From an uncultured Bacteroidales bacterium (GTDB lineage: Bacteria; Bacteroidota; Bacteroidia; Bacteroidales; FEN-979): 37,862 nt of DNA. The stretch spans positions 1-37,862 of the forward strand of contig CAIYUC010000134.1 in the NCBI GenBank assembly GCA_903929315.1, read 5' to 3'. The position numbers and the translations under genes are program-made. Below, in pieces: positions 1-37,862 of the stretch. The notes beneath the pieces were generated by a model. It was not told the origin of the DNA and ran no database searches. It saw nothing but the letters and a program-made list of their open reading frames with translations. Numbering within the stretch: position 1 is the first letter of the stretch; the number at the start of each line of letters is the position of its first letter.

Positions 1-44
1 AACCACAAAGGCCACAACGTTTTTCACAATGGTCACAAAGACTT
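1..44. repeat. A/C-rich intergenic repeat (ACCACAAAGG type)
   Basis: The window opens with ACCACAAAGGCCAC and later GGTCACAAAGAC. The same style of sequence recurs in the carA-carB gap near 12060. It looks like a dispersed, low-complexity intergenic repeat that codes for nothing. The full unit is cut by the window edge, so its boundaries are unknown. Confidence 0.3.
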
Positions 45-50
45 TTTAGA

Positions 51-72
51 CAGCCCCTCGGGTGGGGGGCTG
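51..72 (-). terminator. Possible terminator of the GT39 gene
   Basis: CAGCCCC (51-57) and GGGGCTG (66-72) can form a 7-bp GC-rich stem with an 8-nt loop just after the stop of the minus-strand glycosyltransferase gene. On the minus strand it is followed by a mixed A/T stretch, not a clean U-run. Termination is plausible but not certain. Confidence 0.4.
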
Positions 73-80
73 GATGGAGT

Positions 81-1628
81 TTATTCAAACCTGATACCCT
101 TCTTCAACCCGAACAAACGAAAGATATAAGCCTGCCGGATGATTTCCTTTCCCCGGCAGATTTTAATCGTATCTGCCGACCGGATGGAATCAAAGAGGGT
201 TCCATATAAGCCTGCCGGATCCTGGTAATCATCGCTCAGGGCAAGATAATAAGCATCCGAGCCTTTTTGCAGGGGTCCTCTGATCCTGTCAATCCAGTAA
301 TATTTGTGGATCCTTTCCAGTTCCCCCAGCGCATAAACGTTTTTATGAAGAGGCCTGGCCACGTAATAATCGAAATTTGCAGCGGGAAACCAGCGGAAGG
401 TAAGGATCGGCGATGATCCGGCCAAAATGCCCCGTTCTTCATCTTTTTTTACGGTAAGGCTGAACTTTTCACCAAGCTGTTTCCAGCCGTAAAGTTGCCG
501 TCCCGGATCTTCAATCCCCGACCGCTGTAATGGGATCCATCCGTATTTAATCTGAAAAGTCCCGGCAATGACGATGGTCAGCATGAAAACCAATGCTATA
601 CGAACAGGGACCGGGAATATTCTGACAACAGGCCTATTCATGGAAATCTCTCTCAGGTAAGCGGCCGCAAGAAGGATGAATCCCAGGTAAGCCGGGCCGG
701 TCCAATGAGGCAATGTAGGTCTGAAAAGAGAAAATACCGGAAAAATCAATGCCAACGGCAAACTGATCAGCAGGATCAGGCGAATATATTCTTTATCCAA
801 AATCTTTTGACCCCGGATCAATGCGATCATAGCGAATACTATGATGATAAAATTGACAGGATTATTGTAGAAAAATTGACCAATGACTTCGGATACGAAA
901 TAATCCCACCGGATCCCACGGGCCATAGGTTCGATCCTTTCCCCATGAAAAGTAAAGCTGATAAAATGGTTGTTGAAATTCCAAAGGATCACCGGTGAAA
1001 AGATCAAAAGAGCGATGAGGAGGGCCAGCCAGGTCTCCCTGGCCAGAAACCATTTCCTGTTATAGAAGAGCATATAGAGGAAGGTGCCGAAAATGAGGAA
1101 AATCGAATGATACTTTGACAGTAAAGCGAGACCGATGGTCACTCCTTCCAGCAACAGGTATTTCCGGCTCTTCCCTGAGAGCTTCGTGTCTGGAAGGCTT
1201 CTGCCGAGCAGATAAAGACTGAGCAGCCAGAAGAGCACCTGAGGGGAATCAGGCAGGATGAATGTTCCTGAAATGATAAAGCAATAGAAGGAGGCCGTAT
1301 AAAGGAGAGCGGCATAAAACCCCGTTAATGTATCCCTGATGTTTCGCCCGGTAAGGAAAATCAGCCAGGTATTGACTGACCCGATAAATATGGCTGCCAG
1401 TCGTATGAAAAATTCATTGTCGAAATGAAGGTTCAGCGTGAATATCTGGATGATCAACCCTATCATCGGCGGATGATCGAAATGGCTGAGATCAGGGAAC
1501 TTCGCATAAGTCCAGTAATAGACCTCATCATTCCCTAATTCGATAAAGCCCCCGATAAAAGCACGGATCAGGGTTGATATCAGGATGATGATCCATAAGA
1601 TCCGTTGTATCTTTTTCTCGTCAGGCAT
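81..1628 (-). CDS. GT39 / ArnT-like integral membrane glycosyltransferase
   Basis: A polytopic membrane protein of 515 aa in the dolichyl-phosphate-mannose mannosyltransferase (PMT/ArnT, GT39) superfamily. These enzymes transfer a sugar from a polyprenyl-phosphate donor to protein, lipid A or other envelope glycans at the outer face of the inner membrane. Visible hallmarks: a first TM segment (about 9-29), then the loop with acidic residues NDEVYYW (33-39) and the motif SHFDHPPM (48-55), typical of PMT_2 proteins, then about ten further hydrophobic segments and a soluble C-terminal domain (about 370-515). The ATG at 1628 is 6 bp after the stop of the PHP-domain gene, so the two are probably co-transcribed. 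The acceptor cannot be told from sequence. Confidence 0.8.
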   Translation of the reverse strand: MPDEKKIQRILWIIILISTLIRAFIGGFIELGNDEVYYWTYAKFPDLSHFDHPPMIGLIIQIFTLNLHFDNEFFIRLAAIFIGSVNTWLIFLTGRNIRDTLTGFYAALLYTASFYCFIISGTFILPDSPQVLFWLLSLYLLGRSLPDTKLSGKSRKYLLLEGVTIGLALLSKYHSIFLIFGTFLYMLFYNRKWFLARETWLALLIALLIFSPVILWNFNNHFISFTFHGERIEPMARGIRWDYFVSEVIGQFFYNNPVNFIIIVFAMIALIRGQKILDKEYIRLILLISLPLALIFPVFSLFRPTLPHWTGPAYLGFILLAAAYLREISMNRPVVRIFPVPVRIALVFMLTIVIAGTFQIKYGWIPLQRSGIEDPGRQLYGWKQLGEKFSLTVKKDEERGILAGSSPILTFRWFPAANFDYYVARPLHKNVYALGELERIHKYYWIDRIRGPLQKGSDAYYLALSDDYQDPAGLYGTLFDSIRSADTIKICRGKEIIRQAYIFRLFGLKKGIRFE

Positions 1629-1634
1629 CCGCTC

Positions 1635-2864
1635 TTACTTTTGAACTTTTTTTCTTCTTCCCAGGTAAACGATCAGTACGAGTAAAGCAGCCATTGAAGG
1701 AACAGTCAATAGTCGGAAAATCCAGGTTCTCGGGTAGTTGATCACAGCTTTGAGGGAATTAGAGGGTTTGTCTCCGTTGTACCGGAAAATCGGGTTCAGG
1801 TAAAATTTCGTACCCGGTGCCTGATATTTGTTGGGAAATATTATTTCAGTCCTGATGTAGGTGTCTTCTGCTAATATTTTATAAGAAGCAACCGAATCGT
1901 TTATAACTGTTTTCTTCACCTTTCCATCCTGGCCGATGAAATCGAATTTCATGGCTTTCCGGTTGACTGAAATCCTGAGCGTATCATGGATCATTTTTAC
2001 CTTGTTCAGCCGGGGGATCAGCTTTGCATTCTCTGCTTTCTGATCGATCGTTTCATTTTCGTACATGTAAACATCGGCTCCAAAGGCTTTTCCTTCCTTC
2101 AGTGAGGAGAGGATCTCAACGGGATTTATAGTCGCTGAATTAATGAATGTACAGCACCTGCCTATCTGGTAAGGATTGGAGATATCATGTGCATCATCAT
2201 CCGCTAATATATAAACCGGGTGACCTGAGGATAAAGCTGCATCCCATTGCGGAACGGAACGCCAGTTTGCATCCAGCGCTTCGATCAGGTCGTAATTCGA
2301 CAGGTATTTCATATTGTCGAGGGGATAACCGTTTTCCCAGTCAGGGTGCGCAATAGCCACGATCTCGTTCTGACCATGAAGCAAATTGAGGATGTGTTGT
2401 TTATGGTTCAGGTTCTGGAACAACGAATAATCCAGCCAGAGGACTTTCCTGGCTCCGATACACATCTGGTGCTTTTTTCGTATGCCAAATCCATGCTCAT
2501 AAGCAGGAATGTAAAAGGAAGAATCACAATTGAATTTACTTATGCTCTGGTAATTTGAAATGCAGGGGACATCATAACCCAGTTTTTTGTAAGTCTCATA
2601 GAATACTTCGTTGGAATTTTTCCTGCCATTTGTAAGTCCTGACCATGCTTTTGTGTGAAAATGGAAATTTGCTTTTTTCCAATGCAGGTTATCCATGTCC
2701 CGGTAAGGATTAAAGATACTTTTACCGGCAAACCTGGTGGGTTTTGGAAAATCGTAAACGGGGGCAATAGAGTAGATCAACAGCTCGGCAGATGCCAGGA
2801 ATAGTAAAAGATAAAGAAAGCCCTTAAGAATAACGGTACTTATTGAGGATCCGGTTTTGGCCAT
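1635..2864 (-). CDS. Membrane-anchored PHP-domain metal-dependent phosphoesterase-like protein
   Basis: 409 aa. An N-terminal TM anchor (about 11-33) and a C-terminal TM (about 383-402) bracket a PHP (polymerase and histidinol phosphatase) domain. Candidate metal ligands in PHP order are H68 and H70 (NFHFHT), E123/H124 (AYEHG), H173 (AHPDW) and the acidic cluster plus H226 (ADDDAHD). Known PHP proteins hydrolyse phosphomonoesters or phosphodiesters using two or three metal ions. The anchors suggest the domain faces the periplasm. The region from about 270 to 375 looks like a beta-rich accessory domain. It lies immediately upstream of the GT39 gene, which suggests a joint envelope-glycan or lipid role (inference). 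The substrate is unknown. The start is the ATG at 2864. Confidence 0.7.
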   Translation of the reverse strand: MAKTGSSISTVILKGFLYLLLFLASAELLIYSIAPVYDFPKPTRFAGKSIFNPYRDMDNLHWKKANFHFHTKAWSGLTNGRKNSNEVFYETYKKLGYDVPCISNYQSISKFNCDSSFYIPAYEHGFGIRKKHQMCIGARKVLWLDYSLFQNLNHKQHILNLLHGQNEIVAIAHPDWENGYPLDNMKYLSNYDLIEALDANWRSVPQWDAALSSGHPVYILADDDAHDISNPYQIGRCCTFINSATINPVEILSSLKEGKAFGADVYMYENETIDQKAENAKLIPRLNKVKMIHDTLRISVNRKAMKFDFIGQDGKVKKTVINDSVASYKILAEDTYIRTEIIFPNKYQAPGTKFYLNPIFRYNGDKPSNSLKAVINYPRTWIFRLLTVPSMAALLVLIVYLGRRKKVQK

Positions 2865-2899
2865 GATGGTAAGGGCTACACGTGCGATAGGAACAGGGA

Positions 2900-2907
2900 C
2901 AAAGGTA
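2900..2907 (-). promoter_or_regulatory. Candidate Bacteroidota -7 box for the PHP-GT39 operon
   Basis: TACCTTTG on the minus strand matches TAnnTTTG and sits about 36 bp upstream of the PHP gene ATG, in the gap after mntH. No convincing -33 TTG is seen at the usual spacing, so this is only a candidate. Confidence 0.3.
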
Positions 2908-2915
2908 CTATCTTT

Positions 2916-4181
2916 TTAACTCAGAAGGCTGATGAGCAGTTTAATATTCAAAAATGCAACGACCGCTCCTACTGTATAAAGCATCAGCTTTGTAGGAAGT
3001 TTATTAGCATATTTCCCCATTACTTTTTCCGATGAGGTAAGGTATAGCTGTAAAAATATGGTAAAAGGAAGCTGGATGCTCAGCGCCATCTGTGATATAA
3101 TGAGCCCCTGGAAAGGATTCCGGATAAACAGGATGATCAGTACTGCGAGTATCAGCGAGATCATGATCCCAAACTTTGAGTGAATATCCCTGATATCATA
3201 GGGTTCCCCGTAAATTCCCGCAAATATTGAACCCCCTGCCATACCTGAAGTAACAGTAGAGGCAACTCCTGCAAATAAGAGGGCAACAGCAAATATTGCA
3301 CCGGCATGGTTTCCAAGAAGAGGTGTAAGTATTTTTTCGGCCTGCTGGAGTTCATCCACATGCAGGTTGTTCTGAAAAAAAGTCGTTGCGGCAAGAATAA
3401 TGATCGCGATATTGATAGCCCATCCGATAATCATCGAAAACAGGGTATCAAAAAGTTCAAAGTCCAGTTGTTTCCTTATTATTTTCTCATCTGCAAGGTT
3501 CCATTGCCGGCTCTGGATGATCTCTGAATGAAGGAACAGGTTATGAGGCATGACAACGGCTCCCAAAACGCTCATCACGATGATCATTGACCCTTGAGGG
3601 ATCGTAGGTTTTATCAGACCGATAGCGGTTTGTCCCCAATCGATATGTACAAGTGCAAGCTCATAAAGAAAGGAGAGACCAATTATGGAGACGAAGGCAA
3701 TGATGAATTTTTCCATCTTCCGGTATGTATTTGTGATCAGCATTATGCTTACGAAGATGAACGTCAGCATTGCGCCGGCCGGAATGGGTATGTTGAACAG
3801 CATATTCAGGGCTATGGCGGCGCCTAGTATCTCAGCCAAAGAAGTGGATACCGAGGCAAGCATGGCAGAACCGAGGATTGTTTTTGAAACCCACTTTGGA
3901 GTGTACCGGGTCGTTGCCTCCGACAGGCAAAGTCCGGTTGCAATCCCAAGGTGCGCAACATTATGCTGAAGGATGATCAGCATGATGGTCGACATGGTGA
4001 CCAGCCATAATAACTGGTATCCATACCAAGATCCGGCGGCAATATTTGATGCCCAGTTGCCGGGATCAATAAATCCTACAGTTACCAATAAGCCAGGTCC
4101 GATATACTTAATAATATCAAGTCCCCCGTAACCGGGTTTATGATCTTTCCTGTAGAGATCCTTGAAAAAATCCCGGAACAC
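2916..4181 (-). CDS. mntH: Nramp-family divalent metal transporter (MntH-like)
   Basis: 421 aa, the usual Nramp length, with about eleven hydrophobic segments. It imports Mn2+ or Fe2+ by proton symport across the inner membrane. The two signature helices are visible: DPGNW in TM1 (39-43), which supplies the metal-ligand Asp and Asn, and MPHN in TM6 (211-214), whose Met favours transition metals over Ca/Mg. The start is GTG at 4181, the first start after an in-frame TAG; no clear Shine-Dalgarno precedes it. It begins 11 bp after the T9SS protein gene and may be read through from it. No MntR or Fur box was recognised. Confidence 0.9.
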   Translation of the reverse strand: MFRDFFKDLYRKDHKPGYGGLDIIKYIGPGLLVTVGFIDPGNWASNIAAGSWYGYQLLWLVTMSTIMLIILQHNVAHLGIATGLCLSEATTRYTPKWVSKTILGSAMLASVSTSLAEILGAAIALNMLFNIPIPAGAMLTFIFVSIMLITNTYRKMEKFIIAFVSIIGLSFLYELALVHIDWGQTAIGLIKPTIPQGSMIIVMSVLGAVVMPHNLFLHSEIIQSRQWNLADEKIIRKQLDFELFDTLFSMIIGWAINIAIIILAATTFFQNNLHVDELQQAEKILTPLLGNHAGAIFAVALLFAGVASTVTSGMAGGSIFAGIYGEPYDIRDIHSKFGIMISLILAVLIILFIRNPFQGLIISQMALSIQLPFTIFLQLYLTSSEKVMGKYANKLPTKLMLYTVGAVVAFLNIKLLISLLS

Positions 4182-4192
4182 CTATATCTGAT

Positions 4193-6256
4193 TTAAATGA
4201 GCATAATTACCCTGATCACTTTTTTGTCCGTTTTCGTTTGAAGGGTGATAAAATAGACCCCCACCGACATTTTCTGTCCCCCGGTATCATTACCATCCCA
4301 GGTAAAGGACATCACAATCCCTGACGGCTTCCCGGAATAAAGAGTTTTAACAGGTTGCATCAGAGTGTTATATACTACAAGGGATATCTGTTCATCCTTC
4401 GGAAAACAACCGGTTATCCTGACCTGACCGGAGAATGGATTCGGAAAAACGGAGATGTCAGCAGAGCTTTTATTCCCTAACCCGGTTATGATCAAAGATG
4501 AATCTATTGCTATAATAATCCTGCGTGAATAAGTGAGGGTAGAAATATCCAGAGAGTCATAATAGAGTGTTGCCAAAGGCATATCCCCCGTGATTATCCA
4601 TTTTACGGTTTCCTTAAGGCTGTCATGAGGAGGAATGAATACCGGGAACTGGGAATAATGGGGTGTTGTATACCAGGATGCATAACCAGTCGGGTATATA
4701 TCCCCCGACTGTTGTACATACTGGACATCGAGGGAAAAATCATGGGGATTCCCGATATAGAAGGATTTTCCGTTTGATATATCATTCTGTGTGAGAAAAT
4801 ACAATGTATCCGGAGACAGTGTGAAATCATAGTTCACGGGACCAAGATCACCGTTTTCACAAATATTCTGTGCAAAAATCTCTCCGCCGCTGATCCTGTC
4901 ATCCGACCAGGAATACAGGATCTGGCCGTTCATGAAGGGATCTGAAGAAAGATCACCTTTTCCACTTTGCTGGGTCGAGACATCCCTGAGTACATTACTC
5001 CATACGGTATTACCCACGCTATCCACCCGTATTGCCCTAACTTTCTGCTGGGTCGTTCCTCCCCAGTCATCATATAAATACCCGGCTACTACGCCTCCCG
5101 GCAAGGCTGTTACATTCACCAGGATAACATTTTTACTTGAAACGGGAACAAACATTTTTCCGTTCGGGCCCCAGCCAAGAGTGCCGTCCAAACTTACCTT
5201 CTGGCCATACAGCCCGCAATAATTCTGATTAAGATCCGTTTCCCGCCAGAAAACATACAGCTCATGACTGGATGTATCACAGGCAATGGCCGGTTCGAGA
5301 TGCAGGGTTGACAAATCGGGGTTCACCTCCACACCTCCCGATCCTATTGTGACATTTCCATTCTGGTCAACATGCTGAACAAATGTACTCAGATGGTTCG
5401 CCACCTTTTCGTAAAACCAGCATACGTATGTACCTCCCAGTCCATCCGAAGCGACCAACGGATGCACATATAGAGGCATTGCTCCGGTGAAAAGGACCGG
5501 CCCGGGGATCCATAATGGATTTCCGCCAGGATCATATTTCTGGGCTAAAATATTCCTGTTAGGCGCCCAGTAGGGACCCCATTCTTTATAATAGATAACC
5601 GTCGTATTTCCGTTTTCATCAGGTAATATACGGGGCCAGGTACAATTAAAGCCCGACTCACTGATAATAAGGTCAGGGTTCCATTGTTTTTGCCCGTTTT
5701 TATTAAGACGCTGTAATTCGATGGTGGCGTCACCTGTATTTGGCGTCCTTGGCCAGGCAACGACCACACTGCCATCAGGGTGAACGGCCATGACGGGATC
5801 GGCTTCAAAGTCGGGATTATTCGATAGCTGAACGCCATCATTCCCCCATAAAAAGGTCCCGGAAGGCGATATCTTATAAACAAAGATATCATTCCCTGTG
5901 GCACGCATATCCTGGAAGGCAATAAATACAGATGTATCCGGACTTATTGCGAGACTGTAATCCGTTATCCAGGTCATCGATGGATGGCTGCTCACCTGGA
6001 TTCCTGATGAAGCCCATTTGATATAGCCTTCGACATCCAGTTTTTGAATATACGGATAATAATCGCCGCCGCTACCCGGCGAGAACCAGCTGATATAGCT
6101 GGTACCTCCGGGATGGGTGACAATATAAGGCAGGGCAGCGCCGGAACCTGAGGTTGAGATCTGGTTATTCTGCTGCGGGTTGGTGCTCCATTGAGCCTGG
6201 ACTGTAGATGCACAGACAAGCCATACGATCCAGATTTTGTAAAAGTTCTTTTTCAT
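4193..6256 (-). CDS. Secreted T9SS type A sorting-domain protein, beta-propeller-like
   Basis: 687 aa from the ATG at 6256. An in-frame ATG seven codons upstream is possible, but the 6256 start gives a clean Sec signal peptide (MKKNFYK, hydrophobic core, cleavage near VQAQ). The body carries repeats with WG/WA and D-x-G-x-hydrophobic-V-W turns, as in propeller or sortilin-like surface proteins. The last 85 residues are a T9SS type A domain: ISVFPNPFSG, the central VVYNTLMQPVKTL strand, then the G-x-Y-F strand (GVYFITLQT) and a basic end (KKVIRVIML). Such proteins cross the outer membrane by the gliding/Por system and are released or bound to surface lipopolysaccharide. No enzymatic motif was recognised, so the role is unknown. 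Confidence 0.85.
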   Translation of the reverse strand: MKKNFYKIWIVWLVCASTVQAQWSTNPQQNNQISTSGSGAALPYIVTHPGGTSYISWFSPGSGGDYYPYIQKLDVEGYIKWASSGIQVSSHPSMTWITDYSLAISPDTSVFIAFQDMRATGNDIFVYKISPSGTFLWGNDGVQLSNNPDFEADPVMAVHPDGSVVVAWPRTPNTGDATIELQRLNKNGQKQWNPDLIISESGFNCTWPRILPDENGNTTVIYYKEWGPYWAPNRNILAQKYDPGGNPLWIPGPVLFTGAMPLYVHPLVASDGLGGTYVCWFYEKVANHLSTFVQHVDQNGNVTIGSGGVEVNPDLSTLHLEPAIACDTSSHELYVFWRETDLNQNYCGLYGQKVSLDGTLGWGPNGKMFVPVSSKNVILVNVTALPGGVVAGYLYDDWGGTTQQKVRAIRVDSVGNTVWSNVLRDVSTQQSGKGDLSSDPFMNGQILYSWSDDRISGGEIFAQNICENGDLGPVNYDFTLSPDTLYFLTQNDISNGKSFYIGNPHDFSLDVQYVQQSGDIYPTGYASWYTTPHYSQFPVFIPPHDSLKETVKWIITGDMPLATLYYDSLDISTLTYSRRIIIAIDSSLIITGLGNKSSADISVFPNPFSGQVRITGCFPKDEQISLVVYNTLMQPVKTLYSGKPSGIVMSFTWDGNDTGGQKMSVGVYFITLQTKTDKKVIRVIMLI

Positions 6257-6260
6257 AAGG

Positions 6261-6268
6261 CAAAGATA
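6261..6268 (-). promoter_or_regulatory. TAnnTTTG -7 box directly before the T9SS gene
   Basis: TATCTTTG on the minus strand ends 4 nt before the ATG at 6256. If used, transcription would start at or next to the ATG, giving a leaderless or nearly leaderless mRNA. The -33 element is not evident. Confidence 0.35.
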
Positions 6269-6440
6269 AACGATCAATTTTATTTTGCCTTTTTATTTAG
6301 GATTTAAAAATTTAATTGTCGATTGACAATCTCACAATTCAATTGTTCCCGATCCCGGTAGCTAAAAAACATTTACAAAAAGCTGCAGGTTAATTCTAAA
6401 TCGGAAGTGGTTGCAAAGGCGATAAAAGGAAAGATTGGTT

Positions 6441-6483
6441 AAAATGGCAAAATAGTTTTTCCATTTTACCATCTTGCCATTTT
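6441..6483 (-). repeat. AAAATGGCAA inverted repeat, low-complexity intergenic
   Basis: AAAATGGCAA (6441-6450) and TTGCCATTTT (6474-6483) form a 10-bp stem with a 23-nt loop a few bases after the stop of the nitrilase gene. It may act as its terminator. The same TTTTACCAT/TTTTGCATTT wording recurs near 17535, so it may be a dispersed repeat. The rest of 6277-6440 holds small hairpins (ATTGTC/GACAAT at 6317-6332) and nothing coding. Confidence 0.4.
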
Positions 6484-6487
6484 GCAT

Positions 6488-7270
6488 TTATTTATAAAAT
6501 TCTGTCCTTCTGTCGTTTAACAGATCGTTGAATGAATTGATCTTTTTATTGTCTGCTGTTGAAGGATCTATTTCAACGACATCCACATAGGCTTCGCCGG
6601 CCGGGGCTGCGGAGAGTATAGTGCCGTTAACTGCCGTTACCTGGCTTCCCCCGGTAAAATTGAAATCGTTAATCCCCCGCTGTTCCCTTCCGATACGGTT
6701 TGCAGTGACGGCGAAAACCCGGTTCTCCAGGCAACGGGTTTGCATTGCCGATTGACACCAGGGTAATACGAGATTAGAAGGATGGGCAATGACCTGGGCA
6801 CCGTTTATTGCAAGTGTCCTGCATGCTTCCGGGTAGATCCAGTCAAAACAGATCATCATACCGATCCGGGCATCATTCACATTATATACTTCAAAAGGTT
6901 TGTCTCCTGGCACAAACCAGCGCTTCTCCTCATAAAAAAGATGAATCTTCCGGTATATGCCAATCAGCCGGTCATTCCCGACCATCATGGCAGCATTATA
7001 GAAATTATCTTTCTCCTTCTCGATAAAACCTGCCACAATGACCGCCCCCGTCTGAAAGGAAAGTTGCTTAAGAAACCGGGCGGTTTCCATATCTCCTTCC
7101 TCGGATAAAGCTACAACCTCATCCTTTGAAATAAAAGCATAACCTGTTGCAAACAATTCCGGCAGGACCAGCAGATCGGCTGTAATAGTATGGGTAAGCT
7201 CAAGAACCTGTTGAAAATTCCGCTGTTTTTCCCCAAACACAGGAGAAGTTTGTACATACCCGACTTTCAC
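6488..7270 (-). CDS. Nitrilase-superfamily carbon-nitrogen hydrolase (amidase-like)
   Basis: 260 aa, a single C-N hydrolase domain with the complete E-K-C triad: E38 (LPELFATGY), K108 (YRKIHLF) and C141 (MICFDWIYPEA). Members cleave amide or nitrile C-N bonds in the cytosol. Closest in style are Nit/omega-amidase and carbamoyl-putrescine-amidase-like proteins, but sequence alone does not fix the substrate. The start is GTG at 7270, chosen because MKVGYVQTSPVFGE is the usual first strand of the fold and nothing conserved lies upstream. Just before it is a 10-bp tandem repeat (AATAACTACG twice). It follows the hybrid kinase gene by 94 bp on the same strand and may share its transcript. Confidence 0.85.
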   Translation of the reverse strand: MKVGYVQTSPVFGEKQRNFQQVLELTHTITADLLVLPELFATGYAFISKDEVVALSEEGDMETARFLKQLSFQTGAVIVAGFIEKEKDNFYNAAMMVGNDRLIGIYRKIHLFYEEKRWFVPGDKPFEVYNVNDARIGMMICFDWIYPEACRTLAINGAQVIAHPSNLVLPWCQSAMQTRCLENRVFAVTANRIGREQRGINDFNFTGGSQVTAVNGTILSAAPAGEAYVDVVEIDPSTADNKKINSFNDLLNDRRTEFYK

Positions 7271-7364
7271 GTGCTAATAACTACGAATAACTACGAATAA
7301 CAAAATGATATTTTTGTTGACTGCCGTTTGAACTTTGACGACTGGAGATTGGGTAGGAAAGTCC

Positions 7365-8921
7365 TCAATCACCCACTCCAACGGGGAATGTAATCCTGAA
7401 ACGGGTCCCTTTTTCTATTTTGCTTTCAAGTTTCCCCGAGATTTGTTCAGTAAGGATCTGAACCAATACCAGTCCCAGGCTTTTTGACCCCTCCGGGTAG
7501 GATGCTGACTGTAATCTCATACCGTTGTCTTCTACTTCAATAGTCACATATTCATTCCTGCGATTAAGACCAACACGGATAAATCCCTGGTGATCATTCT
7601 TAAACGCATGTTTAAGCGAATTCGTAATAATTTCATTGACAATAAGTCCAATCGGAATTGCACGACTCACATCGATATGCATTTCATCAAGATCCAATTG
7701 CAAACTGATCTGTCCCTTATCCGGTTTGTAACTGTTTAACAGGGATATGGCAATTTCCCTTATATATTCATTGAGCCGGATCTCTTTCATATCCATTGAG
7801 GAACGGTAAAGCATATCGTAAAGTTTGGAAAGGGAAGAGATCCTGTCCCTCATACTTTGCAGCACGTTTTTTACCTGTAATTCGGTCGTACGGCTCCCTT
7901 CCAATCCGATAAGCCCGGAAATTATCGCTAATGTATTTTTAACCCGGTGCTGAAGTTCCTGGAGAAGAATATCTTTTTCCTCAAGCGCCTCATTAAGGTC
8001 TTCTTCCATCCGTTTCCTGTCGGAAATATCTTCGATTGCAACAATAACATTCCGGATCCCATTCAGATCAACCGGTTCTGCGCTCACACTGAGCCATCGT
8101 TCCTGCATTTCACCATTGATAAGTAAAGCAGGATTTACCAGTGCCCCATGTACACTTGTGCCATCCTTCAATGCACTTTCAATGCTTTTCCGTAATACAC
8201 AATCCGGGCATGAACCGGAGAAACCACAACCATAGGAAGTTTCCACGCTATGCAAACATCCCAGACCTCCGCCTGCCCTTTTACCAATTATTTCGGCCGG
8301 CTCACGTAACAACAGGTTACATATGGCCTGATTTGACTTGGAAACAATGCTGTTTTCATCGAGGAGTAACAGACCGACCGGAGCTGCTGAGAACATTTTA
8401 ATGAAATTATCCTGCTCCTGTAATAACTGTTTTTCAAAGCGCACTCTTTCTGCGAGTGTGGTTTTCAGTTTTTCCTCCCTCGCTATCAATTCCCTTTGGG
8501 TGTCATATAACCGGAACGCCATTTTTACAGAAGCCAAAAGAACGGTATCCCCGGAATCCTTTACAACATATCCATAGGATTTAACTTTATGCGTCTTTTC
8601 AACTACCTTGGCATTAGTATAATTTGAAAGGAACACGACCGGGATATCATGTTCTTTTAAAATGATCTCAGCCACCTGCGTCCCGTCCATTCCCTTGCCC
8701 AGGTTGATATCCATAAGAATGAGATCGATCTTCCCGCCACTTCCGACCTTTTCTATAGCCTGATTACCGTTTATTACAGTAAGAACGTGAAAGCCGTTTC
8801 TTTCCAGGAACTCTGCCCGGTCAACAGCGATAAGTATCTCATCTTCTACAAGTAATATGGTTTTTCTCCTGCTTGTCACAGTATCCCCGGAATTATTTAA
8901 AAATACCCTGATTTTGGGCAA
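7365..8921 (-). CDS. Response regulator-PAS-HisKA_2 hybrid histidine kinase
   Basis: 518 aa. Order: receiver domain (about 20-140; acidic pocket EDE, phospho-acceptor D71 in LILMDINLG, K121), a short coiled coil (141-172), a PAS domain (about 173-300), a HisKA_2 dimerisation domain with H325 (LQHRVKNTLAI) and a HATPase_c domain (about 405-518; N box NEIITNSLKHAF). No TM segment is seen, so it is cytosolic. An N-terminal REC controlling its own kinase is common among such proteins. The PAS domain carries a Cys-rich insertion (C222, C232, C238, C241). The start is uncertain: TTG at 8921 overlaps a TATATTTG box, so GTG at 8879 (giving MTSRRKTILLVEDE) may be the true start. No cognate regulator is adjacent. 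Confidence 0.85.
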   Translation of the reverse strand: MPKIRVFLNNSGDTVTSRRKTILLVEDEILIAVDRAEFLERNGFHVLTVINGNQAIEKVGSGGKIDLILMDINLGKGMDGTQVAEIILKEHDIPVVFLSNYTNAKVVEKTHKVKSYGYVVKDSGDTVLLASVKMAFRLYDTQRELIAREEKLKTTLAERVRFEKQLLQEQDNFIKMFSAAPVGLLLLDENSIVSKSNQAICNLLLREPAEIIGKRAGGGLGCLHSVETSYGCGFSGSCPDCVLRKSIESALKDGTSVHGALVNPALLINGEMQERWLSVSAEPVDLNGIRNVIVAIEDISDRKRMEEDLNEALEEKDILLQELQHRVKNTLAIISGLIGLEGSRTTELQVKNVLQSMRDRISSLSKLYDMLYRSSMDMKEIRLNEYIREIAISLLNSYKPDKGQISLQLDLDEMHIDVSRAIPIGLIVNEIITNSLKHAFKNDHQGFIRVGLNRRNEYVTIEVEDNGMRLQSASYPEGSKSLGLVLVQILTEQISGKLESKIEKGTRFRITFPVGVGD

Positions 8922-9031
8922 ATATAATCATTAATTGCAACTCCGGTTTTGTTAATCATATAACAAATAACATAATTGATAACCAATTAATTATGCATAA
9001 TACATATAACATGTTAAATATTTTATATAGG

Positions 9032-10894
9032 TCACAACCTATCACCTAACATCAGCCATCGATCCGTTTTCACTTCAAGTTCCCTTAACAATAAAGCAAA
9101 GCGTTCCGATTTCCGGTTCAACTCTTCCGTTGAAAGGGAACCCGACTGCAGGGATGATTCAATTTCTTTTTTTTCTGCTTCGAGGGTTCCTATTTCCCGT
9201 TCAAGCGTTTTCAATTCCACCGTTTCTTTATACGACAATTTTGAAGGATCTTTTTCTTTGGGTTTTTCCTTTTTCGTGGTCTGGACTTTTGGCAGAACTC
9301 TCTCTTTTCGTTTCTGCCGGTCGGTATATTCTTTAAAGTGGGTGTAATTGCCTGGGAAATCTTTTATTTTCCCGTTTCCATGGAAAATAAACAAATGATC
9401 AACGATCTTATCAAGAAAATAACGGTCGTGTGTGACAACGATCACACATCCTTTAAAGGTGGATAAATAATCTTCCAACACATTAAGGGTTAAAATATCG
9501 AGATCGTTTGTCGGTTCATCAAGGATTAAAAAATTAGGGTTCTGCATGAGTATGGTAACGAGGTATAGCCTTCTTTTTTCACCCCCGCTAAGTTTATAAA
9601 CCGGTTGCTGGTGCATCGGGAAAGGGAACATGAAATAATTCAGGAACTCTGCAGCAGAAACGATGCGGTTATTGCCCAGTTTTATTGCTTCTGCTATTTC
9701 TTTCACCAGGTCCAGTACTTTTGCATCCGCTTTAAAAGTAATGCCCTGCTGCCGGTAATAACCGAAACGGATCGATTCTCCGACTTCAATCTTACCTGTA
9801 TATGATTTTACGCTACCGGTTATCATATCCAGGAAAGTAGATTTCCCGGTTCCGTTATTGCCGACAATCCCGATCTTTTCAAACCGCTTGAAGATGTAAG
9901 AAAAGCTCTTTACTATCGTTTGATCACCCCAATTGAAGGAAAGATCATTGATTTCAAGGATCTTTTTGCCCATCCATGACTCTTTAATGTTCAGGGTGAG
10001 CTTGCTGTCATCTGATTTATTTTCGGATTTTGATCTTATTTCATAATAGCTTTCTATTCTGCTTTTTGCTTTTGTACCTCTCGCTTTTGGCATCCGGTCC
10101 ATCCACTCCTGTTCCTTTCTCAGGAGGTTGATTGCTTTTTCCCTTTCTTTGTCTATGATTTCCTTCCGTGATTGTTGCTTTTCCAGGAAGTAGGAATAGT
10201 TCCCGTGGTATCTGTATAGCATACAATTGTCCAGTTCGATGATCTCATTGCAAACACGATCGAGAAAATACCTGTCATGTGTAACCATCAAAAGGGTAAC
10301 GGAACTTCTCATAAGGTACTCCTCAAGCCATTCAACCATTTCAATATCAAGATGATTTGTGGGTTCATCGAGCAGTAGTAAGTCGGGTTCGGTGATAAGC
10401 GTCCTGGCTAAGGCAACTCTTTTTCTCTGACCACCTGAAAGTTCGTTTATTTTTTTTTCGAGGTCAGTAATTTTCAAGCGGGTAAGGATTTGTTTGATCT
10501 TTGTTTCATATTCCCAGCCATTATTTGCATCCATCAGCTCGATTCCTTTGTGGATAGCGTTTTTATTTTCACTTTCAACCGCCAGTTCATAATCAAGGAT
10601 TATCTTCTGGATTTCATTGGAAGAGGAGTACATTTCCTCAAAAACAGTATGGTCTTCGATAAAAACAGGTTCCTGGTTAAGGTACCCAAACGTAACATTG
10701 TTCAGGAATGAAATGGTGCCTTCGTCCTTCAGTTCAGTTCCTGCAATGATATTCAGTAATGTAGTTTTTCCTGCACCGTTTTTCGCAATGAGTGCAACTT
10801 TTTGGTTTTGATTAATAAAAAAGGAAATATCCCTGAAAAGTACTTTTTCGCCATAACTCCGGCTCAGGTTTTCCACCTGCAAATAGGTAACCAT
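9032..10894 (-). CDS. ABC-F family ATPase (Uup-like)
   Basis: 620 aa with two ABC cassettes and no TM domain. Cassette 1: Walker A KNGAGKTT, signature LSGGQRKRVALA, Walker B LLLDEPTNHLD. Cassette 2: Walker A GNNGTGKST, signature LSGGEKRRLYL, Walker B LILDEPTNDLD. A charged inter-domain linker (about 240-310) and a C-terminal coiled coil (about 545-620) are as in Uup. ABC-F proteins bind ribosomes or branched DNA and relieve stalled translation; Uup-type members affect ribosome function and transposon excision. The start at 10894 is 1 bp beyond the carA stop, so carA and this gene are surely co-transcribed. It could be an antibiotic-resistance ABC-F, but the C-terminal coiled coil favours Uup. 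Confidence 0.88.
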   Translation of the reverse strand: MVTYLQVENLSRSYGEKVLFRDISFFINQNQKVALIAKNGAGKTTLLNIIAGTELKDEGTISFLNNVTFGYLNQEPVFIEDHTVFEEMYSSSNEIQKIILDYELAVESENKNAIHKGIELMDANNGWEYETKIKQILTRLKITDLEKKINELSGGQRKRVALARTLITEPDLLLLDEPTNHLDIEMVEWLEEYLMRSSVTLLMVTHDRYFLDRVCNEIIELDNCMLYRYHGNYSYFLEKQQSRKEIIDKEREKAINLLRKEQEWMDRMPKARGTKAKSRIESYYEIRSKSENKSDDSKLTLNIKESWMGKKILEINDLSFNWGDQTIVKSFSYIFKRFEKIGIVGNNGTGKSTFLDMITGSVKSYTGKIEVGESIRFGYYRQQGITFKADAKVLDLVKEIAEAIKLGNNRIVSAAEFLNYFMFPFPMHQQPVYKLSGGEKRRLYLVTILMQNPNFLILDEPTNDLDILTLNVLEDYLSTFKGCVIVVTHDRYFLDKIVDHLFIFHGNGKIKDFPGNYTHFKEYTDRQKRKERVLPKVQTTKKEKPKEKDPSKLSYKETVELKTLEREIGTLEAEKKEIESSLQSGSLSTEELNRKSERFALLLRELEVKTDRWLMLGDRL

Positions 10895-10895
10895 A

Positions 10896-12020
10896 TTATT
10901 TTTTAAATTTCTGTATCATTGAAATGAACTCATCGAACAGGAAATCAGTATCTGTTGGGCCGCTGGAAGCTTCGGGATGAAACTGGGCTGAAAAGACAGG
11001 TTTTGTGAGATGTCGAAGCCCTTCATTGGTTCTGTCATTTAAATTCGTGAAAAGAGGTTCCCATTCATTTCCCAGGGTTGTTTCATCGACTGCAAACCCG
11101 TGATTCTGGGAAGTAATATAACAACGGTTCGAATGAGCCATGATGACGGGTTGGTTATGACTTCGATGACCGTATTTCAGCTTGTAAGTATTTGCTCCGG
11201 ATGCCAGTGCCAGAAGCTGGTTTCCCAAACATATTCCGAATACCGGTTTTGATCCTGGTAAGGCCATTCTCAGCTGTTCAATGGTAGCTTCGCATTTTTT
11301 CGGGTCTCCCGGACCATTGGAAATAAATACCCCGTCATATTCTTCTTTATGGATATCGTGATCCCAGGGAACCCTGATAACGGTGGTGTCCCTCTTAAGC
11401 AAATGGCGGATAATGTTGTGTTTTACGCCGCAATCAATCAATAAGATGCGGTACCTGCCCCTACCGTATATGATTTTTTCTTTTGTGCTGACTTGCTTAA
11501 CAAGGTTATACTGATCCGGATCATAAAAATCAATGTCCTTATTTTCAACAACGATTTTCCCCAACATGGTACCTTTTTCCCGGAGCAATTTTGTCACTGC
11601 GCGTGTATCCACACCATAAATACCCGGGATTTGATGTTCATAAAGCCAGTCGGATAAACTTTTCCGGGCATTCCAGTGGTGATGTTCCGCAGAGTAATCC
11701 GATATAACAAGTCCGGAAACCTGGATCTTTTCCGATTCAAAATATCCGGAAAGTTGATTTTCAAGAATATTATCCGGTACACCGTAATTGCCAATCAGGG
11801 GATAGGTAAGCACCAGGATCTGTCCCTTGTAAGAAGGGTCGGTAATGCTTTCCGGGTAACCGGTCATCGCCGTGTTGAAAACCACCTCCCCGGCAACCGA
11901 TTCAGGAAACCCGAAGAGTTTTCCTTCAATGGTAAGGTTATCTTTTAAGACAAGCCGGACACGTGAATCTCTGTTTGAAAAAGACATCCTTTGAATGCTA
12001 TCATAAAAATGAAACGCCAA
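10896..12020 (-). CDS. carA: Carbamoyl-phosphate synthase small (glutaminase) subunit
   Basis: 374 aa. CarA hydrolyses glutamine and passes ammonia to CarB to make carbamoyl phosphate for pyrimidines and arginine. The N-terminal CPSase small domain is clear (GEVVFNTAMTGYPESITDPS), followed by a class I glutamine amidotransferase domain with the nucleophile Cys in GICLGNQLLALA and catalytic His-Glu in QFHPEAS. Start choice: the TTG at 12020 is preceded by AAGGAGTGAG, a good Shine-Dalgarno 7 nt away; the ATG at 11987 (MSFSNRDSRVRLVL) would match the usual CarA N-terminus but lacks a spaced SD. I keep TTG with moderate certainty. It is divergent from carB rather than in the usual carA-carB order. 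Confidence 0.93.
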   Translation of the reverse strand: MAFHFYDSIQRMSFSNRDSRVRLVLKDNLTIEGKLFGFPESVAGEVVFNTAMTGYPESITDPSYKGQILVLTYPLIGNYGVPDNILENQLSGYFESEKIQVSGLVISDYSAEHHHWNARKSLSDWLYEHQIPGIYGVDTRAVTKLLREKGTMLGKIVVENKDIDFYDPDQYNLVKQVSTKEKIIYGRGRYRILLIDCGVKHNIIRHLLKRDTTVIRVPWDHDIHKEEYDGVFISNGPGDPKKCEATIEQLRMALPGSKPVFGICLGNQLLALASGANTYKLKYGHRSHNQPVIMAHSNRCYITSQNHGFAVDETTLGNEWEPLFTNLNDRTNEGLRHLTKPVFSAQFHPEASSGPTDTDFLFDEFISMIQKFKK

Positions 12021-12223
12021 AAACTCACTCCTTCAATAAGATTGATTAAAAAGCCTTTTTTCACCACAGAGGCACCGAGTAAAAACTATTGATTTTAATT
12101 TTTTAGTGTCTTTGCGGTGAAAGAGAGCTTTGCATCACCCCTGGGGTCTGCAAAAGTAAGCAATAATCGATCCTCCTGTCTGAATTTATGTAATTTTACC
12201 GGTGTTAGAACAACCTGATTACA
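12021..12223. promoter_or_regulatory. Divergent carA/carB intergenic region with inverted repeat
   Basis: This 203-bp gap must hold promoters for both genes. TTCACCACAGAGGCACC (12060-12076) and the complement of TAGTGTCTTTGCGGTGAA (12104-12121) form an imperfect inverted repeat of about 17 bp with a 27-nt AT-rich loop. The wording resembles the repeat at positions 1-44. A TAATTTTA near-match to the -7 box at 12191-12198 faces carB. No PyrR, ArgR or riboswitch structure was recognised. Confidence 0.4.
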
Positions 12224-15200
12224 GTGATAAATAAGTCTATAAAAAAGGTGATCGTATTGGGCTCCGGCGCCTTGAAGATCGGAGAAGCCGGGGAGTTTGA
12301 TTATTCCGGATCCCAGGCATTGAAGGCATTGCATGAAGAAGGGATTGAAACCATCCTGATCAACCCCAATATTGCGACCATCCAGACTTCTGAAGGGATC
12401 GCCGATAAAATTTTTTTCTTACCTGTTACTCCTTTTTTTGTAGAAAAGGTCATACAAAAAGAACATCCCGATGGCATCTTTCTTTCATTCGGAGGACAAA
12501 CTGCCCTGAATTGCGGGATCGAACTTTACAGGCAGGACATCTTCAAAAAGTACCAGGTGGAAGTCCTCGGAACGCCGGTTGAAACCGTTATTCACACGGA
12601 AGACCGGCAGTTATTCGTCCGGAAGCTCAAGGAGATCGGGGTAAGAACACCCCGGAGTATCGCCGTCACAAGCCTCGATAATGCCCTTGAAATTGTTGAT
12701 CAGATAGGATTCCCTGTGATTATCCGTGCAGCCTACGCCCTTGGAGGATTGGGAAGCGGTTTTTGCAATAACCGGGATGAATTTACCAACCTCGCTAAAA
12801 AAGCGTTTTCCTTCTCGAACCAGATCCTGGTTGAAGAATCGCTGAAAGGCTGGAAAGAAATTGAATATGAAGTGGTGAGAGACTGTTACGACAATTGCAT
12901 CACCGTTTGTAACATGGAGAATTTTGATCCGCTGGGGATCCATACCGGTGAAAGTATTGTAGTAGCGCCATCCCAGACCCTCACTAACCAGGAATATCAT
13001 AAGCTTCGTGAACTTTCTATTAAGATCATCCGGCATCTGGGCGTTATCGGTGAATGCAATGTCCAGTTTGCGCTGGATCCCGATTCCGAAGATTACCGGG
13101 TGATCGAGGTCAATGCAAGACTTTCCCGTTCCAGTGCGTTGGCTTCCAAAGCGACAGGTTACCCCCTGGCCCATGTAGCAGCCAAATTAGGCCTCGGTTA
13201 TGGTCTGTTTGAATTGAAGAACTCGATCACCCGCACGACCTCTGCTTTCTTTGAACCGGCGCTTGATTATATTGTTTGTAAGATCCCGAGATGGGACCTC
13301 GGGAAATTTCACGGCGTTTCAAAAGAGATCGGAAGCAGCATGAAAAGCGTTGGTGAGATCATGGCGATCGGTGGGACATTCGAGGAGGCCATCCAGAAAG
13401 GACTGCGCATGATCGGACAAGGGATGCACGGTTTCGTGGGGAATAAAGAGTTAGACATCGAATCGGCTGAACTCATCGAAGAGGCCCTCAGTAAACCCAC
13501 CGACATGCGGATATTTGCCATTGCCATGGCATTCAAACACCATTATACCATCGACCGGATCCATGAATTCACCAGGATTGACAAATGGTTTTTATCGAAG
13601 CTATTACATATTTATAACCTAAGCATCCAATTGCAGGAGTATTCCGCCATTGAAAAAACACCCGGGGATCTTTTAAAAGAAGCGAAGCGTTCAGGATTTT
13701 CCGATTTCCAGATTGCCCGGCTACTCTATAACAGCGGGGATGAAAACATCGCGAAGGATTCAATGATGGTCAGGGCTTACCGGAAAATACACGGGATCAT
13801 CCCCTATGTCCGCCAGATCGATACCCTCGCCGCGGAATATCCTGCTGAGACCAACTATCTGTACCTCACTTACAGTGCTTCTGCGCACGATATCGGGTTT
13901 GAGGCTGATGCACGATCCGTGATCGTCCTGGGCTCGGGAGCATACCGGATCGGCAGCAGCGTGGAATTTGACTGGTGCAGCGTGAATGCACTGAACACGA
14001 TAAACAAGCAAGGTTATCGTTCGGTGATGATCAATTACAACCCTGAAACAGTAAGCACGGATTATGACATTTGTGACCGCTTGTATTTTGATGAGCTCAC
14101 TTTTGAACGGGTGATGGATATTATCGAATATGAACAACCCAGGGGTGTGATCGTGTCAATGGGAGGACAAATACCGAATAACCTGGCCATAAGGTTGCAC
14201 AATTCCGGTGTTCCTGTCATGGGAACATCTCCTTTATCTATCGACAGGGCTGAAAATCGCCATAAGTTTTCCATGATGTGTGATAAGTTGGAAATTGACC
14301 AGCCAAGATGGAAAGAATTGACCGAGATCGAAGACATTTTGCATTTCGTCGATATGATCGGGTTCCCGGTTTTGGTCAGGCCATCATACGTATTATCGGG
14401 CGCTGCCATGAATGTTGTTTCCAACCGGAATGAGCTGACGCATTTTCTCACTTTAGCCGCCAGGGTATCGAAGCAGTATCCTGTGGTTGTTTCGGAGTTT
14501 ATAGAAGATGCAAAAGAAATAGAGATCGATGCGGTAGCGAATGCGGGTGAGATCATCGCTTATGCCATTTCCGAACACATCGAATTTGCCGGGGTTCATT
14601 CAGGGGATGCCACGATTGTATTTCCTGCCCAGAAGATCTATGTTGAAACGATTCGCCGGATCAAGAAAATCTCGAGGAGCATCGCAATGGAACTGAAGAT
14701 AACCGGGCCATTCAATATACAGTACCTGGCAAAGGACAATGATATCAAGGTCATTGAATGTAACCTGCGTGCATCGAGGAGCTTCCCCTTCGTTTCAAAA
14801 GTATTGAAAACGAACTTCATTGAAATAGCGACCCTTGCCATTCTTGGGATTGACGTTAAAAAACCGGATAAATCTTCCTTTGACCTTGATTATATTGGAG
14901 TGAAAGCTCCCCAGTTTTCCTTTTCAAGACTTCAAAAAGCAGATCCCATCCTCGGTGTCGATATGGCTTCCACAGGTGAGGTCGGTTGTCTCGGGGACGA
15001 TTATTATGAGGCCATCCTGAAAGCCATGATGTCGGTCGGTTATAACATACCCGCCAGGACCATCCTTTTATCAACCGGGCCTGATAAATCAAAAGTTGAG
15101 CTGCTGGAAGGCGCCCGTATGCTTCTTGATCATGGTTACCAATTATTTGCTACCAAGGGTACTCATGAATATTATGCAAGAAACGGTATCGCTACTACTA

Positions 15201-15454
15201 TGCTTCACTGGCCGGATGAAGAAGCCAGTCCGAATGTGCTGGAATACCTGAAAGAACGAAAGATCGACCTGGTGATCAACATCCCGAAGAACCTTTCCAA
15301 GACCGAGCTTGAAAATGACTATAGTATCCGTCGAAGCGCTATTGATTTTAACATTCCCCTGATCACCAATTCAAAGCTGGCAGGAGCTTTTATCATTGCC
15401 TTCTGCCGGATCAAACCTGACGATCTGAAGATCAAAAGCTGGGATGAATATTGA
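12224..15454 (+). CDS. carB: Carbamoyl-phosphate synthase large subunit
   Basis: 1076 aa, matching the usual length of about 1070. CarB makes carbamoyl phosphate from bicarbonate, ammonia and two ATP. The two homologous halves are visible: the first begins VIVLGSGALKIGEAGEFDYSG and the second, near residue 565, SVIVLGSGAYRIGSSVEFDWC. Each has an ATP-grasp core (for example PVIIRAAYALGGLGSGF and PVLVRPSYVLSGAAMNVV). The C-terminal MGS-like allosteric domain (about 940-1076) follows. The start is GTG at 12224, chosen because the Rossmann strand begins eight residues later and no ATG lies upstream in frame. It is the boundary of the conserved chromosome; decayed and accessory genes begin right after it. 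Confidence 0.96.
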   Translation: MINKSIKKVIVLGSGALKIGEAGEFDYSGSQALKALHEEGIETILINPNIATIQTSEGIADKIFFLPVTPFFVEKVIQKEHPDGIFLSFGGQTALNCGIELYRQDIFKKYQVEVLGTPVETVIHTEDRQLFVRKLKEIGVRTPRSIAVTSLDNALEIVDQIGFPVIIRAAYALGGLGSGFCNNRDEFTNLAKKAFSFSNQILVEESLKGWKEIEYEVVRDCYDNCITVCNMENFDPLGIHTGESIVVAPSQTLTNQEYHKLRELSIKIIRHLGVIGECNVQFALDPDSEDYRVIEVNARLSRSSALASKATGYPLAHVAAKLGLGYGLFELKNSITRTTSAFFEPALDYIVCKIPRWDLGKFHGVSKEIGSSMKSVGEIMAIGGTFEEAIQKGLRMIGQGMHGFVGNKELDIESAELIEEALSKPTDMRIFAIAMAFKHHYTIDRIHEFTRIDKWFLSKLLHIYNLSIQLQEYSAIEKTPGDLLKEAKRSGFSDFQIARLLYNSGDENIAKDSMMVRAYRKIHGIIPYVRQIDTLAAEYPAETNYLYLTYSASAHDIGFEADARSVIVLGSGAYRIGSSVEFDWCSVNALNTINKQGYRSVMINYNPETVSTDYDICDRLYFDELTFERVMDIIEYEQPRGVIVSMGGQIPNNLAIRLHNSGVPVMGTSPLSIDRAENRHKFSMMCDKLEIDQPRWKELTEIEDILHFVDMIGFPVLVRPSYVLSGAAMNVVSNRNELTHFLTLAARVSKQYPVVVSEFIEDAKEIEIDAVANAGEIIAYAISEHIEFAGVHSGDATIVFPAQKIYVETIRRIKKISRSIAMELKITGPFNIQYLAKDNDIKVIECNLRASRSFPFVSKVLKTNFIEIATLAILGIDVKKPDKSSFDLDYIGVKAPQFSFSRLQKADPILGVDMASTGEVGCLGDDYYEAILKAMMSVGYNIPARTILLSTGPDKSKVELLEGARMLLDHGYQLFATKGTHEYYARNGIATTMLHWPDEEASPNVLEYLKERKIDLVINIPKNLSKTELENDYSIRRSAIDFNIPLITNSKLAGAFIIAFCRIKPDDLKIKSWDEY

Positions 15455-15477
15455 GGGAAGACAGGCAATCAAGGATT

Positions 15478-15510
15478 ACTTCAAGGTATTTAGCAATATT
15501 CACTTGAAGT
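15478..15510 (+). terminator. Weak hairpin downstream of carB
   Basis: ACTTCAAG (15478-15485) and CTTGAAGT (15503-15510) pair with a 17-nt loop, 24 bp after the carB stop. No U-tract follows, so it may be a chance hairpin or part of the radC relic. Confidence 0.25.
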
Positions 15511-15536
15511 GATCAATAACAATCTTTTACCATAAT

Positions 15537-16029
15537 TTGCTATACAGGATACCTGTAAATGACCTTGTCTCAAAAGGATTAAGCCTTGGTGATTCCTTGC
15601 GGATAAAAGCAGTCTTTGAACTAGCACAGCGCAGGCAAGTAGCTGAGATACAGGAAAAGCCTAAGATTTCCAATTCTAGAGACGTTTACAACTTATTTCA
15701 GCACCTCTCTGACCACCCATATGAGCAATTCTGGATTGTCGTCCTTAATAAAGCTAACAGAGTCACAGACCGGATCATGATTTCAGAAGGTGGTATTGCT
15801 GGTACTGTTGTTGATCCAAAGAAGGTTTTTAAGCTTGCCTTGGAAGCATTCACTTGTGCTTTTGATCCTTGTTCACAATCACCTATCTGAGAATATTCAG
15901 CCATCTGAACCTGATATTAGTATCACCAAGAAGATTATAGAAGCTGGTAAAATGCCTGATATTGCTGTCTTGGATCATATTATTGTTGGGTTAGGGTATT
16001 ATAGTTTTGCTGATGAAGGAACAATGTAA
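15537..16029 (+). pseudogene. radC: radC remnant (JAMM/MPN domain), N-truncated and frameshifted
   Basis: The first frame (to about 15862) reads SLGDSLRIKAVFELAQRR, then SRDVYNLFQHLSDHPYEQFW and GGIAGTVVDPKKVFKLALE, the middle of RadC. Near 15863 the match jumps to the next frame, reading LILVHNHLSENIQPSEPD and VLDHIIVGLGYYSFADEG, ending at 16029. The jump is a 1-nt insertion or 2-nt deletion. The usual N-terminal UPF0758/helix-hairpin-helix part is missing. The JAMM motif is altered: HNHPSG has become HNHLSE. RadC is a JAMM-fold protein of unclear role often found on mobile DNA. This copy is surely dead. Confidence 0.85.
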
Positions 16030-16142
16030 AATTAGTGCTCTGGGAAACGGTTGCTGTAAACATATTTATTACTACCTTCTTATTGCTTTTGAGGTTTTAT
16101 ATCGTATATTTACTGATTCATTTTTTATAAAAACTACAGAAC

Positions 16143-16568
16143 ATGGAAAAGCCACATCGAATGGCACAAATATACGGTTATACCGTTTGTCTTGTCGCCG
16201 TTATCACCTTCATCATCTGTGTTGCCACGATCATTCCCTCCATTATGGATCTGAGTGATCCTTTGCACGCAGAAGGATTTTTCATATCGGCTGGTACTCC
16301 AAGCCTGGCATCCTTTGATAATTATAAAATGGATATCCTGAAGAGTGCAAAACCGGATGATCAAAAAACCGGGACAAATTATATCCCGGATGATAAAACG
16401 CTGCATTCAATGTATGAAGCAGCCAAGGCTGACCGAATCAATCAAGCCAACCATTCTTCTATCCGGTCCATAGTGGTGAACAGTTTGATCATTTTAATAA
16501 GCATTGTCCTCTTTATCACCCACTGGTTGTGGATGAGACGTCTTTCCAAAACGATCACAGTGGTTTGA
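16143..16568 (+). CDS. Conserved hypothetical two-TM membrane protein
   Basis: 141 aa. TM1 covers about 10-33 (YGYTVCLVAVITFIICVATII) and TM2 about 108-130 (SIVVNSLIILISIVLFITHWLWM); between them is an approximately 75-residue, probably periplasmic loop holding GTPSLASFDNYKMDIL and PDDKTLHSMYEAAKADR. I have the impression of similar proteins in other Bacteroidota but know no function. The ATG follows an AT-rich stretch with a TATATTTA near-match to a -7 box at about 16105. It appears intact and lies between two radC fragments, so it may be an original resident of a region that collected insertions. Confidence 0.65.
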   Translation: MEKPHRMAQIYGYTVCLVAVITFIICVATIIPSIMDLSDPLHAEGFFISAGTPSLASFDNYKMDILKSAKPDDQKTGTNYIPDDKTLHSMYEAAKADRINQANHSSIRSIVVNSLIILISIVLFITHWLWMRRLSKTITVV

Positions 16569-16770
16569 AATCCATCCTTATTATGAAAAGATTCTAAATC
16601 AGCATGATGAAATACATGTTCTTACAATTAATTTGACGAACTGTCAGATGCAATTTGACTATTTGTATCCAATTTTTAATATCAAGTATTAGCAACTACA
16701 GTTAAACTTACTTACTTGATCATATCCTTATATAGGTAAGCAAGAAAGTAACTTCATCCAGTGTAATTCC

Positions 16771-16824
16771 GGAGTCTTGGATCACATTGTTACTGGAGTG
16801 GGGTACTTTAGTTTCACGGATGTT
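16771..16824 (+). pseudogene. radC: Second radC C-terminal fragment
   Basis: Read from 16771, the frame gives GVLDHIVTGVGYFSFTD, matching VLDHIIVGLGYYSFADEG of the copy at 15.5-16.0 kb. The match stops where IS21-end-like DNA begins (about 16822). DNA from 16569 to 16770 is non-coding, with no recognisable radC upstream part. This shows two radC copies once existed here, or one copy was split by rearrangement. Confidence 0.7.
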
Positions 16825-16871
16825 ACAAATCCGTCCAATTGAATGTGGTGCTACTTATGCCGGAATATCGA
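16822..16871. mobile_element. IS21-family terminal relic
   Basis: GTTACAAATCCGTCC then GTGGTGCTACTTATGCCGGA closely follows the left end of the IS21 derivative at 28548-28598 (GTTACAAATCCGTCC, GTGGCGCTGCTTATGCCGGA). No transposase reading frame is attached. It joins the radC fragment directly, so it probably records an old insertion and imprecise loss. Confidence 0.7.
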
Positions 16872-16917
16872 CAAATGTATTTTAAGCTTATAGAATGATG
16901 GTTGTTGGAAAATGCCT

Positions 16918-16925
16918 TATATTTG
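16918..16925 (+). promoter_or_regulatory. TATATTTG -7 box for the Cys-rich membrane protein
   Basis: TATATTTG matches TAnnTTTG about 95 bp upstream of the ATG at 17020. The predicted leader carries a hairpin, AGCTCTT (16938-16944) with AAGAGCT (16953-16959). No -33 element at ideal spacing is seen. Confidence 0.35.
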
Positions 16926-17019
16926 TATAAATTTACGAGCTCTTCATTCATAAAGAGCTGTGAACTAACGGGAACGACGAAAACCGAAAAAAGAGTAGTC
17001 AGTCTTAATACTTCAAATT

Positions 17020-17403
17020 ATGCATCTTTTAGCTATCTCGTTGCTAACTATTCTTGCAGGTACCTTGTTGCTTGCAAAATTCAGAAAAGACATGCCCGGC
17101 AAATTCTTTGCCTTTATCTCCTGGTTCTTTATCGTAGTAGGATTCATCCTTTTCATCGGCTTTATCGGAGGTGGCATTTGCAGGATGACACATCATGGTT
17201 GTTCTGGTCAGCCCAATTGCCAGCATGAGTTGATGATGAAAAATTGGCACCATGGAATGCAGGGTGGTTTTTGCTGTCCACAAGCCATGGACAAAGGAAT
17301 GTGTTCCAAAAAACCAGGATGTATGTCGCACGACAGTATGATGAAATGCTGCCCTAAACATATGGAAGGTGATTCAACTAAAATGCCGGTTCCAAAAAAA
17401 TGA
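17020..17403 (+). CDS. Small Cys/His/Met-rich two-TM membrane protein
   Basis: 127 aa. Two TM segments (about 1-19 and 29-52) are followed by a tail of about 75 residues that holds nine Cys, many His and many Met: CRMTHHGC, NCQHELMMKNWHHGM, FCCPQAM, MCSKKPGCMSHDSMMKCC. Such composition suggests soft-metal binding (Cu+, Zn2+, Ag+) or disulfide linking, but no named metal domain was recognised. The ATG at 17020 is chosen because the hydrophobic segment starts immediately; a longer frame upstream reads as non-conserved sequence. No metal pump or regulator is adjacent, so the role is inferred only from composition. Confidence 0.65.
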   Translation: MHLLAISLLTILAGTLLLAKFRKDMPGKFFAFISWFFIVVGFILFIGFIGGGICRMTHHGCSGQPNCQHELMMKNWHHGMQGGFCCPQAMDKGMCSKKPGCMSHDSMMKCCPKHMEGDSTKMPVPKK

Positions 17404-17453
17404 GCTGGTAAAAATGATGTTATCAGGCCGAAACATGCAGTTGGCAGTTAATG

Positions 17454-17496
17454 TCACGACTGTAACGGTTGTCCCGACTGTCACGATCGTCACGCC
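17454..17496. repeat. Degenerate 9-bp tandem repeat, about 4.8 units
   Basis: Units are TCACGACTG, TAACGGTTG, TCCCGACTG, TCACGATCG and TCACGCC. The period is exactly nine. It is non-coding and of unknown role. Confidence 0.6.
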
Positions 17497-17517
17497 TCAA
17501 AGTAAGAGTGAGTGAAA

Positions 17518-17573
17518 ACGAAAAGTGAAAAGTGCAATTTTACCATTTTACACTTTGCATTTCGCATTTGACC
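17518..17573. repeat. AAAGTG/CACTTT low-complexity intergenic repeat
   Basis: GAAAAGTGAAAAGTGC is followed by TTTTACCATTTTACACTTTG, able to fold on itself. The TTTTACCAT...TTTTGCATTT wording matches the patch after the nitrilase gene at 6458-6490, which suggests a dispersed family. Confidence 0.4.
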
Positions 17574-17756
17574 TTTGATTCCGGAGGAATCATCACCCTC
17601 TTTATTTCAATAATATTCACTTAACTCACTATTAAAGAAACATCCAATATTAACAAGGGTTTCAAGGTATATATAGATTGATGCCATTTAAGGTGAATAT
17701 AAAAGAATAGGGTCAAAAATCGGATAAAATCAGGACAAATTGGAAGGACATTCTTT

Positions 17757-18101
17757 CTATTTGGGTTTTTCCCAATCCTCTTCCTTTGCATTTTTGATTT
17801 TATCGAGAATATCTTTGGGAATTTCATCGGAATATTCAGTTTCTTCCACATTTTCATCGTTGTTGCCTTTGCCGTATTTGAATTTCGGATTTTCCTGTGT
17901 GCCGAGGATACGGATGGGAATCCCTATGATTCCCAAGGGCGGGAGGCCCAAACAGGCTTTGATGTTGAAATCCTCTGCTTTGATATGAAGGTCGAAAAAT
18001 GCCTTGTTGATGCTGAGGCTCCCGTAAGAAGCATCAATTCCGATATTGCATCCGATAAGTTGAAATTTCATATCCTTCAGCAAAAGCAGACCCTTTTGCA
18101 T
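17757..18101 (-). pseudogene. C-terminal remnant of an AsmA-like protein
   Basis: 114 aa. The reading frame gives MQKGLLLLKDMKFQLIGCNI, then SYGSLSINKAFFDLHIKAED, then CLGLPPLGIIGIPIRILGTQ followed by ENPKFKYGKG and an acidic tail. This order resembles the C-terminal end of AsmA-type lipid-transport proteins in Bacteroidota, which are normally 800-1000 aa. Here the large N-terminal part is absent, and an internal stretch between the two motifs also seems lost. An in-frame stop lies just upstream, next to a transposase relic. It could instead be a small free-standing gene, but the context favours decay. Confidence 0.5.
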
Positions 18102-18102
18102 T

Positions 18103-18249
18103 TCGATTGTGGGCTATGAGATCGTCTACAAAATCAGCTACCAGTTCATTGTCTCTACCCTCGGTAACAAATATGGTTCTTTTCTCCTCCAGATCAACAA
18201 ATCACGAAACGTAGTCATGACCTTTGCGAATAAATTTTTCTGAGTTAAC
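18103..18249 (-). pseudogene. ISL3-type transposase relic
   Basis: One minus-strand frame reads SEKFIRKGHDYVS, a stop, then FVDLEEKRTIFVTEGRD and NELVADFVDDLIAHNRN. This resembles the DDE core of ISL3 (IS204/IS1001/IS1165) transposases, where a GH-x-Y-x(3)-VVDL segment precedes V-x-EGRD. Only about 48 codons remain, with an internal TGA. It abuts the AsmA tail, so its insertion may have destroyed that gene. Confidence 0.6.
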
Positions 18250-18261
18250 ATATTTTTTCTC

Positions 18262-18290
18262 TTGCCTTTTCAAAATATGTTGTAAATTTA
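18262..18290 (+). promoter_or_regulatory. Bacteroidota-type promoter for the lipoprotein gene
   Basis: TTG (18262-18264), an 18-bp spacer and TAAATTTA (18283-18290) fit the -33/-7 pattern with one mismatch in TAnnTTTG. The predicted leader to the ATG at 18329 is about 30 nt. Confidence 0.4.
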
Positions 18291-18328
18291 CCCATTCATT
18301 TTTACAAAGAGACATAAAACCAGGTAAT

Positions 18329-19114
18329 ATGAAAATCAAACATCTTTACATCCTCAGTATCCCTCTGTTTTTATTGATCCTTTTCTCCTGCAAGAAAAAG
18401 GAAACACAAAACGTGTCAGATGTGAGTACTGAAACCCTGAATGCTGCAGCCAGCGCCGGTATAATAGTCTCATCCCATATGCAGACTTTTATGTTGTCAG
18501 CCATCTCTGTTGCTGCCGACTCCGGACATTATTTCTACTTTCCGAACGACAGCTCGAAACTTAAATCAGGATCAGCCATCAACGATAATCCCAATCCCTG
18601 GATCGGACCTGATGCCGGCGGATGGTATACGCGTTTCTATACCAGCGGCCTCTATAATTACAATGAGAGATTGCATAAGGGGGATACGATCGATTACATA
18701 ATGGAGATCTCGTACTACGGCGCAGATGGGAGTTATGATAACAAAACTACGTCAAGATACATCAAAAAAACGGCTAACGGGAAAACCACATATGATGGTT
18801 ACAGTATCTGGGATATGCAAAATTCAGGATACAACGAGATTTCACACTGGGTATGGCGCATTAATTTCACCGGTTGGGATCCGTCATCCTCTGCTGGAAG
18901 CTACGACTGGTACTGGGGCGTTTCTGAAAACAGCGGTGGGAATACAATACCGTACCATTGCTTCGCTCATCTGGACGCTACTGAGACCACACCTGCCGGA
19001 TGGTTGCATTGTTTGGCTATTTTTTACGGTTATGGTGGAAATGAGACCTGGAGATTTGAATATAACACTCCCTGGGTTCCGGTTCAAATGCCCCAGATAC
19101 CCGGCTGGACCTAG
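18329..19114 (+). CDS. Hypothetical lipoprotein
   Basis: 261 aa. The start is the ATG at 18329, chosen because it begins a lipoprotein signal peptide: MKIKHLYI, hydrophobic core, then the lipobox at LILFSC with KKK after the Cys. An upstream in-frame ATG (18224) would bury this signal. The mature part has many Trp, Tyr, Gly and Ser residues (DAGGWYTRFYTSGLYNYNER, HWVWRINFTGWDPSSSAGSY, DWYWGVSENSGG), suggesting a beta-sandwich or carbohydrate-facing surface protein. No family was recognised and there is no catalytic motif. It is a monocistronic plus-strand gene among relics, probably exposed at the cell surface like other Bacteroidota lipoproteins. Confidence 0.75.
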   Translation: MKIKHLYILSIPLFLLILFSCKKKETQNVSDVSTETLNAAASAGIIVSSHMQTFMLSAISVAADSGHYFYFPNDSSKLKSGSAINDNPNPWIGPDAGGWYTRFYTSGLYNYNERLHKGDTIDYIMEISYYGADGSYDNKTTSRYIKKTANGKTTYDGYSIWDMQNSGYNEISHWVWRINFTGWDPSSSAGSYDWYWGVSENSGGNTIPYHCFAHLDATETTPAGWLHCLAIFYGYGGNETWRFEYNTPWVPVQMPQIPGWT

Positions 19115-19226
19115 AAGTTTGGTTCTTTGTCAAACTGAATGGGTAAAAGTTAAAACAAAGTAATACCATGCCATTGTTCCTTAAAAAAATTGACCGCTAT
19201 GGGTATTATTAAATGGTTAAATGGAT

Positions 19227-19252
19227 AAACCTGCCTGCCGGCAGGCAGGTTT
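19227..19252. repeat. Perfect 26-bp palindrome
   Basis: AAACCTGCCTGCC followed at once by its reverse complement GGCAGGCAGGTTT. It lies 2 bp beyond the stop of the broken DUF1566 gene and could serve as a terminator on either strand or be a dispersed intergenic repeat. Confidence 0.7.
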
Positions 19253-19253
19253 G

Positions 19254-19655
19254 TTAAAAAGCCCGAACAGCCCGCACATCGTTTGTTTCGCTCTTATCGT
19301 CGTTGTACTGGGCACCATTGGCGAAGCGATGGAGCCACGCGACCCTGACATTGTTTTCGGAGGAACTCCAACAGTAGCCAATAGTAAAACCGCCAACGAC
19401 GCTTTTTTCCAAGTATAATAAATTTCATTCATATTTTGAAGGTAGATACCAATCGCCATAGGTAATCCCTCCCACTGTTAGTGAATAATCTGCACAAACT
19501 TTTGCAGCAAAATATCACTTTGGTTATCAGCTATTTGTGTAGCAATGATCATTGCCGTGTTCATTGCACCGGCGTTTAACCCATCACCGGTTGTACTGGT
19601 AATTCTATTTGTTCCATTATACCATTGTATACCTGTGCTTTGAAAAAATAAAGAA
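19254..19655 (-). pseudogene. Broken DUF1566 (Lcl-type C-terminal domain) gene
   Basis: The minus strand first reads QSTGIQWYNGTNRI, then TTGDGLNAGAMNTAMIIATQ. Near 19506 the frame slips, and the next frame gives YFAAKVCADYSLTVGGITYG, then DWYLPSKYE, a TGA where Leu is expected, NLLYLEKSVVGGF, CWSSSENNVRVAW and finally TNDVRAVRAF and a stop at 19254. This is the full order of a DUF1566 domain (LPSK-x-ELN-x-LY, WSSSE, VRAVR). So one frameshift and one nonsense change broke it. It starts at the very end of the FGS-domain gene, which suggests a former separate gene or a fused tail. Confidence 0.75.
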
Positions 19656-19656
19656 G

Positions 19657-20928
19657 TTAAACTGAAGATACAATTCGAAACCCGATAAAACGGAGTGTCA
19701 TTAAAGGTAGAGTACATCCACGATTTGCAGATCTGCAATCTGTTGCTTGAAAATTAAAACTACCCCCTCGATGTACTTTAAGTGCACCCAATAAAAAATG
19801 TTGGCATTCTTTAGGTATATCATTAATATTGGGGCCTCGAGGATCTTTTTGATGTTCTATGGGATACTCAGAAAAAAAGTCACTACACCATTCAGATACA
19901 TTGCCGTGCATATCATATAACCCCCAGGCATTAGAAGAAAAAGATCCCACCGGCGAAGGAAACATACCTACTCCTTTACTAATATTGTATTGAGGATTAT
20001 TTCCTGTGTAATTAGCTTGGTCAATTGTTAAAAACTCTCCAGTACTATAAGCGGTTTTTGTCCCTGCACGACAAGCATATTCCCATTCAGCTTCAGTTGG
20101 CAAACGGCAACCCAACCATTCTGCAAAGGCTTTCACATCATCCCAACTAACGTTAACCACCGGAGTTTTATCATTACTACCTAAGCAGCGATAATTGAAC
20201 AATCCTCTTTTTTTGGAAGTCGCCTCACAAAATGCGTCGTATTGCTCATTAGTGATTTCATATTTACTCATCCTGAATGCACTAATAGTTACCTGATGTT
20301 GAGTTTCATATTTACTTCTACTTATTTCATTTACAGGACTACCCATAATAAATGTACCTTCTGGTATATCAACCCACTCGATTGTTATTTTACCACAAAT
20401 ACTACATTTTCCGTCAACCCATTTATGCTTCTCAAAATTAATTCTATCGCATTTTAAACATTTACATCCATTCCAATCATGTTTATGGGTACTTGATTTT
20501 CCGCATTTTGAACACTTTTCACAATCTCCTTTCCAGTCATGTTGGTTTTGTCGTTGTTTGCCACAATATGAACATCGCTCACAGTCTTTACTCCAATCAT
20601 GATGATTCTCCCTATTCCTGCCACAGATAGAACATTTGTTACAATCCTTTGACCAATCATGTTTGTTGATTCTATTTTGTCCGCATTTTGAACATCTTTG
20701 ACAATCTATTTTCCAGTCATGTTTGTTATCTCTCTTTTCATGACAAATAGAACATTCTTCACAATCTTTCGACCAATTATGCTTATTCTTACGATGCATT
20801 CCACAATTGGAGCATTTTTCGCAATCGTTCCTCCAGTCATGCTTATCGATTCTGATTTTTCCGCATTCTGTACACTTTTCACAATCACTTTTCCAATTAT
20901 GTACTCCTATACTACACAGAATTTTCAT
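19657..20928 (-). CDS. Cys/His/Trp 20-residue repeat protein fused to an FGE-sulfatase-like domain
   Basis: 423 aa. Residues 10-150 hold seven repeats of exactly 20 aa, consensus H-x-W-x3-C-x2-C-x2-C-G-x2-R-x(4) (for example HDWSKDCERCSYCGKQRQNQ), then two degenerate units to about 180. The Cys and His look like metal ligands. Residues about 184-421 form a formylglycine-generating-enzyme (FGS/SUMF) fold: IPEGTFIMGSP, RLPTEAEWEYACRAGT, GLYDMHGNVSEWC, HRGGSF and GFRI. In active FGE the segment GGS-x2-C-x4-C supplies two Cys; here it reads GGSFNFQATDC, so the first is Phe, suggesting a binding rather than catalytic role. FGS-fold domains occur in conflict systems with STAND NTPases. It is the last intact gene of the minus-strand CHAT cluster, 93 bp after the CFI-box gene. 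Confidence 0.8.
   Translation of the reverse strand: MKILCSIGVHNWKSDCEKCTECGKIRIDKHDWRNDCEKCSNCGMHRKNKHNWSKDCEECSICHEKRDNKHDWKIDCQRCSKCGQNRINKHDWSKDCNKCSICGRNRENHHDWSKDCERCSYCGKQRQNQHDWKGDCEKCSKCGKSSTHKHDWNGCKCLKCDRINFEKHKWVDGKCSICGKITIEWVDIPEGTFIMGSPVNEISRSKYETQHQVTISAFRMSKYEITNEQYDAFCEATSKKRGLFNYRCLGSNDKTPVVNVSWDDVKAFAEWLGCRLPTEAEWEYACRAGTKTAYSTGEFLTIDQANYTGNNPQYNISKGVGMFPSPVGSFSSNAWGLYDMHGNVSEWCSDFFSEYPIEHQKDPRGPNINDIPKECQHFLLGALKVHRGGSFNFQATDCRSANRGCTLPLMTLRFIGFRIVSSV
20479..20901 (-). repeat. Seven in-gene 60-bp tandem repeats
   Basis: The DNA encoding residues 10-150 of the FGS-fusion protein repeats every 60 bp. Landmarks recur as CCAGTCATG or CCAATCATG (encoding HDW) and as AACATT or AACACT (encoding KC/EC contexts). 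Units differ by many substitutions, so the array is old rather than freshly expanded. Confidence 0.8.
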
Positions 20929-21021
20929 ACTTTAGTATTTATTATGAATTCAATTAAGGAAATTTAAGCTAATAACAAAACATATACAATAAACAACTAT
21001 TAAGGATCAATGTAGAAAATG

Positions 21022-21810
21022 CTATCTATTTTTCTCAAACCTTGAAACCAAATTATCAAGTATTGCTTTTAAAAGGGGAATCATACAATCCAGTTGAGTT
21101 GAAATCAATCTGCCGATTGTTTTCCCGGTACCTGAATAATAAAATTGTATAAATATTTTACCAAGAAAAGTTGATGACATCTTTTCATCACGATATCGTC
21201 GTAATACAATCACCTCCTTTGCATTTATGTCACCATATACCGCGGTTGCGATAAAACAGTCTTTCGTGGATTTTGTCCCTTTACTTTCACCTATTTCAGG
21301 TGGTTCATTTACTTGCTTTTGTAATAATTTTAGATTATGTTCGATTTCAGGAAGATATCTTGTTCCTTTCGGCGTTTGCTGGTATAGATACTTTGCCAAT
21401 TCATAATGCCCTATTGATTCTTTCAAGCGACCTAAATGTTTAAGTGAAATAGCAGCCGACTTATTCGCAGACCCTTCTGTAAAGACCAGTTCGGACTTCC
21501 CATTTACCAACGAGATACATTCTTTGGCTTCTTTTATGGCATTTTCATAATCTCCCAAACTTCCATAAGCAGCTGCCATATCGGCTTTGCAAATCGCAAC
21601 CAGATATTTTGCTTCCGGAATTTTATTAAATATCCTGATGGCTTCCTGCGCATATTTCAGGGTACCCTTATAATCTCCATTAGATAGTTTTCTCTGGCTT
21701 TTATCTGCTTCATCCAAACCTGAAATACAAAGATTCAAATCTTGCTGCCGGCCTAATCTTTGCAGCTTTTTACAAACCTCGTCTCCTTCAAAATAATTTA
21801 AATTTGTCAT
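21022..21810 (-). CDS. TPR protein with C-terminal CFI-box domain
   Basis: 262 aa. Residues about 30-165 contain TPR-like helical hairpins (GDYKGTLKYAQEAIRIFNKI, GDYENAIKEAKECISL, GRLKESIGHYELAKYLYQQ). After a linker, CFIATAVYG and VIVLRRYRDE mark the CFI-box-CTERM domain, found at the C-terminus of otherwise varied proteins and proposed to be a processing or localisation module. A hydrophobic stretch follows (FLGKIFIQFYYSGTGKTIGRLI). The start is the ATG at 21810, preceded by GGGAGG seven nt away, the best Shine-Dalgarno of the cluster; the ATG at 21825 overlaps this site and is less likely. It lies between the three-TM and FGS-fusion genes, all on one strand, and is probably part of their operon. 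Exact role unknown. Confidence 0.7.
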   Translation of the reverse strand: MTNLNYFEGDEVCKKLQRLGRQQDLNLCISGLDEADKSQRKLSNGDYKGTLKYAQEAIRIFNKIPEAKYLVAICKADMAAAYGSLGDYENAIKEAKECISLVNGKSELVFTEGSANKSAAISLKHLGRLKESIGHYELAKYLYQQTPKGTRYLPEIEHNLKLLQKQVNEPPEIGESKGTKSTKDCFIATAVYGDINAKEVIVLRRYRDEKMSSTFLGKIFIQFYYSGTGKTIGRLISTQLDCMIPLLKAILDNLVSRFEKNR

Positions 21811-21903
21811 ATTTCTGCCTCCCATTTAAGAATAATAAATGATTTGTTGTCACTGGGATTGAGATTGTTTTTACTCTCCTATCTTCGTTACCAAGCTTTA
21901 AAC

Positions 21904-22314
21904 TTAAAAGAAAAATTGAACAGTTAAGAAAATCAGGGCAACTAAATAGCAAACAGTACTGATTATCAGAAGTAAATATTTAATTTGGATTACCTTTTTA
22001 TGTGCCTTCCGGAACCCAAAGGTCGAATCTTTTGCATATCGGTACCGGAATGGAAAGCAAGCAATAAATGAGATAAGAAGAGCGATCAGCCACAATATAA
22101 TCGCCCAATTTGTGATGCCACCTGATGAATGATAAAAGTCACTTTTAAGGACAGATAAAAAGAGTGTCAGAGTAATAGAAATGATCCCAGTTAGCGTTTT
22201 GGCAGTATCCTCAAGTCGTTTGGGTGTTTCTTGCTGTTCCTTCAATTGAAAATCATGCCATTTTTCAGTATCTGGATCGGCGGGTTTCGTTTGCAATATT
22301 TGTTTTTCTACCAT
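21904..22314 (-). CDS. Small three-TM membrane protein
   Basis: 136 aa. An N-terminal soluble, Gln/Glu/Lys-rich helix (about 1-40) leads to TM1 (about 42-62, LTGIISITLTLFLSVL), TM2 (about 73-95, AIILWLIALLISFIACF) and TM3 (about 113-136, YLLLIISTVCYLVALIFL). A basic loop (FRYRYAKDSTFGFRKAHKK) separates TM2 and TM3. No named domain was recognised. The gene starts 12 bp after the CHAT-STAND-TPR gene. In NTPase-based defence operons, small multi-TM proteins of this shape can be pore-forming effectors; that role here is an inference from position and topology only. Confidence 0.65.
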   Translation of the reverse strand: MVEKQILQTKPADPDTEKWHDFQLKEQQETPKRLEDTAKTLTGIISITLTLFLSVLKSDFYHSSGGITNWAIILWLIALLISFIACFPFRYRYAKDSTFGFRKAHKKVIQIKYLLLIISTVCYLVALIFLTVQFFF

Positions 22315-22326
22315 GTATGTTAAATA

Positions 22327-25300
22327 TTAAATAAAACCATTTTGCCGTAACATAATTTCTAGTTCAAGTATGCCGTTTAATTCATACCTTTTACCAATTC
22401 TGTATGCATTCAATAGTATTTTCTTCCCCTCATCAATACGATTCATATTATAAAGATTACAACCATAGCTTCTGCCGATTTCAAATATGCTTACAGTATT
22501 ATTTAACTCATGAGCAAGACGCCAAGCTTCTGAATGGTATTTAAGATACTTATTAATATCATTTTTCCTAAGTGCAATTAACGCCATATTATGTAAGGTT
22601 GGTAATAACCTCGCCTTGTCATCAAATTCCTTTTTAATATTTAATGATTGTTCCAAGAAGTCCAATGCATTATCATATTGACCTAGGTTGTAATAAAACG
22701 TGCCTATATTATTGAGTGTCGTACCTTCTCCTTCTTTATCGCCAATTTCCCTACTTATTTTTAGAGATTCCTCAAATAGATCCAGAGATCTATAATCTTC
22801 CCCTATATATTGGTAGATAAGGCTGATTGCATTTAGTGCCTTTCCCTCTAAAAATTTATTTCCAATTTTTTTCGCTATTTTTAAGGATTGCTCAAAAAGA
22901 TCCAATGCCTCACTATAATTGCCTTTCTCATATGCTATTGTCGCAATATTATTAAGAACGGAACCTTCAGTTACTTTATCGCCAACATCCTTAGATATTA
23001 TTAAGGATAGCTCAAAGAAGTTCTGCGCTTTATCAAGAATACCCTGTGTTCTGTAGAGGTGTCCAATATTATTAAGTGTTGTCCCTTCTCCACGCTTATC
23101 CCCTATCTCCCTTGCTATTTTTAAGGATAGCTGAAAAAAATCAAGCGCCTTTTCATTATCATTTTGCGCCTGATAGATCTGGCTGATATTATTCAATACT
23201 GTACTTTCACCAGCCTTATCTCCAATCTCTTTTCTTATTTCTAAGGATTGCTCAAAGAACTTCAGTGCTTCATTATAATTAAACAGTTTTCTATATATTT
23301 CAGCGATATTATTAAGGTTCTTACCTTGTGTTTCTTTATCACCAGTTTCTCTTGAAATACTTAAGGACATTTCTAAAAATTCCAGTGCCTTATTATAATC
23401 ACATCTCGTATCGTAAATCTGGCTTATATTATTAAGTGTTCGTCCTTCGTGTACTTTACTCCCTAACTCTCTCAATATTTGTAATGATTGATCTAATAAC
23501 TCCAACGCCTTGTCAAGCTCACCCATGGTGTGGTAAATCATTGCCATATTATTGATTGTATTGGCTTCTCCGGATTTATTCATCCCATTTCTATAACCGA
23601 TTAGGCTTTTCTCATAAAAAGATAAAGCTTTGGAAAGTTCTCCGAAGAATTGGTAAAGCATTCCCAACAGATTGATCGTTCCTACAGGAGTATCATCTTG
23701 TAATTGACCAAATGATTGACTGGCATATTGAATTGCATCAGAATAAAGTTTATTTAAAAAGAAAAACTCGGACAACCAAGCGCCAGTATCCCCAATTTCT
23801 TTTTTGTTACCTGCGTTGATAAAATGGAAAAATGCCTCTTCCATTTCTTGGATATTCTTTTTCCTATCCAAAGTATTAAATACATTGAGGTAATAATAAC
23901 CTGCCTCATTGTGTGAAAAAGAGGCTATATTCCCGAATTCATCTTTCTCAAGCAACAGTTCCCGAATTAGTGGTGTGACGTAAAAAAGGTCATCCCAATC
24001 ATTTGTTTTATGCTTCTCAATGAGTGTATAACGATGAAGGACTTCAAAAGCCTTTTCAGGATGAGAAACAGTATCCTTGTTTCCGAGTTGCTTGATAATG
24101 GCATCAATAGATACCGGAATTCGGAAGCCGGATAGAAGGAGAAATATGACCAGATGTTCCACGGCTATCAGCGAAACAAGTTCATCAAAAAGGAAATTTT
24201 TGCTCATTTTCTGAAGCACCTCTTCGCTTGCCATCATGTTTTTTTGTCTGAAGTTTATCAGGGTATCGAGTGTAGAAGTGAATTTTTGCGGATTATTTAT
24301 AACTATATCATTAAAAAACTGCAATGCCCTGAAATTTCCTCCAAAGGACTCATAAAGTTGTTTTACAAGGTCAGGGAAAGAGATTATTTTTTCAGTTTGG
24401 TTACCCCCCTGCTTTATCGATTGGTAATGATCATCATAGAGCCGTGACAGCTCAAGGTAATTACATTTCTTCCAGAAATCGTTGAAGTTGTTATGATTCA
24501 AGTCTAATGTCAGAAGAGATTTGTAGTAATCTCCACATAAGGGGTAGCGGCAGGTTAAAAGCAGGAAAAGGTCATTCCGGACAACTAAAGTTTTCAGGAT
24601 GTTCTCAAGTTCAAAGAATTCCTCCTTGAATTTTTCTCCCGGAGCACACTGGAACGATTCAAGGTTATCGAATATCAAAAAAGGTTCACCGTATTTTCTT
24701 TTAATTACTCCAAGTAGGAAAATGATCTTCTTTGAAGGGCTATCAAGTTTTTCGGCTGCGATATAATCAGTATTTCCCTTGTTGAGCAAAAAATCCACAA
24801 GCTGATCAATAATATTTTTAACCCGGAATGTATGTTCGTTAAAAAAAAATGGTTGAAGGCTGGGTTCTATCAGAAAGAGCCGTTGGACCAGGTGCTCGGC
24901 AAGCGCTGATTTACCTACTCCACCCTGTCCCTTTAGCAGGATAGGTCGTTTCTCTTTAAGTGCAGGTAAAATCAACTTTTTATCGGGTTTACGACCGATG
25001 AAGAGATAGTCATCGGGATGGTCGATAAGAATCTTTTGTTTAAAAAAACGTTTGTATGGGAATTCCAACCGGGCATATGGAGCCTCCCAATCAACTAGAC
25101 TTTCTATTGGTTTTGAAATGTAAAGATTTGGAATGATCCATTGCAGGGGTAGGGGTATATAAGGATTGTTTTTAATTTCCTCATATTCCTTTTGATGGAG
25201 AAATCTAACAGCATCCATGAAGGCAGATGGTACTGTTGAATGATTAGTCAATTGTTGATAAAAATGAGTCGTAAAAAGAGTCGCATAATGATCGTTTATT

Positions 25301-26130
25301 GATGAACCCATGGAGATTACTGCTGGAATACCAATACTGAACAATTTGTTTGTTATTCCGGTCATGTTAGCACTTCCTTGTGCACTTTGACATGAGGAAA
25401 GAATGACGAGCGGCACCAAGTGGTCTTGATTAATGTTCAGGCAATTGGCAAACTCCTCATCCGATACTTCTTCTTTGCTCATTGTAATAGCATTCTCCAT
25501 CGTCAGATAGCCTCTCTTCACTTTTTCGTCAAATGCCGAATGACCTGAGAAATGTAAAACATGGTATTTATTGAGCTGCAATTTGCTTTTTAGTGTTTCT
25601 TTGGAAGCATCATTGCAGAAATCAATCTGTACTTGTCCATTATGAATTAGTGGCTCAAAAGATTCTAGCATCAATCTTTCTTCATCTTCATACGATAGCC
25701 GATTCTTAAAAAGAAGATCTTCAGGTGAGGAAATCATGACAAGGATCTTCAAAGGTGGAGGCACTTTCTGAAAGAGTAGTTGCAGATTGTAGTATCCTGG
25801 GATACTTTTTGTGAGGTAAATCGATTCGAAATCACCAATACGTTTGCCTGACGAGTCTGTGGCAGATATCCATGGAAGGTTAAGGATCTCGTTATCGGGA
25901 TGTTGCAGGGAGATCACCATGTGTTCATCAGTTTTTTCCTTGCTTTCCAGAAAGGTGATTATCGATTTGTTATCCTGGATGACAGATGACATTTCCTTTA
26001 CCAGTTCATCAAGAACGTTTGATTTAAGTGACCGACCTTCTTGTATATACCGAACAATGTCTGAATACAACTTCTTAAGCAATAAAACCTTTTTTTCAGG
26101 TATATCAAGAGGAACAGATATCCAGATCAT
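22327..26130 (-). CDS. CHAT protease-STAND NTPase-TPR protein
   Basis: 1267 aa, likely cytosolic. Residues about 100-335 are a CHAT domain (caspase-like) with the predicted His-Cys dyad H197 (LHFSGHSAFD) and C247 (VILSSCQSAQG). Residues about 375-650 are a STAND/NACHT-like P-loop NTPase: Walker A GQGGVGKS (401-408), Walker B FLIFDNLE (484-491) and sensor-like LLLTCRY. A winged-helix-like part follows (FRIPVSIDAIIKQLGN). From about 815 to 1235 are at least ten 40-residue TPR units, each with the LNNI-x(3)-Y core. In known STAND proteins the repeats sense a trigger, the NTPase oligomerises and the N-terminal domain is the effector. I infer regulated proteolysis, perhaps anti-phage death. The start is the ATG at 26130, 26 bp after the Zn-ribbon stop. 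Confidence 0.85.
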   Translation of the reverse strand: MIWISVPLDIPEKKVLLLKKLYSDIVRYIQEGRSLKSNVLDELVKEMSSVIQDNKSIITFLESKEKTDEHMVISLQHPDNEILNLPWISATDSSGKRIGDFESIYLTKSIPGYYNLQLLFQKVPPPLKILVMISSPEDLLFKNRLSYEDEERLMLESFEPLIHNGQVQIDFCNDASKETLKSKLQLNKYHVLHFSGHSAFDEKVKRGYLTMENAITMSKEEVSDEEFANCLNINQDHLVPLVILSSCQSAQGSANMTGITNKLFSIGIPAVISMGSSINDHYATLFTTHFYQQLTNHSTVPSAFMDAVRFLHQKEYEEIKNNPYIPLPLQWIIPNLYISKPIESLVDWEAPYARLEFPYKRFFKQKILIDHPDDYLFIGRKPDKKLILPALKEKRPILLKGQGGVGKSALAEHLVQRLFLIEPSLQPFFFNEHTFRVKNIIDQLVDFLLNKGNTDYIAAEKLDSPSKKIIFLLGVIKRKYGEPFLIFDNLESFQCAPGEKFKEEFFELENILKTLVVRNDLFLLLTCRYPLCGDYYKSLLTLDLNHNNFNDFWKKCNYLELSRLYDDHYQSIKQGGNQTEKIISFPDLVKQLYESFGGNFRALQFFNDIVINNPQKFTSTLDTLINFRQKNMMASEEVLQKMSKNFLFDELVSLIAVEHLVIFLLLSGFRIPVSIDAIIKQLGNKDTVSHPEKAFEVLHRYTLIEKHKTNDWDDLFYVTPLIRELLLEKDEFGNIASFSHNEAGYYYLNVFNTLDRKKNIQEMEEAFFHFINAGNKKEIGDTGAWLSEFFFLNKLYSDAIQYASQSFGQLQDDTPVGTINLLGMLYQFFGELSKALSFYEKSLIGYRNGMNKSGEANTINNMAMIYHTMGELDKALELLDQSLQILRELGSKVHEGRTLNNISQIYDTRCDYNKALEFLEMSLSISRETGDKETQGKNLNNIAEIYRKLFNYNEALKFFEQSLEIRKEIGDKAGESTVLNNISQIYQAQNDNEKALDFFQLSLKIAREIGDKRGEGTTLNNIGHLYRTQGILDKAQNFFELSLIISKDVGDKVTEGSVLNNIATIAYEKGNYSEALDLFEQSLKIAKKIGNKFLEGKALNAISLIYQYIGEDYRSLDLFEESLKISREIGDKEGEGTTLNNIGTFYYNLGQYDNALDFLEQSLNIKKEFDDKARLLPTLHNMALIALRKNDINKYLKYHSEAWRLAHELNNTVSIFEIGRSYGCNLYNMNRIDEGKKILLNAYRIGKRYELNGILELEIMLRQNGFI

Positions 26131-26156
26131 AAATTATTTTTTTATCTGTCATGAAA

Positions 26157-26369
26157 TCACGAAGATTTTTTAGGAATCAACCGGATATAGGATACTTTTT
26201 CAGGTTCCCCCTTGATTGTGAATTTAACCATTTCATCGCAAGTTGGACAAAATGCCTTTACCTCTGTGGATATACTTTCGCTCCCTTCTTCTAGTTTAAA
26301 GACTTTCGGGAATTGAGTGTAACATTTACAACATACTACCTCGTATTCTTTTTCAACAGTTTTTTTCAT
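26157..26369 (-). CDS. Small zinc-ribbon protein
   Basis: About 70 aa. Two Cys knuckles are visible: CCKC near residue 13 and CPTC about 28 residues later, separated by beta-type sequence, as in a zinc ribbon. The C-terminus is basic (LIPKKSS). The start is probably the ATG at 26369 (MKKTVEKEYEVVCCKC), preceded by an A/T-rich leader; the ATG at 26393 would add eight residues. It sits between the nuclease remnant and the CHAT gene on the same strand with short gaps, so it belongs to the cluster. It could be a nucleic-acid or protein-binding adaptor; no specific family was recognised. Confidence 0.65.
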   Translation of the reverse strand: MKKTVEKEYEVVCCKCYTQFPKVFKLEEGSESISTEVKAFCPTCDEMVKFTIKGEPEKVSYIRLIPKKSS

Positions 26370-26407
26370 GATATATATTTTTAATGTTTCCATTTGAGCA
26401 GAGCATG

Positions 26408-27425
26408 CTAAAATTGTTTGTCGATAATATATTGAATATAAAATGGCCTTTGCTCTTTTTGAAATAAAACATGATTTGAATTAAAGTCTTCCATGCTTTC
26501 CTGGCCTTTCCAGTGTGTCAATTGGTTGTAAGGAGTGTTGGAAATTATAAATGAATTTAATTCTATGTCCGGATCATTCAACTTAGGTTGGATGCTTGTT
26601 TTTATTGACTTATGCAATTGGATTTTCGGATCTGTTAACCCTTGAATTTGTCTTAGTCCTTTAGGGTCTATAAATGAAACATATTGCTTTTTGCCTATGA
26701 CCAACCAAAGAATAAAGTCAGGGAAGAAATTATTTGCTTCAAAAAAGCCAATTCCTTTTTTGCTCATATTCCTAAGCAGGTAAAGTTGCTTGTCTTCGAA
26801 AAGTTCCGCATTGTTACCAAAATACCGTTTTAAGTCTTCTACCAAGTCACGTTCACCTTTGTTAAGTGGCACCGGTTGAAGTTTAACAATTTCTTCGTAC
26901 CTGCATTTATCAATGTATATGAGCGGTTGATATAAATGTAGCCCGGCATAAAGAGCTTCAAAGTCATTATCAATTTTGAAATTTTTTTTAAATTCATTCT
27001 TCCGAACTATTTCTTTTAATTCCCTTAGTTTGCTGATGATTCTATCTTCCGTTTTTTTCACCAGGAAGTTATATTCATCCTCAAAATTAGGATTGGTACT
27101 GTCTAAAATGGCAACCTCAATTTTATCGCTGTAAAATTTGTTTTTTTGATAATTATAGAGCTTTTCAACGAAGGATTTAAGTAAAGACGTTGCCAATTCA
27201 TGCCACAACTTCACCCTCCCATAGTCGGTTAACTCTAATTCCGAAGATGGTATTTGCAATGTGTACCATTCCTGGTCAAGTAGAATGTCTTTCAGCGCTT
27301 CGATAGAAAGATTAACATTATACCAACTGCGTTCGTTCTTGAACTTCTGCATTTCAAAATAAATCCGGGTCCAATCTAAAAAGGCTAAATGACTATTATC
27401 AAGTTTTCCTTCTTCAATGGTAATA
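26408..27425 (-). pseudogene. C-terminal PD-(D/E)XK nuclease part of a helicase-nuclease, truncated by an IS
   Basis: An ATG at 27352 opens 314 aa, but the frame continues without stop to the IS edge (ITIEEGKLDNSHLAFLDW, then TRIYFEM), so the real gene was longer. Residues near 165-235 (from that ATG) carry a restriction-type nuclease core: E168 in KGERDLVEDL, D212 in FFPDFILWLV and D229-x-K231 in SFIDPKGLR, followed by FIISNTPYNQL. This order resembles the end of DEAD/DEAH helicases of type III restriction or related defence systems, normally around 1000 aa. The helicase half is not found beyond the element, so it was deleted. The fragment may still be translated but is unlikely to work as the original enzyme. 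Confidence 0.65.
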
Positions 27426-27474
27426 TGGATATTCCGCTATAATTGACCCCTCTTATACGCATCAAATTGACCCC
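27426..27474 (-). repeat. Right-end IS21 terminal repeats
   Basis: AATTGACCCC occurs at 27441-27450 and 27465-27474 behind the terminal TGGATATTCCGC. The spacing of 24 bp is what multiple transposase-binding repeats of IS21 ends look like. Confidence 0.6.
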
Positions 27475-27538
27475 CCAAAGTTAACTCCCCATTTTTATCA
27501 TTTATCATACCTCAGAATGCCTTAAGCAAAGTTAAACT

Positions 27539-28519
27539 TTATTGCATTGTTATTAAATTCATTTCTTTTTTCATTCCGTATCGTTTTCTCAAAGATTCTC
27601 CGTTAAGCTCGATCCTGTGAGCGTCATGTACAATCCGGTCAAGGATTGCGTAAGCAATGGTTTGTTCCCCGAGGCTATAAAAAGTCTCATTACGCAAAGG
27701 TGCATATACCCTCAGATAGGCTATGTTAACCGTGTTTTCAACCGAAGGCTTGTCTTTGGGTTTTGATACACGGGCGGCCGACAGAGTTGTGTGATAATGT
27801 AAAGCCCATTGCTCACAAACCTCCGTAAAAACGGGTTCATAACGATTACTTCTTTGAACAAACTGCTTCATGTTATCGCTAAGCACATTTTGGGGCACAC
27901 CCCCAAAATAGCTCATGCACTGGCCTAAAGCAGGAATAAGATGTTCCAGGCTTGCGGATTGCAATGCTTCAACGTAAGAGTAACCGCTAAATGGTAAAAC
28001 GCATATAAGAACAGGACATGAGATTATTTCACCCGTTGATGAATCAACGTAAGAAAGCGGGTTACCAGCAAAATCAATCTGTACACGTTCACCCGGATGA
28101 TGTTCAAAGTGCATCGTAGCTGCACTCTTTTGGGTGTAGATCGAAAGATGTTCGCAAAACTGGGAATACCCATAACCATCAGGGACTTCCTGTCGGTATT
28201 CTTCCCAAAGCCGAAGTTTTGTAACACCGGTCCGGGTAAGTTCTATTTGAAAATAATCCAGTCTGGACTTTATATCCTCAAATCGATAGTCTGGTTGTGA
28301 TTCATTGTTTTCAGGATACAATAGAGTGGCCAGGTCAGCATCGGATAGCTTTGATAATAAAGGTAAACTTATCCCTGTTTGTTCAATTTTGGACAAATAG
28401 CCGTCGATGGTGTGACGGCCACAAGATAAAGTCCGGGCTATCTTCCGTTTGGATTGTCCTTGCTCTAAAAGTTGTAGGATGCGTCGAATTTGTAACATAG
28501 TAATTGGTGGATATGACAT
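27539..28519 (-). pseudogene. IstA-IstB in-frame deletion fusion
   Basis: 326 aa. Residues 1 to about 284 are the IstA transposase N-terminus: a helix-turn-helix (about 10-42) and the DDE core D149 (VQIDFAG), D215 (VLSDNMKQF) and E261 (KPSVENTV). At about 284 the sequence turns into the C-terminus of IstB, the AAA+ helper: GEQTIAYAILDRIVHDAHRI, then ELNGESLRK. So the IstA C-terminal quarter to third and most of IstB, including its Walker motifs, are missing, yet the frame is kept. Transposition without IstB is unlikely, but binding to ends or inhibition of a full element is conceivable. The ATG at 28519 lies inside a strong hairpin. Confidence 0.85.
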
Positions 28520-28546
28520 AGTATCTTTTTTGGAAAAGATACTATG
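28517..28546 (-). promoter_or_regulatory. Hairpin enclosing the istA start codon
   Basis: CATAGTATCTTTT (28517-28529) and AAAAGATACTATG (28534-28546) form a perfect 13-bp stem with a 4-nt loop. On the minus strand the ATG of the transposase frame is at the base of the 3' arm. Such a structure would block translation from read-through transcripts, a known way for insertion sequences to limit transposase. Confidence 0.7.
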
Positions 28547-28573
28547 TTGTTACAAATCCGTCCTCTTGAAAAG

Positions 28574-28702
28574 TGGCGCTGCTTATGCCGGAATGTCAGG
28601 TCGAAAATTTATCGATTCTCCCTTTTTTAGTTAAAATTTAACCTCCAAGGGGTGGCGCCGCTTGCGCCGGAATCACTGGCGCCGCTTCGACCGGAATAGT
28701 CA
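28574..28702 (-). repeat. Left-end IS21 terminal repeats, three copies
   Basis: TGGCGCTGCTTATGCCGGAA (28574-28593), TGGCGCCGCTTGCGCCGGAA (28653-28672) and TGGCGCCGCTTCGACCGGAA (28677-28696) are variants of one unit. The outer two are adjacent; the inner one is about 80 bp inward. Confidence 0.75.
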
Positions 28703-29027
28703 GTTTCAAATGAGATTATAGAAAAATAATAGTGCAACAACGAGTTGTTATATAGAATAAAATGGCTGTCTCAAAATTAATTGACGGCCTTTTATTTGTC
28801 CTTTCCAATTGATTTCATAGTCTTAATTTTTGCTCTACGATTGCATATTGACCTACTGAAAAAAGGAAACTGCATTACTCTGATTTCCCTTTTATTGACC
28901 TGCCTGGGATTCGAGAAAAAAATTTAGGAATGAACAATCTTTCTAAAGACTACAACGAATTAAGAATAGTTAAATATCTGTAAATCAATTTTTTAGAAAA
29001 ATGTTGTACCTATGTTGTACCTATTTT
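28703..29027. other. Gene-free stretch between IS element and tRNA terminator
   Basis: No intact gene. AACAAC-GA-GTTGTT can form a small hairpin near 28737. GGCTGTCTCAAAATT (about 28766) looks like an IS terminus of another family, but no partner end was found. A plus-strand frame ends with FPFIDLPGIREKNLG then MNNLSKDYNELRIVKYL, perhaps the tail of a lost gene. The missing 5' part of the helicase-nuclease gene is not here. Confidence 0.4.
29001..29022. repeat. 11-bp tandem duplication
   Basis: ATGTTGTACCT occurs twice back to back, just outside the tRNA terminator. It could be an attachment-site core, a target-site trace or chance; no integrase gene is in the window. Confidence 0.45.
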
Positions 29028-29062
29028 GAAAAAACGCCTGTAAATTATTCATTTACAGGCGT
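29028..29062 (-). terminator. Rho-independent terminator of tRNA-Arg
   Basis: ACGCCTGTAAAT (29034-29045) and ATTTACAGGCGT (29051-29062) form a perfect 12-bp stem with a 5-nt loop. On the minus strand it is followed by a run of six T. It begins 16 bp after the tRNA 3' end. Confidence 0.85.
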
Positions 29063-29078
29063 CTGTATTATTATTCCG

Positions 29079-29151
29079 TGACTCCGGAGGGACTCGAACC
29101 CTCAACCCTCAGAACCGGAATCTGATATTCTATCCATTGAACTACGGAGCC
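29079..29151 (-). tRNA. tRNA-Arg (anticodon CCG)
   Basis: The minus strand folds as a 73-nt cloverleaf: acceptor GGCTCCG with CGGAGTC (one G-U pair), D-arm GTTC-AATGGATA-GAAT, anticodon stem TCAGA/TCTGA with loop TTCCGGT (anticodon CCG, reading CGG), variable loop GGGTT, T-arm GAGGG-TTCGAGT-CCCTC, and discriminator A. CCA is not encoded. It lies at the edge between the accessory region and the aldolase side, a common place for integration. Confidence 0.95.
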
Positions 29152-29175
29152 GTTGTCAGCAAAAATAACACTTTT

Positions 29176-29224
29176 CCAGTTAACATTGTTTATTCCATGT
29201 TCTAAGATTAACACGGTTAACTGG
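29176..29224. repeat. 9-bp inverted repeat upstream of tRNA-Arg
   Basis: CCAGTTAAC (29176-29184) and GTTAACTGG (29216-29224) are perfect inverted copies 31 bp apart, directly next to the left heptad array. They may belong to the same element or to the tRNA promoter region. Confidence 0.5.
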
Positions 29225-29225
29225 C

Positions 29226-29258
29226 AGATGCTGGATGCTGGATGCTGGATGCTGGATA
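29226..29258. repeat. Left heptad array, TGCTGGA x4
   Basis: Four TGCTGGA units (29229-29256), flanked by AGA and TA. The 33-bp segment is the exact reverse complement of 29706-29738, so the two arms frame the four-helix-bundle gene as terminal inverted repeats. Confidence 0.85.
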
Positions 29259-29266
29259 CTTGATGT

Positions 29267-29644
29267 TTATTTATCACTCCTGTGATGTTTTTCAACAGCT
29301 TTGATAAATGAATTTAGTTTCCTGCCTAATTCTTCAAGTCGTTTATGAAGTCTTTCATACTTTTCCTCATCCTTGAAAGATTTTGTTTGAAAAAGTGTTT
29401 CCAAATGGTCAAGTGTTTCATCAGTTGATGCAATTGCTATGATAAGAAAATGTAACAACTCCTGTTTATACTTTCTTCTACCATATCCCTCTACTATATT
29501 TGACTTGACTGACTTTATCGACCTTCGAATTTGACATCCTGTTTCAAACATTTCGAACTTTGGGATTTCATTTGTTGTCATTTTATGAATATCAATCACC
29601 AGTTCATTAGCAATTTTCCAAATTTGAAGATCTTTATAATTCAT
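29267..29644 (-). CDS. Four-helix-bundle protein (23S rRNA intervening-sequence / S23 family)
   Basis: 125 aa. The family pattern is clear: [64 protein letters not shown], then charged helices. The family was named from intervening sequences in 23S rRNA genes and includes relatives of the accessory protein of diversity-generating retroelements; stand-alone copies have no fixed function but bind nucleic acid in some cases. The gene fits almost exactly between two perfect 33-bp inverted repeats built of TGCTGGA units, with the stop 8 bp from the left arm. No rRNA gene or reverse transcriptase is nearby. I take it as cargo of a small mobile unit; this is inference. Confidence 0.85.
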
Positions 29645-29705
29645 AACCTTTTTCTTCTTAATCGTCCAAATCGAAAAAGGTGATACATTAATTTTACATT
29701 TTTTT

Positions 29706-29738
29706 TATCCAGCATCCAGCATCCAGCATCCAGCATCT
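29706..29738. repeat. Right heptad array, TCCAGCA x4
   Basis: Four TCCAGCA units (29708-29735) in inverse orientation to the left array. It lies just upstream of the predicted fbaA promoter, so it may affect that gene. Confidence 0.85.
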
Positions 29739-29755
29739 CTTATTTACTTTTTTAC

Positions 29756-29763
29756 TAATTTTG
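29756..29763 (+). promoter_or_regulatory. TAATTTTG -7 box for the aldolase gene
   Basis: TAATTTTG fits TAnnTTTG 36 bp before the ATG at 29800, predicting a leader of about 30 nt. The -33 position would fall at the edge of the right heptad array; no TTG is seen there. Confidence 0.4.
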
Positions 29764-29799
29764 TTTCTTAATAAGGTAATCACCTAAAATAATTGACCT

Positions 29800-30879
29800 A
29801 TGAGCGAGAAGATTTTAACTAAAGTTGCTCCGGGAGTCGTCACCGGTAAAGATGTCCAGGAGATCTTTCACATTGCAAAAGCAAACGGGTTTGCACTGCC
29901 GGCCGTGAATGTGGTTGGAACGGGTTCAGTGAATGCTGCGCTGGAAGCTGCCAAGATAGTCAATTCACCTGTCATCATCCAGTTCAGTAATGGTGGCGGT
30001 ATTTTCTATGCCGGGAAATCGGTTCCCAATGATAAGGAAAAAGCAGCAATAACCGGCGCTATATCGGGTGCAAAGCATATCCATGTAGTAGCGGAAATGT
30101 ATGGAGTTCCGGTCATCATCCATACGGATCACGCGGCAAAGAAGCTTCTTCCCTGGATAGATGGTCTGCTGGAGGCAGGCGAAGATCATTTTAAAAAGTA
30201 TGGAAAACCTTTGTTCAGTTCCCATATGCTGGATCTGTCGCTGGAACCGATGGAAGAAAATGTCGGGATATGCAAACGTTATCTTGAGAGGATGAGCAAA
30301 ATGGGAATGACCCTTGAGATCGAACTGGGAGTGACCGGTGGAGAAGAAGATGCCGTGGACCATTCTGACATTCATAGTTCAAGATTATACACACAGCCGG
30401 AACATGTGGCTTATGCATATGAACAACTGATGCAGGTAAGCGATCGGTTTACCATTGCAGCTGCCTTTGGGAACGTGCATGGCGTGTATAAACCGGGTAA
30501 TGTGAAACTGGAGCCCATCATTCTTTATAATTCCCAGCAATATATACAGAAAAAGTTCAACACAGGTCCAAATCCGGTGAATTTAGTATTTCATGGCGGT
30601 TCCGGTTCTGAACCTGAAAAGATCAAAGAAGCTATTTCCTATGGCGTAGTAAAAATGAATATTGATACCGACACTCAATGGGCCTTCTGGGAAGGGATCA
30701 TGAAATATTACAAGAAGAATGAAGCCTATTTACAGGACCAGATCGGGAATCCGGAAGGGGAAGATAAACCCAATAAAAAATATTATGATCCCCGTCAATT
30801 TCTGCGGGAAGGTGAAAAATCAATGGTGGAACGGTTGAAGGTAGCTTTTGCTGATTTGAATTGTGTGAACAGGAATTAA
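29800..30879 (+). CDS. fbaA: Class II fructose-bisphosphate aldolase
   Basis: 359 aa, the exact class typical of type A class II aldolases. It cleaves fructose 1,6-bisphosphate to glyceraldehyde 3-phosphate and dihydroxyacetone phosphate in glycolysis, with a Zn2+ ion. Visible motifs: ALPAVNVVGTGSVNAALEAA at the start of the barrel, zinc-ligand region IIHTDHAAKK, SSHMLDLSLEPMEEN, ELGVTGGEED, AAAFGNVHGVYKPGNVKL and the phosphate-binding LVFHGGSGS, then NIDTDTQWAF. ATG at 29800. It is convergent with the USP gene, whose stop lies 14 bp beyond. It is core metabolism and marks the right edge of the accessory stretch. Confidence 0.95.
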   Translation: MSEKILTKVAPGVVTGKDVQEIFHIAKANGFALPAVNVVGTGSVNAALEAAKIVNSPVIIQFSNGGGIFYAGKSVPNDKEKAAITGAISGAKHIHVVAEMYGVPVIIHTDHAAKKLLPWIDGLLEAGEDHFKKYGKPLFSSHMLDLSLEPMEENVGICKRYLERMSKMGMTLEIELGVTGGEEDAVDHSDIHSSRLYTQPEHVAYAYEQLMQVSDRFTIAAAFGNVHGVYKPGNVKLEPIILYNSQQYIQKKFNTGPNPVNLVFHGGSGSEPEKIKEAISYGVVKMNIDTDTQWAFWEGIMKYYKKNEAYLQDQIGNPEGEDKPNKKYYDPRQFLREGEKSMVERLKVAFADLNCVNRN

Positions 30880-30893
30880 CCTTTCAGACGGTT

Positions 30894-31745
30894 TTAAAAG
30901 CCGATTCCTGAGGCAAGCAAATCCTTCGAATGGATGCTCAGGACAGGAACAGGTGAATGATTTACCGTTTGTTGCGCATAAGGGCCCATCCAAAGATTGG
31001 AAGTCGTTGTTTCCTGCTCTGTCATAATGGAAATAAGATTTGCATCAATCTTTTGGGCAAATTCGATCATTTTATCGGAAATATTATCCGCATCTGCGTG
31101 CTCCATGTGGAAAGTTACTCCTTCTTCTTCTAAATGTAAAGCTACCTGCTTGGCATAAAGATCCACATTCTGCTGAATCTCCTTGACCCTAGATGAATAC
31201 AAGCAAAGAATGTAAATTTCCGCATTATGCATTTTGGCAAGGTATCCTGTAAAATTGGTTTTCTGTCTTGTTTCCACAGAGCTGTCGATAGGTAATACGA
31301 TCCTGTTCAAAGGCCTTTTAACATCGATGCCGGCTCTTATGGTTATGACAGGGCAAGGACTTGCTGATACGATACGGTTGGCATTGCTCCCGATCCAGAA
31401 TTCTTCAAACCCAGATGCCCCATGGGTGCCGGCCACAACCAGCATTGCATGCATTTCTCTTGCTTCAGCTGTGATCTCCCTGTAAACTTTTCCTGTTCTG
31501 ATCTTATAGGTAATTTTATTGTTGGGTAACTGCGGCTGGTACTTTGAAATCAGTTCCTGGAATTGTTTTTCCACTTCTTTCACCGGATCTTTCAATGGTT
31601 TATCGAATTTATCCTTTTCAGAAACCGGTTTCTGAACCCAAACCAGGGTAAGGTCACTCATGCACTTCTGTGCAATGGATAATGCGTGCATAAAAGCATT
31701 TATGGAGCATTCGGAAAAGTCAATAGCGACAATAATCTTATTCAT
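30894..31745 (-). CDS. Tandem-domain universal stress protein
   Basis: 283 aa with two USP domains (about 1-140 and 147-283). Domain 1 begins IIVAIDFSECSINAFMHAL and ends with the nucleotide-binding motif AGTHGASGFEEFWIGSNANR, the G-x2-G-x9-G-S pattern of ATP-binding UspA proteins. Domain 2 is degenerate at this site (MTEQETTTSNLWMGPYAQQT). It is a soluble protein for persistence under stress; partners are unknown. It is 12 bp after the SPOR gene, so USP-SPOR-USP form one operon. It is clearly a paralogue of the other USP (shared order, FEEFWIGSNA versus YEEYWMGSNA). Confidence 0.85.
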   Translation of the reverse strand: MNKIIVAIDFSECSINAFMHALSIAQKCMSDLTLVWVQKPVSEKDKFDKPLKDPVKEVEKQFQELISKYQPQLPNNKITYKIRTGKVYREITAEAREMHAMLVVAGTHGASGFEEFWIGSNANRIVSASPCPVITIRAGIDVKRPLNRIVLPIDSSVETRQKTNFTGYLAKMHNAEIYILCLYSSRVKEIQQNVDLYAKQVALHLEEEGVTFHMEHADADNISDKMIEFAQKIDANLISIMTEQETTTSNLWMGPYAQQTVNHSPVPVLSIHSKDLLASGIGF

Positions 31746-31757
31746 AGGTCAAGGTTT

Positions 31758-32198
31758 TTATTGTTCAACTTTAGGTAAATTAATCAGATCCTCGATAATC
31801 CAGGCGCCCGGATATTCCGTAATAATTTCATTTAAAAACCGCTGGGCATCCAGTCGGGTCCTGAAATCACCCACACGTACTTTGTAATTGGGAGCCTTAA
31901 ATGATAAATAAGCAGGTATATCGGGGTATTTTACTGTGAATCCTGTATAAATTGCCTGAGCGCTGGTTTTCGAATTATTCCCGGAGTCAAAGAAGATCTG
32001 TATCCGGAATCCGTTGATCCCTTTTCTGTTTTGATTTATCTGGATATGTTTACTGACAAGAAGATCAACCCGGTCATCCTGGATAATCCGTACATTACTC
32101 TTTGTCATTTCCTGTGAATAGCCAGATGAAACCATGAATACTATCCATTGAAAGAGCAATATCCGATTAATGGTCCGGTGAAATCTGTTATGGCTCAT
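31758..32198 (-). CDS. SPOR-domain exported protein
   Basis: 146 aa from the ATG at 32198. The start is fixed by an ATGA overlap with the TGA of the upstream USP gene; the TTG two codons earlier is not needed. An N-terminal signal (about 10-28, ILLFQWIVFMVSSGYSQ) is followed by a linker and a SPOR domain at about 60-140: FRIQIFFDSGNNSKTSAQAI, YKVRVGDFRTRLDAQRFLNE and AWIIEDLINLP. SPOR domains bind glycan chains of denuded peptidoglycan at division sites. Its place between two stress-protein genes is unusual and suggests a link between stress and cell-wall remodelling, but nothing in the sequence proves it. Confidence 0.8.
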   Translation of the reverse strand: MSHNRFHRTINRILLFQWIVFMVSSGYSQEMTKSNVRIIQDDRVDLLVSKHIQINQNRKGINGFRIQIFFDSGNNSKTSAQAIYTGFTVKYPDIPAYLSFKAPNYKVRVGDFRTRLDAQRFLNEIITEYPGAWIIEDLINLPKVEQ

Positions 32199-33034
32199 AA
32201 GCAAAAATGTTCCTGTGGATGCATACTCAATACCGGTTGCGGAGATTGATTAATGAGTTGTTGGGAATGGGGTCCAAGTAAGATATTCGCAGGTGTTTCC
32301 TGATCGGTCATAATCCCAATGAGATCCGCTCCAATAGCCGTTGCATAAGAAAGAACGCCTTTTGTAATATCTTCTGAGACAATATCATCATAAATATTCC
32401 GGATCTTTTGGCCTTTAAAGTACTGAACAGCCTGATTGCCATATTTTCCGGCAATTCTTTGAATCGACTTCAGGTTAGAATAATGGGTAGCTATTATATG
32501 AACTTCAGAATTAAAGACTTTCGCCAGCTTCGCAATAAAAGGTAACTTCTGAAGTGTTTCCGGATAACCGGCAATGGGGACCAATATCTTATCAATATTG
32601 TCATTGATCGTAAAATCAAACCTCACGGTGATCACGGGACATGAAGCATAGGTTACAATTTTATAAGCATTACTGCCCATCCAGTATTCTTCATAACCGG
32701 AAAGCCCATGTGAACCGGCTATTATCATCATGGCGTTGACATTCTTCGCAAGAATTTCCAATTCATGATAGATCTTACCTTTTCGCAGTTTATATTCCAT
32801 TTTTATCCCCTCTGCAAGTTCTTTTTTGTACTGGATTATCAGTGCGGTAAAACGTTTTTTTGCTTCATTACGGGTATCATTGGATGTGTCGGGATAAATA
32901 GATTCAGTCGGGGTGAACTTATCAACCCAGGCAAGAATTATATCAGTTCCCATCTTGTTTGCAATAGGAATTGAATATTCAATGGCATGAATAGAAGAAC
33001 TGGAAAAATCAACCCCAACGACAATAGGACGCAT
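32195..33034 (-). CDS. Tandem-domain universal stress protein
   Basis: 279 aa, two USP domains. Domain 1 (1-140) begins IVVGVDFSSSSIHAIEYSIP and carries IIAGSHGLSGYEEYWMGSNA, the ATP-binding G-x2-G-x9-G-S motif. Domain 2 (about 147-279) starts KILVPIAGYPETLQKLPFIA and ends MTDQETPANILLGPHSQQ, without an intact motif. It is the first gene of the USP-SPOR-USP operon and overlaps the SPOR gene by 4 bp (ATGA), pointing to coupled translation. It is soluble. The start is the ATG at 33034; the 217-bp gap to ruvB holds the divergent promoters. Confidence 0.85.
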   Translation of the reverse strand: MRPIVVGVDFSSSSIHAIEYSIPIANKMGTDIILAWVDKFTPTESIYPDTSNDTRNEAKKRFTALIIQYKKELAEGIKMEYKLRKGKIYHELEILAKNVNAMMIIAGSHGLSGYEEYWMGSNAYKIVTYASCPVITVRFDFTINDNIDKILVPIAGYPETLQKLPFIAKLAKVFNSEVHIIATHYSNLKSIQRIAGKYGNQAVQYFKGQKIRNIYDDIVSEDITKGVLSYATAIGADLIGIMTDQETPANILLGPHSQQLINQSPQPVLSMHPQEHFCL

Positions 33035-33138
33035 AGAATGCTAAATTAAAGACTAATTAAACGTAAAATTAAGAAAAATAATATTAGGGGACACATATGT
33101 TTAATTTTATATTCCGGCAGGTTCTTTTGCAATTTTGT

Positions 33139-33146
33139 TACTTTTG
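33139..33146 (+). promoter_or_regulatory. TACTTTTG -7 box upstream of ruvB
   Basis: TACTTTTG fits TAnnTTTG about 113 bp before the ruvB ATG. No -33 TTG at ideal spacing was seen, so this is tentative. Confidence 0.3.
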
Positions 33147-33251
33147 TATCTGCCGAATGACGGCAAGATCAGATGTGATTTGGTAAATAATGAATATTGA
33201 TTGAATGTCCAAATGACCTGATGACCGGACATCCTGCCGGCCTTATAACGA

Positions 33252-34280
33252 ATGAAAATGAATGACAACCTCGATCCTACCGGTGAACATCTGAGTCCTG
33301 CCGAGAAAGAAATTGAAAAAGTTTTACGGCCGTCCGGATTTGATGATTTTTCAGGACAGGAAAATATTATTGAAAACCTGAAAATATTTGTCCAGGCAGC
33401 CAAACAGCGTAATGAACCATTGGACCATGTTCTTTTGCACGGACCACCCGGACTTGGAAAAACAACACTTTCGTATATCATTGCCAATGAACTCCATGTG
33501 AATATCCGGGTTTCCTCGGGACCGGTACTGGACAAACCTGGCGATCTTGCGGGTCTGCTTACAGGTCTTGAAGTGAATGATGTTCTCTTCATTGACGAGA
33601 TCCACAGGTTAAGTCCTGTAGTGGAAGAATATCTGTATTCGGCCATGGAAGATTTCAGGATCGATATCATGATCGAAACGGGGCCTAATGCCCGTAGCAT
33701 CCAGATCAAATTGAATCCCTTCACGTTGATCGGGGCGACCACCCGTTCAGGACTTCTTACTGCCCCGCTCCGTTCAAGGTTTGGCATTAATTCCAGGCTG
33801 AATTATTATCCTGCTTCAATTCTTGAAAAGATCATTCACCGTTCTTCCAGGATATTGAATGTCCCGATCGAACCGCTGGCAGCAGCAGAAATTGCACGTC
33901 GTAGCCGTGGAACACCGAGAATTGCCAATCTGTTGCTTCGCCGTATCCGTGATTTTGCACAGATAAAAGGCGACGGGACCATTGATCTGGCGATTAGCCA
34001 ATATGGCTTATCGGCCCTGAATGTTGATAAACACGGACTGGATGAGATGGATAATAAGATCATTTCTGCCATCATCGATAAATTTAAAGGTGGCCCTGTT
34101 GGATTAACCACTATATCTACGGCTGTTTCGGAAGATCCGGGAACGATCGAAGAAGTATATGAACCGTTCCTGATCCAGGAAGGGTATATCATGCGTACAC
34201 CGCGTGGCAGGGAAGCTACGGAATTGGCTTATCAACATCTCGGTAAGATCAAACCGGGTTCCCTACCTGAATTGTTTTAG
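33252..34280 (+). CDS. ruvB: Holliday junction branch-migration ATPase RuvB
   Basis: 342 aa, the usual length. RuvB is the AAA+ hexameric motor that, with RuvA, drives branch migration of Holliday junctions. Visible: [20 protein letters not shown], Walker [12 protein letters not shown], Walker [21 protein letters not shown], the sensor segment [20 protein letters not shown], and the winged-helix DNA-binding end [20 protein letters not shown]. The start is ATG 33252; an ATG two codons later is an equal option. The stop overlaps the start region of queG, so the two are probably translated in a coupled way. Confidence 0.96.
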
Positions 34281-35215
34281 TAAACAACGAACCGCTGTTA
34301 ACCATTGGTGAAAAAATAAAAGCTGAAGCCCTGGATCTCGGCTTTTCTTATTGCGGATTCGCAAAAGCAGAACCTTTGGTTCAGGAAGCGGAATGGTTGT
34401 CAGCTTACCTGGAAAGAAAACCTCCCGGCGCATTTGATTATCTTTCCACAACGTTGGCTGAACGCCTGGACCCGAGACAAATAATGGAAGATGCAAAATC
34501 CGTCATCGTTCTCCTGTTGAACTATTACGCACCCGAAATTGCACATGAAGAAACGGATTTTATCATTGCCAGGTACGCATACGGGAAAGATTATCATATT
34601 GTGATGAAAAAGAAGCTGGAGAAGCTGATAATCTTTATGAAAGCAGAAGCCGGGGAGATCAGGGCAAATGCGTTTGTAGATTCAGGCCCGGTGATGGAAA
34701 AAGCCTGGGCACAGCGTGGCGGAGCCGGCTGGATTGGGAAAAATACGCTTCTCATCACTAAACCTGCAGGTTCATTCTTCTTTATCGGGATCATCCTTAC
34801 CAACCTTGAGATGGAACCTGATGAACCGGAAAGGGATCATTGCGGAGCCTGTAATAAATGCATGGAAGCCTGTCCTACCGGGGCGCTCGAAATGCCCTAC
34901 ACACTGAATCCCGGACGATGCATTTCATTTTGGACAATCGAAAACAAAAGTGTCATTCCGGAAGAACTGAAAGACAAATTCCATAACCGGATTTACGGAT
35001 GCGATATCTGCCAGGATGTTTGTCCTTATAATAAATTTGCAATCCCGAATAATGAACCTGCTTTCACGGTCAGTGATGACCTGAAAAGTATCCGAAAAGA
35101 AGACTGGCTTACTTTAACGGAAGAGGAATTCGCAAGAATATTCAGGGATTCTCCGGTAATGCGGACAGGATATGATAAAATGATGAGGACTGTCAGATTT
35201 TTAATGGATGCATAG
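34271..35215 (+). CDS. queG: Epoxyqueuosine reductase QueG (start codon unclear)
   Basis: About 307-314 aa. QueG reduces epoxyqueuosine to queuosine in tRNA, using cobalamin and two [4Fe-4S] clusters. Visible: [20 protein letters not shown] and IGKNTLLI around the catalytic Asp, then ferredoxin-like clusters [16 protein letters not shown] and [13 protein letters not shown]. The first canonical start, TTG at 34376, would remove the conserved N-terminal helix [20 protein letters not shown]. That frame opens after a TGA at 34268-34270 and has no ATG, GTG or TTG before it. So translation must use a rare start such as ATT (34271) or CTG (34295), perhaps coupled to the ruvB stop. I report the longest option. 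Confidence 0.88.
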
Positions 35216-35320
35216 GCACGCGTCGGAGACGCGCGCCAGCCATGGTCAAACCTTAGCTCGCGCGCGTTTGTAACGCGTGCGTAATTACTGTTCGTGCGCG
35301 CCTGTGAACCGTGCGTAATC
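35215..35320. repeat. GC-rich inverted intergenic repeats, copy 1
   Basis: GCACGCGTCGGAGACGCGCG (35216-35235) can pair imperfectly with CGCGCGCGTTTGTAACGCGT further on; a third, diverged unit with GTGCGCGCCTGTGAACCGTG follows. A one-mismatch copy of the first unit lies at 37796. It is much richer in G+C than its surroundings and does not code. Confidence 0.75.
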
Positions 35321-35343
35321 ATTTATAAATAATAACAATATTG

Positions 35344-36843
35344 ATGCAATTCAATTCATTCATATTCTTCATTTTCTTTCCCCTTGTCTTCCTTCTTTTT
35401 TATTTAACCCCTCAAAAAATCAGGTGGGCTCTGCTGCTCATTGCCAGTTGTGTTTTTTACCTTGCATTCAGCGTTAACTATCTGCTGGTATTACTGGTAA
35501 TTTCTCTTTTGAATTATTTCATCGGGATCGGCATTGTTTCCAATGACGGAAAGATCAGGAAAAGCGTCTATTTTTCGGGGATCATCCTGAACCTGTTGAT
35601 ACTGGCGTGTTTTAAATATTATGCTTTTTTAATCGTTGATCTTCAAAAAACAGCACATTTTCTGCATTTGAATTACCCGGCAAATGTTATCCGTATCATT
35701 CTGCCCCTGGGTCTCTCCTTTTTCACATTTTCGTCGATCAGTTACCTTATCGACATAAAGAGAAAGATCATTTTGCCCGAAAAACACATCGGGATCCTTG
35801 TTTCTTATTTTTTGTTCTTTCCAAAACTTATGCAGGGTCCAATCGAAAGAGCCGGACGGGTTATTCCTCAATTCTTTCAACAGCGCTCTTTTGATTATTC
35901 CAATAGCATTGAAGGAGTAAAATTAATGGCATGGGGTTTTTTTAAAAAGCTGGTGATCGCTGACAGGCTTGCTACATTTGTCAATGACGTTTATGCTTAT
36001 CCGGAACAATCGAATGGACTGATATTGTTCATTGCGACATTGTTTTTTGCATTCCAGATCTATGCCGATTTCTCCGGCTATACGGATATTGCTGTGGGAG
36101 CGGCCAAAATTCTTGGGTTTGACATCCTTCGGAATTTCCGGAGACCCTATCTCGCAATAAGTGTCAGGGATTTCTGGAACAGATGGCATATCAGTCTTTC
36201 CCAATGGTTGAGAGATTATCTTTTTTTACCAACCGCTTATTTTGTTTCCGGGAAACTAAAAAAGAATTCTTACCTGGCAATGAAAACCGATAAATGGATA
36301 TACATTTTCGCAACTTCTGTCACTTTCGTTATTTGTGGCATCTGGCATGGGGTCGGCTGGACTTACGTTACCTGGGGAGGACTATTTGCATTTTACCTGA
36401 GCTTTGGAATGCTGACAGATAAACTGCGGAAAAAGCTGAATAGAAAATCGGGATTGTCAAAAAGGGGGAAATTATTCAGGATCATCCAGGTGATCACTAC
36501 TTTTTTACTGGTGCTGTTTGCCTGGATATTCTTCAGGGCTGCATCTGTTTCGCAGGCATTGATTATTACCCGGAATCTTTTTCATGGTTGGTCTTTCCGC
36601 CTGATAATCCCTGCAATAAAATCACTGACCATGCATGGTTTAACCGAAGCCGATCTTTTTATTGCCTTCGCTTCCATTGCGTTGCTCGTTTTCATTGATA
36701 TCCTTTCAGAAAAAAAGGAAATATTAATAAGGATCGCAGAAAAACCTCTTTTACTCAGATGGGGGATTTATTACCTTCTTATCATTTCCATTCTTGTATT
36801 TGGTGTCTTTGAAAACCGGCAATTCATATATTTACAGTTCTGA
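35344..36843 (+). CDS. MBOAT-family membrane O-acyltransferase (AlgI-like)
   Basis: 499 aa from the ATG at 35344; the preceding TTG codon is less likely. It has about ten to twelve TM segments. Hallmarks of the AlgI/PatA/DltB branch are present: PKLMQGPIERAGRVIPQFF, YADFSGYTDIAVGAAKILG and FRRPYLAISVRDFWNRWHIS, and the catalytic-His region ICGIWHGVGWTYVTWGG. These proteins move acetyl or other acyl groups from the cytosol to an envelope polysaccharide. The next gene, 10 bp away, encodes an SGNH-like protein, the usual periplasmic partner. The modified glycan is unknown, as no biosynthesis cluster is near. Confidence 0.9.
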   Translation: MQFNSFIFFIFFPLVFLLFYLTPQKIRWALLLIASCVFYLAFSVNYLLVLLVISLLNYFIGIGIVSNDGKIRKSVYFSGIILNLLILACFKYYAFLIVDLQKTAHFLHLNYPANVIRIILPLGLSFFTFSSISYLIDIKRKIILPEKHIGILVSYFLFFPKLMQGPIERAGRVIPQFFQQRSFDYSNSIEGVKLMAWGFFKKLVIADRLATFVNDVYAYPEQSNGLILFIATLFFAFQIYADFSGYTDIAVGAAKILGFDILRNFRRPYLAISVRDFWNRWHISLSQWLRDYLFLPTAYFVSGKLKKNSYLAMKTDKWIYIFATSVTFVICGIWHGVGWTYVTWGGLFAFYLSFGMLTDKLRKKLNRKSGLSKRGKLFRIIQVITTFLLVLFAWIFFRAASVSQALIITRNLFHGWSFRLIIPAIKSLTMHGLTEADLFIAFASIALLVFIDILSEKKEILIRIAEKPLLLRWGIYYLLIISILVFGVFENRQFIYLQF

Positions 36844-36853
36844 TAACCCCGGC

Positions 36854-37789
36854 ATGAAAAAATTTCTTATAAGGGTCCTTGTTTTCCTTCTCCCCTTTGT
36901 CATTTTCTTTGGCTGGATAGAAATCAAGGCCCGGCAATTACCAAACACCTATGCACTCAAGAAACGGAACATCGAAAAGCAGTTGGACTCGATCCATATC
37001 CTGGCCCTCGGTTCTTCCCATGCATTTGATGATATTGATCCGGAATGGTTTTCATGTCGCGGATTTAATTTCGCTAACACTTCGCAATCTCTTTTTCATG
37101 ATTCACAGCTTTGTTTAAAATACAGTGATCAGATGCCCCGGCTGAAAGCCGTGATCTTTGTCATTTCCTATTTCACTTTTTGGTTTGAGATGCAGGATTT
37201 GACAGAAGGCTGGAGAGACTATTTCTATTACCATTACTATGGGATCCGGTATCCTTCCCTGGACAAAACGGATATCAAATACTACAGCTTTGCAGCTCTT
37301 TACACAAAGACATTTCTGAAGGATATGATATTAAATAACATCGATTATCCATACACATTCGGTGACATTAAAGTAAATGGGTGGCAGAAAATCGAATCTA
37401 TTGGTGATAGTAATGAGATCAATGATAAAGCGGGGGAAGAAAGAGTGAAATTCCATACCAGCATTATCCATAGGGAGCATCTTTCTGAGAATATCGGTTA
37501 TCTTGAGCCTGTATTAAAGAAATTAGATGGCCGGAATATCCAGGTCATCTTTGTCATCCCACCTGTTTATAAAACCTATTCCAAATATGCCGATACCTCA
37601 ATCATGGCTGATAACCGGCGGATCATTTCCGGTCTGTGTAAAAAATTCAACGCCAGATTCTTTGATTATTTTTCAGATCCGAGATTTAAGAGGGAGGATT
37701 TTTTGAATAATGATCACATGAACCGGAATGGAGCAAAAAAATTCAGTCTTATCCTTGATTCAGATTTCGTTGCAAAAGTTTGCAGGTAG
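36854..37789 (+). CDS. Membrane-anchored SGNH-hydrolase-like acyl transfer partner
   Basis: 311 aa. The start is the ATG at 36854 because it opens an N-terminal TM anchor (about 3-22); an earlier in-frame start would overlap the MBOAT gene and spoil it. The soluble part resembles AlgJ/DltD-type SGNH proteins: LALGSSHAFDD (51-60) is the nucleophile block and NDHMNRNGAKKFS near the C-terminus is the Asp-x-x-His-like block. It likely faces the periplasm and takes the acyl group delivered by the MBOAT protein. They form a two-gene operon. Acceptor and exact chemistry are inference. Confidence 0.75.
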   Translation: MKKFLIRVLVFLLPFVIFFGWIEIKARQLPNTYALKKRNIEKQLDSIHILALGSSHAFDDIDPEWFSCRGFNFANTSQSLFHDSQLCLKYSDQMPRLKAVIFVISYFTFWFEMQDLTEGWRDYFYYHYYGIRYPSLDKTDIKYYSFAALYTKTFLKDMILNNIDYPYTFGDIKVNGWQKIESIGDSNEINDKAGEERVKFHTSIIHREHLSENIGYLEPVLKKLDGRNIQVIFVIPPVYKTYSKYADTSIMADNRRIISGLCKKFNARFFDYFSDPRFKREDFLNNDHMNRNGAKKFSLILDSDFVAKVCR

Positions 37790-37795
37790 GATGAA

Positions 37796-37862
37796 GGCAC
37801 GCGTCAGAGACGCGCGCCAAACCGCACAAATTCTTATTTATATATTCGCGCGCGTCTCTGAC
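37796..37862. repeat. GC-rich inverted intergenic repeat, copy 2
   Basis: GGCACGCGTCAGAGACGCGC begins at 37796. GTCAGAGACGCGCG (37803-37816) and CGCGCGTCTCTGAC (37849-37862) are perfect inverted 14-bp arms with a 32-nt AT-rich loop. The copy runs off the window end. Together with 35215-35320 it brackets the MBOAT-SGNH pair. Confidence 0.8.

Follow-up and report, generated by a model that had tools for sequence, protein, structure and literature searches.

What kind of module is formed by the cysteine-rich repeats that open the protein encoded at 19657..20928 (minus strand, 423 residues), and what do they do for the domain behind them? The gene lies in a 37,862-nucleotide stretch of DNA from an uncultured Bacteroidales bacterium (hereafter the window) and joins a putative zinc-knuckle array to an FGE-sulfatase (FGS) domain of lectin-like fold. 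An earlier note on this DNA had described a new-looking fusion containing seven repeats with an exact period of 20 residues or 60 bp and an invariant His, Trp and three Cys per unit. A DNA pattern covering two units (H-x-W-x3-C-x2-C-x2-C-x7-H-x-W) gave seven matches in exact 60-bp steps from 20473 to 20901, against none expected from 100 shuffles, and the His, the Trp and the three Cys, together with an Asp, were invariant across all seven units. Both the period and the invariant residues were thus borne out.

These seven units, of type A (H-x-W-x3-C-x2-C-x2-C), occupy residues 10-149 (20482..20901, minus strand). The count of seven is right for type A units, but it overlooked three further elements on the same strand: an eighth unit of 18 residues, of type B (H-x4-C-x1-C-x2-C, residues 150-167, 20428..20481); a terminal unit or C-cap without the first of the three cysteines, C1 (H168-x6-C-x2-C, 20389..20427); and an extra putative ligand ahead of the first unit, the N-cap Cys5 (C-x4-H10, 20914..20916). 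The whole array then holds 36 ligands, that is, nine sets of four. The DNA of the units shares a mean identity of 64%, with 48% at third and 78% at second codon positions, and pS is 0.88 versus a pN of 0.27. This divergence, with pS far above pN, indicates that the protein pattern is old and has been kept by selection at the protein level. Recent slippage or expansion of the DNA was ruled out by the divergence of the units and by Tandem Repeats Finder, which did not report the array.

The FGE-sulfatase domain of the window protein

The earlier note had placed an FGS fold behind the repeats, and residues 184-420 (19669..20379, minus strand) indeed matched the FGE-sulfatase family PF03781 with an E value of 7.9e-57 and 193.3 bits, against a curated cut-off of 23.3. 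Sequence relatives of this domain in the PDB were FGE, PorK/GldK and PvdO. The catalytic cysteines of FGE are presumably the two near RGGS(F/Y). In the alignment with FGE chain 5nxl, FLCHESYC falls opposite FNFQATDC, so that Phe stands in place of the first active-site Cys and the second is retained as Cys398 (19735..19737, minus strand). The window domain therefore has one of the two active-site Cys of a catalytic FGE, in agreement with what had been read from the sequence before. A single retained FGE Cys is common in non-enzymatic members of this fold. The domain has probably lost catalysis and would bind a ligand instead. PMC10907252 classes FGE domains as a subtype of the C-type-lectin fold.

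Reverse-transcriptase matches are present in the same genome, and we considered whether the gene is a DGR variable protein. This was rejected, because its last 244 bases matched only themselves in the genome (E<=0.001) and thus revealed no template repeat; as the assembly is 98.5% complete, there is a small chance that a template lies in the missing part.

Ligand grammar across the array family

We scanned 84,980 species, each represented by a single genome, with the two-unit pattern and obtained 78 stretches; three more came from viral contigs. Sixteen loci were removed by hand (11 QueC genes, three viral, two short frames), and nine further loci were removed as they had no in-frame ORF. The remaining 56 loci, from several phyla and about 50 genomes, hold 57 array ORFs, or 58 arrays with that of the window. 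Of the three discarded viral-contig matches, one was a frame of 40 residues and the other two were low-complexity frames of Cys, Ser and Arg.

A Cys stands before the first H-x-W in 53 of the 58 arrays, as C-x4-H in 51 and C-x3-H in two; of the 53 capped arrays, 50 open with a type B unit. Three of the five arrays without the cap (L061, L076 and L080) start at the edge of the available DNA; L038 lies behind an FGE-like part and starts with C-x1-H, and in L026 another pair of Cys lies upstream. If the final Met ahead of the cap is taken as the start, the cap Cys falls at residue 5 in 49 of 52 members. The array is mostly N-terminal, ahead of swappable domains. The open frame continues for more than 30 codons upstream of that Met in four of the 52 members (L049, L060, L067 and L078), and for L060 the ORF tool placed the gene start about 105 residues earlier. 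These longer frames mean that not all arrays need be N-terminal.

The other end of the chain was examined by counting every His-to-knuckle unit, with or without C1, and leaving out six ends that run off the available DNA. C1 was present in 367 of 373 inner units and absent from 49 of 58 chain ends (Fisher p 2e-48, a descriptive value, since kinship between arrays is not corrected for). Four of the six inner exceptions are mis-read CC units, so that the true departures are two in 373: L058, with a shifted Cys, and an inner unit of L060, which has lost C1 and gained a Cys two residues ahead of the following His. Nine of the 58 chain ends keep C1. One last unit, that of L071, has lost its His and kept C1, which again makes four ligands. 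Where the end lacks C1, His and knuckle were separated by 6 (37 ends) or 8 (10 ends) residues in 47 of 49 cases, and never by 5 or 7. Inner units with C1 have the same values, 6 in 147 and 8 in 215 of 367; the shorter spacing is that of type B units and the longer one that of type A units. The equality of end and inner spacings suggests that one geometric set is made up of His, C2 and C3, with C1 lent onward.

This ligand grammar points to a single metal for each unit and speaks for sites in which one Cys is supplied by the unit before. Each repeat unit would be a zinc-binding knuckle, and each site would consist of its own His, C2 and C3 plus the C1 of the unit before it, with Cys5 serving the first site. 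Neighbouring sites would then be interleaved, like an endless RING-type cross-brace, an arrangement toward which we lean modestly. The strict form, a cap, units and a cap with no stray Cys or His, is found exactly in 19 of the 58 arrays; if all Cys and His are simply added up, the sum is divisible by four in just 23 of 58, because strays, neighbours and cut arrays are counted in it.

The interleaved sites have to be weighed against a zinc array without interleaving, in which a unit uses its own His and three Cys, or in which successive C-x7-H-x5-C-x2-C or LIM-like C-x2-C-x7-H-x5-C fingers follow one another. Such an array gains from the eleven QueC genes, which match the two-unit pattern with identical spacing, and from a weak profile similarity to LIM proteins of the PDB (best E 0.0035 with a profile of 17 relatives, E 0.15 with the window protein alone). 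However, a site made within its own unit leaves Cys5 unused and gives the C-cap three ligands, and LIM-like fingers leave 3+3+2 ligands over at the ends. The sequential fingers predict a C-cap spacing of 4-5, whereas the ends without C1 have the spacings of 6 or 8 given above. We regard a non-interleaved array as unlikely, although it is a serious competitor.

Conservation bears on whether the array is more than a loose collection of metal ligands. Trp is present in 88% of type A units and 97% of type B units. None of the 20 ligands varies across 17 relatives fused to a FISUMP domain, and among these orthologues the units are 0.63-0.72 identical at the same position versus 0.53-0.67 within one protein. 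A metallothionein-like store or buffer, to which the C-terminal domain would be incidental, fits the very high Cys content and the range of arrays from 1 to 49 parsed units, but not the constant Trp and fixed spacing, the unit identities conserved by position, or the frequent fusion to recognition domains; we give this reading hardly any weight. In the 17 aligned proteins, array positions other than the ligands are conserved at 0.52 versus 0.56 for the C-terminal domain. The array is thus about as conserved as the domain that it precedes, which suggests that it is more than a spacer.

The earlier note had also offered a redox sensor or a nucleic-acid binder as roles, and neither found support. 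For the latter, a zinc-finger array would recruit the FGS domain to nucleic acids, DNA or RNA, and the charge of the window array, +13 over 180 residues (metal sites uncounted), speaks for this. However, the 57 other arrays have a median of +0.8 per unit, again with metal sites uncounted, and nine are at zero or negative; once about -1 is counted for each Zn(Cys)3His site, they are nearly neutral. A nucleic-acid-binding array is accordingly quite improbable.

Known domains, predicted structure and the nature of the sites

Searches for a known identity of the repeat returned no accepted family. In Pfam, no family was found for it in the window protein at E values up to 1, and none above the cut-off in the 30 of 57 relatives that were scanned singly. 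The matches below threshold in or near Cys-rich stretches were to RUBY_RBDX (L060, E 0.024), DZR (L009, E 0.03), Trm112p (L034, E 0.031) and BPS (L068, E 0.078). With NCBIfam and five array proteins, the repeat matched DndB alone (L021 residues 82-118, E 0.22, 10.6 bits, far below the cut-off of 328), and PADLOC gave no match for the repeat in the window protein. The open-access literature, judged by titles and abstract openings, yielded no description of it. A profile hit to a well-known domain, the outcome that had been named as removing the novelty of the repeat, did not appear; in the PDB there was only the weak LIM similarity.

LIM domains, which are used in tandem arrays as protein-interaction scaffolds, have CxxC, H and C ligands and two-residue steps between adjacent sites, as the array does. 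Their spacing is C-x2-C-x16-23-H-x2-C, unlike the C-x2-C-x7-H-x4/5-C of the array with its 18-20 residues per unit, and no Pfam LIM match was found in the window or in the 30 members scanned. Interleaving between neighbouring sites is the feature of the RING-type cross-brace that is proposed for the array from its sequence; a RING has two sites only, whereas the array would have 2 to about 50 in series. The C-terminal tail of QueC (PF06508) has a H-x-W-x3-C-x2-C-x2-C-x7-H-x-W spacing identical to that of the array, and QueC presumably coordinates a single zinc through these three Cys and a fourth; in contrast to the array, this is a single site in an enzyme. The agreement in spacing may reflect chance or a shared zinc geometry. 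Of the 11 QueC loci (L015, L018, L020, L022, L024, L035, L048, L051, L053, L054 and L057), 10 were identified by Pfam and L057 by eye from its tail. The DUF1660 prophage proteins (PF07874) presumably contain a single C-x4-H-x-W ... C-x2-C module, which would resemble an N-cap and a C-cap without an inner unit. Pfam gave no DUF1660 match in the window at E<=1 or in 30 members at E<=0.1, and none in the same genome.

Proteins of conflict systems with an FGE-sulfatase or DGR-type lectin fold carry the FGS domain at the C terminus, as the window protein does. According to the consulted part of PMC7159879, the other domains of cyanobacterial VMAP systems are always N-terminal to FGS; that part names zinc ribbons on GTPases and kinases and no such array, and the word 'zinc' is absent from PMC10907252.

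AlphaFold2, run on the window array with 42 alignment rows, gave a mean pLDDT of 82.9 and a pTM of 0.57. In blocks of ten residues the pLDDT was 81-96 for residues 1-110, 52-60 for residues 111-140 and 74-88 beyond; the array blocks of L031 had 76-88. Bridge residues flank each C2-x2-C3 on both sides in the predicted window array, and its helices are one of four residues at 3-6 and two three-residue turns. The array is thus predicted to be an ordered chain of knuckles, whose overall shape is not fixed at this pTM. A disordered repeat without clustered Cys and His, which had been put forward as an outcome against the repeat, did not appear, and a metal-loaded superhelix, one of the shapes suggested earlier, is plausible. 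Searched alone, the array had no Foldseek match in the PDB at E<=0.001 and none among 74 VIA-align chains at Z>=2. A viral structure library gave one match, the predicted A0A8S5PQU4, with an E value of 5.1e-5 and TM scores of 0.25/0.16.

As for the metal, CxxCxxC plus His can fit the ligation of a cluster by three Cys and one His, and a [4Fe-4S] or other cluster in each unit would make the array an electron-transfer chain. Fen, bog, groundwater and LacPavin samples among the array records are in keeping with such a chain. Against it stand the CxxCG with flanking bridges, which resembles a zinc knuckle, the C-x-C of the type B units and the lack of a redox partner domain among the 30 members scanned or of a recurring neighbour. 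We consider an Fe-S chain very improbable and zinc highly likely. That the repeats form an ordered metal-binding family is likewise strongly favoured.

Taken together, the array is proposed to be an ordered, probably rod-like module of interleaved zinc knuckles, situated at the N terminus and in the cytoplasm; by eye, the window protein has no signal sequence. The module would act as a stalk or adaptor that spaces, docks, positions or multimerises the recognition domain C-terminal to it; in the window protein this would be the probably non-catalytic, ligand-binding domain of FGE/C-type-lectin fold. We assign this full model a probability of about one half; its stalk or adaptor role, taken on its own, is tentative and somewhat short of an even chance. 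If the model is true, endless sharing of sites between repeats would be a new design for a rigid rod made from 20-residue pieces, useful for protein design. One N-terminal module also connects dozens of proteins with an unnamed N-terminal half that carry C-type-lectin-fold or ankyrin domains, and offers a handle on the intracellular role of these little-understood domains.

Partner domains, spread and gene neighbourhood

A C-terminal partner domain, of recognition or scaffold type, was found above the cut-off in 17 of the 30 members scanned and in none of the other 13. The partners, with some overlap, were ankyrin (8), FISUMP (4), FGE (2), HEAT (2), GLUG (2), a PD40 propeller (1) and Lcl_C (1). 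Leaving aside propeller and HEAT models that bear enzyme names, FGE-sulfatase is the sole partner family to which a known enzyme class belongs; L017 also touches a prolyl-oligopeptidase propeller model. The ankyrin, HEAT, propeller, GLUG, FISUMP and Lcl_C partners rule out that the array is fused uniquely to FGS. Because the same array precedes several other domains, the novelty seen earlier in the fusion does not lie there; it holds for the repeat, which is without an accepted family. The new part is a widespread and apparently undescribed repeat family of exceptionally strict grammar, and the FGS fusion is one instance of it.

FISUMP proteins (TIGR02145/PF09603) are a frequent partner: besides the four scanned, 16 further proteins align with L031 over their whole length at 55-62% identity. 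The FISUMP model covers just the C-terminal domain of L031 (residues 102-261) and leaves the N-terminal array outside. This C-terminal domain resembles C-type lectins with a middling VIA Z of 7.8 over 98-99 residues (rmsd 2.8-2.9), and Foldseek gave no match for it at E<=0.001.

Among 50 array genomes, 25 belong to Bacteroidota/Chlorobi, nine to Verrucomicrobia-Lentisphaerae-Planctomycetes, five to Acidobacteria, three to Armatimonadota, two to Proteobacteria and one each to Omnitrophota, Deltaproteobacteria and Myxococcales. The spread is patchy, with matches in three of 61 genomes including that of the window, of which one is weak and falls in a frame interrupted by stops. The N-cap pattern matched in one of 395 genomes of the phylum, at a new member, L095, which has the cap, both unit types and a terminal unit without C1; the window misses this pattern because its first unit is of type A. 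An interleaved, open-ended zinc ladder capped at both ends, used across phyla as an N-terminal adaptor with two to about fifty sites for interchangeable recognition domains (lectin-fold, ankyrin, HEAT, propeller), is a possible description of the family, though one that we hold with some doubt. In the verrucomicrobial arrays L036 and L037, 40 and 49 units were parsed, respectively, and GLUG motifs come after them. The Bacteroidia genome bin AM-2014_bin-3952 has four array-bearing contigs (L045, L052, L061 and L086).

A phage origin was rejected, as tblastn of phage records gave no match at E<=0.01 and viral contigs gave none to two N-cap patterns, one of which was checked on known loci. The whole window protein matched 78 loci in viral contigs, all from query residue 155 or later, which identifies them as relatives of the FGE domain. 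Plasmid matches in four Streptomyces records (26% identity, E 0.004-0.007) were taken as chance.

Upstream of the window gene on the minus strand, profile matches revealed a TPR gene with a CFI-box C-terminal domain (21022..21825), a possible operon partner. On the same strand lie a STAND-type CHAT-NACHT-TPR protein of 1267 residues (22327..26130; NACHT E 0.00032, below the Pfam cut-off) and, after it, a small protein judged by eye to be membrane-bound (21904..22314; weak SLATT and PycTM matches, E 0.002 and 0.0053). Lectin-fold FGS domains have been proposed as sensors in NTPase-based conflict systems, according to the consulted parts of PMC7159879 and PMC10907252. A TPR gene, cut by the contig end, and the membrane gene recur in G480, thus in two of 149 genomes including that of the window, and no array ORF stands beside them on the 7.8 kb read of G480. 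Since the pair recurs without the array, a defence role for the window gene is just a possibility, albeit one in line with the proposed sensor role of FGS domains. Among the 25 commonest families listed, none recurs beside array genes in more than 3 of 81 cases, and array genes therefore seem mostly to stand alone.

Several minor observations concern the surrounding DNA. In two genomes, a membrane-like protein of 135-136 residues directly follows a TPR gene (window 21904-22314, L176 6928-7335). The small protein at 17020-17403 has a tail rich in Cys, His and Met, is perhaps metal-binding and by eye membrane-bound, and had no Pfam match. At 26408-28519, a fragment from the C-terminal end of a type III restriction enzyme (E 1.3e-39, positions 806-1122 of 1154) adjoins an ORF for an IS21-type transposase whose end resembles IstB, and looks like a disrupted restriction system. 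In a search for an empty site in 20 kb of G001 from the same genus, only window 29798-32809 and a 54-base piece aligned, with no tRNA there, and no clean insertion point emerged. Two short 7-bp tandem repeats (29227-29265 and 29707-29737) flank the ORF at 29267-29644, near a tRNA-Arg.
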